This document shows positions 1-64,000 of a stretch of DNA of 64,000 nucleotides, piece after piece. Origin of the DNA: Traorella massiliensis (GTDB taxonomy: Bacteria; Bacillota_I; Bacilli_A; Erysipelotrichales; Erysipelotrichaceae); the NCBI RefSeq assembly GCF_900104665.1, contig NZ_LT629969.1:248001-312000 (forward strand), in the 5' to 3' direction. Numbering within the stretch: the first letter of the stretch is position 1; every line of letters starts with the position of its first letter. The position numbers and the translations under genes were made by a program. The notes under the pieces are model-generated. The model did no database searches, was not told the origin of the DNA, and saw only the letters and a program-made list of their open reading frames with translations.

Positions 1-2
1 TA

Positions 3-551
3 AAGATTGATGGTGCCGAAGCAAGCGTAGATACAGTAAAAGATGGTTCTTATAAAGTATCTCGTCCATTTAATATCGTTACAGGTGCAAATTTAAGTGA
101 AGTAGCTTCTGACTTTATTACATTTATTATGAGTGCTCAGGGTCAGGCAGTTATCGAAGAAGAAGGTTATATTTCTGAAGGTAATCAGGGTGATTATACA
201 GCTAGCGGTTTAAGTGGTACGATTACAGTAGCTGGTTCAAGTTCAGTAACTCCAGTGATGGAAAAACTGGCAGAAGCTTATGAAGCATTGAATGCTGATG
301 TTCAGGTAGATGTTCAGCAGTCAGATTCAACGACAGGTGTGAACAATGCCATCGAAGGTCTATGTGATATCGGTATGGCAAGCCGTGATTTAAAAGATAG
401 CGAACTTGAAAGTGGTGTGACAGGTACTCAGATTTGTATCGATGGTATCGCTGTTATCGTAAATAACGAAAACTCATTAGAAGAATTAACTTCTGAACAG
501 GTATTGCAGATCTTCACAGGTGAAATCACTTCCTTCTCAGAAGTGCAGTAA
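3..551 (+). CDS. pstS: Phosphate ABC transporter substrate-binding protein PstS, 5' end outside window
   Basis: The reading frame is open from the window edge to the TAA at 549-551. The first 50 or so visible residues are the typical end of a PstS domain (FITFIMSAQGQAV, EEEGYI). After a short linker a second phosphate-binding domain begins with AGSSSVTP, the phosphate-loop motif, and runs through a typical first lobe (IEGLCDIGMASRDL) to IFTGEITSF, where the protein stops. The second domain is therefore only its N-terminal half. PstS captures extracellular phosphate as a lipoprotein for PstCAB. The stop lies 1 base before the pstC start, so translation is probably coupled. The signal peptide and the first domain are not visible here. 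Confidence 0.9.
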   Translation, partial: KIDGAEASVDTVKDGSYKVSRPFNIVTGANLSEVASDFITFIMSAQGQAVIEEEGYISEGNQGDYTASGLSGTITVAGSSSVTPVMEKLAEAYEALNADVQVDVQQSDSTTGVNNAIEGLCDIGMASRDLKDSELESGVTGTQICIDGIAVIVNNENSLEELTSEQVLQIFTGEITSFSEVQ

Positions 552-552
552 G

Positions 553-1401
553 ATGAATTCTATAAAAGAAAAAGGGATGAAGTGGCTGTTTACAGCCGCT
601 GCATCCGCTTCTATTTTATGTGTCTTTCTTATTTGTGCTTTTTTATTTGTCAATGGATTCAGCACGATGGGAGAGATTGGCTTTACAGAATTTATATTTG
701 GAACAGTCTGGAAGCCGTTAAACAATATTTTTGGGATACTTCCGATGATATTGGGAAGTGTGGAAGTAACCTTGCTGGCCTTTGTATTCGGTGTTCCGGT
801 TGGACTGCTATGTGCCATTTTTTTAGTTTATTTCTGCCCTAAGAAAATTTATCCAAAAATGAAAAGTGTGATTGATCTTCTTGCGGGTATTCCTTCAATC
901 GTTTATGGTTTCTTTGGATTGGTTTGTATTGTACCGATTTTTAGAAATTTGTTTGGTGGCAGCGGAAAAAGCATCTTTACCGCTGGCTTTTTACTGGGAA
1001 TCATGATTCTGCCAACTATTGTCAGCGTTTCAGAATCTTCTTTAAAGGCGGTAGATAAAAATTATTATGAGGGAGCTTTAGCTTTAGGTGCAACTCATGA
1101 AAGAAGTGTTTTCTTTGCAAGCGTACCGGCAGCTAAATCTGGTATTATTGCAGGTATTATTCTAGGCATGGGAAGAGCTATTGGTGAAACGATGGCTGTA
1201 AATTATGTTATTGGAAATCAGGCACTTATGCCATTTGATATTTTTATAGGTGGTCGAACCTTGACAACTAATATCGTTTTGGAAATGGGATATGCAACTG
1301 ATTTGCATCGTGAAGCTTTGATCGCTACAGCAGTTGTATTGTTTATTTTCATTCTGATTATTAATCTGGCATTTGCCTTCTTAAAAAGGAGGGTTCGATA
1401 A
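553..1401 (+). CDS. pstC: Phosphate ABC transporter permease PstC
   Basis: A 282-residue inner-membrane permease of the phosphate importer. A membrane segment lies at about residues 11-36, followed by several more, and the cytoplasmic EAA coupling loop (EGALALGATHERS, then GMGRAIGETMAV) sits near residue 200 as expected for the BPD_transp_1 fold. I start at ATG 553, just after the pstS stop, because an upstream in-frame ATG lies inside pstS. The stop codon overlaps the pstA start (TAATG). It forms the transmembrane channel with PstA. Assignment is strong from the sequence and the operon position. Confidence 0.95.
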   Translation: MNSIKEKGMKWLFTAAASASILCVFLICAFLFVNGFSTMGEIGFTEFIFGTVWKPLNNIFGILPMILGSVEVTLLAFVFGVPVGLLCAIFLVYFCPKKIYPKMKSVIDLLAGIPSIVYGFFGLVCIVPIFRNLFGGSGKSIFTAGFLLGIMILPTIVSVSESSLKAVDKNYYEGALALGATHERSVFFASVPAAKSGIIAGIILGMGRAIGETMAVNYVIGNQALMPFDIFIGGRTLTTNIVLEMGYATDLHREALIATAVVLFIFILIINLAFAFLKRRVR

Positions 1402-2285
1402 TGGTTAAGAAGATTAGCGAATATCAGCAGGAAGCTAATGATTTGCGTGTCATTCATAAAGATAAATTATCGACTGTCTTAAATTTATTAGTTAAAATCA
1501 GTGCTTTTGTTACGATGGCTGTGCTGGTGATCATGATTGCTTATATTCTGATTACAGGTATTCCAAATATCACCCTTGATCAGTTTGCATTGGAATATAA
1601 TACAGATAATGTATCAATGATGCCTGCAATCATTAATACACTTTTGTATACGGTGTTATCTTTACTGATTGCTCTTCCTTTGGGTATCGGCAGTGCTATT
1701 TATTTAGTGGAATATGCGAAAAAAGGAAGCAAATTTGTGGAAATCGTTCGTTTGACAACAGAGACACTTTCAGGTATTCCTTCAATTATTTTTGGTCTTT
1801 TTGGATATTTATTCTTATGTATATTTTGCGGTTTAGGCTATTCTTTGCTTTCAGGTGTCATTACCTTGTCAATCATTATCCTGCCGCTGATCATGAGAAC
1901 AACTGAAGAAGCACTTAGAGCTGTTCCTGATTCTTATCGTGAAGGCAGCTATGGATTGGGTGCTGGTAAGGTAAGAACGATCTTTAAGATTATTTTACCA
2001 AGTGCAACAGGCGGTATTCTTAATGGTATTATTTTAAGTATCGGACGTATTGTCGGAGAGAGTGCAGCTTTGATTTATACAGCAGGTACATTGCCAAATA
2101 TTGCTATAGATATCATGCAATCCGGACGAAGCTTATCGGTTCATATGTATGCACTGCTAAGTGAAGGACTTTATACCAATCAGGCTTATGCAACAGCGGT
2201 TGTACTTCTTTTGATGGTAATGATGATTAACTTTGCATCGAATAAAATCGTAAAGCATATGGGAGGAAAGAATGAGCAAAATTAG
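1401..2285 (+). CDS. pstA: Phosphate ABC transporter permease PstA
   Basis: The second permease subunit of the phosphate importer, 294 residues. It has a long cytoplasmic N-terminus with a first membrane segment near residues 36-55, and an EAA loop ([13 protein letters not shown], then [12 protein letters not shown]) that docks on PstB. The ATG overlaps the pstC stop by one base (TAATG), with AGGAGG just upstream at 1388-1393. The 3' end overlaps pstB by 14 bases. Length and motifs match the PstA family. Confidence 0.95.
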
Positions 2286-3021
2286 TGTCAAGAATCTGGA
2301 TCTCTGGTATGGGGATTTTCAGGCGTTAAAAAATATCAATATGGATATTGAAGCTAATCAGGTTACAGCTTTTATCGGACCAAGCGGCTGTGGGAAATCG
2401 ACATTTTTAAAATGTTTGAACCGCATGAATGATTTGGTAGAAGGCTGTCGCATTACTGGTGAAATTAGTTTGGATGGTGTCAATATTAATTCTAAAATAG
2501 ATGTGAACCAGCTTCGTAAACGTGTGGGCATGGTTTTTCAAAAACCAAATCCATTCCCAATGAGTGTTTATGACAATATTGCTTTTGGGCCTAAGACACA
2601 TGGTGTCAAAGATAAAAAAGAATTAGATCAGATCGTTGAAAAGGCATTAAAAGGTGCAGCTTTATGGGATGAAGTTAAAGATCGTCTCCATAAGAGTGCT
2701 TTAGGACTTTCGGGAGGTCAGCAGCAGCGTTTATGTATCGCTAGGGCTTTGGCAGTTGATCCTGAAGTATTACTGATGGATGAGCCAACAAGTGCTTTGG
2801 ATCCTATTTCAACATCTAAGATTGAAGATCTTGTTTTAGAATTAAAAAAGAAATATACGATCATTATTGTTACACATAACATGCAGCAGGCAGCACGTAT
2901 TTCAGATATGACCGCTTTCTTCTTATTAGGTGATCTTATCGAATACAATAAGACAGACAAGCTGTTCTCAATGCCGGACAACAAGAAAACAGAAGATTAC
3001 ATTACAGGAAGGTTTGGTTAA
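2272..3021 (+). CDS. pstB: Phosphate ABC transporter ATP-binding protein PstB
   Basis: The 249-residue ATPase that powers phosphate import. It has Walker [10 protein letters not shown] at residues 36-44, a Q-loop ([18 protein letters not shown]) typical of PstB, signature [15 protein letters not shown], Walker [13 protein letters not shown] and the switch histidine in VTHNM. The start at 2272 is set by the strong site GGGAGGAAAG at 2261-2270, inside the end of pstA. The next gene, phoU, starts 2 bases after its stop. Confidence 0.97.
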
Positions 3022-3022
3022 T

Positions 3023-3682
3023 ATGAGAAATCGATATAATGAACAGTTAAAAGAACTTAATGATGAATTGATCTTGATGGGTGATTTATGTAAAGCAGGA
3101 ATTACCTATGCTGTAAGCTCTTTAAAGAATCCAAGTGATGAAATTAAAGAAAAGGTGACAGAGATTGAAAATGAAATCAATCAAAAAGAAAGAACGATCG
3201 AGCAGTTATGCATGAAGCTTTTGCTTCGTCAGCAGCCAGTAGCAAGTGATCTAAGGCAAGTATCCAGCGCTTTGAAAATGATCAGCGATATGGAAAGAAT
3301 CGGTGATCAGGCATATGATATCTCATTGATGTCACCCGTGGAAATTGCTAAGGATGAAAAGGTAGAAAAACATATCATTGCGATGGCTAAAAATACGATC
3401 AGCATGGTATCGAAAAGTGTTGAATCGTTTGTCAATTCGGATTTAGAAATGGCGCTTTCAGTAATGAAAGATGATGATGAAATCGATGCTTATTTTGAAA
3501 AAGTCAAAGATGATCTGATCGATGCGGTTAAAGAAGATCCAAAATCAGGACGTGATTACTTGGATATTTTGATGATTGCCAAATATTTAGAAAGAATTGG
3601 TGATCATGCAACGAATATTGCGGAATGGGTAGAGTACTCAATTACAGGAAAACATAAAAAAATTGATATTAAATCAGCTTAA
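3023..3682 (+). CDS. phoU: Phosphate transport regulator PhoU
   Basis: A 219-residue PhoU made of two tandem three-helix PhoU domains; each carries a conserved E/DxxxD-type metal-binding helix (SDMERIGDQAYD in the first, AKYLERIGDHATNIAEW in the second). PhoU represses the PhoR/PhoB response and restrains PstSCAB when phosphate is ample. The ATG at 3023 follows the pstB stop directly; the ribosome site (GGAAGG) lies in the last pstB codons. A terminator follows at once, so phoU ends the operon. No phoR/phoB pair is visible in the window. Confidence 0.95.
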   Translation: MRNRYNEQLKELNDELILMGDLCKAGITYAVSSLKNPSDEIKEKVTEIENEINQKERTIEQLCMKLLLRQQPVASDLRQVSSALKMISDMERIGDQAYDISLMSPVEIAKDEKVEKHIIAMAKNTISMVSKSVESFVNSDLEMALSVMKDDDEIDAYFEKVKDDLIDAVKEDPKSGRDYLDILMIAKYLERIGDHATNIAEWVEYSITGKHKKIDIKSA

Positions 3683-3711
3683 AACTTCATGAATCGGCAT
3701 GAAGTTTTTTT
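3682..3711 (+). terminator. Terminator of the pst-phoU operon
   Basis: AACTTCATG and CATGAAGTT form a stem around a short AATCGG loop, followed by a run of seven T. It lies directly after the phoU stop codon. Confidence 0.85.
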
Positions 3712-3770
3712 CTTATATTTTTCATGTTATAATGTGCATAAATGAGTTATGATTGAATAGGAGATTCAAT

Positions 3771-4600
3771 ATGGTGGACTGGTTTAAGATAAAAAAGATA
3801 GATGGTCATATTCATATTCTTCCGGATGAAGTACATGAAGCGAACCCTGATTCAGAGGATGTCTGGAAAAAGGCTGATCTGCATAAGTATCATGAAATGA
3901 TGGGAAAGTATCATATCGATCAAGCGGTGATCATGCCTTTGAATGATCCGTGGTTAATGTCTATGGAATTTACAATTTCTAATGTACATAAAAATCTTTG
4001 TGCAATGAAGCAGCAATATCCTCATTCATTCTATGCGTTTGCTGATGTAGATGCTCGAAATACATCCATGCAATCTGTAAAGGCGGTTGAAAGAGCAATC
4101 GAATCAGGATTAGATGGTATCAAGCTGCATCCAAGCAATACAGGGATGAATGCTGATGATGAATATAATAAGTCAATATTCACTTATGCGCAAAAAAATA
4201 AGATACCTGTAGCGATTCATTCTTATCCAAATTCAAAAGATGATCCATGTGCTCCTAAACGTATTGTCCATCTATTAGAACAGTTCCCGCAGTTAATAAT
4301 GATTGTGTGTCATATGGGGCTTATCAATGGGAAGAGCTGCTTCCCGAAGATGTTTACATCGACATTTCAGCCATCCTGCCTGACTATATTCAACATTATG
4401 GTCTTAAAAAAACAAATGAAATCATGCGTCTTTTTGGACCGGACCGTTTGATCTTCGCAAGTGATTATCCAGATAATCATTTCTTGAAGCCTGAAGAAAT
4501 TTATGAATTTTATTTTAATACGCTGAATCAGATGGATTTTACTGAGGAAGAAGCTTTTAAGATCGCTTATCAAAATATTGAGAAAATAATGAGCCTGTGA
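3771..4600 (+). pseudogene. Amidohydrolase family protein, frameshifted
   Basis: A metal-dependent TIM-barrel hydrolase of the amidohydrolase (COG2159-like) type. The first part reads from ATG 3771 (preceded by AGGAGA) and has the metal motif DGHIHI at residues 11-16, KLHPSN, AIHSYP and VCHMG. After CHMG the frame is lost. The rest of the domain (YQWEELLPEDVYIDIS, FGPDRLIFASDYPD, helix to the TGA-flanked end at 4600) continues in the frame one base earlier. One extra G in the GGGG run at 4316-4319 would restore a single protein of about 276 residues. So this is a one-base deletion, a sequencing error, or slippage at the G run. The substrate cannot be told. Confidence 0.75.
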
Positions 4601-4615
4601 GTCTAATGTGCATTT

Positions 4616-4642
4616 GCGTTGCTTGTGCAACGCTATTATTTT
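4616..4642 (+). terminator. Terminator after the amidohydrolase
   Basis: GCGTTGC and GCAACGC form a 7-bp stem with loop TTGT, followed by a T-rich tract TATTATTTT. It separates the amidohydrolase from the XRE gene. Confidence 0.6.
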
Positions 4643-4675
4643 GGATAGAATCAGGTTGAAAAAGGAGAATGATTT

Positions 4676-5095
4676 ATGCTTAGTGAAAATTTAAAGACAA
4701 TCAGAAAACAAAAGGGATTATCTCAGGAAGAATTAGCCATTCGTTTAAATGTTGTCCGACAGACGATTTCTAAATGGGAAAAAGGTATTTCGGTTCCAGA
4801 TTCAGATATGCTGATTCGATTAGCTGAAATATTAGAAGTAAATGTTGGTGATTTATTAGGTAAAAAAATAGAAGAGGAAGATAAAAGAGATGCATTAACT
4901 GAACAGCTTGTCCGAATCAATGAACAGTTAGCAATAAGAAACAGACGTTCAAAACTGATTCTTAAAATTATAGCAGCTGTTATTTCTGTGTTTATCATTT
5001 TAAATCTTTTACTTGTTTTGATGAATATGATTTCTTTCGATAGTCTTAAGGATCGTGACACTATTGATCAGCAAATAGAAGAAATAGTGGAATAA
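4676..5095 (+). CDS. XRE-family regulator with C-terminal membrane segment
   Basis: 139 residues. An XRE helix-turn-helix covers residues 1-60 (LSQEELAIRLNVVRQTISKWEKG is its core), then a charged linker (EEEDKRDALTEQLVRINEQL) likely to be helical, then one strongly hydrophobic segment at about residues 97-118 and a short acidic tail. This layout, a DNA-binding domain tethered to the membrane, recurs four times in this window. The ATG follows AAGGAGA at a good distance. It is transcribed alone between two terminators. Target genes are unknown. Confidence 0.8.
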   Translation: MLSENLKTIRKQKGLSQEELAIRLNVVRQTISKWEKGISVPDSDMLIRLAEILEVNVGDLLGKKIEEEDKRDALTEQLVRINEQLAIRNRRSKLILKIIAAVISVFIILNLLLVLMNMISFDSLKDRDTIDQQIEEIVE

Positions 5096-5132
5096 TTAAG
5101 CGTATAAGATGGTCTATGTTGGTGATTTATAA

Positions 5133-5157
5133 AAATAAGCAGATGTCCTGCTTATTT
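5133..5157. terminator. Bidirectional terminator between convergent genes
   Basis: AAATAAGCAG and CTGCTTATTT form a 10-bp stem with loop ATGTC, with A runs on one side and T runs on the other. It serves the XRE gene on the plus strand and the methyltransferase on the minus strand; it overlaps the stop codon of the latter. Confidence 0.8.
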
Positions 5158-6030
5158 TTTAGAAACCCATCTACCATAAATACCACAAGGTAAGATCGTT
5201 TGAGTACGGGTGATTGGTAAACCGTTTTCTCCGGATTCAATGATACCATTAGGATATTTTCTTAATAAAGTAGAATGAAGAATATTATTTAATACGGTTG
5301 GTGAAAAGCCTGTTGTATAGGAATTTACTAGGAAAAATAGAGGATCATCATCAAGAATATCCATACATTTGAGGATAAGCGGATAAAGCTGTTCTTCAAT
5401 TTTCCATATTTCACCGCCTGGTCCACGGCCATAGCTTGGCGGATCCATGATGAGGGCATGATAGGTTCGGCCACGTCTTTTTTCTCTTTCTACGAATTTA
5501 ATGACATCGTCAACGATAAAACGAATTTTTTTATTTTCCAGATGTGACAGGACCATATTTTCTTTTGCCCAATTTACCATTCCTTTAGAGGCATCAACGT
5601 GGACTACTTCACAAGCATTGGCACTTGCACATGCCATGGTTGCACCTCCTGTATAGGCAAATAGGTTTAGGACACGAATATCACGATTTGCTTTTTGGAT
5701 TTTATCCATCATGAAATCCCAGTTAGCTGCCTGTTCAGGGAAAAGACCGGTATGTTTAAAGCCTGTAGGTGAGACTTTGAAGGTCAGATGCTTATAATTG
5801 ATCTTCCATTCATTTTTTAAAGGCTTGAGAAATTCCCAGCTTCCACCACCGGATCTTGAACGGTGATAATGGGCATGAGGATGAAGCCAAAGCCTGTCTT
5901 CTTTTTCAATGGGCCATAATGCCTGTGGATCGGGACGACGAAGGATGACATCTTTCCATCTTTCCAGTTTTTCACCATTTCCGGTATCGATACATTCATA
6001 ATCTTTCCATTCTGATGCTGTCTGATTCAT
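5152..6030 (-). CDS. Class I SAM-dependent methyltransferase, RlmI/COG1092-like
   Basis: 292 residues. The AdoMet-binding motif I is VLNLFAYTGGATMACA at about residues 120-135, the acidic residue after strand 2 is in VVHVDAS, and motif IV is LIMDPPSYGRGPGG, the DPP(S/Y) type found in base-modifying RNA methyltransferases. The upstream part (EDRLWLHPHAHYHRSRS) is family-typical but lacks an obvious PUA domain, so the exact target base is uncertain. I place the start at 6030 rather than 6057, because GGAAGTG lies 7 bases upstream of that ATG. It lies convergent to the XRE gene and shares its terminator. Confidence 0.8.
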   Translation of the reverse strand: MNQTASEWKDYECIDTGNGEKLERWKDVILRRPDPQALWPIEKEDRLWLHPHAHYHRSRSGGGSWEFLKPLKNEWKINYKHLTFKVSPTGFKHTGLFPEQAANWDFMMDKIQKANRDIRVLNLFAYTGGATMACASANACEVVHVDASKGMVNWAKENMVLSHLENKKIRFIVDDVIKFVEREKRRGRTYHALIMDPPSYGRGPGGEIWKIEEQLYPLILKCMDILDDDPLFFLVNSYTTGFSPTVLNNILHSTLLRKYPNGIIESGENGLPITRTQTILPCGIYGRWVSKK

Positions 6031-6144
6031 ATATTCACTTCCAATCCAGATTATCATATCATATTTTCAAGTCTTTGAAACCCATACTTTCACAATTTTT
6101 TATTCTTTGAAATATGGTATAATAAAAGAAAGCGAGGTGTTTTG

Positions 6145-6897
6145 ATGAAAAACAAGTATTATGACGATTTTAGATGTTGTGAATTAAAGACAAAAGTAAA
6201 AGAAGTGATCGAGGATAAAGGTTTTTTTTGGCATACGTTTGATAACACGATTTTTTACGCTGACAAACGTCATCCTGATCATGGCTATATCAATCAGTAT
6301 GAAGTATTAAAACTAAAAGAAAAAAATGGGATTGTTTATCATCTTTTACATGAAAAATTAGAAGGTGAAGCAGTAATGGTGGTAAATCCTGGCAGAAGAT
6401 ATATCCATGCTCAAAATGAAACTTTATCACTTTTGATGAATAAGATGGTTCAGGGTGTCTATCGTTGTGAGTGTGTCGATCATTATATTACTGATTTTTT
6501 TATGGTGAGCCGCTTTAAGGGAAAATGTCTGAGCTCTCAGCAAAAAAATGAATTGCAGGTATCTTTAAATGGCATGATTCGAGATGATTATGATGTTAAG
6601 ATCAGTTATGAAAAAATCAGCGAAGACAGGTATGTTGCTATTGGTGTTTTCCCTGCGGAAAAAAACACTCAGATTCATGTACCAAGTCTTAAATTTATTC
6701 AGATGATGAAAATTCTTGAAATTGTAGATAATAAAAATGATGAATTTGCGATCATTACGACTTGTGGTGATCAGATGCTGTTCACGATTGAAAAGTATTA
6801 TGATATTATCAAAGAAGCCAGTAAAATATTGAATTGTGAACCGATGTTTATTAATACAAGCATTCATCAATTATTAAATAAAATAAAAAGCAATTGA
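6145..6897 (+). CDS. Alanyl-tRNA-editing (AlaX)-like protein, degenerate
   Basis: 250 residues. The order of elements resembles the AlaRS editing/AlaX fold: an N-terminal stretch FFWHTFDNTIFYAD where the family has a Gly-rich strand, GIVYHLLHEKLEGEAV, then GRRYIHAQNETLSLLMNKMV in the place of the zinc helix (family HxxxH). Here the second histidine of HxxxH is a glutamate, and no CxxxH motif is visible near the C-terminus, so zinc-dependent editing is unlikely. I start at ATG 6145, 9 bases after GCGAGGTG, rather than the TTG just before it. Family membership is inferred from pattern only and could be wrong. Confidence 0.45.
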   Translation: MKNKYYDDFRCCELKTKVKEVIEDKGFFWHTFDNTIFYADKRHPDHGYINQYEVLKLKEKNGIVYHLLHEKLEGEAVMVVNPGRRYIHAQNETLSLLMNKMVQGVYRCECVDHYITDFFMVSRFKGKCLSSQQKNELQVSLNGMIRDDYDVKISYEKISEDRYVAIGVFPAEKNTQIHVPSLKFIQMMKILEIVDNKNDEFAIITTCGDQMLFTIEKYYDIIKEASKILNCEPMFINTSIHQLLNKIKSN

Positions 6898-6943
6898 AAA
6901 TGATACGGCAAGTGTTATAATCTAATAGTTGAGGGAGATTATT

Positions 6944-7534
6944 ATGAAACGATTGTTAAAAGTATTAAGCTGCTCTGCATTACTTTTATGTGGATGTCAG
7001 CAACAGGAACAGCAAGAACCGGTTGAGGAAGAAGTAGTCAGTATTGTCAGCAATGATATTTATGCGGATCCCAAAAATCCTTCAAATGCGTACACATTGG
7101 TATTTAATCAGTTAGCTGAAGATATTGCAGCCAATGATATGGAACAGCTGAGCGAGGATGTAGCTGTTTGTTTTGTCTATGATTTTTTCACATTGAAAAA
7201 TAAAGAAGATAGTACGGATATTGGAGGCTTAGCTTATCTGCCACAAAATCGTGTGGAAGAATTTACTTCTTTTGCACAGCAGCATTTCTATCGAAATTAT
7301 GATTCGATCGTAACAGAGCAGGGAGAAGATGCTCTGCCTGAGGTAACAAATGTGACTGTTGAAAGTACAACTGCCAAACAAGTTAGTTATCTTGATGAAA
7401 CTTATGATGGATATGAGTATGAAATAAGTGTAGAGTATGCAGATACAAGTATCAATAGTGATGAATTGAAGACGAAGCTGACGATGACTTGTCTTGTCTA
7501 CAATGGAAAAGCGATGGTTATTGCGGTAAGTTAA
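6944..7534 (+). CDS. Small secreted lipoprotein of unknown function
   Basis: 196 residues with a lipoprotein signal: a positive start, a hydrophobic core and the lipobox LLCGC, with the modified cysteine at about residue 18. An acidic spacer (QEPVEEEVVS) follows, then a mixed alpha/beta domain ending in a strand. I recognise no family. The ATG at 6944 follows GAGGGAGA. Its stop lies one base before the psuK start, so it is probably in one transcript with psuK-psuG; a role in nucleoside or carbohydrate capture is only a guess from that position. Confidence 0.65.
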   Translation: MKRLLKVLSCSALLLCGCQQQEQQEPVEEEVVSIVSNDIYADPKNPSNAYTLVFNQLAEDIAANDMEQLSEDVAVCFVYDFFTLKNKEDSTDIGGLAYLPQNRVEEFTSFAQQHFYRNYDSIVTEQGEDALPEVTNVTVESTTAKQVSYLDETYDGYEYEISVEYADTSINSDELKTKLTMTCLVYNGKAMVIAVS

Positions 7535-7535
7535 T

Positions 7536-8483
7536 ATGCGGGAAGCTTATATTATTGGTGGAGCTAATATTGATATTATTGGCAGAAGTGATCATTCGCT
7601 TATTCCTTTTGATTCCAATATTGGCAAAGTGGTTCAAAGCTATGGTGGAGTCGGTCGCAATATTGCAGAGAATGCAGCTCGTTTAGGTGTGAAGGTTCAT
7701 TTTGTCAGTATTTTTGGAAATGATTATAATGGTTTGAATTGTATCCGTTATTGTGAAGAGTGTGGAATGGATATGAGTGATTGCCGCATCGTAGAAAATG
7801 AAAGAACTTCTACTTATTTAGCTGTTTTAGATGAGACAGGTGATATGAGCATAGCAATTAATGATATGGATATCTTGCGTTTTTTAGATCGAGAACATAT
7901 TGATAAAGTTTTTAAAAAGATTAAAAAAGATGATATTTTGGTAATTGATACTAATCTGGATAAAGAATTGATTGCGTATATGATGAAGCATGCACCGTGT
8001 GATATTTTTGTAGATCCGATTTCTAGTGAAAAAGTGCAAAAGCTAGAGGGGCTTCTTAGCTATATTCATACGTTTAAGCCAAATGTTTATGAAGCTGAAA
8101 GACTTAGCGGGATCAAGTATGAGGGTGAAGATTCTGTCGATGAAATGGGAAAGTATTTTCTTTCTTGCGGGATCGATGAAATCTATATTTCGCTTGGTAA
8201 AGAAGGTGTAAAAGCATATACAAAAGACTGTGCTGTTTTATGTTCTACAGAAGAAATAGCTGTTGCGAATGCGACAGGTGCGGGAGATTCTTTCATGGGT
8301 GGTATCATAGCGGCAACACTGATGGATTATAGTTTTATGGATAAGATTAAGTTTGCGCAGAGCTGTAGCGTTGTGACGATTGAATCGGATCAAAGCGTAT
8401 GCAGAAGATTAAGTTTAGAGATGGTAAATCAGCGAAAAGAGAAGCTGAAATTTAATGTAAAGGAGAAAAAATTATGTATTTAA
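7536..8483 (+). CDS. psuK: Pseudouridine kinase (PfkB family)
   Basis: A 315-residue ribokinase/PfkB fold sugar kinase. It has the N-terminal [11 protein letters not shown], the substrate signature [17 protein letters not shown] near residues 40-56, and the C-terminal ATP/anion-hole motif [12 protein letters not shown] with the catalytic Asp. The neighbour psuG identifies the substrate: PsuK makes pseudouridine 5'-phosphate, which PsuG then cleaves to uracil and ribose 5-phosphate. The gene overlaps psuG by 10 bases. The last 25 residues are Lys-rich and look like a tail added by the overlap region. Confidence 0.85.
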
Positions 8484-9376
8484 AAGTGAACCCTGAAGTT
8501 CAAAAAGCATTGGATAACAACCAGCCTGTAGTTGCACTGGAATCAACGATCATTTCTCATGGAATGCCTTATCCACAGAATGTGGAAACAGCTTTGAATG
8601 TTGAAAAGATCATCCGTGAAAATGGGGCTGTTCCTGCAACGATCGGTATTATTGACGGAGTTTGTGTTGCAGGTATGACACCTGATGAAATTGAAGAATT
8701 TGGTAAAAGAAAAGGTATTGCGAAAGTAAGTCGCCGTGATCTGCCAGTCATTGTTGCGAAAAAACAGTGGGGAGCTACAACCGTGGCAACGACAATGATC
8801 GTAGCAGCTATGGCAGGCATTAAAGTTTTCGTAACAGGCGGTATTGGCGGAGTACATCGTGGTGCTCAGCAAACTTTCGATATTTCCGCAGACTTACAGG
8901 AATTGGCTCATACGAATGTTGCGGTTGTATGTGCTGGTGCAAAGGCTATCTTAGATTTGCCATTGACACTTGAATATTTGGAGACACAAGGTGTTCCTGT
9001 CTTGGGATATAAAACAAAAGAACTTCCTAGCTTCTATTCTATTCATTCCGGACTCGAACTTGATTATGAGATGGATTCTCCAAAAGAAATTGCGGATGCA
9101 ATTAAAGCAAAATGGGAAATGGGTTTAAATGGCGGTGTCATCATCGCAAATCCAATTCCAAAAGAATATGCCTTAGAAGAGTCTTTTATCAATGGTGTCA
9201 TTGATGAAGCTTTGGCAGATGCAAATAAAAAAGGTGTACATGGAAAAGATGTAACACCGTTCTTGTTAGCAGCAGTAAAAGATAAGACTGAAGGAAAGAG
9301 TCTTAACAGTAATATTCAGCTTGTTTATAACAATGCTCGTTTAGGGGCTAAGATTGCTACTGAGTACTGCAAATAA
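8474..9376 (+). CDS. psuG: Pseudouridine-5'-phosphate glycosidase
   Basis: 300 residues, the normal length of PsuG. Family motifs include [17 protein letters not shown] near the N-terminus, PATIGIIDG, the active-site lysine region [10 protein letters not shown] and [14 protein letters not shown], then [14 protein letters not shown] and [10 protein letters not shown]. It forms C5-glycosidic bond cleavage products uracil and ribose 5-phosphate for RNA nucleoside recycling. Start ATG 8474 has AAAGGAGAAAA upstream within psuK. A strong terminator follows. Confidence 0.95.
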
Positions 9377-9384
9377 GATTGATA

Positions 9385-9414
9385 AGAAACGCAAAAAAAG
9401 CGTTTCTTTTTTTT
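9385..9414 (+). terminator. Terminator after psuG
   Basis: AGAAACGC and GCGTTTCT form an 8-bp stem around an A-rich loop, followed by seven or more T. Confidence 0.9.
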
Positions 9415-9585
9415 GTCAAGAAACTAGTTGGAAATTGAATTATAAGAAATTTAATTAATAAGATCATTAATTATCTGAATAAATCCTGAACCCATAAATA
9501 ATTATAACACAAATATATATAAAAAATAAGTATATTATATTATAAAATATTCTATTATAATAAAAGTGCAAAGGAGGATAGACCC

Positions 9586-9663
9586 ATGGATATATTTAAT
9601 GATATATCTGCCATTCAATTGGGATCATCCAATGATGTGTTGATTACAACAAGAAATAATTGA
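9586..9663 (+). CDS. Candidate 25-residue peptide
   Basis: A short ORF starting at ATG 9586 with an unusually good ribosome site, AAAGGAGG at 9570-9577, in otherwise very AT-rich DNA. The peptide begins MDIFNDISAIQLG and ends VLITTRNN; it has no cysteines, no signal peptide and no double-Gly motif. It stands 57 bases before a secreted protein gene and in the same direction as the ABC genes behind it. It may be a signalling or precursor peptide or a leader; the call rests on the ribosome site and position only. The AT-rich stretch at 9415-9570 shows no other feature. Confidence 0.4.
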   Translation: MDIFNDISAIQLGSSNDVLITTRNN

Positions 9664-9720
9664 AAAGGCAGATATATAAGGTAAAAAAAAGATACGACAC
9701 TTTAATGAGGAAGGAAATTT

Positions 9721-10152
9721 ATGAAGTTGTCAAAATTGTTTAAAGGAATTCTATGCGCAAGTCTATTCATGGGCGGAATGGCAATTATGCCAAATAAAAC
9801 CGATGCAGTTGAAATTGAACCTTATGCAATCGTTCGTGAAATAAAAGTAAATAGAAGAGAGAAAGCTGATGTACAGCTGCCAGGCTTAGACAAACAATTT
9901 GTTTATGTTGATTTTTCTGGTAGTTACATATTAGCAACCAATCCAAACGGTATTCAGAACTGGCAAGTTTCTGTTTCATTACCAGATGGAGTTAGTCATC
10001 CGACAGGAGGAGCTGGATATTATGAAGTAACATTGCTGGATTATGATTATTCATACAGAACGGGTGGAGCTAAAGTAACTCTTTATTTGAAAGTACAATA
10101 TACTCATAATTATAAACAGTCTGCCCAGGTAGTAGCAACTGTAAATATTTAA
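9721..10152 (+). CDS. Secreted beta-rich protein of unknown function
   Basis: 143 residues. A clear signal peptide covers about residues 1-29 (positive start, hydrophobic GILCASLFMGGMAIM, cleavage probably after TDA). The mature 114 residues have no cysteine, few helices, and a pattern of alternating polar and apolar residues with many Tyr, Gly and Thr, as in a small beta-sandwich. AGGAAG lies 6 bases before the ATG. It sits in front of an ABC system with two FtsX-type permeases. A lactococcin 972-like bacteriocin or a surface ligand sensed by that ABC system are both possible; I do not recognise a family. Confidence 0.6.
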   Translation: MKLSKLFKGILCASLFMGGMAIMPNKTDAVEIEPYAIVREIKVNRREKADVQLPGLDKQFVYVDFSGSYILATNPNGIQNWQVSVSLPDGVSHPTGGAGYYEVTLLDYDYSYRTGGAKVTLYLKVQYTHNYKQSAQVVATVNI

Positions 10153-10241
10153 TTTTCTATTTCTAGGATTTCTTATAATTAATTTCAAAGTTTTAATTAT
10201 AAAAAAGTTTCAGAAAAATATAACTAAAAACTTTCACTAAA

Positions 10242-10326
10242 AGAAAGGGTCTATTCTATTTATTACAATCAAGACTACCCAGTCAGGTAGAAACTTTAAA
10301 TAGGAAAGTAGAGACCTTTCTTTTTT
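10242..10326 (+). terminator. Long branched hairpin ending in a T run
   Basis: The outer arms GAAAGGGTCTA and TAGAGACCTTTC pair imperfectly and are extended by CTATTTA/TAAATAG; an inner hairpin CTACC/GGTAG encloses CAGTCA. A run of six T follows at 10321. It lies between the secreted protein and the first permease. It acts as a terminator or attenuator that lets the ABC genes be set separately from the secreted protein. Confidence 0.55.
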
Positions 10327-10366
10327 CATATAAATTCTTTGTGTATTTTTAAGAGAGGAAATGTCT

Positions 10367-11980
10367 ATGAAAAAGCTGGAAAGATTTTTTCTAAGTATTA
10401 TCCGAAGACCTGTCAAAACGATTATTTTGATACTCGTTGTTTTTGTTGCGGGAAATGTTATAACAGGCTCTTTCATTATTTATCATGCTACTCAGAAAGT
10501 AAGTGATAAGATTCATGAACAGATCAGACCTGCAGCAACAATCCAGACACCAGTGGATGTGCGTATCAATAGCTTATCACGCTCAATAAGCATTGATGAT
10601 AGTGAAATAGATGAATATGGATACCGCTATATCGATGCTCTTTTAGAAATTGCTCAGTTTGATGAAGTAGCTTATGCTGATTTTGGAATGTTAAGTCAGC
10701 ACTGGACTACTGTAGATAAAATAAAGAATTTAAGTATTTCATATTCCATGTTAGATACAACTTATGATAGAAATCTATTCAGATTTGATAATATTTATAA
10801 TAAAGCTACTGTGGTAGGGGTATATAATCCTGATAGCTATTATTTTATGAACAATGACCTTGAAATCGTTGAAGGCAGATTCTTCACCGAAGAAGAAATC
10901 AGAGAAGGTAAAGCAGTCGTCATCCTTCCCCAGTCAGCTAGAAAGATTTATCCTAGAGAAAATACAGAGTTCTACGGACAGGAAAAATTTGAACTGAATG
11001 AGAAAATTGAATTTGTATTCCGTATCTATGATAGTGATCCGATTAATGACAGTGATTTCTTTCCTATGGAAAACGGAGGCATGTATGGAGAATTCACTCA
11101 AGAAGAAATCGATATGTTTCAGGAAAAGAATGAACAAAGCATTCTATATGAGGAAGTAGTGGAAGCTGAGGTCATCGGTTTTTATAAGAGTGATTTTGGA
11201 AAAGAAAAGGATTTTGACATCATCAACAATGTCTATATGCCTTTGAACTTTTATATTCATCAGAATAAAAAGCATAATGAAAAGGTCGCTGAATATATAG
11301 GCAAAGGCCTTGTGGACACAAATAATAAAGAAGGCTTTCCTAGAAACTATAATTTTCTATCTACAATAAGTCTGTTTACCTATTTTGAACTGAATGATAA
11401 TTCTGAGATCGAAAGTTTTGTCAACAAGACAAGATCAGTCCTTGATGAATATCAGATTGATTCTAATATAAAGGTCAATAACGATCTGTATATGAAAGTT
11501 GCAGGGCCTTTAAGTACTGTGAATGATTTGTCCGAGCTTATTATCATTGTAGCTGTCATTGTCGTATTCATCATCCTCAGCTGTTTGTCGCTTGTATTTA
11601 TGAAAGACAGGAAAAAGGAGATTGGTATATTGCTTTCACTAGGAGAACATAAGCGGAAAGTTATAATGCAGATGATGGCAGAGATTCTACTGGTAGGACT
11701 GCTAGGGATTGCAGGTTCGATGCTAACAGCAAGAGAGTTTGGAAAGAGCCTTGCTGACAGTATCATCAGCATGAGCAAGCAGACTGAGACACTAAGCGAA
11801 GATGAAAGGAAGATGATGAACGGAATGACTCCTATAGGAGCCATGAATGAATATGAAGAGTATCTTGATGATACCAATATTCTTGCCGCATCATCCATTT
11901 CAGTCATCATCCTATTAGCTTCATCAGGATGCATCATCATAGTAATTGCAAGGATGAATCCAAAAGATATTTTATTGTAG
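10367..11980 (+). CDS. FtsX/MacB-type ABC permease
   Basis: 537 residues. One membrane segment at about 18-38 (TIILILVVFVAGNVI), a large extracytoplasmic region of about 350 residues, then three membrane segments; the C-terminal part contains the coupling-helix motif MKDRKKEIGILLSLGEHK seen in FtsX-family permeases. Such proteins work as mechanotransmission or peptide exporters rather than simple channels. I use ATG 10367, which leaves 8 bases after GAGAGG; the ATG two codons earlier sits too close. It is the first of three ABC genes. Confidence 0.8.
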   Translation: MKKLERFFLSIIRRPVKTIILILVVFVAGNVITGSFIIYHATQKVSDKIHEQIRPAATIQTPVDVRINSLSRSISIDDSEIDEYGYRYIDALLEIAQFDEVAYADFGMLSQHWTTVDKIKNLSISYSMLDTTYDRNLFRFDNIYNKATVVGVYNPDSYYFMNNDLEIVEGRFFTEEEIREGKAVVILPQSARKIYPRENTEFYGQEKFELNEKIEFVFRIYDSDPINDSDFFPMENGGMYGEFTQEEIDMFQEKNEQSILYEEVVEAEVIGFYKSDFGKEKDFDIINNVYMPLNFYIHQNKKHNEKVAEYIGKGLVDTNNKEGFPRNYNFLSTISLFTYFELNDNSEIESFVNKTRSVLDEYQIDSNIKVNNDLYMKVAGPLSTVNDLSELIIIVAVIVVFIILSCLSLVFMKDRKKEIGILLSLGEHKRKVIMQMMAEILLVGLLGIAGSMLTAREFGKSLADSIISMSKQTETLSEDERKMMNGMTPIGAMNEYEEYLDDTNILAASSISVIILLASSGCIIIVIARMNPKDILL

Positions 11981-11990
11981 GAGGAAAAAT

Positions 11991-12668
11991 ATGAGCATTT
12001 TAGAAGTGAAAGATATTTACTTTACATATCCGGATGGCGATCATAGAAAAACGATCTTGAATCATGTGTCTGCTTCTTTTGATTGTGGTAAATTTTATAC
12101 GATTCTGGGATCCAGCGGATGTGGCAAAACTACTTTTCTTTCCTTGATCAGTGCTTTGGATAAGGCTGAGAGTGGTGATATCTATTATAATGGCATCAAT
12201 ATCAAAGATATTGGTTTTGAGAAATATCGCCGAAATCATGTGGGAATCGTTTTTCAGAATTATAATCTTATTACGTATATGACAGCTCTTGAAAATGTTC
12301 GAATTGCAATGGGAATAACAGAAAATGATGTAGGAGGGGATATTTCTAGTACGGCTTTAGAGTTATTAGAGAAAGTAGGTATCGACCGTACAAAAGCAGA
12401 TCGCAGAGTTACGAAGCTGTCTGGCGGTGAACAGCAAAGGGTAGCGATTGCACGTGCTCTATCGACCAATGCTGATATCATTCTTGCAGATGAACCTACT
12501 GGCAACCTTGATAAGAAAACAGGAAGGGGCATCGTAGATATTTTTAAAAACCTGGCTCATGATCTCAATAAATGTGTGATCGTCGTGACGCATTCTGAAG
12601 AAGTGGCCAGGGAAAGTGATGAGATACTTCGTTTGTATTCTCATACACAGTCCTTCAATTTTGAATGA
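11991..12668 (+). CDS. ABC transporter ATP-binding protein, MacB/LolD type
   Basis: 225 residues with Walker [11 protein letters not shown]-loop [20 protein letters not shown], signature [15 protein letters not shown], Walker [13 protein letters not shown] and switch VTHS. The Q-loop and the EPTGNLD Walker B are typical of the LolD/MacB/BceA group that pairs with FtsX-type permeases. AGGAGGAAAA precedes the ATG. It overlaps the next permease gene by four bases (ATGA), which shows tight coupling and suggests one ATPase serves both permeases. Confidence 0.9.
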
Positions 12669-14089
12669 ATCTAATTAAACGTGTATTTGTTAGTATAACA
12701 CGACGAAAAGTTGCTTCCCTTGTTATTTTGCTTGTAGCGTTTCTGATGGGAAATGTCATGGCTGTTTCGATCAGTATCCAGCAATCTGGTCAAAATATCG
12801 AACGAAATCTATTGGAAAGGATAGGCGGGAAGATTGTTTTAACCGGAGCAAATATTTCTGCTAGCAGGAATGTTTTGAGCTTAGATGAAACTTCTTATAA
12901 CCTACAAATGAATAGATTTATGGAAATCTATGATTATCTGGCCTCTAAAAATAATATTGCTTATGCCGACTATTCGCTTCATTTCGATGGAATCGACTTA
13001 GTAGAGGGACAGAATATCGAATTGGATGAGAGCGTACAATATCCCAATGGCTATTCTATTCTTCATGGTATTGAAAATCGTGAATTGATTGATGAAAAAG
13101 AAAGATATATTCAATTTACAAATGGAGAGAAGTTTACAGAAGAACAGATGAAGAATGGCGATAATGTCTTGATCGTCAATGAGGCTGTCTTCATTGATGG
13201 ACGGCCAGTAAAACCAAATGATGTCATTGAGTTTGAGATTAAAATTGAGGAATATGATCCGGAAACGAATAAATTTATTATTACTGATAAAGAAACATTC
13301 TCTTATCGGGTCGTAGGAACTTTTCAGGTAATTGACAATAAATTTTCTGATGTGAAAAACTCAAATAATATCCAGATGTTTTATACACCTAACCAGAATA
13401 TAAAAAATATTTATCATAAATATAGTGAGATGAGCAGTAATGAGAGATTTCAATCAAAATACTGGATCGATTCTGCAACGATCGTTGTCAGTTCAAGTGA
13501 GTATCTTTTTCAGTTGAGCGAAAGTGCGAATAGTATCGTTGAAGAAGAAAATTATCCAATTACAGTAACGTCTACATTAGATACTGTTGAAAAACTGATT
13601 TCACCTGTTAAGAGTATTTCCGCAATATCACAAAATATCTTGTTGTTTTCTATGATTGCCATGACAATTATCTTAGGACTCGTTTCATTTTATTTTATTC
13701 GTGATAGAAAAAAAGAGATTGGGATATATATGTCTTTGGGAATTCGTAAATCTCATTTGATGCTTCAAATCATATTAGAAAGTGTCTTAACAGGCATGGC
13801 GGCTATATTTTTGTCTATTGGCAGTGGCTGGCTTATTTCACAGCAGTATTCTTCTTCTTTATTAAAGAATTCACTTGAAGTAGAAGAAAGTGAATATGAA
13901 GAATATATGACGGATACGTTAAATTATGAATTGTTAGCCCAGGATGTTACTGATAATTATAAGATTACGATTACTTTTGAAGATGTTTCGATCTTGATTA
14001 TTTTGTCTTTTTCTACGATTCTGCTTTCTACTGCCTTTCCTTTATTTTATATCATGCGTCTTGATCCTAAAGAAATTCTTTTAGAATAG
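12665..14089 (+). CDS. Second FtsX/MacB-type ABC permease
   Basis: 474 residues with the same architecture as the permease at 10367: a membrane segment at about 14-34, an extracytoplasmic domain, and three C-terminal membrane segments with IRDRKKEIGIYMSLGIRKSH as the coupling motif. The N-termini of the two permeases (RVFVSITRRKVASLVIL here, RFFLSIIRRPVKTIIL there) and their C-termini (MRLDPKEILLE, MNPKDILL) are alike, so they arose by duplication and probably form a heterodimer. ATGA overlap with the ATPase gene. Confidence 0.8.
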   Translation: MNLIKRVFVSITRRKVASLVILLVAFLMGNVMAVSISIQQSGQNIERNLLERIGGKIVLTGANISASRNVLSLDETSYNLQMNRFMEIYDYLASKNNIAYADYSLHFDGIDLVEGQNIELDESVQYPNGYSILHGIENRELIDEKERYIQFTNGEKFTEEQMKNGDNVLIVNEAVFIDGRPVKPNDVIEFEIKIEEYDPETNKFIITDKETFSYRVVGTFQVIDNKFSDVKNSNNIQMFYTPNQNIKNIYHKYSEMSSNERFQSKYWIDSATIVVSSSEYLFQLSESANSIVEEENYPITVTSTLDTVEKLISPVKSISAISQNILLFSMIAMTIILGLVSFYFIRDRKKEIGIYMSLGIRKSHLMLQIILESVLTGMAAIFLSIGSGWLISQQYSSSLLKNSLEVEESEYEEYMTDTLNYELLAQDVTDNYKITITFEDVSILIILSFSTILLSTAFPLFYIMRLDPKEILLE

Positions 14090-14106
14090 ATTACTTTATT
14101 ATAAAG

Positions 14107-14147
14107 AAAAGTTCTCAGAAAAATTATTTTTTCAGGGAACTTTTTTG
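14107..14147 (+). terminator. Terminator after the ABC genes
   Basis: AAAGTTC pairs with GAACTTT and GAAAAA with TTTTTC in a long, slightly mismatched stem, followed by a T run. It ends the three-gene ABC unit. Confidence 0.7.
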
Positions 14148-14227
14148 TCTATTTTGTCAATGCTCGTTATATGTCCTATAAATTTAGGGGTATTTGCGTT
14201 AAGATGTTAACGAAAGGAGGATAGCCA

Positions 14228-14728
14228 ATGAATCAAATGAAAATAGGAAGCTTTTTTAAAGAGCTTCGCAAAGAAAAAGCCTTAACACAAGAACAATTGG
14301 CAGAGATATTTGGGGTTTCCCGTAGAACGGTTTCAAGATGGGAAACCGGCAGTAATTTGCCTGATTTAGATATTCTTATTGAGATGGCTGACTATTTCAA
14401 GGTGGATCTACGTGAATTATTAGATGGTGAAAGAAAGGGTGATAAGATGGATAAAGAGATGGAAGAAGTTGTATTAAAGGTTGCAGATTACAGCAATGAG
14501 GAAAAAAAGAAATTAACAAGACGGATGCATGTATTGTTTATAGCGGGGCTGCTGGCAGCAGTGGTTTATAGTTTATTGTTATTTACGGATAACGCTGATA
14601 ATTTTTTTGGAAGTGTATGTCTAGGATTCACATCTGGAATGATGGTCGTTGGCGTCATCATGACTAGTAAATATGCTGTTAAAATACAGGCTTTTAAAAT
14701 AAGGGTCTTACAAAGACAGAAACATTAG
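14228..14728 (+). CDS. XRE-family regulator with membrane tail
   Basis: 166 residues. An XRE helix-turn-helix occupies residues 8-62 (LTQEQLAEIFGVSRRTVSRWETG), a charged linker follows, and two hydrophobic segments lie at about residues 101-120 and 128-148. The ATG follows AAAGGAGGATAGCC, a strong ribosome site. It lies just behind the permease-ATPase-permease genes and may regulate them, but no operator repeat that would prove this was found. Related in layout to the XRE proteins at 4676 and 40202. Confidence 0.8.
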   Translation: MNQMKIGSFFKELRKEKALTQEQLAEIFGVSRRTVSRWETGSNLPDLDILIEMADYFKVDLRELLDGERKGDKMDKEMEEVVLKVADYSNEEKKKLTRRMHVLFIAGLLAAVVYSLLLFTDNADNFFGSVCLGFTSGMMVVGVIMTSKYAVKIQAFKIRVLQRQKH

Positions 14729-14734
14729 AAATGT

Positions 14735-14758
14735 AAGAAGCGCTATGGCGTTTCTTTT
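14735..14758 (+). terminator. Terminator after XRE gene
   Basis: AGAAGCG and CGTTTCT form a 7-bp stem with loop CTATGG and a following T-rich tract. Confidence 0.65.
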
Positions 14759-14786
14759 ATTTTTATACTGGAATAGTGTATAAGGA

Positions 14787-15053
14787 GTGAATAAGATACA
14801 AAAAAAGTTAAGAATTTTCTAGATGATCATCTTCTACCGAATGATGTTACTTTACGTTATATTGATTTAACAAGGGAAATAGGGGAATTAGGAAAGGAGA
14901 TTCTTAAAAGCAGTGCCTATGGAAGGAAAGTGTTTGATTTAAATGATGAGACTAAAAAAATGGGAGATTGATGTAAACGAGACCTTGGATGTGACTTTGT
15001 ATAAATATGAAAAGCGTTTTATTGAAAAGAGTGATATGGGTTCAGGAAGATAG
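14787..15053 (+). pseudogene. Decayed MazG-like nucleotide pyrophosphohydrolase
   Basis: Pieces of a MazG-fold protein can be read in more than one frame. A GTG at 14787 opens a short N-terminal piece; a second frame gives KNFLDDHLLPNDV and then LRYIDLTREIGELGKEIL, the metal-binding EXXE helix of the family, and stops after KKMGD. A third piece (DVNETLDVTLYKYEKRF) is the usual last helix. The helix between them, normally with ExxD, is missing, and at least one frameshift lies near the start. So the gene is dead, with an internal deletion. No stretch of this length elsewhere nearby matches it. Confidence 0.75.
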
Positions 15054-15135
15054 TTATTAAAAAACTATTTACTTCTTTTTATTTATTTAGTAAAATCAAT
15101 TATAGACATTTTAGTAAGTGATGTCTTTTGTTAAT

Positions 15136-15224
15136 GGAGTGGTATCGAAGTGGTCATAACGGGGCTGATTCGAAATCAGTTTGGGTGCAAGCCCACGTGG
15201 GTTCGAATCCCACCCACTCCGCCA
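15136..15224 (+). tRNA. tRNA-Ser (anticodon CGA)
   Basis: Acceptor arms GGAGTGG/CCACTCC close the molecule, and CCA is encoded (GCCA at the end). The anticodon stem GCTGA/TCAGT holds the 7-base loop TTCGAAA with anticodon CGA, reading UCG. A long variable arm (TTGGGTGCAAGCCCA) marks a class II tRNA, and the T arm has GTTCGAATC. All of this fits serine. Confidence 0.95.
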
Positions 15225-15235
15225 GATACGAATTT

Positions 15236-15257
15236 GTGCCTGTAAGGCACTTTTTTA
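15236..15257 (+). terminator. Terminator after tRNA-Ser
   Basis: GTGCC and GGCAC pair around TGTAA, followed by six T. No feature is visible in the next 190 bases. Confidence 0.8.
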
Positions 15258-15450
15258 TATATTAGGAAATTTCAAATTAAGAGGTGAGATATGAATAAAT
15301 CCCACTAAAAAAGTAGGATTTAGAAAAAGGTCAAGAAAAGTAATGATCAAAATCACTTCATCTTGACAGAGTTGTAATACTTCATAGTTACCATCGTATC
15401 TTGTACCGTTTAAGCTTCGAAGGAAAGTTGTTATATGATATACTTTTAAT

Positions 15451-15843
15451 ATGGAAAAATCATGTGGAATCATCTTATATACGAATATTGAAAGGAAACG
15501 GTATTATTTACTGATTAAAGATGAAAGAGGAAAAATAGGGTTTCCCAAAGGGCATATTGAAAAAAATGAAACAGAATTAGAATGTGCTTTGCGAGAAACT
15601 TGGGAAGAGACTTCTATCATGCCTGATATCAATTCAAAATTTTATAAACAGATTCAATATTGCTTGCCAAATGGCAGTATAAAGCATGTTGTCTATTATC
15701 TAGGATATTTTGAAAAACAAGTACCAACTCATCAGCAAGGATATGAGCATTTTGATTATCTTTTACTGACATATCAAGAAGCTATAAGAGCGTTGACACA
15801 TGATAATACAAAAAAATATTACTGGATGCTGAAAGTTATTTAA
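15451..15843 (+). CDS. NUDIX hydrolase (Ap4A hydrolase-like)
   Basis: 130 residues. The NUDIX box GHIEKNETELECALRETW followed by EETSI lies at about residues 33-55, with the preceding GKIGFPKG typical of bis(5'-nucleosyl)-tetraphosphatases. It probably hydrolyses Ap4A or a related nucleoside polyphosphate. There is no ribosome site before the ATG; instead a possible -10 box TATACT lies at 15439-15444, so the transcript could begin at or next to the start codon. No -35 box is clear. The protein is complete and of normal length. Confidence 0.85.
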   Translation: MEKSCGIILYTNIERKRYYLLIKDERGKIGFPKGHIEKNETELECALRETWEETSIMPDINSKFYKQIQYCLPNGSIKHVVYYLGYFEKQVPTHQQGYEHFDYLLLTYQEAIRALTHDNTKKYYWMLKVI

Positions 15844-15903
15844 ATCAAGGCTGGCATTATTCTTTTTAAGCACACATACTAGTCCTGTAAAGGAGAAATT
15901 CAA

Positions 15904-16338
15904 ATGATCGAACAGGATACAATAAAGCTTTTAAGAGAGTGTGATGCAGGTATAAAAATGGGTGTATCATCTATAGATGAGGTATTAGACAGTATATCTA
16001 ATGAAAAATTTAAAAATTATTTGATCAGCTGTAAATTGGAACATGAAAAGCTAGAGAAAGAAGTAGAGAACTATTTAGATAAATATCATGATGATGGAAA
16101 AGAAATTAGTCCCATGGCTAAAACAATGTCTTGGATAAAAACAAATGCTCGGCTTGTCATGGATGAAACGGATCATACAGTTGCAGATATCATGATAGAT
16201 GGATGTAATATGGGAATAAAATCATTAAACCGATATTTAAATCAGTATGAAGCAGCGGATGAAAAATCTAAAGAAATTGCGAAAAAACTTATTTATGTTG
16301 AGGAAGAATTAGTGAGTGAGATGTTTCAATATTTATAA
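15904..16338 (+). CDS. Ferritin-like / DUF2383-type helical protein
   Basis: 144 residues, almost wholly predicted helix by pattern: LLRECDAGIKMGVSSIDEVL, a helix containing CKLEHEKLEKEVENYL, then two more long helices. The four-helix layout and the E..H positions recall ferritin-like domains of unknown function (DUF2383-like), but the metal ligands are incomplete here, so enzymatic activity is doubtful. AAAGGAGAAATTCAA precedes the ATG. It lies alone between the NUDIX gene and the FMN-binding lipoprotein. Confidence 0.5.
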   Translation: MIEQDTIKLLRECDAGIKMGVSSIDEVLDSISNEKFKNYLISCKLEHEKLEKEVENYLDKYHDDGKEISPMAKTMSWIKTNARLVMDETDHTVADIMIDGCNMGIKSLNRYLNQYEAADEKSKEIAKKLIYVEEELVSEMFQYL

Positions 16339-16433
16339 GATATCACTTGTGAAAAAAATGACTTTTATTGCACAAATTATGATGAAAATACCCTTAAAAT
16401 GAATAAAAAAGTAAAAAAAGATACGAGTATAAA

Positions 16434-16462
16434 TTGACATTGTAAGAATACTATGTTACTTT
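16434..16462 (+). promoter_or_regulatory. Promoter of the FMN-binding lipoprotein
   Basis: TTGACA at 16434-16439 and TACTTT at 16457-16462 are 17 bases apart, followed by GGAGG and the ATG at 16483. Confidence 0.6.
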
Positions 16463-16482
16463 TTATTTGGAGGTAAAATCAT

Positions 16483-17637
16483 ATGAAAAAGTTATTTTCT
16501 TTATTAACTGCAGGTACGTTAGTGCTTGCTTTAGGTGCTTGTAGCACAACAAAGGAACCTGTTGTTGAAGAGTTTTCAGCAGAGTATGAAATGAAGGGTA
16601 CAACTTCAGCAGGTCTTCCAAAAAATGATACTTTTATCTTTGAAGGTGAAACGACAGATGGTATCATTACAAAATTGAACTTTGATATTATTCGTAACAA
16701 AGGAATGGAAGATGAATATTCAAAGAAAGATCTATATGGATATGAAATGAATGTTTCTGATGGAGCTATCGAAGAAGTTAATGGTGCCCTTAATTTAACA
16801 AACTTATCTGCAAGCGGATTTGTGAAATATCCAGGAACAGATTCTGGTGTTCAATTCATGGTTAGAGCTTCTTTAGAAGGATTGACTCCTGAATCAACTT
16901 TTGCAGATTTGGTTGTTTTTGATTTATCGACACAGAGCACGATGGAATTAGAAAATGCAATTGCTGCATATTCTTATTTAGCTGCTGAATCAGGTGTTGA
17001 AGAGCTGACAGGTGATACACTTGTTATTGATTTAATGGGTGCATTTGATGAACTTGTTGTGGATGGGGCATTCGTAGCTGGGGAACAGCGTGTATCTTAT
17101 GCTGGATACAATGGTGGTAGAAGCTATGGTGAACAGATCGATGCAATCGTTGATTACATTCTGGCAAATGATATGACATTAGAAGATGTTTATGAAATGT
17201 TTAGAACAGTGAATCAGCAGAGTACACCTATCGAAGAAAGAGATGTAATTTCAGGTGCTACGATCGCATTTGTTGGTGACTTCCAGAGAACAGTTTATCT
17301 TGCCATTCATGGTGAATTGTTTGAAGGTGTAACAAATGCTACTGAAGCTGATGGCAGCACAACAGTTGAAGTTGTCACTCAGGGTTACGGTGGAGAAATT
17401 GAAACTCATGTAACTTTTGATGCAGATAATACGATCACTGCTATTTCAGTTCGTGATGATCAGGAATCTGAGGGTGTAGGTGCTGTATTGACAGCTGATG
17501 GTTCTGATTTCTTGAATTCTTTGATCGAAGGTCAGAGCGATATTGAAAGCGTTGAAGTATCAAGTGGTGCAACTGTTACTTCTGAAGCTTTGAAGAAAGC
17601 TGTTCAGATGGCTATTGATTACATGAACGAAAAATAA
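16483..17637 (+). CDS. FMN-binding domain lipoprotein
   Basis: 384 residues. A lipoprotein signal with lipobox ALGAC puts the modified Cys near residue 20. The C-terminal part (about 280-384) is an FMN-binding domain, with the motif SSGATVTSEALKKAV; in the RnfG/NqrC family the Thr of SGATxT carries FMN by a phosphoester bond. An earlier VISGATIAF near residue 258 hints at a second, degenerate copy. Such extracellular flavoproteins take part in surface electron transfer, and an ApbE flavin transferase would be needed; none is in the window. Own promoter and terminator. Confidence 0.8.
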   Translation: MKKLFSLLTAGTLVLALGACSTTKEPVVEEFSAEYEMKGTTSAGLPKNDTFIFEGETTDGIITKLNFDIIRNKGMEDEYSKKDLYGYEMNVSDGAIEEVNGALNLTNLSASGFVKYPGTDSGVQFMVRASLEGLTPESTFADLVVFDLSTQSTMELENAIAAYSYLAAESGVEELTGDTLVIDLMGAFDELVVDGAFVAGEQRVSYAGYNGGRSYGEQIDAIVDYILANDMTLEDVYEMFRTVNQQSTPIEERDVISGATIAFVGDFQRTVYLAIHGELFEGVTNATEADGSTTVEVVTQGYGGEIETHVTFDADNTITAISVRDDQESEGVGAVLTADGSDFLNSLIEGQSDIESVEVSSGATVTSEALKKAVQMAIDYMNEK

Positions 17638-17650
17638 AAAATAAAATCGG

Positions 17651-17677
17651 ACAGTCCTTGAAAAAGGACTGTTTTTA
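17651..17677 (+). terminator. Terminator after FMN-binding lipoprotein
   Basis: ACAGTCCTT and AAGGACTGT form a perfect 9-bp stem with loop GAAA, followed by five T. Confidence 0.9.
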
Positions 17678-17778
17678 TTTGGGCGATTTGATGAGCTCTT
17701 ATAGATTTTCATCTAATTTTCAAAATAATATGAAGAATAATGACTCGTTTTATTGTATAATATACCAGAGGTGGTAGA

Positions 17779-23085
<5,307 letters not shown>

Positions 23086-23096
23086 GAGGAGGAATC

Positions 23097-23390
23097 ATGG
23101 AGAAATTTAGTAAGGAGATGCTGAGAAAACTTGCAAATCAGGTCATGTTTGATTTAAATGATCAGGAATGCGAGGAATTGCAGGAGGAGTTTGAGACTTA
23201 TTTAAAGCAGTTGGATCTTCTCAATAAGATCGATACGGAGAATGTAGAAGAAATGGTTTATCCATTTGATACACCGACTTCTTTTATTCGTAATGATGAT
23301 GAAGTCTATGCCATTTCACAGGAAGATGCAATGAAAAATGTGCCGCAGGCAAGTGAAAATTATGTTGTGGTACCAAAGGTGGTGAAATAA
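23097..23390 (+). CDS. gatC: Asp/Glu-tRNA amidotransferase subunit C
   Basis: 97 residues, the small linker subunit of GatCAB. The family pattern is present: an N-terminal helix (MLRKLANQVMFDLNDQECEELQEEF), LDLLNKIDTENVEEM, and the C-terminal NVPQASENYVVVPKVV. It stabilises the GatA-GatB complex that converts Glu-tRNA(Gln) and Asp-tRNA(Asn) by amidation. AGGAGG precedes the ATG, and TAATG couples it to gatA. Confidence 0.95.
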   Translation: MEKFSKEMLRKLANQVMFDLNDQECEELQEEFETYLKQLDLLNKIDTENVEEMVYPFDTPTSFIRNDDEVYAISQEDAMKNVPQASENYVVVPKVVK

Positions 23391-24814
23391 TGAAAATTCA
23401 GGAATTTACGAAGGATGTTGAAAAAAATGTACAAAAATGTGCAGCATTGAGTGAAGATGCACAGAAAAAGCTGAATGCGATCGTGACTTTTATTGATCCT
23501 AGTGAACAGATCGAAGCAGTTAAAAAGATGGATGAATCTCTTCCTTTATATGGTGTTCCAATTGCCATCAAGGATAACTTTAATACTAAAGGGATCCGAA
23601 CAACTGCAAGTTCACGTATCTTAGATAACTATGTTCCTATCTATGATGCGACAGTGATCAAGAAATTAAAAGATGCAGGAGCTATTTTATTCGCAAAGAC
23701 AAGCATGGATGAATTGGGGATGGGTGGAACCAATTTAAATGCTTATACGGGTAAAGTAAATAACCCTTATGATGTGAATCGTATTTCAGGTGGCAGCAGT
23801 GGCGGTAGCGCAGCTTTAGTAGCTGAAGGTGTCGTACCGGTGGCTATGGGTACTGATACTGGGGATTCGATTCGTAAACCGGCTGCCTATTGTGGTATTG
23901 TTGGCTTTAAACCAACTTATGGCCGCATTTCACGTTATGGGGTCATTCCTTATGCATCAAGTTTGGATCATGTTGGTTTCTTTACGACTTGTATTAAGGA
24001 CGCAGCTCGAATGCTTCAGGTATGTGCAGGCAGAGATGATCATGATATGACTTCTTCTTATGAGAAAATTGAAGAATATGAAAAGAATTTAAATAGTGAT
24101 ATTCGTGGTAAGAAAATTGCGATCTTGGATAATGTCATGAATTCGATCGAAGATCAGCGCATCGTGGATAATTTTAATGAAGTGATTGAAAAACTTGAAA
24201 AAAGAGGTGCTATCGTAGAAAGAGTCAGCATGGATGAAACTTTGCTTCAGACGTTATTACCTGTATATTTGATCATTGCGAATGCGGAGGCTTGCGCAAA
24301 CCATTCTAATTTAGATGGAGTACGCTTTGGTATGCGGGAAGAAGGTCATGATCTGGAAGAAATTATGATCAATTCCAGAACGAAAGGTTTTTCAAGTGCA
24401 GTTAGAAAAAGATTTGTTTTGGGAAGTTATTCTTTGTTTGTAGAGAATCAGGAGAAATTATTTAGAAAAGCTCAAAAGGTTCGCCGTGTGATCGTAGATG
24501 AATATAAAAAGATCTTAGAACAATATGACTGTGTAATTGCCAGTGCAGCGCCAACAGTTGCTCCACATCCTGAAGACAGCGTTGGTGAAAAGATGAGTGA
24601 TACATATCTGGTTGCCGAGAATTTTATGATTTTAGGAAATATGTCAGGATATCCATCATTGACACTTCCAAGTGGTTTTGTGGAAGATTTGCCAATTGGT
24701 ATCAATGTGACAGCGAAAGCTTTTGATGAACAGAATCTTTTAAATATCTGTAAGGCCATTGAAGAGGAAACAGGTCTTGAAAATCATACAGCAGGAGGGA
24801 ACCATGAACTTTGA
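23390..24814 (+). CDS. gatA: Asp/Glu-tRNA amidotransferase subunit A
   Basis: A 474-residue amidase that frees ammonia from glutamine for GatB. The catalytic Lys lies in PIAIKDNF, the cis-Ser in the SGGSSGGSAALV loop, and the nucleophilic Ser in TDTGDSIRKPA. In most bacterial GatA this last loop reads TGGSxRxPA; here the second Gly is Asp (codon GAT), while Ser, Arg and Pro are intact. The Asp form is, as I recall, also found in some relatives such as Mollicutes, so the enzyme is probably active. It overlaps gatB by 11 bases. Confidence 0.95.
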   Translation: MKIQEFTKDVEKNVQKCAALSEDAQKKLNAIVTFIDPSEQIEAVKKMDESLPLYGVPIAIKDNFNTKGIRTTASSRILDNYVPIYDATVIKKLKDAGAILFAKTSMDELGMGGTNLNAYTGKVNNPYDVNRISGGSSGGSAALVAEGVVPVAMGTDTGDSIRKPAAYCGIVGFKPTYGRISRYGVIPYASSLDHVGFFTTCIKDAARMLQVCAGRDDHDMTSSYEKIEEYEKNLNSDIRGKKIAILDNVMNSIEDQRIVDNFNEVIEKLEKRGAIVERVSMDETLLQTLLPVYLIIANAEACANHSNLDGVRFGMREEGHDLEEIMINSRTKGFSSAVRKRFVLGSYSLFVENQEKLFRKAQKVRRVIVDEYKKILEQYDCVIASAAPTVAPHPEDSVGEKMSDTYLVAENFMILGNMSGYPSLTLPSGFVEDLPIGINVTAKAFDEQNLLNICKAIEEETGLENHTAGGNHEL

Positions 24815-26228
24815 AACAATAATCGGAATTGAAATTCATTGTGAATTAAAAACAAATACTAAAATGTTTTCACAGGGTCCGGTCAGCTTTGGTGAGAGTG
24901 CCAATAGCTGTGTCAATGAGATCGATCTAGGAATGCCAGGAACCTTGCCTTGTTTAAACAAGCATGCTGTGGAATTAGCACTAAGAGCTTGCATGGGAAC
25001 TCATTGTGAGATCGATCCATTAGTGAAATTTGACCGTAAAAATTATTATTATTCTGATTTGCCGAAAGGATTTCAGATCACCCAGCAGTTTCACCCAATT
25101 GGTAAAAATGGATATATCGAAATCTCAACGGAAGAAGGAACAAAAAAGGTTCGTTTGAATCGTATTCATATGGAAGAAGATACGGCGAAACAGTTCCATA
25201 CAAATTATGGTACACTGATTGATTTTAATCGTGCGGGTACACCCTTGATTGAGATCGTTTCAGAGCCGGATATCCGTAGTGGTAAAGAAGCTGCCAGCTA
25301 TGTGGAAGAGTTAAAGAATATGCTTTATTATTTAGGTGTGAGCGACTGTCGAATGGAAGAAGGCAGTATGCGTTGTGATGTGAATATCTCACTTCGTCCG
25401 GAAGGTTCACAAACCTTTGGTACAAAAACAGAAATCAAGAACCTAAATTCTATCAGCAATGTGCAAAAAGCTGTTGACTATGAGATAGAGCGTCAAAGTC
25501 AATTGCTTTTGGCAGGTGAAAAGGTGGAACAGGAAACAAGACGTTTTGATGAAGCTACTAAAACAACGGTATTGATGCGTAAAAAAGAAGGTAATGTGGA
25601 TTATAAATTCTTCCCTGAACCAAATATTTTCCCAATCTTATTGGATGAGGCATGGATCGAAGAAATTCGTGCAACACAGCCGCAATTACCATCACAACGT
25701 AAAGAAAAATATATGCAGGAATATGGTCTGAGTGAATATGACGCAAATACACTGACACAGACCAAAGAGCTGAGTGATTTCTATGATGAGGTCGTGAAGC
25801 ATACCAAAGAATATAAGCTTGCTAGTAACTGGTGTATGGTAGAATTGATGGCAGTATTGAATAAAGAAAATATTAGTTTCAAAGATAATCCATGTTCTCC
25901 TGTACATCTTGCGGAAATGATTGAAATGGTCAGCAAGGGTGAAATTTCTTCTAAACAGGCAAAGGTTGTATTTGAAGAAATCATGAAGGGAAAAGATCCA
26001 AAGAAGGTCGTTGAAGAAAAAGGAATGAAACAGATTTCTGATCCAAACGAGATCCGAAAGCTGGTAACTCAAGTATTGGATGCAAATGAACAAGCCATCC
26101 TTGACTTTAAAAATGGTAAAGGACGTGCTGCTGGAGCTTTAGTAGGACAGGTAATGAAACTTAGTAAAGGACAGGCAAATCCTAAGCTGGCTAATCAAAT
26201 TTTAAATGAGGAATTGAAGAAACGTTAA
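24804..26228 (+). CDS. gatB: Asp/Glu-tRNA amidotransferase subunit B
   Basis: 474 residues. The kinase-like catalytic domain starts with FETIIGIEIHCELKT, followed by family motifs (DLGMPGTLPCLN, RKNYYYSDLPKGFQ, GTPLIEIVSEPD, GTKTEIKNLNS), and the C-terminal YqeY-like tail domain (GRAAGALVGQVMK) that contacts tRNA. It phosphorylates the misacylated Glu or Asp and transfers ammonia. ATG 24804 is chosen because AGGAGGGA lies just before it; an upstream in-frame ATG lies well inside gatA. Confidence 0.96.
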   Translation: MNFETIIGIEIHCELKTNTKMFSQGPVSFGESANSCVNEIDLGMPGTLPCLNKHAVELALRACMGTHCEIDPLVKFDRKNYYYSDLPKGFQITQQFHPIGKNGYIEISTEEGTKKVRLNRIHMEEDTAKQFHTNYGTLIDFNRAGTPLIEIVSEPDIRSGKEAASYVEELKNMLYYLGVSDCRMEEGSMRCDVNISLRPEGSQTFGTKTEIKNLNSISNVQKAVDYEIERQSQLLLAGEKVEQETRRFDEATKTTVLMRKKEGNVDYKFFPEPNIFPILLDEAWIEEIRATQPQLPSQRKEKYMQEYGLSEYDANTLTQTKELSDFYDEVVKHTKEYKLASNWCMVELMAVLNKENISFKDNPCSPVHLAEMIEMVSKGEISSKQAKVVFEEIMKGKDPKKVVEEKGMKQISDPNEIRKLVTQVLDANEQAILDFKNGKGRAAGALVGQVMKLSKGQANPKLANQILNEELKKR

Positions 26229-26262
26229 AAATCAAGTACAATAGAAGCAAGGAGCTGATTTT

Positions 26263-26856
26263 ATGCCAAAAGGAAAAACAAACGTAAAAGAAAATACAAA
26301 CGTAAAGAAAAAACCGCATATTGTACTGGGGTTATTGATAGTTGTACTTTTGATTCCTATCATTATTCTGGCAGCAATTCTAGTTACTTCGCTGGAAGAT
26401 TCTTCACAGCCAGTAGTAGGAAGTCGTTATCAAAATGAATTAGATCCAGCTATAACAGAGGAAAATATTACTTCTTTGGAAAATGCCTTGGTTTTTGATG
26501 GAACGGATTCTATACAGGTGAATTTTAAAACTGCCCGTGTTGCGATTCTTGTAGATACAAGTGATGATATGTCAGCTGATAGTATCAGCACTCTTATTCA
26601 ACAGATATATGCGAAGGTCAATGAAGTACTTCCGATCGAAACTTATTTCACAAATCGTAGTGAAGGTGACAGTTATGTTAAGATGTATGATTTACAGATT
26701 GATGCTTACAATGTAATAAGTGGCGATAATCAAATTCATTATGTTTTAACAAAAACAGGTGCTCAAAGCGAACCTTTATTGGAACTTGTAAGTTCACCAA
26801 AAAATGAAGAAGTAGCGAATGATGTTCAGAATCAGAATACAAATGAAGGAGAATAA
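26263..26856 (+). CDS. Hypothetical membrane-anchored protein
   Basis: 197 residues. A Lys-rich N-terminus (KGKTNVKENTNVKKK) precedes one membrane segment at about residues 19-45 (IVLGLLIVVLLIPIIILAAIL); the rest, about 150 residues, is predicted to face outside and has an acidic Asn/Glu tail. No family recognised. AGCAAGGAGC lies upstream of the ATG. It is probably transcribed from the gatB side and ends at the terminator at 26855. Confidence 0.65.
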   Translation: MPKGKTNVKENTNVKKKPHIVLGLLIVVLLIPIIILAAILVTSLEDSSQPVVGSRYQNELDPAITEENITSLENALVFDGTDSIQVNFKTARVAILVDTSDDMSADSISTLIQQIYAKVNEVLPIETYFTNRSEGDSYVKMYDLQIDAYNVISGDNQIHYVLTKTGAQSEPLLELVSSPKNEEVANDVQNQNTNEGE

Positions 26857-26876
26857 AAAGGGCATAGCCCTTTTTT
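26855..26876 (+). terminator. Terminator at the end of the gat region
   Basis: AAAAAGGGC and GCCCTTTTTT pair around ATA; the T run ends 8 bases before the next start codon. Confidence 0.85.
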
Positions 26877-26884
26877 AGCACGTT

Positions 26885-28207
26885 ATGAGAAAGAATGAGA
26901 AATTTATTGGAAAATGTGAAAACTATACTTATCAAGGGTTAGGTGTAGTAAAATACGAAGGTCAGCCTGTTTTTGTCAAGGATATGTTAGAGGGTGAAAC
27001 GGGTGAAATCGTCATTACAAAAGTGTTGAAAAATTATGCCTTTGGAAGATGCTTGCAGCTTCTTAAAAGCAGTAAGGAACGTGTAGAGCCACGCTGTTTA
27101 ATCTATAAGCAGTGTGGAGGATGTCAGCTTTCACACATGTCTAAGCAAGCTCAAAAAGCTTTTAAAAGGCAGAGAGTGCAGGACTGTATCACTCGCATTG
27201 GAAAGATAGAACTTGAAGTTGAAGATGTTTTATCAATGGAAGATCCTTATCATTATCGAAATAAAGGACAAGTTCCTGTGGGAATGAAAGATGATCAAGT
27301 AATTTGTGGATTTTATCGTATTCATTCAAATGATATCATTGATATGAATGAGTGTCTTATACAGCATCCTCTAATCAATGAAATGGTACAGATCATTAAA
27401 GCACAGCTTCAAAAATATCAAATTGGCAGTTATTTCCGTCATCTTTTGATCAAGGTCGGTTTTGAAAGTAAAGAAATGATGGTCGTATTGATTGTCAGAG
27501 AAGAAAAAATTCCTCATTTAGAGGAATTAGTACGAGTTATTTGTCAGCAGGAATATGTAAAGTCAGTGATCATGAATCTAAACCAGCGAAATGATAATGT
27601 TATTTTAGGTGATAAAGAAACACTATTATATGGAAAATCTACGATCCAGGATACTTTGATGGGTCTTAAGTTTAATATATCTTCAAAGTCTTTTTATCAA
27701 GTTAATCCAATTCAAACATGTGTCTTATATGAAAAAGCAGTTGAATTTGCGAATCTTACAGGAAAAGAAACAGTATTAGATTTATATTGTGGCATTGGAA
27801 CAATTTCTATGTTTATGGCAAAAAAAGCAAAGCATGTGATAGGGATTGAAATTGTTGAAGATGCAATTAAAGACGCAAAGAAAAATGCTTTGCTTAATCA
27901 AATTGATAATGTTGAGTTTGTATGTAGTGATGCTGGAACATTTGCCTCTGAGATAGCTAAAAATAATCAGCATTTAGATGTGATTTGTGTCGATCCGCCT
28001 CGTAAAGGCTGTGATCAGAAGACATTGGAGAGCATTCTAAAGATGAGTCCTCAGCGAATCGTTTATGTCTCCTGTGATCCTGCAACACTGGCTCGAGATT
28101 TATATTTCTTGTCTCAGAATGGTTATGAAGTAAAAAAAGTACAGCCTGTGGATATGTTCCCGCAAACGACACACGTTGAATGTGTAAACCTGATAGTAAG
28201 AAAATAA
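26885..28207 (+). CDS. 23S rRNA (uracil-5-)-methyltransferase, RlmD/RlmCD type
   Basis: 440 residues, COG2265. An N-terminal TRAM/OB domain (KCENYTYQGLGVVKYEGQ) is followed by the 4Fe-4S cysteines (CLIYKQCGGCQL plus NECLIQH), the SAM motif VLDLYCGIGTISMFMA, the DPPRKGC motif and the catalytic nucleophile in IVYVSCDPATLARDL. It methylates C5 of uridine in 23S rRNA. The ATG at 26885 has no ribosome site and follows a terminator T run by 8 bases, so it may be read from a promoter inside the hairpin region or leaderless. The C-terminus stops at NLIVRK; see the relic just behind it. Confidence 0.9.
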   Translation: MRKNEKFIGKCENYTYQGLGVVKYEGQPVFVKDMLEGETGEIVITKVLKNYAFGRCLQLLKSSKERVEPRCLIYKQCGGCQLSHMSKQAQKAFKRQRVQDCITRIGKIELEVEDVLSMEDPYHYRNKGQVPVGMKDDQVICGFYRIHSNDIIDMNECLIQHPLINEMVQIIKAQLQKYQIGSYFRHLLIKVGFESKEMMVVLIVREEKIPHLEELVRVICQQEYVKSVIMNLNQRNDNVILGDKETLLYGKSTIQDTLMGLKFNISSKSFYQVNPIQTCVLYEKAVEFANLTGKETVLDLYCGIGTISMFMAKKAKHVIGIEIVEDAIKDAKKNALLNQIDNVEFVCSDAGTFASEIAKNNQHLDVICVDPPRKGCDQKTLESILKMSPQRIVYVSCDPATLARDLYFLSQNGYEVKKVQPVDMFPQTTHVECVNLIVRK

Positions 28208-28340
28208 AAGTGCAAATAAGCCTATAAATAAAGGATATTTTGAAGATTGGATGATGAAAACTATTGATCCTCCAAAAATGGGCATCAACTGATACTAAAT
28301 AGATAAATACCTGGTTTTCATAAAAATCAGGCATTTTCAT
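28208..28340 (+). other. Relic of a C-terminal coding segment, with hairpin
   Basis: Behind the RlmD-like stop, one frame reads KPINKGYFEDWMMKTIDPP then KMGIN and TGA. A very similar peptide (KPMNKEYIEDRKIKIIDPS, then KVDIN and TGA) is readable at 34105-34175. Both follow a NLIV(R/K)K-like string, so they are homologous remnants. At 28310-28331 CCTGGTTTT pairs with AAAATCAGG as a weak terminator. The remaining bases to 28458 show nothing. Confidence 0.5.
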
Positions 28341-28458
28341 ATGGACAAATACATGTATTGTTTATGATGAAATAATCAATAAAACTTGGCTAGTATAAAA
28401 AATGTGTAAAGATTAATGAATGGAAAATGTAAAAAATAACAAAGTATTTTGCTTCATA

Positions 28459-28486
28459 TTGACGTAAAAAAGATTAAGATTATAGA
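28459..28486 (+). promoter_or_regulatory. Promoter of the solute-binding protein
   Basis: TTGACG at 28459-28464 and TATAGA at 28481-28486 with 16 bases between; the gene starts 36 bases further on with AAGGAGG before it. Confidence 0.65.
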
Positions 28487-28521
28487 ATACTAACGGTAAT
28501 GCTACAAGGAGGAAAAAGCGT

Positions 28522-29781
28522 ATGAAAAAACTAGCCAAGCTATTAGTTGCTTTTGCGATGACTGCCAGCGTAGCTGCTTGTTCTGGTAATACAGGAACGA
28601 CAGATGAAGCGACAACCATCACAATCTGGCACACTTTCACTGAAGATCATGAAGCCATGCTGGAACAGATTGCCGATGATTTTGAAAGTGAGAATGAAAA
28701 CATTACTGTAGAAGTTATTGGGGGATATGATCCTAATACATATGAATCAGTCATTACAGATGCTGTCGCAAATGGAGTAGGACCAAACCTGGTCTTTAAT
28801 TTTTCAACTTTCGCAAATACTTTTGATGGTCAGGATGTATTAATTCCATTTGATGATTACTGGGATTTTAATTATGCTGATATTACTACACCAGCAATTT
28901 ATGAAGAATCGACTAATTTTTCTGATGGAAAAGTGCATATTGTACCAGTCTATACATCAGGACCAGTTCTGTTTGTAAACAAAGCTATCTATGATGAAGT
29001 AGGAGTAGAAATTCCTACGACTTGGGATGAAGTAAAAGAAACTTCTAAAAAGATCTATGAAGAAACAGGTATTGTTGGTTTTGCTGTAGATTCATTAACT
29101 GATCTGGCACAGATTTTGATCTATCAGTCTCATGAAGGACAGATCGTAGACCTTGAAAACAATGAAGTTGCTTTCAATGATGAAAAAACTCTTGAATGGG
29201 TTGAATGGTGGGCAGAAGGTGTACGTGAAGGATATTTCCAGATTACTGCTCAGAGTGCTGACGGATACAACTCAGGAGATATAAACAGTGGCTTGATTGC
29301 ATCTTATATCGGTTCATGTGCAGGTATGCCTTATCTTGATCTTTCAAGTATCAACGGAGATTTACAGGTCGTAAGAATACCGATGATATCTGATGCAGAA
29401 TATGAAAATGCGGGTTCTATTTCAAATCGTGGTGCTATCGGATTTAAGGGAACAGAAGCACAGGATCAGGCAGTAGCTGATTTTGTTGAATATTTCATCA
29501 GCCGTAATTCTGAATGGGTACAAGCAGTGAGTGCAAACTCACCTTACACAGCAGTTCTTGAAGATGAAAGCTATCAGGAATTCATTGCATCAAACCCTGC
29601 CTTACAGGCTTTAGAAGATCAGATGCCCGTTTCATTTATTGCACCTGTATTCACAGGATCTTCTGAAATGCGTAATCAATTAGAAGAATTATTTAAAGGT
29701 CCGGCTGATCCATCCTTCGATGCTGCAACGGCTTTACAGAAAGCTGTAGACAATACAAATGCAGCAATGCAAGACGAATAA
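28522..29781 (+). CDS. Extracellular solute-binding lipoprotein (UgpB/MalE-like)
   Basis: 419 residues. The lipobox SVAAC places the lipidated Cys at about residue 20. The mature part is a type 1 sugar-binding fold: TITIWHTFTEDHEAMLEQIADDF at the start, GPNLVFNFST, PVYTSGPVLFVNKAIYDEVG, TTWDEVKETSKKI. By pattern it is closest to glycerol-3-phosphate or oligosaccharide binders. No permease or ATPase genes lie beside it, so it must serve a transporter encoded elsewhere. It has its own promoter and terminator. Confidence 0.85.
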   Translation: MKKLAKLLVAFAMTASVAACSGNTGTTDEATTITIWHTFTEDHEAMLEQIADDFESENENITVEVIGGYDPNTYESVITDAVANGVGPNLVFNFSTFANTFDGQDVLIPFDDYWDFNYADITTPAIYEESTNFSDGKVHIVPVYTSGPVLFVNKAIYDEVGVEIPTTWDEVKETSKKIYEETGIVGFAVDSLTDLAQILIYQSHEGQIVDLENNEVAFNDEKTLEWVEWWAEGVREGYFQITAQSADGYNSGDINSGLIASYIGSCAGMPYLDLSSINGDLQVVRIPMISDAEYENAGSISNRGAIGFKGTEAQDQAVADFVEYFISRNSEWVQAVSANSPYTAVLEDESYQEFIASNPALQALEDQMPVSFIAPVFTGSSEMRNQLEELFKGPADPSFDAATALQKAVDNTNAAMQDE

Positions 29782-29817
29782 AACTTTTAAAAAATAAAAG
29801 TAATTTATACTTTATTT

Positions 29818-29842
29818 AGGCTATTTACAAATAGCCTTTTTT
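29818..29842 (+). terminator. Terminator after the solute-binding protein
   Basis: AGGCTATT and AATAGCCT form an 8-bp stem with loop TACA, followed by five or six T. Confidence 0.85.
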
Positions 29843-29868
29843 AATACTAGAAATCTTCAGATAAACAA

Positions 29869-29884
29869 ATCAAAAAAAATTGAT
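29869..29884. promoter_or_regulatory. ArsR-type operator 1
   Basis: ATCAA and TTGAT arms with a six-A centre; the same 16-base sequence recurs in front of the permease at 30297. It lies 7 bases upstream of the -35 box. Confidence 0.7.
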
Positions 29885-29891
29885 ATATCTA

Positions 29892-29920
29892 TTGACAATA
29901 ATTACTTTAAAAGATATGAT
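29892..29920 (+). promoter_or_regulatory. arsR promoter
   Basis: A near-consensus promoter: TTGACA at 29892-29897, 17 bases, TATGAT at 29915-29920. Operators flank it on both sides, as expected for arsenic-responsive autorepression. Confidence 0.85.
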
Positions 29921-29924
29921 AAAC

Positions 29925-29944
29925 ACATCAAAATAATTTGATGT
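29925..29944. promoter_or_regulatory. ArsR-type operator 2
   Basis: ACATCAAA and TTTGATGT are perfect inverted repeats around ATAA, placed 4 bases after the -10 box, over the transcription start. Confidence 0.8.
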
Positions 29945-29958
29945 GAAGGAGTAATAGG

Positions 29959-30243
29959 ATGGATTATTCAAAAGATGTGAAAATATTTAAAGCTCTCTGT
30001 GATGAAAAAAGATTGAATATTTTAAATCATTTAAAAAGCGGGGAGAAATGTGCTTGTGTTTTGATTGAGTATATGAATATAGGGCAGTCTGCTCTATCTT
30101 ATCATATGAAGGTTCTATGTGATTCTGGAATTGTAGTAAGCAGACAGGAAGGGAAATGGACACATTATAGAATCAGTAAATCGGGTAGTGAATATGCAGC
30201 TAAACGGCTACTAGAATTAACTTCACAAAAAGATAGGGATTAA
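29959..30243 (+). CDS. arsR: ArsR-family metalloregulator
   Basis: 94 residues with a winged helix-turn-helix typical of ArsR/SmtB: FKALCDEKRLNILNHLKSG, recognition helix IGQSALSYHMKVLCDSG and the wing GKWTHYRIS. The Cys pair in EKCACVL sits at the start of helix 3, where arsenite binds in classical ArsR proteins. It is flanked by ATCAA-N6-TTGAT operators and a strong promoter, and stands before arsP, so it represses this locus until arsenite is present. Confidence 0.92.
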   Translation: MDYSKDVKIFKALCDEKRLNILNHLKSGEKCACVLIEYMNIGQSALSYHMKVLCDSGIVVSRQEGKWTHYRISKSGSEYAAKRLLELTSQKDRD

Positions 30244-30261
30244 TCTTATTTGTTATATATG

Positions 30262-30283
30262 AGTCATCTTCAGATGACTTTTA
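30262..30283 (+). terminator. Weak hairpin between arsR and the permease
   Basis: AGTCATCT and AGATGACT pair around TC and are followed by four T. It may reduce read-through from arsR to the permease. Confidence 0.5.
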
Positions 30284-30296
30284 TAAATCTTTACAC

Positions 30297-30312
30297 ATCA
30301 AAAAAAATTGAT
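30297..30312. promoter_or_regulatory. ArsR-type operator 3
   Basis: Identical in its 16 bases to operator 1 (ATCAA, six A, TTGAT), and placed 8 bases before the AGGAGGG of the permease gene. Confidence 0.7.
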
Positions 30313-30332
30313 ATATTACGAGGAGGGATTTC

Positions 30333-31367
30333 TTGGAAGCATTAAATTTGTTTTGGATTTTTTTTCAAGATCAAATACTGGGAATGAAATGGCTGAATGA
30401 TTTTATAGGCTATATCTTATCTAGCACAGGATTGGAGATGAATAGTCGTATTGGAGGAAGTATTCAGTTCTTTGTATATGACGTAATTAAAATTACAATT
30501 TTGTTGTGTATACTGATATTTATTATTTCATATATACAAAGTTATTTTCCCCCAGAGAGAAGTAAGAAGATATTAGGTCGATTTCATGGTATAGGGGCGA
30601 ATATTATATCTGCTTTGTTAGGAACAGTGACACCTTTTTGTTCATGTTCTTCCATTCCCTTATTTATCGGATTTACCAGTGCAGGGCTTCCGTTAGGAGT
30701 AACATTCTCATTTCTGATATCTTCTCCTATGGTTGATTTGGGGAGCCTGGTATTACTGATGAGTATTTTTGGAACAAAGGTAGCGGTAGCTTATGTCTTG
30801 CTTGGACTTGTTATTGCAGTTGCTGGAGGGACATTAATAGAAAAAATGCATATGGAAAAATATGTAGAAGAATTTGTGAAAAGTGCAAGTAATGTCGATA
30901 TTGATTCACCTTCACTGACGAAAAAACAGAGGATTCAATACGCAAAAGAACAGGTTTTAGAAACCTTTAAGAAAGTTTTTCCCTATATTTTACTTGGAGT
31001 TGGAATTGGTGCGATTATTCATAATTGGATTCCTGAAACCTGGATCAATAGTATATTGGGAAGCAAGAATTCATTTGGAGTTATTCTGGCAACACTTGTA
31101 GGAATACCTATGTATGCAGATATCTTTGGCACGATACCAATTGCCGAAGCTTTACTGGCGAAAGGTGCAGAGTTAGGAACTGTCTTATCATTTATGATGG
31201 CAGTCACCACACTTAGTTTTCCATCTATAATAATGTTAAAAAAGATTGTAAAGCCAAAGCTATTGACATTGTTTATTGGAATTTGTGCTTTAGGAATCAT
31301 AATAGTAGGTTATGTATTTAATATATTTAGTATATTATTTAGAGTAAGGACGAAAAGTAGTACTTAA
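30333..31367 (+). CDS. arsP: Permease of the ArsP/DUF318 family
   Basis: 344 residues, about eight membrane segments. The signature TPFCSCSSIPLFIGF near residue 105 and the second half-repeat (GIPMYADIFGTIPIAEAL) are characteristic of the DUF318 permease family (PF03773), which includes ArsP, an exporter of trivalent organoarsenicals. The start is TTG 30333 after the strong site AGGAGGG. Its operator matches those of arsR, so both are controlled together. The substrate is inferred from the neighbours arsR, a thioredoxin and arsC. Confidence 0.8.
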   Translation: MEALNLFWIFFQDQILGMKWLNDFIGYILSSTGLEMNSRIGGSIQFFVYDVIKITILLCILIFIISYIQSYFPPERSKKILGRFHGIGANIISALLGTVTPFCSCSSIPLFIGFTSAGLPLGVTFSFLISSPMVDLGSLVLLMSIFGTKVAVAYVLLGLVIAVAGGTLIEKMHMEKYVEEFVKSASNVDIDSPSLTKKQRIQYAKEQVLETFKKVFPYILLGVGIGAIIHNWIPETWINSILGSKNSFGVILATLVGIPMYADIFGTIPIAEALLAKGAELGTVLSFMMAVTTLSFPSIIMLKKIVKPKLLTLFIGICALGIIIVGYVFNIFSILFRVRTKSST

Positions 31368-31420
31368 TCGAAAAGAAAAAGAAGAGATTTTAAATAAAAA
31401 AGTTAAATAAAAAAAATGAG

Positions 31421-33083
31421 CGCACTAAAAACAAGTGCACAAATGAAATAAAATAAATTTAGCGAAAATCAGGTTTCATTTTTAATCCAAGCATCAAGAT
31501 GAATATTGATGGCGGCAAAGATTGAAAAGAAAGCTGCTTTGGAGTCTTCACGAATTCTCATCTGATGAAGATGATAGTCATTGAGAATTCTATTATTGAT
31601 TCTCTCAGTACAAGTTCTATTTTTGTATAGTTCTTTCCATTTATCTGTTTTGTAAGGAACAGGGCCAAAAAGACGCATATCAAGCGAATCGTTAATGTAA
31701 ACAGTTCTACCATATGGAGAAGGAGAACATGTATCTGCATGTGGACAAGAATCAATCAATCCCATTTTTAGAGGACAACGGAATTTTCTTCTTTGCCTTT
31801 GATAGTCGTAGCCACAGTGATACATTTCAACACCACAATCACAAATTGGTTTGCCGTTTTCACTAATAGAATCAAAGTGTTTATAAATATTTTTACCCAA
31901 TTTACGTTGATTGAAATCAATGATTGGGATAATATTATGGTGACGCAGAAATTGGTAAACGGCAGAAGAATCGCTTGCGGAATCGAAACACATGAATTTT
32001 GGAGAGAGTTCAGGGTTAATATCAAGGAAACGAGCGGTAGAGGAAATGGAAGACAGAGCATCATGACGAGAAGCTTTCTCTAAATCGATAAAGACGGGAA
32101 GGTCAGTATGGATTAGAGGGTTATGATAAGAAATGTTATAGAGAGTATAACCGAAGTAATACATTCCAAGATCACTGTCCCAGCCAAAATCTGCGTTTTT
32201 AGCGCTATAACGATGAGTGTTTAAAATATTGTCATCTTTAATGATTTGATGACCAAAAGGAGAAGCATGAATATGAAAAGCAGAACCATCACCAGAAAAG
32301 ACAAGATTGTAGGAATCAATAAAGCCCATGTCATGAGAAGGAATGACAGCAATAGCGTTAAAAAGTAATTGAAGAGTATAAATCATACGATCACGGTCAA
32401 AAACAGAACCATCATGAGTGTAATTATCGAAAAGAGAATAAGTATCATCATTAGAGAAGTTCATTAATTTTTCACCTTTCTTAGGTTTAGAAGAATTAGA
32501 TTTATTCGTAAAAAGGCCTTTAGGAAGAAGATCGTTATGGTGAGAAAAAGAATGAGTGATACGGTTAATGAAATCGTAATGAGAAGAATGGTTAGGAACA
32601 TTCCAAGAACCGATAAGATATTGAAGAAGCCTATCGTGATGAACTTCATAACACCAATTTTTAAGAGAAGTAAAACCAAGATGAAGCATCAAAACGACAG
32701 AACGCAAATAGATAGCAGGATCGTTAGCGGGACGACCCAAAGGAGAATATAAAGGAAAGATGATATCGGCGACAAGGTCGACATCAAGTTTAGACAACTT
32801 ATGAATAGCAGACTTAAAATTAGGAGAAGAAAGTCTGAAAAGATCAGAAGTTGAAAGAGAAGACTTTTCTGTCTTAAGAAATTCTTTGTAATCTTGAGAC
32901 GAAGAGAAATAAATTAACATTGAAGATCACCACCTACTTACTACAGAAAGGCGAGCAAAGCGAGCCCGCAACGAGGGCGATTTGTCAAGCAAAAAGTGAA
33001 AAAAGTTGGGGGGATTTCAAAAAAACGGCAATTAAAAAAGAGCGTAAACAAGCCGTTAAAATGTTTTCGACCACGCTCATTTA
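31421..33083. mobile_element. Insertion sequence (IS1182/IS4-superfamily type) in the arsenic locus
   Basis: A transposase on the minus strand is framed by short inverted ends: AATGAGCG at 31421 and CGCTCATT ending at 33083, with a looser match further in (AAAAC). AT-rich bases at both flanks hide any target duplication. The element separates arsP from the thioredoxin and arsC genes. The right end (32940-33080) contains repeats such as AACGGC/GCCGTT and no gene. Confidence 0.65.
31469..32920 (-). CDS. DDE transposase with DUF772 domain
   Basis: 483 residues. The N-terminal DUF772 region (FPLYSPLGRPANDPAIYLRS, VLMLHLGFTSLKNWCYEV) is followed by an RNase H-type catalytic domain (FSGDGSAFH, MCFDSASDSSAVYQFLRHH, E in the RTCTERINNRI segment) and a cysteine-bearing insert (CDCGVEMYHC, CPLKMG, CPHADTC) as in IS1182-like transposases. 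The reading frame is intact, so the element may still move. The family is assigned by pattern, not by search. Confidence 0.8.
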   Translation of the reverse strand: MLIYFSSSQDYKEFLKTEKSSLSTSDLFRLSSPNFKSAIHKLSKLDVDLVADIIFPLYSPLGRPANDPAIYLRSVVLMLHLGFTSLKNWCYEVHHDRLLQYLIGSWNVPNHSSHYDFINRITHSFSHHNDLLPKGLFTNKSNSSKPKKGEKLMNFSNDDTYSLFDNYTHDGSVFDRDRMIYTLQLLFNAIAVIPSHDMGFIDSYNLVFSGDGSAFHIHASPFGHQIIKDDNILNTHRYSAKNADFGWDSDLGMYYFGYTLYNISYHNPLIHTDLPVFIDLEKASRHDALSSISSTARFLDINPELSPKFMCFDSASDSSAVYQFLRHHNIIPIIDFNQRKLGKNIYKHFDSISENGKPICDCGVEMYHCGYDYQRQRRKFRCPLKMGLIDSCPHADTCSPSPYGRTVYINDSLDMRLFGPVPYKTDKWKELYKNRTCTERINNRILNDYHLHQMRIREDSKAAFFSIFAAINIHLDAWIKNET

Positions 33084-33103
33084 TTTAAAGGAGAAATTGA
33101 AAG

Positions 33104-33439
33104 ATGAAATTATTTGGAAAAAAGAAACAGGAAAATACATGCTGCTGTGCTGATAAGTATACAGCAGAGAATATGCAAAAAGCTGAAAGCAAAAAACAAG
33201 AAACAGGAATCAAGATTCTTGGATCAGGATGTTCAAAATGTAGACAATTAGAAAAATCAACACGACAGGCAATACAAGAATTGGATCTTGATCTTAATGT
33301 TGAACATATTACAGATTTTACTCAAATAGCAAGTTATGGAGTTATGTCCACTCCTGCTTTAGTAGTTAATGGAAAGGTAGTATCTTTTGGAAAAGTTTTA
33401 TCAGTAGAGGAAGTAAAAAGCATTTTAAAAGAAATTTAG
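33104..33439 (+). CDS. Thioredoxin-like small protein with N-terminal Cys cluster
   Basis: 111 residues. The C-terminal 75 residues are a MTH895/TM0996-type thioredoxin fold with active site GSGCSKCRQLE and the cis-Pro loop MSTPALVVNG. A Lys-rich N-terminal extension carries CCC at residues 13-15. In other genomes this protein is commonly next to ArsP-type permeases; here it probably gives electrons to ArsC or delivers arsenite to the permease. AAAGGAGAAATTG lies before the ATG, just outside the IS right end. It was probably in one operon with arsP before the insertion. Confidence 0.85.
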   Translation: MKLFGKKKQENTCCCADKYTAENMQKAESKKQETGIKILGSGCSKCRQLEKSTRQAIQELDLDLNVEHITDFTQIASYGVMSTPALVVNGKVVSFGKVLSVEEVKSILKEI

Positions 33440-33465
33440 GATTTGAATAATTGAAGGTGAAAAAA

Positions 33466-33915
33466 ATGAGAAATCAATTACCTAAGGTTGCATTTGTTTG
33501 TGTTCACAATTCCTGTCGCAGTCAGATTGCGGAAGCATTGGGAAAACATTTAGCTTCTGAAGTTTTTGAAAGCTATTCAGCTGGTACAGAAATAAAAAAT
33601 CAAATCAATCAGGATGCTGTTCGGCTAATGAAAGACTTATATCAGATAGATATGGAAAAAACACAATATTCGAAACTTTTGTCAGATATAATTCCTGTAG
33701 ATGTTGTAATAACAATGGGATGTAATGTGAACTGTCCTAATTTACCTTGCCAATATCGAGAAGACTGGGGATTGAGCGATCCTACTGGAAAAAGTGATGA
33801 CGAATTTCAAGATATAATAAAAATAATTCATGCAAAAGTACTTCAGTTAGCTAATAAAATTAAAAATAATGAAATTATAAATAAAGATGTAAAAGAATTT
33901 AAGGACAGTCGATAA
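33466..33915 (+). CDS. arsC: Arsenate reductase, thioredoxin-coupled
   Basis: 149 residues of the low-molecular-weight phosphatase fold. The catalytic P-loop is CVHNSCRS at about residues 11-18, and the two resolving cysteines lie in CNVNCPNLPC, followed by EDWGLSDPTGKSDDEF. This is the S. aureus pI258 type that reduces arsenate to arsenite with a Cys relay to thioredoxin. The ATG at 33466 is preceded by GAAGGTGA; a TTG five codons earlier is less likely. Its partner thioredoxin is the gene before it. Confidence 0.92.
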   Translation: MRNQLPKVAFVCVHNSCRSQIAEALGKHLASEVFESYSAGTEIKNQINQDAVRLMKDLYQIDMEKTQYSKLLSDIIPVDVVITMGCNVNCPNLPCQYREDWGLSDPTGKSDDEFQDIIKIIHAKVLQLANKIKNNEIINKDVKEFKDSR

Positions 33916-33930
33916 TATATCGGCTGTTTT
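33905..33930 (+). terminator. Terminator overlapping the arsC stop
   Basis: ACAGTCGATA and TATCGGCTGT pair with one mismatch around ATA, followed by TTTT. It ends the arsenic genes. Confidence 0.7.
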
Positions 33931-35070
33931 CAGAATAAAAGATACAAATAAAAATTAGTATGCGATTTGCTTTATTTTAATATAAATTGTGATAACAGAA
34001 CTTTTGAAAAAGGACAAACTGCGACTATAGATGGTTAACATTGCTTATCAAAGTTCCATCGATAGTATGAACCTGATTGTAAAAAAAGAAAGTGAAAATA
34101 AAACCCATGAATAAAGAATATATTGAAGATAGAAAGATAAAAATTATAGATCCTTCTAAAGTAGATATTAACTGATACAAATATAAAATTGATCAGATTT
34201 TCAATAAAACTATGCAATTTTATAGATGATTAGATAGTATGGACTATTTAACAAAAAAAGATTGATAAGCTATCATGAAAGAGCAAATTATTTATCCTAT
34301 TATGGAATATATCAACATCTAAATGCTCAAGAAATATAACTTCTAATTCAGTTAAAAAATATAAACATAAAAGTAAATATTACAAATTTAAGTTCTAAAA
34401 TAGTGCTATACTATAATCGTAAGGGCTTTCAGTTTTTTGTCAAAATAGCGAAAACATTTATGGAAGATTTATATATTAAAAATCTATCTTGTATTGCATA
34501 AAATAATTATAAGAATTTGAATTTGCATTAAATATGTCTAAAATTGTAATTGTCTTTGTATATGATAGATAAGAAAGGTATATTTTTTTGCTTAATATAT
34601 GAAATAACATATCATAAAAAATAAAAGAATTTTGAATTTGTTTTATATTTTAGGGATATAAAAGTATGAAAAATTATGTTGTATGAGATAATTACAGTTT
34701 AAAGTTAAGGAAATAAGATAGAGAAAGAATATGTAAATGTAAAATGATGAATATTAGAGAATTTATTTTACTAATAAAACTGAATTTTTTATTTGTTTAG
34801 AGATAACATGATTGAATAAAATAAGTAAATTTGTAAGGATAAAGAGGTGATGCAGGGGATAATGTTAAAGAATTTTAGTAGTAAAAACATAAGGAGGGAT
34901 ATGATGACATAGAGTATTAAGAGTTTGAGTTACTTTGAAAGAAACATATTTAAATTAATCAATTAATATTGAAATATATTTCAGACATTATATATCAGTC
35001 AGATGTATAAATATATGAAATATTTAGGCCAAACAATGAGAAAGGATTTTATTGTAGCAAGAGGAAAGAT
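33931..35070. other. Gene-poor AT-rich stretch with coding relics
   Basis: No intact gene. At 34060-34200 NLIVKK is followed one frame over by KPMNKEYIEDRKIKIIDPS, a decayed copy of the segment behind the RlmD-like gene at 28190-28340. Near 34250-34330 a string like ISYHERANYLSYYG reads out of frame and is too short to place. The rest is AT-rich. At 34891 AAGGAGGGAT is followed by ATGATGACATAG, a two-codon start-stop. The last 180 bases lead into the glycosidase. Confidence 0.6.
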
Positions 35071-38000
35071 ATGAAAAAGATTATAAGAAAAGCAGTTGCT
35101 TTATTTGTTTCTTTTGCAATAATAGCAACGAATATGGTTAGTGTTAATAATCAAAGCTTAATCCATGCTCAGGATGAACTTGTAAATGTTGCTTTGAATG
35201 AGGGTGTTCAGGTATATACTAAACCGAATGTAAATAATGGTAAAAACATCGTTGACGGCGATACTAGATACCAGTATGTAACACAGGGAGCAAGAAATTA
35301 TATAGACTTATCTTTTAAAGATAGTTCGTTGGATAAAACGATGGAACAGGATGAAAATGGTTATTACTATAATTCTGATGCTTACATTATTGTGGATTTA
35401 GGAAAAACATATTCATTAAGTTCATTAAAAGTTTATGATTTTGAGCGTGAGGGTGGATTTGAACGTGATTATATTTATGATATTTATGTTTCAAATGATC
35501 CTGATTTTGATATAAATTTCGAATATAATGTAAACTGGCAAAAAGTAGGATCAAAAGAGCCAAATTCAGGAAAATATGTAACGGAATTTGCACTGGAAAA
35601 CAATATAGCAGCAAGATATATAAAATTAGAAAATTTAAAATGTAAAAATGCTGAAGGTTTTGTAATGGTTGAATTGGAAGCTTATGCAAAGGAAACTACA
35701 GACCTTGAAACTATTAAAGGGGAGGCAATTCAACAATTAAATGATTACAAAGCAGATTTAAAGCTGAATGCTGAAGAAACTGAATTAAGAGAAAAAACTA
35801 TTCAAGCCTATACTGAAAAAATCAACAATGCAAGTACAAAAGAAGAAGTTTATGAGCTTTTAGGAAATGGTCAAAATGAATTAGCTACTCTTCTAGAGTT
35901 TGCTGAATATCGAGCATTAAAAATCGATGAAATCAAAAATTATAAAGCTGAAGATGGTATTTTTGCTGATGAGGACAAACAACTTCAATTACAATATTTA
36001 GAGAGTGCTACAGCAGAAATTGAAAATGCAAAAGATATTGCGACGGTTGATAGAATTGTGAGTGATTACAAGAGTAAAGTAGATGAATTGGAAGTGTTGA
36101 TTACATATGAAATTATTCCATCTCCACATGAAATTATTTATCAGAATTCATACACAAAATATCAGTCACTTATTCATGTTGTATCTTCAAAAAATGCGTT
36201 AGATGAAGTAACTGTTAACTATATTAAAGAGATTTTTGGTGAAGAAAACGTAACTTTCTCTAATGAAAAAGATCCTAATAGAACCAATTTATTTTTAGCA
36301 CGTAATGATCTAGATGATGAGGTAAAAGAGAAAATCGTTTCAACATATCCTACGGATATCGATGAATCAGTTTTAGCCAAAAATGAATCTCATATTATTA
36401 TTGCTGATGATAATGGTATTTCTATTCTAGGAAATGATGATGAAGGCTTATTCCGTGGTTTAACAACGATTAAATTTATCAAAGAACAAATCGAAGCTAA
36501 TGAAAAAGGATATCGCCATTTTGTAATCAAGGATTATGCTGATATGTCTTTTAGAGGTTTAATAGAAGGATATTATGGAAAACCATGGTCATGGGATGAA
36601 AAAGCTGAATTATTAGAATTTGGTTCTGATTTCAAGATGAACAAAATAGTTTTTGCTCCTAAAAATGATCCATATCACACAACAAAATGGAAAGAATTAT
36701 ATCCTGATGAAAGTGTTGATCCAGAAAACAATATTCAAAATATCGAAATTGCCGCTCAAACAGCAAGAAAATATAAAGCGGACTTAGTATGGACGGCTCA
36801 TTGCTTTGGTTATACTGATCTTGCCAATGCCGGAGAGAATGGAATCAGATATAAAGAGGGAGACGAAAACATTCCAGGATCAGATATTAATTTGCTGAAA
36901 GCTAAATTTCAACAGATGTATGATGCAGGTGTACGTACATTTGGTCTGTTGCTAGATGACTGTGACTATGGACCTAGAACATTGAATGATCCATGGCCTA
37001 ATATTTATAATCCAAACGAACCGTTAGATGAATCAGTTCTTAAGGAAACAACAGCAATCGTAAATATAATGGCTGACTGGTGTAAAGAAAAAGGTGACTG
37101 TTACGATTTAATCTTCTGCCCAGCAGGATATGTAACAAGCTGGATGCAAAATGGATTTGGCAATTATTTTAAACAAGCCTATCCATATCAAGAAATTTCT
37201 TATTATGATATTAACTTTAGAGATAATGTTCAGATAATAACTACCGGAACGGGTGTATTCAGTGATACAAATCAAAGAGTTGCAGATTTATTTAAAAGTG
37301 CCGGAGTAGGGCCTGAAACTGGATATGCAGAAGGGGAAGAAAGAAGATCACCACTTATGTGGACAAATTATCCAACAGTTGATAATGCTAGTGCGTTGGA
37401 TTTTGGGCCAATCGAAAACTTCAGAACTGATTTAAATCCTGAAGATTTAAGTGGTATGATGTCGAATCCGTTCCAATGGGCACAGTTCAATAAAACTGTT
37501 ATTCCTATGGTAACTCAATATACCTGGAATCTAAAGGACTATGATGCACAAGAGGTTTACAACAATTCAATGAAGTATATTATGGATACTGAAGACTTAG
37601 CTGATGCAATGCTAATTTTCACCAATCATAATAGTACTAGAGGAAGCGAAGGAGAAGGTAGCACAGAACTCAAAGAAGCTATCAGTGCATTTGAAAAGGA
37701 AATTACAAAAGAGAATGCAAATGATCTTTTAACTGAAATCAATAAAATTGTAGAAGCATGCAGTACTTTATTAGATGAGAGTCAATATACAAATAAAGGC
37801 ATGTATGATCAATTATATCCATATGCAAATTCATTAAGAGATTTAGCTGGATCCATTCAAAAATATATGGAAGCATTTGGTGAAGGTGTAAACTACAGAG
37901 AAAAATTTACTGATGCTCATCATTTATTTGATCAGCATACTACATATGTGCTCAAAGATATTCCTCAAAAGAATGGAACGGTAAAGGATATGTATACGGT

Positions 38001-39915
38001 TTGCGGTACTCGCACTTTACAACCTTTCTATGAATGGCTTCAGGAACATGAAGAAGACCTGATTTATGCTATTGATGAAAATGCACAAGAAGAAATACAG
38101 GCTAAAAAAGAGTTAGTTTCTTATCTTAATGATCAAATCACAGTTGCTCAGAATGATATTTACTATTATGGATATGCAGAAAAACTTGTTGAAGAATTAG
38201 AAAACAAGATTGAAGAAATCAATAATATGACTCTTGAAAATTTACCATCACTGGATGAATTAAAAGGTGAGGTGGAAACGATCGTATCAAATTATGATAC
38301 TTATAAGCCAAGAGTTAATCCAAACGATTTAATTTCAAATAGCAAGGAGGTTATTTTATCTGCAGGAAATTTAGAAAATGTCAATGGAAATAAAGTAGAA
38401 AGTATCCTAGATGGCAAAATAGATACAACTTGTTCTACAGTTATGGGTGAGGAAAATCCAGCATATGTGCAATTAGATTTTGGAAAGGAAGTCTCCTTAG
38501 AAAATATCCATGTAATTTGCTATACAGATCCTAAAGGTAAGTACAGATGGTATAAGTATGATGTTTATACAAGTACTGATGGAGAAAAATTTGAATTATT
38601 AGTTAACAAAGATGGAGAAGAACTAGAAGAAGGAAATGGTGAATGGTTTGATGCACGTGGAATAAGTGCGAGATATGTTCGAATAGTAGGACAATCAAAC
38701 TCTGTAAACAAGTATTTCCATGTTGCTGAGGCAGAAGTTTATAAAACAGAAATTGATAAAACAGAATTGATAAATTTAATTAACAGAGCTGAATCATATA
38801 ATGAAAATCTATATACTTCGAATTCTTGGGACAATCTCGAAAAAGTATTATCACAAGCAATATCCATTGTGAAAGACAGTAATGTTACTCAGTCTGAAGT
38901 AGATAAGAGTATAGACGAATTGAATTCTGCAATAGATGGTTTAGTTTATAAAGAAGCTGACTATACAAAAGTAGATGAAATGATAACTAAGGTAAATGCA
39001 TTAGATAAGAATATGTATAAAGACTTCTCAGGAGTAGAAGAAGCATTGGCTAATGTAGTTTATGATTTGGATATCACGCATCAAACAGAAGTAGATACAA
39101 TGGCTAAAGCGATTGAGGATGCAATCAATGCTCTTGAGTATAAGGGTGCTGATTACACAGCTTTGAATTCTGCAATATTAAAAGCAACGAACTTAGATAA
39201 GAACTTGTATAAAGACTTCTCAGCAGTAGAAAAAGCATTGGAAGCAGTCAACCCTGATTTAGATATCACTCAACAGGAAGAAGTCGATGCCATGGCAAAA
39301 GCTATTGAAGATGCCATCCGTGCTCTTGAATACAAAGATGCTGACTATAGTAAGGTCAATGATGCAGTTACAAAAGCTAATGGGCTGAACAAAGATCTTT
39401 ATAAGGACTTCTCAGCAGTAGAAAAAGCATTGGAAGCAGTCAACCCTGATTTAGATATCACTCAACAGGAAGAGGTAGATGCCATGGCAAAAGCTATTGA
39501 AGATGCCATCCGTGCTCTTGAATATAAAGATGCTGATTACAGTGCGGTAGAGAAAGCAAAGGAAAAAGTACCGGCTGATCTAAGTATCTATACAGAAGAA
39601 TCGGTAAAAGCATTGGATGATGCACTGGCAGGTGTTGTAGAAGGCAAGAATATCACTGAACAGGAAGAAGTGGATGCGATGGCCAAAGCAATTGAAAATG
39701 CAATCAATGGACTGGTGAAGAAGGATACAGGAAAGCCTGAGGATCCATCAAAACCAAGCGAACCAACAACACCAACTGATCCTGAAACACCATCAGAACC
39801 GGAAGGACCAAATACAAGTGACAATTATCATGTTGCAGTATTTGCAGGACTGATGATTCTGAGTGCAGGAGTACTTGCATTCGTACTTCTCAGAAGAAAA
39901 AGAGAAGCAAAATAA
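35071..39915 (+). CDS. GH84 beta-N-acetylglucosaminidase, cell-wall anchored
   Basis: 1614 residues. Order: signal peptide (1-34), F5/8-type carbohydrate-binding domain (about 40-208), helical linker (210-345), GH84 N-terminal domain (350-490), catalytic barrel with GLIEGYYGKPWSWDEK near 493 and the catalytic Asp pair in LLLDDCDYG near 625, helical region, a second F5/8 domain (about 1090-1227), four FIVAR-type three-helix repeats of about 64 residues (1227-1550), a Pro-rich stretch, and a C-terminal anchor (GPNTSD, a membrane segment, RRKREAK). It probably releases GlcNAc from host glycans or hyaluronan at the cell surface. AGAGGAAAG precedes the ATG. Confidence 0.92.
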   Translation: MKKIIRKAVALFVSFAIIATNMVSVNNQSLIHAQDELVNVALNEGVQVYTKPNVNNGKNIVDGDTRYQYVTQGARNYIDLSFKDSSLDKTMEQDENGYYYNSDAYIIVDLGKTYSLSSLKVYDFEREGGFERDYIYDIYVSNDPDFDINFEYNVNWQKVGSKEPNSGKYVTEFALENNIAARYIKLENLKCKNAEGFVMVELEAYAKETTDLETIKGEAIQQLNDYKADLKLNAEETELREKTIQAYTEKINNASTKEEVYELLGNGQNELATLLEFAEYRALKIDEIKNYKAEDGIFADEDKQLQLQYLESATAEIENAKDIATVDRIVSDYKSKVDELEVLITYEIIPSPHEIIYQNSYTKYQSLIHVVSSKNALDEVTVNYIKEIFGEENVTFSNEKDPNRTNLFLARNDLDDEVKEKIVSTYPTDIDESVLAKNESHIIIADDNGISILGNDDEGLFRGLTTIKFIKEQIEANEKGYRHFVIKDYADMSFRGLIEGYYGKPWSWDEKAELLEFGSDFKMNKIVFAPKNDPYHTTKWKELYPDESVDPENNIQNIEIAAQTARKYKADLVWTAHCFGYTDLANAGENGIRYKEGDENIPGSDINLLKAKFQQMYDAGVRTFGLLLDDCDYGPRTLNDPWPNIYNPNEPLDESVLKETTAIVNIMADWCKEKGDCYDLIFCPAGYVTSWMQNGFGNYFKQAYPYQEISYYDINFRDNVQIITTGTGVFSDTNQRVADLFKSAGVGPETGYAEGEERRSPLMWTNYPTVDNASALDFGPIENFRTDLNPEDLSGMMSNPFQWAQFNKTVIPMVTQYTWNLKDYDAQEVYNNSMKYIMDTEDLADAMLIFTNHNSTRGSEGEGSTELKEAISAFEKEITKENANDLLTEINKIVEACSTLLDESQYTNKGMYDQLYPYANSLRDLAGSIQKYMEAFGEGVNYREKFTDAHHLFDQHTTYVLKDIPQKNGTVKDMYTVCGTRTLQPFYEWLQEHEEDLIYAIDENAQEEIQAKKELVSYLNDQITVAQNDIYYYGYAEKLVEELENKIEEINNMTLENLPSLDELKGEVETIVSNYDTYKPRVNPNDLISNSKEVILSAGNLENVNGNKVESILDGKIDTTCSTVMGEENPAYVQLDFGKEVSLENIHVICYTDPKGKYRWYKYDVYTSTDGEKFELLVNKDGEELEEGNGEWFDARGISARYVRIVGQSNSVNKYFHVAEAEVYKTEIDKTELINLINRAESYNENLYTSNSWDNLEKVLSQAISIVKDSNVTQSEVDKSIDELNSAIDGLVYKEADYTKVDEMITKVNALDKNMYKDFSGVEEALANVVYDLDITHQTEVDTMAKAIEDAINALEYKGADYTALNSAILKATNLDKNLYKDFSAVEKALEAVNPDLDITQQEEVDAMAKAIEDAIRALEYKDADYSKVNDAVTKANGLNKDLYKDFSAVEKALEAVNPDLDITQQEEVDAMAKAIEDAIRALEYKDADYSAVEKAKEKVPADLSIYTEESVKALDDALAGVVEGKNITEQEEVDAMAKAIENAINGLVKKDTGKPEDPSKPSEPTTPTDPETPSEPEGPNTSDNYHVAVFAGLMILSAGVLAFVLLRRKREAK
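39214..39545 (+). repeat. Near-identical 192-bp tandem repeat inside the GH84 gene
   Basis: The run from GACTTCTCAGCAGTAG at 39214 to 39350 returns at 39406 with few changes, a period of 192 bases (64 residues). The protein unit starts YKDFSAVEKALEAVNPDLDI and ends in NKDL. Older, diverged copies lie on both sides (from 38750 to 39720). The repeat encodes a FIVAR module and is recent enough for slippage or recombination. Confidence 0.85.
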
Positions 39916-39918
39916 CAT

Positions 39919-39948
39919 AAAAGAGTTAGTTGAATGACTAACTCTTTA
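39919..39948 (+). terminator. Hairpin after the GH84 gene
   Basis: AAGAGTTAGT and ACTAACTCTT pair around TGAATG. No long T run follows, so it is a weaker terminator or a processing signal. Confidence 0.55.
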
Positions 39949-40078
39949 CAAGAAAATTTACTGCTATTATACTGATAAAGCATATATATTAAATTTGTTA
40001 AAAAAGTTAGAAAGATAAATATTTGATATACAGTTTATCTGTTTCTCACATATCAGATGCTTATCTGAAAACTTTTTA

Positions 40079-40111
40079 AGCTGCTATTCCACCAACTAGC
40101 AGCTTTTTTTT
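40079..40111 (+). terminator. Terminator before the XRE gene
   Basis: AGCTGCTA and TAGCAGCT pair around a 10-base loop, followed by eight T. Confidence 0.9.
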
Positions 40112-40201
40112 GCGACAATAGCTACAGAAGTATGAATTCTACTTTTAAGTGGTATCAAAGATATTCAATTCATGATATATTTTCCGTGAAGGAGTGATTT
40201 G

Positions 40202-40846
40202 ATGAATCAGATCAAAATAGGCAAATTTATTTCTGAACTAAGAAAAAAAGAAGGACTTACTCAAATAGAACTTGGTGAAAAGTTAGGCGTAAGCAATAAA
40301 GCTGTCAGTAAATGGGAAAATGGTAAATGTTTACCTGATCCATCTTTATATGAGCCATTATGCTCAATATTACATATTTCTTTAACTGAATTATTTAATG
40401 GTGAAAGAATTAAAAAGGAAGAAGTATTAGAAAAATCAGATCAAATATTAAGTGATGTCATGCAACATGCAAAATCAAATAAGATTTTAGATTTTATATC
40501 ATCTATTTTAATTGTATCAGCTATTCTTTTATTTTTTATGCCAACACTGAAAGAGTTTGATCAGACATTATCTATCATTACGATATCAATAGGACTTTTA
40601 TTATTAACATTAGGATTATCTTTAAAACTATTTATTTGGCAAAGAATTAATAACAAGAAAATTAAAAATACTGGAATGGGCTTTACAAGTGGTCTTACTT
40701 TATTATTTATAGCTTTAAAGCTAACTGGATATATTGACTGGCCTTGGATTTGGGTCATTTCACCTATCTGGATTGTTATATTACTCTTATTAATTTTATT
40801 CGCTATTGTCATGATAGGGGGCAGGATCAAGAAGGGAAAATGGTAA
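40202..40846 (+). CDS. XRE-family regulator with membrane tail
   Basis: 214 residues. XRE helix-turn-helix in residues 5-62 (LTQIELGEKLGVSNKAVSKWENG), a linker, then three or four hydrophobic segments (about 97-115, 124-143, 158-175, 182-205). It starts MNQIKIGKFISELRKK, very like the protein at 14228 (MNQMKIGSFFKELRKE), so these two are paralogues. GAAGGAGTGATTTG precedes ATG 40202. Target unknown. Confidence 0.82.
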   Translation: MNQIKIGKFISELRKKEGLTQIELGEKLGVSNKAVSKWENGKCLPDPSLYEPLCSILHISLTELFNGERIKKEEVLEKSDQILSDVMQHAKSNKILDFISSILIVSAILLFFMPTLKEFDQTLSIITISIGLLLLTLGLSLKLFIWQRINNKKIKNTGMGFTSGLTLLFIALKLTGYIDWPWIWVISPIWIVILLLLILFAIVMIGGRIKKGKW

Positions 40847-40970
40847 GGATATTGCTATTTGAAACACTTATTAAATTATTTATTGTTAGTATGGTTGTTG
40901 AGTATTTAAATAATGAGATAATATATGTGTTTGAATGAACAAAAAGTGATTAGGAGATATAAGATAGACT

Positions 40971-41465
40971 ATGAAAAATGTAAGTTTTAGATATGCGAAA
41001 TAAAATAATGTTCATTTAATTTTGCAATTTATTAAAGAACTGGCTGAATATGAAAAGAAGCTAGATGAAGTAGTAGCCACAGAAACATTGTTAAAAGAAT
41101 GGATTTTCGAGAAGAAAAAGTCAGAGGTCATTTTTGCTTTAGTGGATGATCATGAAGTAGGTTTTGTTTTATTCTTTCATAATTTTTCTATATTTCTTGG
41201 ACGTGCAGGAATTTATTTAGAAGATTTATATGTTAAACCAGAGTATCGTGGGGTGGGATATGGCAAAGCTTCTTTAAAAAAACTGGCTAAAATAGCTAAG
41301 GAAAGAGGATGTGCTATTGGAGGGTGGTGTTTAGATTGGAATAAATTAAGTATTGATTTTTATCTTTCTTTAGGAGCAGAACCTATGAAGGAATGGACGG
41401 TGTATCGCATTGCTGGAGATACACTTGATCATTTGGCTGAATCACGATCACTGATTTTTATATAA
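40971..41465 (+). pseudogene. GNAT acetyltransferase with early nonsense codon
   Basis: The natural start is ATG 40971, giving MKNVSFRYAK; the next codon, 41001-41003, is TAA. After it the same frame continues NNVHLILQFIKELAEYEKKL through the acetyl-CoA motif VKPEYRGVGYGKASLKKLA and a full GNAT domain similar to diamine acetyltransferases (WNKLSIDFYLSLGAEPM). Only one base separates it from an intact gene of 164 residues. Reinitiation at TTG 41022 is possible but there is no ribosome site, and strand 1 of the fold would be lost. Confidence 0.75.
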
Positions 41466-41639
41466 TGAAAATAAAGGAGCTAACTATATAAAAATCAAGA
41501 GAATTAGATGAAAAAGTTTGAAAATATAAAATTTCTAGTTTTGTATGTTAGCTGGAGCTGTTCTTTGAAAAGTGAATAGTGATTTGTACTTTTTGGGCAT
41601 GATGAAAACAACCTTGATGAAGGGAATTTCTAAAATTTG

Positions 41640-43100
41640 TTTGAAGTTAATTATTTATCTTAACAAATCAGGATTAAATGGCTGATTCGTAGTGACTAAA
41701 TGATAGATAACTCTAAGCAGCTTTCTTACACAGTGTCCTTGAGCACAGCGATGTCCCTTGCCTTGAGAGATCTTAAGCTGATAGTATTCCTTGAATACAG
41801 GATTGCATCGAATAACTGTCAGTATGATCTGATACAAGGTCTTTCGAAGATACTTTGATCCTTTCTTGGCAATAGCTGTATGCTGTGCAGCAAACTGACT
41901 TGATTCGTAATGGTAAGGGGCCACCCCTGCAGCCTTTATGATTTTTCTTGCATTAGAATAGTTGCTTATATCTCCTAATTCCGCTAAAATAGAAGTACCA
42001 GAGAAATGAGAAATTCCTGGTATGGAGAGGATAGGAGAGTTTGTCTTGAGCGAGAACTCTTCTATTTTTTTATCTATTTCAGTAATTTGCTCATGGATCA
42101 ATTCTATTTGATCGACCAGATGTCTGATCTGAATAACGTCTGCTGATGAAGGAATTCCAACAGAGGATTTTGCACGATCCTTAAGCATTTCAGGGGTTAA
42201 AGAAATACGTCTTCCTCTGCCTTTGTATTCAAAGCATCGACGAATCCTTCTTATATCAGCATTAGCGATAGCTTCAGCACTGCCAAAAGTTTTAAGCACC
42301 GCCATATATACACGGCTATATTTGGAATCAAACAGACTGTTGAATTCAGGGAATACAATATCAATACACCTTTGCAGGCGGTTTGAGTAGACATTGAGCT
42401 CTTCCTTCAGATTATGATGATGTCTGGTTAACTGTTTCTGTTCATAAAGATCGAAGCTGTTAACTTTCGTGATACGATACTGCTTTTTACGTTCTGGAGT
42501 ATCCAGGACATCACAAATAGTCAAAGTGTCGAGCTTATCATTTTTGGTAATACCACCTTGCATTTTACGGGAAAAATCAGTGGTTGTAGGATTGATAAGA
42601 GCAACGGAGAAGTTTCTATCCAGAAGAAATCTCAACAAAGCAAAATGATAGTGTCCGGTATCTTCCATACCAATTAAGATAGATTTTTTAGAGTAAGGTT
42701 TAAGATTTTGAATAAGCAGATCAAAGCCATGTTTATCATTAGAGAAAGAAGCAGGGTGAACGATAAGTTCTCCGGTATCTTTATCCATGATACAAAAGAA
42801 GTGTTTATTCTTTCCAATGTCGATTCCAACTAATTTCATGATATAAAATCCTTTCTTTAAAATACGTGAAAATGGTATCCACAACACTTAAACCACAAAA
42901 CCTGGTTCAAAATACGAATTCAAAGACTCATCTAACTCATCATTATTTAGGAATAAGGTGTGGTAAGAACCTCCTTAAAGTAGTCAAGCCACAAGGAATA
43001 ATACAAATCCACATTCACATTATTCAATTTTACAGATTAACAAAACCGTAATCAACCACGGTTTAAAGGGTTGATAGAAAGGAAAAGTATACTGTAAATG
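41640..43100. mobile_element. IS110-family insertion sequence (limits approximate)
   Basis: The transposase on the minus strand is of IS110 type. These elements often lack inverted ends and carry a long non-coding end upstream of the transposase that encodes a bridge RNA. Here about 250 bases (42840-43090) lie upstream with no gene. No target duplication could be read, so the edges are approximate. Confidence 0.6.
41655..42839 (-). CDS. IS110-family transposase (DEDD type)
   Basis: 394 residues. The N-terminal DEDD/RuvC-like domain has VGIDIGKNKHFFCIMD (first Asp), GMEDTGHYHFAL (Glu) and KNDKLDTLTICD (Asp pair). The C-terminal Transposase_20 domain has SIPGISHFSGTSILAELGD, a helix-hairpin-helix-like motif, and the conserved Ser region (AGVAPYHYESSQF). 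I start at ATG 42839, with GAAAGGATT upstream; a longer frame exists but begins without a ribosome site. The frame is intact. Such recombinases cut and join DNA using a guide RNA made by their own element. Confidence 0.9.
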   Translation of the reverse strand: MKLVGIDIGKNKHFFCIMDKDTGELIVHPASFSNDKHGFDLLIQNLKPYSKKSILIGMEDTGHYHFALLRFLLDRNFSVALINPTTTDFSRKMQGGITKNDKLDTLTICDVLDTPERKKQYRITKVNSFDLYEQKQLTRHHHNLKEELNVYSNRLQRCIDIVFPEFNSLFDSKYSRVYMAVLKTFGSAEAIANADIRRIRRCFEYKGRGRRISLTPEMLKDRAKSSVGIPSSADVIQIRHLVDQIELIHEQITEIDKKIEEFSLKTNSPILSIPGISHFSGTSILAELGDISNYSNARKIIKAAGVAPYHYESSQFAAQHTAIAKKGSKYLRKTLYQIILTVIRCNPVFKEYYQLKISQGKGHRCAQGHCVRKLLRVIYHLVTTNQPFNPDLLR

Positions 43101-43541
43101 ACTATTAAATGAGTCATTTATAATATACCAGGAATTATATGGATGAAGGGTCATATTTATTTAAAGAAGATTGAAGAATATGTTTTTTTAGAAAAAAACA
43201 AAATGATAGATGATTCAAATAGAAGTGTAAGGAATCAGGATTTTTCAGGAATATTTTTAAAAGGTAATAAATAAATACAAATTTGAATATCAGTAAATTA
43301 TGACCTCTCAACAGAGGTTACAGTGCTTTAATAAAATCCTCCAAAAGCCTTGAAAATAAAGGATTTATCGCAATGTGTTCGCCTTATCTCTTTATACGGT
43401 CACACACAAGTTTACTCTTTCCCTCATTGCTCATAAGGGCAAATGCAAGGGCAAGAAAATCTCATAACAAGAATAAACATAAGTGTGGCAATCGGAGAAC
43501 TGTGATGTATGTGCGAATATATTATAATGTAGGATTTTTCA
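42840..43541. other. Non-coding stretch: IS110 end and edge of the next element
   Basis: Bases 42840-43090 are the probable guide-RNA end of the IS110 element; ACCG..CGGT at about 43046-43063 can pair. Between 43100 and 43370 I see only AT-rich relics and a short hairpin (ACCTCT/AGAGGT, 43303-43318). From about 43340 the base composition changes and the DNA resembles the upstream part of a Tn4451-like element. No intact gene. Confidence 0.5.
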
Positions 43542-43919
43542 ATGGACAAGTATATTTACGATGATAAAAATGATCTGTGGTATGAACTGCAAGGAGATTA
43601 TTATATTCCTTGTCTTATCTTACCAGCCGAAAAAGAACAGCCTATCGGCTTATGGGGACAGCGACACTTGCAGTATTTGAAAGAATACCGCAGGATTACA
43701 TACCTTAATCTGCTCACAAGCGGCAGGCTGAACGCTTACCTTGCCGACATTGATAAGCAGATGGAGGAGATGTTCTTTCGGTTGGTAGAGCAGATGAAAC
43801 AGGCACAAGGTATTATGGAACAGTTAAAGGCAGAAAACGCCTTAGAATGGACAGGGCGGCTCAATAACATACGGGCGTGTGCAAGGGAGATTGTGGAGAG
43901 GAAGATTATTTTTGCATAA
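43542..43919 (+). CDS. tnpV: TnpV-type transposon-encoded protein
   Basis: 125 residues: it begins YIYDDKNDLWYELQGDYY and includes IGLWGQRHLQYLKEY, LLTSGRLNAYLADIDKQ and ALEWTGRLNNIRACAREIV, the pattern of TnpV, a protein of unknown function carried by Tn4451/Tn4453-like mobilisable elements of Clostridia. The start codon lies in GGATTTTTCAATGGAC; the ribosome site is weak. GC content is higher than in the chromosome. The TnpX recombinase of such elements is not present here, so the element is incomplete. Confidence 0.85.
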   Translation: MDKYIYDDKNDLWYELQGDYYIPCLILPAEKEQPIGLWGQRHLQYLKEYRRITYLNLLTSGRLNAYLADIDKQMEEMFFRLVEQMKQAQGIMEQLKAENALEWTGRLNNIRACAREIVERKIIFA

Positions 43920-44042
43920 GGCAAAGGCGGCAGGGAGAAATCTCTGCCGCTGTTCTTTTGGGTGGTGGTGCTCACGATTCGTTTCTTGCTATTGTTCGTT
44001 TGACCGAGTATAATATATCTACTAATAATGTGGAGGTTTGTT

Positions 44043-44222
44043 ATGTTTGAATATATGACGGTACAGGAAGCTGCAACTAAATGGGATATTTCAGAACGAA
44101 GAATACAGACACTATGTTCTGAAAACAGGATTGAGGGTGTTGTACGTTTAAGCAGAGTATGGCTCATACCAAAAGATGCAAAGAAACCGATAGATAGGAG
44201 AAAGAAGAACAACGAGAAGTAA
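44043..44222 (+). CDS. Excisionase-like helix-turn-helix protein
   Basis: 59 residues: MTVQEAATKWDISERRIQTL and GVVRLSRVWLIPKDAKKPID are a MerR/Xis-like winged helix of the type named helix-turn-helix domain 17. Such small proteins act in excision or regulation of mobile elements. Start ATG 44043 is set by GGAGG at 44032-44036. It belongs to the TnpV block by composition. Confidence 0.7.
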   Translation: MFEYMTVQEAATKWDISERRIQTLCSENRIEGVVRLSRVWLIPKDAKKPIDRRKKNNEK

Positions 44223-44342
44223 AAAAGGATTTTGGGCAGTTGCAACTGCCAGTTGACATATTGAATGGTGCTGATTGGTGGTTAGCAACTTTATCAATCG
44301 CTAAAATAAATATAACAATCACATTAACAGGAGGACAAAATT

Positions 44343-45329
44343 ATGATTTTTGCCGATAAACTTATTTTGTTACGAAAAAAAGCAGGCTGGTCACAAGAGG
44401 AGTTAGCCGAACAAATGAATGTAACACGACAATCTGTTTCAAAATGGGAGGGAGCACAATCTGTTCCTGACCTTGATAAAATGATACGCCTTTCCGAACT
44501 ATTCGGAGTAAGTACAGATTATTTACTTAAAGACGAAATTGAGCAAGCAGAGCATATCAACTCGTCCAATGATATGCCGTCATTAAAGCGTGTCTCTATG
44601 GAGGAAGCAAATGCTTTTCTCTCTGTAAAATCAAGGACAGCTAAAACAATAGCGTATGCTGCTTTTTTGTGTATCTTATCTCCGATAGCTCTTTTGATAT
44701 TGGGTGCAATTAGTGAAAGTACGTCAGGCGGCTTGAGCGAAGATATTGCAGGTGGAATTGGAATGATTGCTCTTATTATTTTTGTAGCAATAGCCGCCGT
44801 AATGTTTATATCAAGTGGTAGCAAAACCGCTCCCTTTGCATATTTGGAAAAAGAAAAGTTTGAAACCGAGTATGGCGTGAGTGGAATGGTTAAAGAACGC
44901 AAAGCAAAATACAAAGATTTGCACACAAAGAATAATATTGCAGGAACTTGTTTGTGTATTACTGCCTTAATTCCGCTTTTTGTTGGAGCAATAATTGACG
45001 CTGATAACGACCTATTTCTAATAATTATGCTTTCCTTTTCATTTATCATTGCAGGTATAGGTGTGATTTGCTTCATTAAGACGGGTATTATATGGGCGAG
45101 CTATGAAAAGCTTCTGCAAGAGGGAGAATATTCTAAAGAAAATAAGGAAAAACCGTCTATTGCAGTTGCTGTATATACTGCATATTGGGTAATAGCAACA
45201 GCAGTATATGTGGGATATAGTCTATCATCAAATAATTGGGGGCAGAGTTGGATAATTTGGGTTGTTGCGGGAGTTATGTTTCCTGCTATCGTTGCAATTA
45301 CCAACGCCTTTGATAAAAAATCAAAATGA
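44343..45329 (+). CDS. XRE-family regulator with multi-pass membrane domain
   Basis: 328 residues. XRE domain at residues 6-62 (WSQEELAEQMNVTRQSVSKWEG), then a region ending in MPSLKRVSMEEANAFLSVKS, and at least six hydrophobic segments from about 100 to 320. This class (XRE plus DUF-type membrane part) is common in conjugative elements of gut Clostridia. AACAGGAGGAC precedes the ATG. It overlaps the KTR gene by four bases (ATGA). The membrane domain may sense cell-envelope stress. Confidence 0.8.
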   Translation: MIFADKLILLRKKAGWSQEELAEQMNVTRQSVSKWEGAQSVPDLDKMIRLSELFGVSTDYLLKDEIEQAEHINSSNDMPSLKRVSMEEANAFLSVKSRTAKTIAYAAFLCILSPIALLILGAISESTSGGLSEDIAGGIGMIALIIFVAIAAVMFISSGSKTAPFAYLEKEKFETEYGVSGMVKERKAKYKDLHTKNNIAGTCLCITALIPLFVGAIIDADNDLFLIIMLSFSFIIAGIGVICFIKTGIIWASYEKLLQEGEYSKENKEKPSIAVAVYTAYWVIATAVYVGYSLSSNNWGQSWIIWVVAGVMFPAIVAITNAFDKKSK

Positions 45330-45496
45330 GAATAGAATGGCTATTATGCCCTATCTGTAAAAGTAAAACACGCCTTCAATTACGAGAAGATACCGAATTA
45401 AAGAATTTTCCCCTCTACTGCCCTAAATGCAAGCAGGAAACACTTATCAACGCAAAGGATTTACAGATAACCGTTATTCAAAAGCGGGAACACTAA
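45326..45496 (+). CDS. Cysteine-rich KTR-domain protein
   Basis: A 56-residue protein with two CxxC pairs (CPICKSKTR and CPKCKQETL), a zinc ribbon; the KTR motif after the first pair names the family. Its ATG overlaps the TGA of the XRE gene. These proteins are carried by many conjugative transposons; their function is not known. Confidence 0.8.
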   Translation: MRIEWLLCPICKSKTRLQLREDTELKNFPLYCPKCKQETLINAKDLQITVIQKREH

Positions 45497-45548
45497 TCAA
45501 ACTATGTAAGCCGCCGCATGGGTAATACCATAGCGGCTGTTTTCGTGC

Positions 45549-46481
45549 CTATCGGCTGTCTCTGTCAAAGGATTTCTTTCTCTGTCTCGGCGGGTTTCTC
45601 TGCTTGCCCTCTGCCTGAAGCTGGCGCAGGCGTTTTAGTACACTCTCCCGTTCAGGCGGCTTTGCCTGCTCTTTTTGAGTGGGTTTCTGTTTTTCCCTGA
45701 CCTGCCGCTCCCATGCGGCAAGGTCACGGTTGTACTGCTCCACAACAGCCTCCGCCTTGCGGTAGGTTGCCATGAACGCCTGCACATTGGGATAACCGTC
45801 CTCTTTCAGAACATCGGGCAGTTTATCCAGCTTTTCAGCGATTGCCTTTTCTGTCCGCTGTATCTGCTCTGTGAGCGCCTTGCGCTCCTTACCTTTGAAA
45901 ATCCCTTTTGTGTCGGCAAACTGCTGTTTCAGTTTCGGAAGTACCGTATCCTGCAAATGCCGGATTTCTTTCGCCTTATCCTGCGCCTTTATCATCAGCT
46001 TTTGCATGGTACGGAACTCTGCCATATCTATTTCAAGGACAGGCTTCGGCGGCATATCGTGTTCACGGATTAGGTTTTGCAGGAAGTCCTTTGCCTTGCT
46101 GACGATACTGCGGAACAGATTGGGGAGCCAGCCCTTGTTTTTGATAGACTGGCTCGCCTTTTCGTGTATCTCTGTCCGCTTGACTTCTAAAATCTTTGCT
46201 TCAGAGATACCCGATAATAACACCATATCCGCTGTCCTGTTCCATTCCTGTCTTGCGGCATTGTCGGCTTTGATTTCGTCCTCTTTGGGATTGTTCTTGC
46301 CGATTTTTTTGGTCGGCAGATAGACGCTGTTTTTATCAAATACCTTTAAGTGCTGCTCAGGATCAGAGATATGGCGGTTGATAAGTTCCGTATACACTTC
46401 CTTTATCTCTCGGAGAAAAGGCTCTCCCTTAAAGCGTGTATCTTTGGCAGTAAACAGATGGCTTTCGTATACCTCGCCTTT
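45549..46481 (-). pseudogene. MobA/MobL relaxase, 3' part only
   Basis: The C-terminal 310 or so residues of a MobA/MobL-type relaxase: KGEVYESHLFTAKDTRFKG, NKGWLPNLFRSIVSKAKD, a long coiled-coil region (KAKEIRHLQDTVLPKLKQQF) and a basic tail. The N-terminal relaxase domain with the catalytic Tyr and HUH is missing. The homology ends at about 46481, where an AP2-domain gene of the other strand begins in mid-domain. The long frame that continues further is antisense to that gene. So mobilisation through this relaxase is lost. Confidence 0.8.
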
Positions 46482-47189
46482 TTTGATAAGCGCTGGGGGC
46501 GTCTTGTGGCCGTTCGCCATGTTGGATATACCACAATAGAACAAACCGGAAAAAAGCAAGCTGTGTGGCTTTGGCAGTGTGACTGCGGAAATACCAAAGA
46601 GATTCCTGCTACGCAGGTTAAGCACGGTGGCACGCGAAGCTGTGGTTGCAAGGCTATGGAGCATATCACCGATCTGCGAAAGCAAGACATTACAGGAGAG
46701 CGATTTGGCAGACTGACAGCGGTCCGTCCCACTGAGCAACGGGACAACAATGGCAGCGTTATTTGGGAACTGCGATGTGATTGCGGGAATTTGACTTATA
46801 AGACAGTAAATGCCCTGAAATCAGGGCGTGTACTCAGCTGCGGCTGTAAATACCGTGAGACCAGGAGCGAAACAGTGAAGCACCGTCGAGATATGGTTGA
46901 GGGAACCAATGTCAGCAACATTGTTGTTTCCAAGCACCTTTGTTCAAATAACACTTCCGGACACACCGGTGTTGGCTTGGATAGGAGAACCGGGAAATGG
47001 TATGCATATATCAATTTCCAAAAGAAGCATTATAATCTGGGTTTGCATAAGGACAAGAGTGCTGCCATACGTGCTCGCCGTGCAGCTGAAGCAAGGCTTC
47101 ACGATCCTGTCATACTGGAATACTGGGACAGTCTGACAGAAAAACGAAAGAAAGAATTTCAGGATTATCTGCGTAGCACTAATAAGTAA
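46458..47189 (+). pseudogene. AP2-domain DNA-binding protein, 5' truncated
   Basis: Two repeats of a Cys-containing module (RWGRLVAVRHVG with CDCGNTKEIP and SCGCK; RFGRLTAVRPTE with CDCGN and SCGCK) are followed by an AP2-like domain (SGHTGVGLDRRTGKWYAYIN, YNLGLHKDKSAAIRARRAAEARL). This is a family found in phages and mobile elements, often next to homing endonucleases. The first module starts abruptly at 46485. An ATG at 46458, inside antisense MobA sequence, could start a slightly altered protein of 243 residues. The C-terminus is complete and a terminator follows. Confidence 0.7.
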
Positions 47190-47202
47190 TGCGTATAATG
47201 AA

Positions 47203-47242
47203 AGGTCGTCTGAGCTTAACTGCCCAGGCGACCTCTTTTTTT
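47203..47242 (+). terminator. Terminator after the AP2 gene, intron target
   Basis: AGGTCGTCTGAGC pairs with GCCCAGGCGACCT (one or two mismatches) and a T run follows to 47242. The group II intron starts 3 bases later. Confidence 0.85.
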
Positions 47243-47775
47243 ATGTGTGCCGGGCATGGCATGAATTCAGTTGGAGATAAACCAACCACAGGTATTTACC
47301 GCCAAGTGTAGTGAACCACAAGCTGTTGACAGTGATGTCATGGGTGAAGGAAGTGGTGTAGCGATTCTTTCGAGCGTACGAACAGAAACCTGATATAAGG
47401 CTAAATGGTGGATAAGGTTGCATAACAAATCGAAGTCCAAAAGGTAAACGTAAAACCAAGACAGTAAATCAGGACGTTGTGAAAGAAACAGGATTCATGA
47501 ATTACCCCGGGAGGTCTTATGGACGAGGAAGCCTAGTAAACTTTAAAATCAGTGATAGTACCCTCGGTCGAAAAAGGTTTATCATAAGAAGTCAGATGAA
47601 GTCATAGTAGGCAGAGATACCGAAGGACTGAAACGTTTATAGAGTGCAAATCACTATAAGCAATGTCTGGACAGTCCGAAAATGAGGATAGCCTGGAACT
47701 ATGGAGCGTAACCATAGATGGTAAAGGTAGTGGGGATGGTTCCGGATAGATTTACAAATAGAGGAGGAGCAGCAA

Positions 47776-48354
47776 ATGAAATTAATGGAAAAGATTTTAA
47801 GTCAGGAGAACTTGAAGATAGCTATCAAAAAGGTCAAGAAGAACAAGGGAGCACCGGGAGTGGACAGAATGACAGTGCAGGAAATCGAAGACTGGTTTGG
47901 ACAGTATCATAATGAATTAATCACAAAGATCATGAACAAACAGTATCGACCCATGCCTGTCAAGAGAGTCTACATTCCAAAGTCTAATGGAAAACAGAGG
48001 CCATTAGGAATTCCAACAGTTGCAGACCGAGTCATTCAGCAGGCAGTGGCACAGGTATTAAGTACAATCTATGAGCCAATATTCAGTGAGCATAGCTTTG
48101 GGTTCAGACCAGGAAGAAGTGTACACATGGCCATGGAAGAAGTATTGCATTACCTTAATGAAGGCTATGAATGGATAGTAGACTTGGATATTGAGAAGTT
48201 CTTTGATACAGTCAATCATGACAAGTTAATTTCAATCTTAAGAGAACATGTCAATGACGCAACAACGATACATCTCATACGAGCCTATCTGAGAGCCGGA
48301 GTGTTAGAGGATGGGCTGATTAAAAGCACAACAGTCGGAGTCCCTCAAGGCGGA
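47776..48354 (+). pseudogene. ltrA: Group II intron reverse transcriptase, 5' part
   Basis: 193 residues of the intron-encoded reverse transcriptase: KNKGAPGVDRMTVQEI (RT0/RT1), PVKRVYIPKSNGKQRPLGIP, FGFRPGRSVHMAMEEVLHYL, VDLDIEKFFDTVNHDKL and VGVPQGG, where the frame is cut by the RIT element at 48354. GAGGAGGAG precedes the ATG. A few more codons can be read into the inserted DNA to 48411. The protein resumes at 51822 in the same order. It would have 432 residues if joined. Confidence 0.9.
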
Positions 48355-48378
48355 TTATGTAGATATCGACATAATCCA

Positions 48379-48463
48379 CCTTATGTAGAGTTAGTTATTA
48401 TGCCGAGTTAAGTTTGAAAAGCATTTATTTTATAGGCTTTTCTATTTATTTTCTCGGCATAAT
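48379..48463. repeat. RIT left inverted end
   Basis: 85 bases that return as the reverse complement at 51733-51817. Inside it, ATTATGCCGAG and CTCGGCATAAT are themselves inverted, as are AAAAGC and GCTTTT, so each end can fold into a hairpin. In front of it, GGATTATGT and ACATAATCC (48352-48377) flank an 8-base spacer AGATATCG. Confidence 0.85.
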
Positions 48464-48523
48464 GTATCACAGTTATAGTAGAAATAATAGATCAATTTCT
48501 ACTAATAAAGGACGGTGATACAT

Positions 48524-49771
48524 ATGAAATTAGATTAAATTATTCAAGGATTGGAAAAACTTCTTATTCAAAACAACTATTCTTCTCAAACCATCAAATT
48601 TTATAAGAGAGAATGGAAGAAATTAGAGTTATTCTTGATTGATAATTACTCCAATACCGAATTTAGCCTTGATAAAGGATTGGCTTACTTGGAAAGGCAA
48701 TATGGTATAGTTTCGAAATACATTGACGGAACTATTTCTCAGCAGAGAGTGCAGCTTCTTAGAGTCATTCATTTATTATCGGATTATCAGCTTCATGGGG
48801 TTCTGACACGCCGATACACAGCCTCCAAGAATCAAATTCATTTATCGGATGAATATGCAGTCATTTTTAATGAATTTTTAAATGACTTGGAAGAGAGCGA
48901 ACTCTCATACAGTACAATAAAACATTACTCTCACATTTCTAAAGTATTCCTGGATTATCTATCACAAAGACAGGTAACGGATATAGCCACTATTGATTTG
49001 GCCATCTGTAATGATTTTATTAAGACTTTTTCAAATTTTAGTTACAAAACAGTCGAACAGAACATTTGTGGATTGAGATATTTCCTGAGATATCTTCACT
49101 TCAAGAATAAGCTTTCTGCTGATCTGGCATCAAAAATTCACATGCCCTCGATTTCAAAAACAAGGTCGATACCATCTGTTTGGACCACTGAAGAACTTAC
49201 TCAACTGTTAAAGGCGATTGACCGAAACAGTCCATTGGGAAAACGTGATTATGCAATGATTCTTTTAGCCTGCATACTTGGAATAAGAAGCGGTGATATT
49301 AAAAATTTAAAATTTGACAATTTTGATTGGGAAAACAAAAGAATATCCTTCATTCAGCGCAAGACAAAAAGGCCATTATCTCTACCTTTACCTAATGAAG
49401 TAGGCTGGGCAGTCATAGATTATATCAAGAATGGAAGACCGGCTTTTTATGATACGCATTATGTTTTCATTAAACATACGCCACCATTCGACCCTTTTTC
49501 TGAAGAAAATCATCTGAATGGTATAATCAGACGATATATGAACAAAGCTGGAATACCTATTACGAAAAACAGACACTCTGGTTTTCATTCCATGCGACAC
49601 GCACTAGCTTCTTTATTATTGGAGGCTGGGACACAACTGCCAATCATTACTGAAATCCTTGGTCATTCAAATCCTGATATTACTTCAATATATTTAAAAA
49701 CTGATATCAATAAATTAAAAGAGTGCGTATTGCCTCTGACTTTTGATGATGAAACGTTTAATATTCAATAG
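48524..49771 (+). CDS. RIT tyrosine recombinase A, early in-frame stop
   Basis: A tyrosine recombinase of about 415 residues. Catalytic residues: Arg in GIRSGDIKNL, Lys in FIQRKTKRPL, HxxR in GFHSMRHALAS, His in LGHSNPD and Tyr in SIYLKTD. The natural start is ATG 48524, after AAGGACGGTG. Its fifth codon (48536-48538) is TAA; the frame then continues IIQGLEKLLIQNN. Without readthrough, translation could begin only at TTG 48551, which lacks a spaced ribosome site. The 3' end overlaps gene B. Confidence 0.75.
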
Positions 49772-50729
49772 TGTATTCAAAAAAGAATTTCAGGATTTAA
49801 TAGAATTAAAGCAGTCGCAAGGATTCAAATATACATCGGAATGTTCAGCTTTTCTAAGATTGGATAAATTTTTCTATGAAAATAAAATCACAGAAAAAGC
49901 CATAACACGTGAGATAGTGGAAAAATGGTGCAGAAAAACTTCTTATGAAACCGTTAGTAATCAAGCAGGAAGAATATCAATCCTAAGAGTTTTTTGTACA
50001 TATTTGAACGATATGGGAATTGAAGCTTATATTCCGCCTAAAGGTCTAGTAAGGAAAGCACCTAAGTATGATGCCCATATCTATACTGACAAAGAGTTAA
50101 AGCAATTCTTTAAAAGTGTGGATCAAAGTAAAAGTGTTTCTATATCACCTTATAGACATCTGGTCATGCCCGTCTTTTTCAGAATCCTTTATACCAGTGG
50201 TTTAAGAGTATCTGAGTTAAGGCTTCTAAAAATCAAAGATTTTCATTTGGATAAAGGTTATATTATAGTTCGAAGCGGAAAAAACAAGAAAGATAGGATA
50301 GTACCAGTTCACCCGATATTGGTCCAAAAATGTATAGAATTAAAGGAAATAATACACCAGGAATCAGAAGAAGATGAATACTTTTTCATGATAACTCCTG
50401 GCGTACCAATGAAACTGCATACGGTTTATCGTAATTTTAGACGATATCTAGAAAAAGCAGGCATTTCACATACCGGAAAAGGTCCAAGAGTTCATGATTT
50501 CAGACACACTTATTGTGTCAATTTATTAAAAATGTGGCTAGAAGAAGGAAAAAATCTACTTAACTGTCTGCCATATATGAAAACAATGCTCGGACATGAA
50601 ACGTTTGAAGAAACAGCATATTATCTAAAGCTTACTCAATCGCTTTTTCCAATTCTCACAGGAAAACTAGAGGAAGCATACTCAGAAATGATTGAGGTGG
50701 TGATTCTAGATGAAAAAGAGTTCTACTGA
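49746..50729 (+). CDS. RIT tyrosine recombinase B
   Basis: About 327 residues. N-terminal SAM-like core-binding domain (FKYTSECSAFLRLDKFFYEN), then a catalytic domain: Arg in TSGLRVSELRLL, Lys in SGKNKKDRIV, HxxR in VHDFRHTYCV, His in LGHETFE, and Tyr in YYLKLTQ. The frame overlaps recombinase A by 26 bases and recombinase C by 20, so the three are translated in a coupled way. Start ATG 49746 or 49749. Confidence 0.85.
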   Translation: MMKRLIFNSVFKKEFQDLIELKQSQGFKYTSECSAFLRLDKFFYENKITEKAITREIVEKWCRKTSYETVSNQAGRISILRVFCTYLNDMGIEAYIPPKGLVRKAPKYDAHIYTDKELKQFFKSVDQSKSVSISPYRHLVMPVFFRILYTSGLRVSELRLLKIKDFHLDKGYIIVRSGKNKKDRIVPVHPILVQKCIELKEIIHQESEEDEYFFMITPGVPMKLHTVYRNFRRYLEKAGISHTGKGPRVHDFRHTYCVNLLKMWLEEGKNLLNCLPYMKTMLGHETFEETAYYLKLTQSLFPILTGKLEEAYSEMIEVVILDEKEFY

Positions 50730-51729
50730 TTTTTCTCAATATGTTGGTTCCTTTTTAACGGAATTTCTACCGCATCATCGCAATTATTCAAAGAATACCA
50801 TTCTTAGTTATAAGGATACGTTAAAACTCTTTGTGAGGTTTCTAATTAACGAAAGAGATGTTAATATTAATCAATTTACAATGAAAGATTTCACTAAAGA
50901 TCTTATCATTGAATTTTTAGAACATTTAAGATCCACTGGATGCAGCTGCTCAACTGCGAATCAAAGACTGGCAGTTCTGAAGAGTTTCGCTAATTATTGT
51001 CAGACTGATTCTATTGAAAATATGCCCCATTTACAGGAAGTCATGCATATAAAATCAAAAAAGACAGTGATAAAAGAAATAGGCTATTTAGACGAAAATC
51101 AAATGAAGATGTTGATAAATGAACCCGATATCAACAGATTAAGTGGATTAAAGCATAAAACTATATTATGTCTATTATATGATACAGGTGCACGCGTTCA
51201 GGAAATATGTGATTTAAAGGTAAGAGATATATTTCTCGAAAGTCATCCAACAGTTAAATTAAGGGGTAAAGGAAATAAAACAAGAATAGTGCCAATTTCA
51301 AACGCTATGAAGGCTCTTTTAAATCAGTATACAGATAAATTTCAAATAAATACAAGAAGAGCTGATCGTTATCTGTTCCTTAATAAAGACAACAATCAGT
51401 TATCTCGTGATGGCATAAAATACATCATAGACAAATATACAAGTTCCATTGTGAAAAGAGAATCATCATTTCCTAAAAAGGTTACGCCACATATGTTTAG
51501 ACATAGTAAAAGTATGCATATGGTGGCAGCAGAAATTCCAATTGTTTACATTAGAGATTTTCTTGGACATGAAAGCATTTGTACTACGATGGTCTACGCA
51601 AAAGCTGATACACGCTTAAAAGAAAAAGCAATAAATAAATTAGCTCCAAAAATAATAAAAGATGAAGAATTCAAGCATGACTGGACGAATGATCAGAATT
51701 TATTGGATTTTTTAAATAAGTTCAAATAA
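50710..51729 (+). CDS. RIT tyrosine recombinase C
   Basis: 339 residues. The N-terminal domain starts NYSKNTILSYKDTLKLFVRF. Catalytic Arg in TGARVQEICDL, Lys in RGKGNKTRIV, HxxR in TPHMFRHSKSMH, His in LGHESICT, Tyr in MVYAKADTR; this one most resembles XerC/D and IntI-like enzymes. GAGGTGG lies before the ATG. Its stop is 3 bases before the right inverted end. Confidence 0.88.
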   Translation: MKKSSTDFSQYVGSFLTEFLPHHRNYSKNTILSYKDTLKLFVRFLINERDVNINQFTMKDFTKDLIIEFLEHLRSTGCSCSTANQRLAVLKSFANYCQTDSIENMPHLQEVMHIKSKKTVIKEIGYLDENQMKMLINEPDINRLSGLKHKTILCLLYDTGARVQEICDLKVRDIFLESHPTVKLRGKGNKTRIVPISNAMKALLNQYTDKFQINTRRADRYLFLNKDNNQLSRDGIKYIIDKYTSSIVKRESSFPKKVTPHMFRHSKSMHMVAAEIPIVYIRDFLGHESICTTMVYAKADTRLKEKAINKLAPKIIKDEEFKHDWTNDQNLLDFLNKFK

Positions 51730-51732
51730 AAT

Positions 51733-51817
51733 ATTATGCCGAGAAAATAAATAGAAAAGCCTATAAAATAAATGCTTTTCAAACTTAACTCGGCATAATA
51801 ACTAACTCTACATAAGG
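51733..51817. repeat. RIT right inverted end
   Basis: Reverse complement of the left end at 48379-48463 over its 85 bases, apart from differences at the outermost bases. It runs directly into the resumed reverse transcriptase sequence after GGCGGA. Confidence 0.85.
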
Positions 51818-51821
51818 CGGA

Positions 51822-52541
51822 CCTATCAGTGTCGTACTATCAAATATCTATTTAGATAAATTTGATAAGGAACTGGAGTCCAGAAATTTAAGATTTGTGA
51901 GATATGCGGATGACTGCATCATCTTCGTGAAGAGCGAAATGAGTGCAAAACGAGTAATGAAGTCAGTGACATCATGGCTGGAAAGGAAACTATTCTTGAA
52001 GGTTAGTGCCACGAAAACAAAGGTTGTACGTCCAATGAAAGGACAGTTCCTGGGGTTTTCCTTTTATAAGGATAGTCAGGGGTGGAAATGCAGACCTACC
52101 GAAGATAGAAAGAAACGATTGTATACAAAGATACAGAAGTATCTGAAAAGAAAGCGAGCCGTTTCAAGACCTCTATCAATTACATTTACAAAAGTCAATC
52201 AAATAGTGAGAGGATGGATCAACTATTTCAGGATAGGAAGCATAAAAGCATTTCTTGATAAGTTTGGACAATGGTTACGCCACAAGATACGATGTATCAT
52301 CATCAAGCAATGGAAGAGACAAAAGACAATCTATAGAAATCTCATGGCATTGAATATCAAGTATAAATGCAGATTTGAGGAAGAAGATATCTATAAGTGT
52401 GCAAATTCAAGATTAGGGTGGTATAGAAGAAGTGGATTAGATGTGGTCAATTTCATACTATCACCAGCAGTTCTAGGCAAAGAGAAAGGGGACAGACCGG
52501 GTTTAGTCAATCCCCTTAACTACTATCTTAAGAGTTTGTAG
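51822..52541 (+). pseudogene. ltrA: Group II intron reverse transcriptase, 3' part
   Basis: 239 residues continuing the reverse transcriptase: ISVVLSNIYLDKFDKEL, the active-site RYADDCIIF, KTKVVRPMKGQFLGFSFY, and the maturase domain (RGWINYFRIGSIKAFLDKFG, WLRHKIRCIIIKQWKR). There is no HNH endonuclease, as expected for class IIC. It has no start of its own apart from chance codons, so it is expressed only if the RIT element excises. Confidence 0.9.
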
Positions 52542-52627
52542 TTTCGATATAAATGTAGAGCCAAATACGAGGACCGTACGTTTGGTTCAACGGGAGGGGC
52601 AATAAATCTAGAATTTACTCCTCTACC

Positions 52628-52912
52628 CTATTTGTTCTTTTTAGAATTTGTTAGAATCTTATCAGGGAATACCGATGCATTGATCAAATCTGCGGGATCT
52701 ATGTCCAAGGCGTCTGCAATATTGTAAAAGACCTCAAGGGAGAACGGGCGAACAATACCCGGAGCTTCGATAGCGCTGATATGTGAACGGCTCACATTGG
52801 ATAACTCTGCAAGCTTCTCTTGAGACATACCACGCATCTTACGAAGCGCAGCTATTGCAATGCCGAGCTGGATGAATCTATCTCTATTCTTAAATTCAAC
52901 CTCTTTACTCAT
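52628..52912 (-). CDS. Short XRE-family regulator
   Basis: 94 residues with an XRE domain (MSQEKLAELSNVSRSHISAIE) in the centre and no membrane part. The last codons and the stop (complement of 52628-52630) fall in the final bases of the group II intron, so the C-terminus was fixed or shortened by the intron's insertion. It reads away from the IS1634 element. The start ATG at 52912 has AGAAAGGTAGGT upstream. Its targets are unknown. Confidence 0.8.
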   Translation of the reverse strand: MSKEVEFKNRDRFIQLGIAIAALRKMRGMSQEKLAELSNVSRSHISAIEAPGIVRPFSLEVFYNIADALDIDPADLINASVFPDKILTNSKKNK

Positions 52913-53052
52913 TTACAGTCACCTACCTTTCTTCTATTATCGTTAACTTAATTTAGTTTTATACATCTATAAAAAAGAAAAAATATAAATAGCTCAAATA
53001 GGTGATAAAATAAGCGTATTTGAGCTTTTCTGTTCGGAAAGAGTATGATATA

Positions 53053-53076
53053 ATAGATGTATAAATATACATCTAT
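53053..53076. promoter_or_regulatory. Palindrome in the transposase promoter, like the IS ends
   Basis: ATAGATGTAT and ATACATCTAT are inverted around AAAT, right after a likely -10 box TATAAT (53049-53054). The arms copy the sequence of the IS ends, so the transposase might bind here and limit its own expression. Confidence 0.6.
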
Positions 53077-53091
53077 AGAAAGGATGATTTT

Positions 53092-54735
53092 ATGCATCAA
53101 AATCCTGTGGATTTACCTGAAAGAACAGTCATCATAAAAGGCAGAAGTGGCAGTTATGTGTACTTGACACAAAGGGTTAAATATTCGCCAGAATTAAAAC
53201 AAACCAGACCAGTAAGAGTAGCTATTGGAAAACTTAACGAAGAAGGAAAGCTGATTCCAAACAGGAACTATTTTGAAATATTTCCATATGAACAGAATGA
53301 ACCCGGAGATAAAGCAGACTTCGTTATTGCGGGACCTCATTTTGTGGCGGACAAGATAAGTGCTGGGAATGGATTAAAAGAACTGCTGGAGACGATTTTC
53401 AAAGATGATTCGGACAAGATCCTGGATATAGCGACATATATGATGATGAGCGAAAATAACGTAATGCAGTATTTTGAAGACTATGGATATAATCACACAT
53501 TGTTCAGTGCAGAGAACTTCGATGATAATGCGATAGGAAGACTGTTTAAAAAAATAAAAGTAAAGGATATCGATTTGTTCATCAGATCGTGGGTACATAT
53601 GCATGTTGAGAAGCAAATCTATATAGCTTATGATTCGACGAATATGAACAGTGCTGCAGGAAATCTTGAATTGGCAGAATACGGACATGCGAAGGATCGT
53701 GATGAATTACCGCAAGTGAATTTATCAATAGGATATAATCAGACGGATCAGGTGCCTTTATTCTATGAATTGTTTCCGGGAAGCATCATCGACAATACGG
53801 AATGTGAAAAGATGGTGGAGAGAGCCCGGCAGTACGGATGCAGGGAAATAGGATTCATACTGGACAGGGGATATTTTTCATTACGGAATATAAGGTATTT
53901 CGAAAAGCATAATTATGACTATATACTGATGACGAAGGGGAATGCAAAGTTCATACAGGAAGCGGCAGAAGAAGCAGGAGCAGTATTAAAGAACGGATAT
54001 TCAAATTATATGCAGGGATACGAACTGTACGGGATGACAGTAGAGAAGGATTTATTCAATACAGGAAAAAAAGAATATGTGCATGTATATTATAATGGAA
54101 TAGAAGCGGAAAAAGAAAAGATTACGATCAATAACAGATTCAATAAGATGGATGAGGAGTTAGAGAAGAAGAAAGAGAAAAAGATAAAGAAAGCAGAAGA
54201 TGTGAAAAGCTATGAGAAATATTATCGATTGGGATTTGATGAGAATGGATACTTCATGAATTATCAAAGAAAAGATAACGAAATCATGAAGCTGATAAAT
54301 AAAGCGGGATATTTTGCGATAGTGACGTCAAAAAAGATGAGTGCAGAAGAAGCGCTGGAAACATATCGGGATAGGGATGCGGTGGAAAAGATATTCAGGA
54401 TGGAAAAGACATATTTAGGGAATGATGTATTCAGAGTACATTCGGAAGAGAAACTTGAAAGCAAAGTGTTCGTATCATTCATAGCATTGATTATCAGGAA
54501 TGAGATTTATCAGTCATTAAAGGAATTGTATAAAACGAATAGAAAAGAGTACACAGTACCGAAAGTATTGAAAGATTATGAACGGCTGGGAGTAACTAAA
54601 TTAGCGGATGAGAAATATCATATAAGATATCGACTGACAAATAAGCAAAAGAAGATATTAAAGGCACTGGGAGCAACAGAAGAAGAATACAGGAAGTTTG
54701 TAAATGAACAAATGGATATGTTAGTTAATAATTAA
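53092..54735 (+). CDS. IS1634-family DDE transposase
   Basis: 547 residues of the IS4 superfamily. The catalytic residues lie in IYIAYDSTNMNS (first Asp), GFILDRGYFSLRN (second Asp) and the Y(2)R(3)E(6)K motif ETYRDRDAVEKIFRMEK, which defines the group. A basic stretch (EELEKKKEKKIKKAED) sits in the insert. AAAGGATGATTTT precedes the ATG. The frame is intact and the element is probably active. Confidence 0.92.
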   Translation: MHQNPVDLPERTVIIKGRSGSYVYLTQRVKYSPELKQTRPVRVAIGKLNEEGKLIPNRNYFEIFPYEQNEPGDKADFVIAGPHFVADKISAGNGLKELLETIFKDDSDKILDIATYMMMSENNVMQYFEDYGYNHTLFSAENFDDNAIGRLFKKIKVKDIDLFIRSWVHMHVEKQIYIAYDSTNMNSAAGNLELAEYGHAKDRDELPQVNLSIGYNQTDQVPLFYELFPGSIIDNTECEKMVERARQYGCREIGFILDRGYFSLRNIRYFEKHNYDYILMTKGNAKFIQEAAEEAGAVLKNGYSNYMQGYELYGMTVEKDLFNTGKKEYVHVYYNGIEAEKEKITINNRFNKMDEELEKKKEKKIKKAEDVKSYEKYYRLGFDENGYFMNYQRKDNEIMKLINKAGYFAIVTSKKMSAEEALETYRDRDAVEKIFRMEKTYLGNDVFRVHSEEKLESKVFVSFIALIIRNEIYQSLKELYKTNRKEYTVPKVLKDYERLGVTKLADEKYHIRYRLTNKQKKILKALGATEEEYRKFVNEQMDMLVNN

Positions 54736-54892
54736 CATATCCATTTTATATAGATGTATAATTTTTTGAGAAGTTGACGTATTATTATACTTTTTTTACT
54801 CTTTTAACGCTGTATTTGATATAAAGCACTTAACTAATATTTAGAGCAAAAATATAATTAAATGATACAGTTGCTAAAATAGGTGAGCAAAT

Positions 54893-55070
54893 ATAACTGA
54901 GGGAAGAGTCTTGCCAACCGCTATACACACATGCTTAATTTATGGGATGCCTATCCTAAGTAGAACACAGCCGAACAGGAATCATCCCGATGGTTTCTCT
55001 AAGAGAAACCATAAAGAGATAGCGAGTTGTAAGATAGCCCATCGGACTGTGTCAGTTCGATGGGCATTTT
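54893..55070 (+). promoter_or_regulatory. Structured leader with terminator upstream of the SLOG gene
   Basis: A GC-richer non-coding stretch after the IS. It holds a perfect 10-bp hairpin (ATGGTTTCTC/GAGAAACCAT, 54990-55012) and a terminator (GCCCATCG/CGATGGGC with inner ACTG/CAGT, 55037-55065, then TTTT). Two upstream segments, ACACAGCCGA (54965-54974) and CCGATGG (54987-54993), can instead pair with the terminator's left arm (55039-55052). This is the layout of an attenuator or riboswitch-like control. Confidence 0.6.
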
Positions 55071-55098
55071 AGTTTGAAACTTGTTAGGAGTGGATGAT

Positions 55099-55568
55099 GT
55101 GAAAGAAAAAACATGCTGCTTACCGGGCATAGGGAAATTCCTTCAGGACAACGTCGAAGAATCTTCGCAAAGACCGAAGAAGCAATCGAGGGACTTATAA
55201 AAAAAGGCTATCTATATTTTGGAGCTGGAGGTGCATTGGGCTTTGATACAATCGCTGCCTTTGCGGTTCTCAAATTGAAGGAACGTTATCCTGATATTCG
55301 TCTGATCCTCGTGCTTCCTTGCTTCTCTCAAACGAGAGGATGGTCGCAGGAAGATATAGAGATATACGATGACATCAAACAGAAGGCCGATAAAGTTGTA
55401 TATACTTCTCAGGAGTACACGAGGGGCTGTATGCATAAACGCAATCGCCATCTGGTTGATAACAGTTCTGCTTGTATTTCTTATCTCACAGAAAACAAGG
55501 GCGGAACTTTTTATACAGTGAACTACGCTAAGAGCAAAGGTGTCGAGGTAATAAACATTGCAGAGTAA
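55099..55568 (+). pseudogene. SLOG-family (DUF1273-like) protein, frameshift near start
   Basis: The main frame from ATG 55113 encodes 151 residues: TGHREIPSGQRRRIF, FGAGGALGFDTIAAFAVLKL, RLILVLPCFSQTRGWSQEDI, RGCMHKRNRHLVDNSSACIS. This is a SLOG/DUF1273 Rossmann-like protein thought to bind nucleotide ligands. The expected start is GTG 55099 after TAGGAGTGGAT, whose frame gives MKEKTCCL before it goes out of phase; one extra T in GCTTACC would join it to TGHRE. So the gene either has a one-base deletion or uses ATG 55113 without a ribosome site. Confidence 0.7.
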
Positions 55569-55730
55569 ACAGAAAATAATCGTACTCCTTTCCCCTGTAT
55601 TTTAGCTTCTTCACCTCGTTGGAAATAAAAAGCGGTAAATGTCTATGGCTGTAAAAGGAGCCTGTAAAAGGAGCGGCTGCTTTCTTTTGGCTTAACATTC
55701 GTAAAAATATGTGACATCTCATAAAATCCA

Positions 55731-55759
55731 TTGACTTTTCACGATTTTTGTGCTATACT
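55731..55759 (+). promoter_or_regulatory. Promoter at the start of the GC-rich island
   Basis: TTGACT at 55731-55736 and TATACT at 55754-55759, 17 bases apart. Transcription would start just before the small HTH gene. Confidence 0.75.
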
Positions 55760-55791
55760 GTCTTCCATAAACAAGGCGGGAGATGAAGCGT

Positions 55792-56004
55792 ATGGCTGTC
55801 CAGTACAACCGGCTGTGGAAATTGCTGATTGATAAAAAGATGAAAAAATCCGCCCTGACAGAGTTGGCAGATGTGTCCTCCTCTACGATAGCAAAGCTGA
55901 ACCGGGACGAATATGTGAGCCTGGAGGTTTTGGAGCGGATCTGCCGGGCGCTCCGCTGTGACATCGGGGATGTAGTGGAGCTGACGGAAGAATCGGAGAA
56001 ATAA
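55792..56004 (+). CDS. Small Cro/CI-type HTH protein
   Basis: 70 residues: YNRLWKLLIDKKMKKSALTE, SSSTIAKLNRDEYVSLEVLE and CRALRCDIGDVVEL form a minimal XRE-type helix-turn-helix (HTH_26 class). I start at ATG 55792 because GGCGGGAG lies 9 bases before it; the ATG at 55783 is too close to that site. It is the first gene in the GC-rich region and stands before the LuxR/MFS-like regulator; the two probably share a transcript. Confidence 0.8.
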   Translation: MAVQYNRLWKLLIDKKMKKSALTELADVSSSTIAKLNRDEYVSLEVLERICRALRCDIGDVVELTEESEK

Positions 56005-56043
56005 CGGGACGCCTGCAGCGGCTTCTGTGGAAAGGGTGGTACG

Positions 56044-57456
56044 ATGAAAGGGGAACTGAGAAAGCCGGCGTCTGTCAACGCCATTCTGCTGATCGGTATT
56101 TTTACTTTTGTCTTTTTAGGGGCGGAATATCTGTTTGTCAATATGATTTCTCTGTCGGTGACGGAAGGGAGAACTGTCATTGCCCAGAACTATGCGCTGG
56201 GCGCCAGCGCCGTCGGCTTTTTCTTGTATCCGGCCATGGAACGCTGGGGCGGGAGGCGCTATAAAAGCGCGCTGACCTTTATCCTGGCGCAGGGTGCGAT
56301 TATCTGTACCTTCATTGTCCAGCAGCATATCTCCTATGCGGCGACCATGACGGCAGGGATGGTGCTCTTCCTGCTGCTGGGCGTTTTCGGCAGCGCCGTC
56401 CACTATCTGGCTGCCGTCACCATAGACGGCGACAATGCATTGGCACGGCTGGCGGGGATCGCCTACGCCCTGGGAATTCTGCTCCAGTATGCAAACAACA
56501 ACCTTGTCAACCTGGAGGTTGCGGAGGCGGCGTTTCTTTCGGTATTCCTGGCGGCTTTGAGCCTGCTGGTCATCCGAACGAGACAGGCCGCCCAAAGCCG
56601 CATCGAAATGACGGAGACTGCGGGCGCCTCTTCGGAACCTGCGGAAGACATTTCCCTCACCCGGAAAAAACGGACGGCGGGCATTATGCTGGCGCTGCTG
56701 GTAGTGCTGATGGCCTGCGTGTTCAGCACACTGGACAATGCCGTGACTCTCCGTCATGCGAGCGGGACGGATATCGGGCAGTGGCCCCGCCTGCTGCTGG
56801 CATTCAGCGGCCTCGCCGCAGGCTTTGTCTTCGATATCCGCAAGCGGAAGTATATGGGGCTTATTATGTACTGCGTGATGATGATGTCGGTTCTGTCCAT
56901 TGTGGTACTGAACCTGGGCGCTCCGTTCCTGATCGGACTGGTGGTCTTTTACCTGTCCTCGGGCTTTTTCGTTGTCTTCTTTACAGCGAGCTTTATGGAG
57001 CTTTCCCGGCATATGCGCCTGCCGTCGCTGTGGGCGGGCATGGGCCGCGCCATGAATAACGTGAGCGCCGCCCTGATCACCAACGGATCGGTGGCGCTGC
57101 TGGCCACTGGCAACAGCCTGGCCGCCATTGTCATCGCCCTGGTGCTGTTCGTGGCGGTCAGCGTTGCTATGGCCGTGTATACCGCCTGCATGAACGCCGT
57201 CATGGAGCCCAAGGAGCCGCCTGCTTCCCAAAAGTCGGACGAAGAGCGCAGGGAGGCGTTCATCGCAAAATACGGGCTGACCGAACGGGAATGGGATGTA
57301 TTTTCCCAGATGATTTCTTCGGACAGCAGCGCCCAGGAGATCGCCGACTGCCTGTTCCTGTCCAAGCGGACGGTGGAACGGCATATCTCCGCCCTGTACG
57401 AAAAGACGGGCGCAAAATCCCGCATCACTATGTACCTGCTTTACCGTAACGATTAA
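56044..57456 (+). CDS. LuxR-family regulator fused to MFS-like membrane domain
   Basis: 470 residues. About eleven or twelve membrane segments cover residues 12-395, interrupted by a charged loop (ETAGASSEPAEDISLTRKKR). The C-terminal 65 residues form a LuxR/GerE helix-turn-helix (LTEREWDVFSQMISSDSSAQ, SKRTVERHISALYEKTGAKS). Membrane-embedded LuxR regulators of this kind are common in gut Actinobacteria and Clostridia and are believed to sense small molecules. GGAAAGGGTGGTACG precedes the ATG. A terminator follows at once. Confidence 0.88.
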   Translation: MKGELRKPASVNAILLIGIFTFVFLGAEYLFVNMISLSVTEGRTVIAQNYALGASAVGFFLYPAMERWGGRRYKSALTFILAQGAIICTFIVQQHISYAATMTAGMVLFLLLGVFGSAVHYLAAVTIDGDNALARLAGIAYALGILLQYANNNLVNLEVAEAAFLSVFLAALSLLVIRTRQAAQSRIEMTETAGASSEPAEDISLTRKKRTAGIMLALLVVLMACVFSTLDNAVTLRHASGTDIGQWPRLLLAFSGLAAGFVFDIRKRKYMGLIMYCVMMMSVLSIVVLNLGAPFLIGLVVFYLSSGFFVVFFTASFMELSRHMRLPSLWAGMGRAMNNVSAALITNGSVALLATGNSLAAIVIALVLFVAVSVAMAVYTACMNAVMEPKEPPASQKSDEERREAFIAKYGLTEREWDVFSQMISSDSSAQEIADCLFLSKRTVERHISALYEKTGAKSRITMYLLYRND

Positions 57457-57471
57457 CATACAGGATAAAAG

Positions 57472-57509
57472 AACACCCTGCTTTCTCTCAGGAGAGGCAG
57501 GGTGTTTTT
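57472..57509 (+). terminator. Terminator after the LuxR gene
   Basis: AACACCCTGC and GCAGGGTGTT form a perfect 10-bp stem, with an inner CTCT/AGAG stem in the loop, followed by five T. Confidence 0.9.
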
Positions 57510-57702
57510 GTGTGCGGTAACGAATTGTCCTGATAAAAAACATCGTTTTCCCCACTTGAAAAATGAAATTTACGCCATTCGGCATCCGCGAAAGGAAAAA
57601 TCAGGAAAGAAAAGCACACCTCATCCCCTACTTGGAACGATTAGAAGTTATGCATATATAAAGCCTCAAAATAGTTGCTTTGATTTATATAATATGCACA
57701 AG

Positions 57703-57750
57703 TGGCGGTTGACCGCCATCGGTTTTTTGAAAAATGGCGGTTCACCGCCA
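57703..57750. promoter_or_regulatory. Two 16-bp palindromic operators
   Basis: TGGCGGTTGACCGCCA at 57703-57718 and TGGCGGTTCACCGCCA at 57735-57750. Each has 7-bp arms and a 2-base centre; centres are 32 bases apart, three helix turns. A TATAAT lies just before the first (57688-57693). They probably bind a dimeric regulator that controls the lipoprotein genes. The rest of 57510-57876 shows no gene. Confidence 0.7.
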
Positions 57751-57876
57751 CCTGTTTTGATACGATTGGCGGGATTTACGCATAGACAATCCGGCCTCTT
57801 TTCACCTAAAATGAGGGCGTAAGAATCCACTTCCCGGCGTCTGCCGCGGTTCCCCAAAAATTCAGGAGGAGAAGAA

Positions 57877-57921
57877 ATGATGGAAATTAATAAAAATCGA
57901 TCAGGAGGCATTCTGCTATGA
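57877..57921 (+). CDS. Candidate 14-codon leader peptide
   Basis: ATGATG at 57877 follows CAGGAGGAGAAGAA. The frame has 14 codons (MMEINKNRSGGILL) and stops at TGA 57919-57921, overlapping the ATG of the lipoprotein gene (ATGA). The lipoprotein's own ribosome site, AGGAGGCA, lies inside it. It may serve translational coupling or control; no function beyond that is visible. Confidence 0.4.
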   Translation: MMEINKNRSGGILL

Positions 57922-59054
57922 AAAAGAAAAGCGTATTATCCCTGCTGCTGGCGGCGGCGCTGGCGCTCTCCCTCGCCGGTTGCGCCGGGCAGGGGCAGCC
58001 GGGCGGAAAGGAGCCTGTCGTCAACAGCGACGGGACCATCACGAAAGAAGAAAACGACGTAAAAATCACTGAGACAGCGGCCAGGTCCATCGAAACCGAG
58101 CTGTATGAAACGGCGGATTTCAGCCTGCAGATCCCCAAGGGCTGGACAGTCACCAGCGGCGGTACGGCCATGTACCATTCCATCCGGGTGCAGGATCCCA
58201 GCCAGCCCCTCAACCAGATGTTTGTCCTGCTGAAGGCGGAGGGCCTGCTGCACAGCCAGGAGGGAAAGGACGCCTATGCGTATAACGTCACCATGGGGAA
58301 CACATGGGCGCAGATGCTTTCCCAGGCGCCGGTGCTGACAACCCCCTCCACCGAAAACTTTTTCAAGCTGTTTTCGGAATACGCGGCGTTTGTAGAGCAG
58401 TGGGAGCCGAGCTATGCCGGCTATACCTTCCCCCGGTTTGACGGCTTTGCCGTGACCGGCCGCTTTGCCTCGGCCAGCCTCCTGTCCTCGTATGCTCTGG
58501 GAGAAGAGACGCTGCGGGCGTCCTTTACCGAAAACGGCAAGGAAGGCGAGGGGATGTTCGCCGCGTCGGTGGTGGACTTCGGAAGCGTTGATATTGCCGC
58601 AGGACTGCCGGTAGGATATATCATCCCCCGGGCGGACGGCGGCTACTACATGGCATACAACGTCATGGCGGTCACCGCCGCGAAGGATACCTTCATCGAA
58701 TGGGAGAGCGTCCTCACCAAATGCCTTGGAACGCTCGCCTATTCTGAGAGTTTCGTAAAAGCCACTGAGCAGGCCGGTGAAGAAAAGGTGGCGATGTCAA
58801 AGGAAATCAGCCGCATCACCAACGAGAGGCTGGAAATCATCATGGCGGCCTGGGAGGACCGGAACGTCGAGCAGGACATCACCAGCCAGATGCAGAGCGA
58901 CGAAACCGGCGGCTACGAGCGCGTGTACGACACGCAGACCGGCGAAATCTACCGGGCGGAGGCCGGATGGTATGAAAGCACCGGCAGTGACCGCTACAAG
59001 CCGGTGACTGAAAACAAAATGTATGCAGAGCCCATCAGCGGTTACATCGAATAG
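57918..59054 (+). CDS. Lipoprotein of unknown function
   Basis: 378 residues. The signal has lipobox SLAGC at about residue 22, with Lys-rich N-terminus. The body starts with an acidic linker and a beta-rich part (FSLQIPKGWTVTSGGTAMYH), then a helical part (TEQAGEEKVAMSKEISRITN). The C-terminal stretch GGYERVYDTQTGEIYRAEAG resembles a domain in which lipoproteins of gut Clostridia end. No family recognised. It is the first gene behind the twin operators; 59107 and 59485 follow with short gaps, suggesting an operon. Confidence 0.7.
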   Translation: MKKKSVLSLLLAAALALSLAGCAGQGQPGGKEPVVNSDGTITKEENDVKITETAARSIETELYETADFSLQIPKGWTVTSGGTAMYHSIRVQDPSQPLNQMFVLLKAEGLLHSQEGKDAYAYNVTMGNTWAQMLSQAPVLTTPSTENFFKLFSEYAAFVEQWEPSYAGYTFPRFDGFAVTGRFASASLLSSYALGEETLRASFTENGKEGEGMFAASVVDFGSVDIAAGLPVGYIIPRADGGYYMAYNVMAVTAAKDTFIEWESVLTKCLGTLAYSESFVKATEQAGEEKVAMSKEISRITNERLEIIMAAWEDRNVEQDITSQMQSDETGGYERVYDTQTGEIYRAEAGWYESTGSDRYKPVTENKMYAEPISGYIE

Positions 59055-59106
59055 GGAAGCGGCGGAAAACCGCAAACAAGGAATACATGATAAGGAGGGA
59101 AACGGA

Positions 59107-59451
59107 ATGCGTCAGGTGAAAAGGCTCCTTCCCTATGTCCGGCGGTATGTGCAGATGGCCGTTTACGACGTGCTGGACGCGGAGGGGGCGGAATACCGGA
59201 AAGAGGAAAGCGGCGCGGTGGTCGCCCGGCTTTCGGTTTACGGGAACGTCAGCACCTTCAGCCTTTCGACAGAGATACAGGATGTGGGGACCGGACTGAC
59301 GGTTTCCATGCGTGAACCCTGTCCCGGCCTGTCGGCCCAGGGAGAGGAACGGGCGGTGACCGCCGTAGCCGATAAGGTTGCCCAGTACCTTGAGAACGAG
59401 CTGATGATCAACCGCCGCTGTTTCGTGCCGGACCGGCATTATGCCGTATAG
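59107..59451 (+). CDS. Hypothetical small protein
   Basis: 114 residues, unknown family. MRQVKRLLPYVRRYVQMAVY is a basic helix, followed by a beta-rich centre (VVARLSVYGNVSTFSLSTEI) and a helix near the end (VTAVADKVAQYLENELM). No signal peptide or membrane segment. ATG 59107 is preceded by AAGGAGGGAAACGG. It lies between the lipoprotein and the membrane-anchored protein, all on the same strand. Confidence 0.55.
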   Translation: MRQVKRLLPYVRRYVQMAVYDVLDAEGAEYRKEESGAVVARLSVYGNVSTFSLSTEIQDVGTGLTVSMREPCPGLSAQGEERAVTAVADKVAQYLENELMINRRCFVPDRHYAV

Positions 59452-59484
59452 GGAACAGCGGCGCAGGCACAGGCGGAAATCGGA

Positions 59485-60207
59485 ATGTCATTTTTAGATA
59501 AATTGGGCGGCATCGCCAAAAATATCGGGGACAAGACGGGGGAAATGCTGGCGGTCAATAAGCTCAACTCAAAAATCCACGCTGAGCAGCAGGCTGCGGC
59601 GGAGGAGCTGAGAAAGATCGGCTAGTATTATTACAACCTGTTCCTGTCCGAAGCGGTTCCGGAGGGTGTGGAGCTGTACGCCGGCGTCATGGAGGCGGAG
59701 AGCCTGCTTGAAGAGAAGCCGGAGCTGAAAGAAGTGCTGGACGGCCTGCTGTCGGTGTATGAGATCAGCATCCGCCAGAACGGGGAGCCGGTGGAAATCA
59801 AAGACAGCGCCATGACGGTGCGCATCCCGATGAACAGCCATCTGGAGGGCTACGCCCATTACCAGGCGGTGCGGGTGGACGGCGAGCCGGAGCGCATAAA
59901 GGCAAAGGCCGAAGACGGCAGCCTGGCCTTTGAAGCCGGCGGCCCGGGCCGGTATGCCGTACTCGGTTCCGATACCCCCTTCTCCGTTTCTGCAATCATC
60001 CAACCCGACCCGTTGCCGGGAGACGGCGGAGCTGAGGAAAAGGGCGGAAACGCCGTCTACATCGTTCTGTTGGCCGCGATACCGGCGGCTGTCCTGCTGG
60101 CGCTGCTGCTTGTATTCTTATACAGGAAAAAGCGGAAGGCACAGGATAACCCGCCAGCCGGAGGAAAGGATCCGTCCGGATCGGACGGCGGAGATACCAA
60201 AAACTGA
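59485..60207 (+). pseudogene. Membrane-anchored protein with in-frame amber codon
   Basis: From ATG 59485 the frame gives MSFLDKLGGIAKNIGDKTGE and on to LRKIG, then TAG at 59623-59625, and in the same frame YYYNLFLSEAVPEGVELYAG and a beta-rich region, a low-complexity linker and a C-terminal membrane segment (YIVLLAAIPAAVLLALLLVF) with RKKRKAQ. The unit before and after TAG fits one protein of 240 residues. A sense codon such as GAG (Glu) is the simplest source of the TAG. Either it is a nonsense mutation, or the short 46-residue piece is the product. Confidence 0.65.
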
Positions 60208-60234
60208 TTTTATTTGCAAAGGAGAGAATGAAAG

Positions 60235-61887
60235 ATGCCAAGAAAAAAGAGACTGTTTGCGCTGCTACTGTCCTTATGCATGGTAGTGGCAATGGTGCCC
60301 GTCGCCGTGTTGGCGGCAGGCGCAGGTATGCCCCAAAACATACGATGGGCAGAGAGCCCTAAAAGCATGGTACAGTGGGACGCGCCCTCGGGCGGCGGCC
60401 AGTATCAATACGAGCTTCGGTTGAAGCTCGGCGAGACAATAATTGACGGTCCCGATTTTACAGTACAGAGATATCATCTGTTTAATGGCAGCCTGATGAC
60501 GGAGGCTCGCGAAAATTACACAGTTGAAATAAGGGCGAGAAGCTGCATCATTGTCGGAGAGTTTCCCAACGAATACGTTACCAGCCCAGGAGAATGGGGT
60601 GACTGGGCTACACTTGAAGGCTCCGGCGGTGGTGGAGAGGGTCCTACTCCCCCCCATGAACACATCTTCGATGGCTGGCAGAAAGATGACACCAATCACT
60701 GGAAGGAGTGTTCCTGTGGTGAAAAGCTGAATGTGGCAAACCATGCCTACGGCGAATGGAGCGTGACGAAGCCGGCCACCACAACGGAGGAGGGTTCCCG
60801 GGAGCGCACCTGCTCCGTCTGCGAATATACGCAGAAAGAGACGATTCCGGTCCATGTACACAGCATCCATGACGAAACATGGAAATATGATGATACTAAT
60901 CACTGGAAGGAGTGTTCCTGTGGTGAAAAGCTGAATGTGGCAAACCATGCCTACGGCGAATGGAGCGTGACGAAGCCGGCCACCACAACGGAGGAGGGTT
61001 CCCGGGAGCGCACCTGCTCCGTCTGCGAATATACGCAGAAAGAGACGATTCCGGTCCATGTACACAGCATCCATGATGAAACATGGAAATATGATGATAC
61101 TAATCACTGGAAGGAGTGTTCCTGTGGTGAAAAGCTGAATGTGGCAAACCATGCCTACGGCGAATGGAGCGTGACGAAGCCGGCCACCGAGACCGAAGAA
61201 GGCTCCAAAGCACGTGACTGCACGGTCTGCGACCATGTTCAGACCGAAACCATTCCGATGCTTGAACATGAGCATGGCATCCATGACGAAACATGGAAAT
61301 ATGACAAAACCCAGCACTGGCAGGAATGCTCCTGCGGTGAAAAGCTGAATGTGGCAAACCATATCTACGGCGATTGGAAAGTAACCAAAGAGGCCACTGA
61401 AACCGAAGTGGGTTCCAGAGAGCGCGGCTGTACGGTCTGTGAATATGTGCAGGTTGAAATCATCCCGGAGATCGGGCATGAGCACGGCATCCATGATGAA
61501 ACGTGGAAATATGACGAAACCGACCACTGGCAGGAATGCTCCTGCGGTGAAAAGCTGAATGTGGCAAACCATACCTACGGCGATTGGAAAGTAACCAAAG
61601 AGGCCACCGAGACTGAAGCGGGTTCCAGAGAGCGCGGCTGTGCAGTCTGTGAATATGTGCAGACTGAAGCCATCCCTGCAGCGGGAACCGGAGAGCCAAC
61701 CGATTCGACTGATCCGACCGATTCATCCGATTCGCAGGGTCAGCAGGATCCTTCCGGCGACACCGGCAGCCCCCAGACTGGGGACGGCAGCGATATGGCG
61801 CTGTGGATCGGCCTGATGATGGCCTCCTGCGGCGGGGTGCTGGGGATGCTGTTCTACAGGCGGAAAAAGGCGGCGGCCGGGAAATAA
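60235..61887 (+). CDS. Repeat-bearing surface protein with C-terminal sorting signal
   Basis: 550 residues. Signal peptide (1-27, ALLLSLCMVVAMVPVAVLAA), a fibronectin-like N-terminal domain (about 30-135), then five tandem units of 68-70 residues, each with HDETWKYDDTNHWKECSCGE, ANHAYGEWSVTKPATTTEEG and CSVCEYTQKETIPV. The Cys and His positions (CxC, H, CxxC) are kept in every unit, suggesting a metal site. A Thr/Asp/Ser-rich stretch leads to SPQTGD, a membrane segment and RRKKAAAGK, a sortase-type anchor. GGAGAG precedes the ATG. The protein is probably exposed on the surface. Confidence 0.8.
   Translation: MPRKKRLFALLLSLCMVVAMVPVAVLAAGAGMPQNIRWAESPKSMVQWDAPSGGGQYQYELRLKLGETIIDGPDFTVQRYHLFNGSLMTEARENYTVEIRARSCIIVGEFPNEYVTSPGEWGDWATLEGSGGGGEGPTPPHEHIFDGWQKDDTNHWKECSCGEKLNVANHAYGEWSVTKPATTTEEGSRERTCSVCEYTQKETIPVHVHSIHDETWKYDDTNHWKECSCGEKLNVANHAYGEWSVTKPATTTEEGSRERTCSVCEYTQKETIPVHVHSIHDETWKYDDTNHWKECSCGEKLNVANHAYGEWSVTKPATETEEGSKARDCTVCDHVQTETIPMLEHEHGIHDETWKYDKTQHWQECSCGEKLNVANHIYGDWKVTKEATETEVGSRERGCTVCEYVQVEIIPEIGHEHGIHDETWKYDETDHWQECSCGEKLNVANHTYGDWKVTKEATETEAGSRERGCAVCEYVQTEAIPAAGTGEPTDSTDPTDSSDSQGQQDPSGDTGSPQTGDGSDMALWIGLMMASCGGVLGMLFYRRKKAAAGK
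60697..61680 (+). repeat. Five-fold tandem repeat of 204-210 bp
   Basis: Starts of the repeat core (CACTGG or the GAC/GAT GAAAC segment) lie 204, 204, 210 and 210 bases apart. Units 2 and 3 are almost identical in DNA, units 4 and 5 form a second pair, so the array grew by duplication of one and then two units. It codes for the 68-70 residue module of the surface protein. Confidence 0.85.
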
Positions 61888-61906
61888 GGCTGAGAGATAA
61901 AACAAA

Positions 61907-61978
61907 ACCGGCAAAAGCGCCTGCGGGCGGGCTTCGTGCAAAAACCACAGCCCGCCCCGGCGCAGCCGGTATCTTTTT
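61907..61978 (+). terminator. Strong terminator between the two surface genes
   Basis: ACCGGC pairs with GCCGGT and GCGCC, GCGGGCGGGCT pairs with AGCCCGCC, GGCGC around a loop; a T run follows at 61974. Confidence 0.8.
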
Positions 61979-61980
61979 CA

Positions 61981-62022
61981 AGAAGGGATATCCCTTCTAT
62001 CCTTTGATATCTACCAAAGGAT
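61981..62022. promoter_or_regulatory. Two tandem palindromes before the last gene
   Basis: AGAAGGGATATCCCTTCT (61981-61998) is a perfect 18-base palindrome. ATCCTTTG and CAAAGGAT (61999-62022) are inverted around eight bases. They may be operators or hairpins near the start of transcription of the next gene. Confidence 0.55.
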
Positions 62023-62055
62023 AAGCAATTTTATTTGACAAGGAGGAAAAATACA

Positions 62056-64000
62056 ATGCAAGCAAAAAGGAAACTGACGGCGTTGCTGCTTTCCCTGTGT
62101 ATGGTGTTGGGAGTGCTGCCCATGACCGCTTTTGCGGCGGGTGCGCCGGCTGCTCCGGGAGATTTAAAGCGGGAGTGGACAAACAGCGGTTTGAAAGTCA
62201 GCTGGAGCCAGCCGGAACCCATCGGAGAGCTGGAGATCTTTGAGTATGAAGTGTCCCTTTTCGTCGATGAGAATCTAAAGGAGAAAGAAACGGTTCGCCA
62301 GGCTACTGACTATACCTTTAAAACGTTTGGGGATTTAACAGAACCCACAAACTTTCGCGTGGAGGTGAAAGCGCGGGAGGCTATTTCCGGCACCGGCGAT
62401 CGGGGCAATCCGGCGAGCTTTGATGTGACGGAATGGACTGAGTGGAGCAGCGCGAGCAAAGAGACATTCGTTGAAGACGACTCACCTAAAGTCAACACGG
62501 AGATCATTAAGCATTATACGGGAGTTGTAGATGTGGCTTTGCCCGGCAGCGACCAGAAGCTATACAAGGAGGGCATAGAAGCTGCAGATGATGCTGATAT
62601 AGAAGCCATAATGGATCTGCTCTATGCCTATTTCGAGGAGAATAAGGCAACGATTCCTGAGCTGGCGGATGTCGCAAAAGCAGACCTGACGACGGAAATG
62701 GTTTTGACCAGGATCAAATCGTCGAGAACAGTAGGGTCTATAAACACTGAGGGAAGACCTGTGGTAGTGGTACATGAGGTGGTGGATAAATATTACGATC
62801 TCAGGCTGGTATACAAAGAGCAGCACGAGCATGTCTGGGCGGAAGACTGGACCAGCGACGGCACACATCACTGGAAAGCCTGCACGGCAGAGGGCTGCGC
62901 CGAAAAAGACCAGTACGGAGTGCATCAGATAGCAAACGGGGTTTGTACGGTGTGCAAGGCTGAAGTAGAAACATCCGGGGTACAGACGTATGCGGTAAAG
63001 GTGAACGGCATCACCGTCACCAGCGCCAACGCCAGCGACATTCTGGGTGATGCCGACGGTGACGGCGCCACGGCGTACTATGATCCGGCGGCCAACACCT
63101 TGACACTGGATAACGCCCAGCTGACATCCAGCGGCTTCGGCGCTGTATGGGCGCAGGAAGAGAACTTTACCCTTGTGCTGAAAGGTGAGAATCAGATTAC
63201 CGGAGAAGGGGACTTCCCTCACTCCGCGGTTTATTCCCACGGGGCTATGACGGTCAAAGGAAACGGAAGCCTGACCACCAGCGGCACCTATTTCGGCCTG
63301 TTTGGCAACAATACCATTACCATTGAAGACGGGGCGTCTGTAGATCTTACCGTTGACTTTTCCAGCGACGAGCAGGATCAGCCATATGCCGCAGTCAGAG
63401 CAATCGGCGGACTGACGGTGGACGGCGCGACGCTGAATGCGAAGAACAATGCAACTCAGGATGCCGGTTTCGGCACTCCGGGCATTAATACTGACCTTAC
63501 GGCGATTAACGGAGCGAAGGTGAATATTTCTTCCGTAAACGATCACGGCATCTGCGGTGATGTCATCGTCAGCGGAGCCGGAACCGTAGTAAATGCCTCT
63601 TCTGCAAGCGGCGAGCACTATGGTATCTTTGCTGGCCAGGAAGATATCTTTGGTGAATTGGGCGGCGATCAGAAGGGGATCTTCACCATCTCCGACGGAG
63701 CGGTTGTCACTGCCAGCGGCGGAAAGGGCGCCATGCGCTGGAAACCTGACTTATCTGGCTACACCGATCCTGTTGTAGCGGCCGGTGATTCTGCTGCGGC
63801 TGAGGAAATTATTGGCGATCCTGCCGGCACAGAGTATCAGAACGAAAAATATGTGCAGGTTCGTTCCTCTTTGGAGCCGGTTGAACCCACTGAGCCAACG
63901 GATCCTACTGACCCGACCACTCCTACCGACCCGACTGAGCCAACCGATCCAGCCAAGCCCGAACAGCAGGGCAAGCCTTCTGGGCAAACAGAAAGCCCGC
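62056..64000 (+). CDS. Secreted protein with carbohydrate-binding DUF4353-like domain, 3' end outside window
   Basis: Open from ATG 62056 (AAGGAGGAAAA upstream) to the window end, at least 648 residues. Signal peptide (1-27), a fibronectin-like domain similar to that of the neighbour, one Cys/His unit (HEHVWAEDWTSDGTHHWKAC, CKAEVETSG), and from about residue 320 a repetitive beta region (ANTLTLDNAQLTSSGFGAVW, VKGNGSLTTSGTYFG, TVDGATLNAKNNAT) typical of Cthe_2159/DUF4353-like carbohydrate-binding beta-helices. A Pro/Thr/Asp-rich linker (PTEPTDPTDPTTPTDPTE) follows, as in proteins with a cell-wall anchor. The end is not visible. Confidence 0.8.
   Translation, partial: MQAKRKLTALLLSLCMVLGVLPMTAFAAGAPAAPGDLKREWTNSGLKVSWSQPEPIGELEIFEYEVSLFVDENLKEKETVRQATDYTFKTFGDLTEPTNFRVEVKAREAISGTGDRGNPASFDVTEWTEWSSASKETFVEDDSPKVNTEIIKHYTGVVDVALPGSDQKLYKEGIEAADDADIEAIMDLLYAYFEENKATIPELADVAKADLTTEMVLTRIKSSRTVGSINTEGRPVVVVHEVVDKYYDLRLVYKEQHEHVWAEDWTSDGTHHWKACTAEGCAEKDQYGVHQIANGVCTVCKAEVETSGVQTYAVKVNGITVTSANASDILGDADGDGATAYYDPAANTLTLDNAQLTSSGFGAVWAQEENFTLVLKGENQITGEGDFPHSAVYSHGAMTVKGNGSLTTSGTYFGLFGNNTITIEDGASVDLTVDFSSDEQDQPYAAVRAIGGLTVDGATLNAKNNATQDAGFGTPGINTDLTAINGAKVNISSVNDHGICGDVIVSGAGTVVNASSASGEHYGIFAGQEDIFGELGGDQKGIFTISDGAVVTASGGKGAMRWKPDLSGYTDPVVAAGDSAAAEEIIGDPAGTEYQNEKYVQVRSSLEPVEPTEPTDPTDPTTPTDPTEPTDPAKPEQQGKPSGQTESP

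Follow-up and report, generated by a model that had tools for sequence, protein, structure and literature searches.

Three putative operators at a 32-bp period between a membrane-embedded LuxR/NarL-type regulator gene and a surface-lipoprotein operon in Traorella massiliensis

In the window analysed here, that is, the whole stretch of 64,000 nucleotides from Traorella massiliensis, three sites that recur with a period of 32 bp (O1, O2 and O3) are probably the operators of the LuxR/NarL-type regulator encoded just upstream of them, through which it would activate the neighbouring surface-lipoprotein operon. Judged by comparison of the homologous sequences, the conserved core of the arrangement is the half-site beside the -35 hexamer rather than the twin palindromes to which the initial annotation of this DNA had drawn attention. 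The features concerned are the following, in coordinates of the window.

56044..57456, + strand: regulator gene, encoding a hydrophobic membrane domain and a C-terminal GerE (LuxR/NarL-type) helix-turn-helix (HTH); proposed binder of O1-O3
57472..57509, + strand: intrinsic terminator of the regulator gene, a stem-loop followed by T5 (-25.2 kcal/mol, z -4.7)
57688..57693, + strand: TATAAT, candidate weak upstream promoter with a poor -35 (CTCAAA); ranks second and does not appear in the stricter scan
57703..57718, no strand assigned: proposed operator O1, perfect 7-2-7 palindrome TGGCGGT-TG-ACCGCCA; missing in L022 and L023
57735..57750, no strand assigned: proposed operator O2, perfect 7-2-7 palindrome TGGCGGT-TC-ACCGCCA; invariant in 12 of 12 aligned copies
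57751..57766, no strand assigned: linker between O2 and O3, CCTGTTTTGATACGAT, of which CCTGTTTT is also found in L061 and G059
57767..57782, no strand assigned: proposed operator O3, left heptamer TGGCGGG and a degenerate right half; abuts the -35
57783..57812, + strand: predicted promoter TAGACA-18-TAAAAT, top score in the 461-bp intergenic region and the sole one from the stricter scan
57918..59054, + strand: 378-aa lipoprotein (signal peptide and lipobox by inspection), first intact downstream gene and presumed target
59023..59451, + strand: small conserved protein; similar proteins are encoded by the first gene past the operators in L061 and by one of the first in G685

The two palindromes were described correctly from the start. 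O1 (TGGCGGTTGACCGCCA, 57703-57718) and O2 (TGGCGGTTCACCGCCA, 57735-57750) are each a perfect pair of inverted heptamers around a 2-bp spacer, and their centres, at 57710.5 and 57742.5, lie 32 bp apart. There are 14 perfect 7-2-7 palindromes of whatever sequence in the window, so one such element alone is not rare; two that share one heptamer at a distance of 32 bp are. With up to 3 mismatches allowed, the window contains 6 matches to the pattern TGGCGGTNNACCGCCA, where shuffled sequences lead one to expect 0.64, and O1 and O2 are its only exact matches; with 0 or 1 mismatch they are also the sole matches in the 2.6-Mb genome, and the pair is absent from all 59 other relatives searched. O1 and O2 belong to two copies of a 32-bp repeat unit (75% alike) and so do not represent two independent chance events.

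A third TGGCGG, which the initial annotation overlooked, is found at 57767-57772, exactly 32 bp beyond O2, and it is the most conserved element across the homologues. The last base of the 16-bp O3 frame is 57782, and the -35 hexamer TAGACA follows from 57783. If transcription is assumed to start about 7 bases past the -10, near 57819, the centres of the sites fall at about -44 (O3), -76 (O2) and -108 (O1). The palindromes had also been described as lying next to a TATAAT; this hexamer is real (57688-57693, with O1 starting 10 bp downstream of it), but its -35 is poor and the relevant promoter is found downstream of the pair. An imperfect inverted repeat, TTATGCATAT...ATATGCACAA at 57648-57701, flanks the upstream TATAAT, and in several relatives TTGTGCATAT takes the place of a repeat arm, which makes the repeat perfect.

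The preferred site of NarL has the 7-2-7 form, and at napF such sites lie at about -40 to -49 (PMC4549865). Where they can be assessed, the array has the sequence features of NarL-type sites: inverted heptamers 2 bp apart occur in O1 and O2, O3 retaining the left heptamer only, and O3, abutting the -35, has the expected position near -40 to -49 relative to the predicted start. The likeness to the NarL/FixJ-type sites of E. coli napF and yeaR (PMC4549865) extends over the 2-bp-spaced inverted heptamers, the GerE-type HTH and the location of the site just upstream of the -35. In contrast to NarL, whose heptamer is of the TACCCCT type, the heptamer here is TGGCGGT, the three sites stand at a fixed 32-bp period, and the regulator is membrane-anchored and has no receiver domain.

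The C-terminal domain of the regulator (residues 412-464) matches GerE in Pfam with E=1.9e-11 (43.8 bits against a cut-off of 23.5), and the nearest PDB structure to its HTH is GerE, 1fse. Simple hydropathy gives 8 strong hydrophobic segments in the N-terminal part, and MFS_1 matched weakly, below the cut-off, in two homologues of the regulator; the AlphaFold model, with a mean pLDDT of 38.5, was too poor to use. The designation "LuxR-type" in the initial annotation holds in so far as a GerE-type HTH is encoded just upstream of the palindromes, but the protein is a GerE/NarL-type regulator on a membrane domain and not an autoinducer LuxR. Pfam gives GerE alone in this protein, with no autoinducer-binding domain, and its identity as a quorum-sensing LuxR was rejected on this ground. 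Quorum-sensing LuxR proteins have a GerE-type HTH and a palindromic site near -42, and the system described here has both features; however, no 20-bp lux box is present, and ACCTGT occurs only inside the linker.

The regulator is likely to belong to the 10-12-TM LuxR family, of which it has the C-terminal LuxR-type HTH (PF00196). The membrane LuxRs DadR, CadR and HcdR of Eggerthella lenta activate adjacent genes on sensing their substrate (PMC9734109); they resemble our regulator in the hydrophobic multi-helix N-terminus, the C-terminal GerE HTH and the location of the gene next to its presumed target, whereas the type described here is found in Clostridia, in mobile DNA and by surface-protein genes, and the E. 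lenta regulators are found by catechol dehydroxylases. No binding site for the family was found in the main text of PMC9734109.

The following course of events may be proposed. The N-terminal transmembrane domain would hold the GerE domain against the cytoplasmic side of the membrane, and the GerE domain would dimerise on the 7-2-7 inverted heptamers. The regulator bound at O3, centred at about -44, would touch RNA polymerase in the manner of NarL at napF and yeaR, and O2 and O1, located on the same face of the helix (32 bp corresponds to three helical turns), would add cooperative binding; upon ligand sensing, the regulator would turn on the operon of surface lipoproteins and the small conserved protein. 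The sites, how they are spaced, the promoter register and the recurrence of all these next to diverged homologues are seen in the sequences, whereas binding, activation as opposed to repression, cooperativity and ligand sensing are all steps that we infer.

The main alternative on the sign of regulation is repression through O1-O3: the LuxR-type regulator would bind the same sites, but O1 and O2 would block the TATAAT at 57688 and O3 would compete with polymerase at the -35. The start of O1 10 bp past the TATAAT agrees with it, and at frdA NarL acts as a repressor through a 7-2-7 site that lies at the transcription start (PMC4549865). Nevertheless, no good -35 accompanies the upstream TATAAT, the conserved position just upstream of the -35 is where activators typically bind, homologues that have no O1 keep this position, and the characterised membrane LuxRs are activators (PMC9734109), so that we consider repression unlikely.

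Several genera of gut Clostridia yielded eleven full-length copies with regulators 92-100% identical, and G685 is a twelfth. In the near copies (L014-L024 and L078) the operators as well as the regulator are 92-100% alike, which points to a recent horizontal transfer across Clostridia genera, and because of this recent spread they are, taken alone, weak evidence and little more than one observation. Most of them keep both palindromes; L022 and L023 are short by exactly one 32-bp unit. The linker between O2 and O3 is 1 bp shorter in L018 and G685 and otherwise invariant in the near clade, and the O3 changes in this clade are two, both on the spacer bases 57774-57775. An alignment of 12 rows shows 3 variable positions among the 110 that run from O1 to the -10; in the surrounding sequence 34 of 299 are variable (Fisher p=0.006). 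Genes similar to parB and traG are located near the array in L021. In L024 (Pseudoflavonifractor sp. An85) the regulator gene (6001-7410) stops at codon 178 and the operator array is intact.

More distant relatives carry the argument further. The proposal that the palindromes are sites of the LuxR-type regulator encoded upstream gains support from locus L061 (MT835506), a contig from human faeces that was deposited as phage, where the layout recurs beside a regulator only 46% identical to ours. The regulator gene there is followed by TGGCGGAAGTCCGCCA, then by the linker ACCTGTTTTTTGCAGAT, which includes CCTGTTTT, and then by the half-site TGGCGG, 33 bp from the first site. The counterpart of O2 is TGGCGGA-AG-TCCGCCA: both arms differ from O2 in the last heptamer base (T/A to A/T), and the palindrome is kept. 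The -35 of the top-ranked promoter, TATACA-17-TATAAT, starts 16 bp past the start of the half-site, and the first gene past the sites encodes a 116-aa protein that by inspection resembles the product of 59023-59451 in the window.

The offset of 15-16 bp between site and promoter is found not only in L061 but also in G056 and G170. In G056, TGGCGGATGTCCCTTA (TGGCGGA) comes soon after the stop codon and the top-ranked promoter is at +15; in G170, whose regulator is about 23-26% identical, the site is TGGCACACATACGAAC (TGGCACA) and the top-ranked promoter lies at +16; the site of G222 is TGGCGGACTGCCGACG, and the promoter there, also at +16, is weak. In G059, TGGCATACATGTGAAC and TGTCACATTTGTGAAC lie exactly 32 bp apart with CCCTGTTTTTCAAGAA between them, the CCTGTTTT linker is present, and TATTAT follows 23 bp beyond the second site.

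We combined the match to TGGCGG and the strength of a promoter 15-17 bp later into one score and compared each locus with 1000 dinucleotide shuffles. No shuffle reached the score of the window, L061 or G056, and 1 reached that of G170; for G222 and G059 the numbers were 76 and 857. These counts are optimistic in that the score and its weights were picked after the sites had been seen. The register of site and promoter accordingly looks strong in the window, L061, G056 and G170 and suggestive in G222. G059 fails this score because its sites differ from TGGCGG, and its case rests on the tandem spacing and the linker. The motif search near homologous regulators that had been suggested as a check on the palindromes was favourable, with a palindrome and a half-site before the promoter in L061 and the register kept in others. 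As an outside control, a palindrome-16-half-site pattern with at most 1 mismatch, its spacing fixed at 32, was sought in 395 genomes of the class and matched in this genome alone, and by eye no TGGC site was recognised downstream of the more distant regulators of G607 and G006.

The recognition helices appear to track the sites. The window, L061, G056 and G222 have the helix R-T/S-V/L-E-R and sites with TGGCGG; G170 and G059 have R-M-V/L-Q-R and sites with TGGCAYA or TGTCACA; L060 and L062 have L-Y-R and no TGGCGG palindrome adjoining the gene. Since there are only a few groups, and they agree with kinship as well, this correspondence is a lead and not a proof.

Some observations count against the sites being operators of the regulator. 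O3 is a half-site and not a palindrome, and the paralogue in the same genome (L060:6429-8780, equal to G000:C9:786431-788780), whose regulator is 58% identical, has no TGGCGG palindromes, though the paralogue has another recognition helix and sits in a decayed locus. The L060 regulator runs in frame into a lipoprotein remnant (an ORF of 783 codons) and the intergenic region appears decayed; AGAGACAAATGTAACC, which has a similar register there, was left uncounted because of this decay.

Alternatively, the palindromes may be bound by another dimeric regulator, most plausibly the 68-aa HTH_26 protein, a Cro/C1-type regulator whose gene of 68 codons (55792-55998) is located just upstream of the membrane LuxR gene. 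Cro/C1-type HTH_26 proteins bind palindromes of such length, and the protein is encoded in the window, where its Pfam match has E=2.8e-19, as well as in G059 and every near copy. However, tblastn found no relative of it in the flanks searched around L061, G056, G170 and G222, all of which keep the site by the promoter, and the HTH_26 protein therefore cannot be the general binder and was rejected as such. The sole DNA-binding gene common to all such loci is the membrane GerE-type regulator, and a different binder seems to us improbable.

It is very improbable that O1 and O2 act as RNA hairpins, that is, as intrinsic terminators, or as an attenuator within a leader whose transcription would begin at the upstream TATAAT. 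A pattern scan does flag O1 (+ strand) and O2 (both + and - strands) as terminator-like with T-runs after them, and the two arms can also pair with each other (-33.3 kcal/mol); but a good terminator already stands behind the regulator gene (57472-57509), the T-runs of the + strand begin several bases past the stems, G059 keeps the CCTGTTTT linker behind a site that forms no hairpin, O3-type sites have no hairpin at all, and a search of Rfam gave no match. A hairpin followed by a T-tract is not conserved across the homologues. A neutral tandem duplication of no regulatory role, preserved by recent horizontal spread, would suit the 92-100% identity of the near-copy regulators and the two copies short by one unit, but it is scarcely credible, as palindrome, linker, half-site and promoter register recur by the 46%-identical regulator and the near-clade array varies less than its surroundings.

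If the sites are indeed operators of the membrane-embedded regulator, the array may, as a tentative and rather less than even proposition, provide the first operator description for this LuxR-type family: a class II site at the -35 together with a variable number of helix-phased 32-bp copies, gained and lost as whole units and tying the promoter to the membrane via several dimers, with helix changes (E, Q, Y) that match changes in the heptamer. Were this true, an operator with fixed spacing and natural one- and two-copy variants would make membrane-anchored activation directly testable, and the correspondence between helix and site would offer a rule for finding the targets of related regulators. 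Membrane-spanning LuxR regulators govern important gut reactions in Eggerthella.

Searches of viral contigs and plasmids gave no further arrays: viral contigs contained none with the strict pair pattern and none when searched with the regulator proteins and the alignment, and the plasmids searched contained none. A looser palindrome plus half-site pattern returned three GC-rich matches in viral contigs, which were set aside as chance matches, having no related regulator.

The 378-aa lipoprotein encoded at 57918..59054 matched no family in Pfam or NCBIfam. Compared with L014 and L024, the window is shorter by about 2.9 kb, lost from between the promoter and this gene (57880-57885 against L014:7842-10731). 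With this DNA went a small protein, a 398-aa lipoprotein and a lipoprotein of the GH3 glycosidase family; the junction is located at GGAA. Downstream of the proposed operon, the 550-aa product of 60235-61887 is a surface protein whose tandem repeats (HDETWKYDDTNHWKECSCGEKLNVANH) are nearly identical to one another and whose C-terminal segment resembles an anchor.
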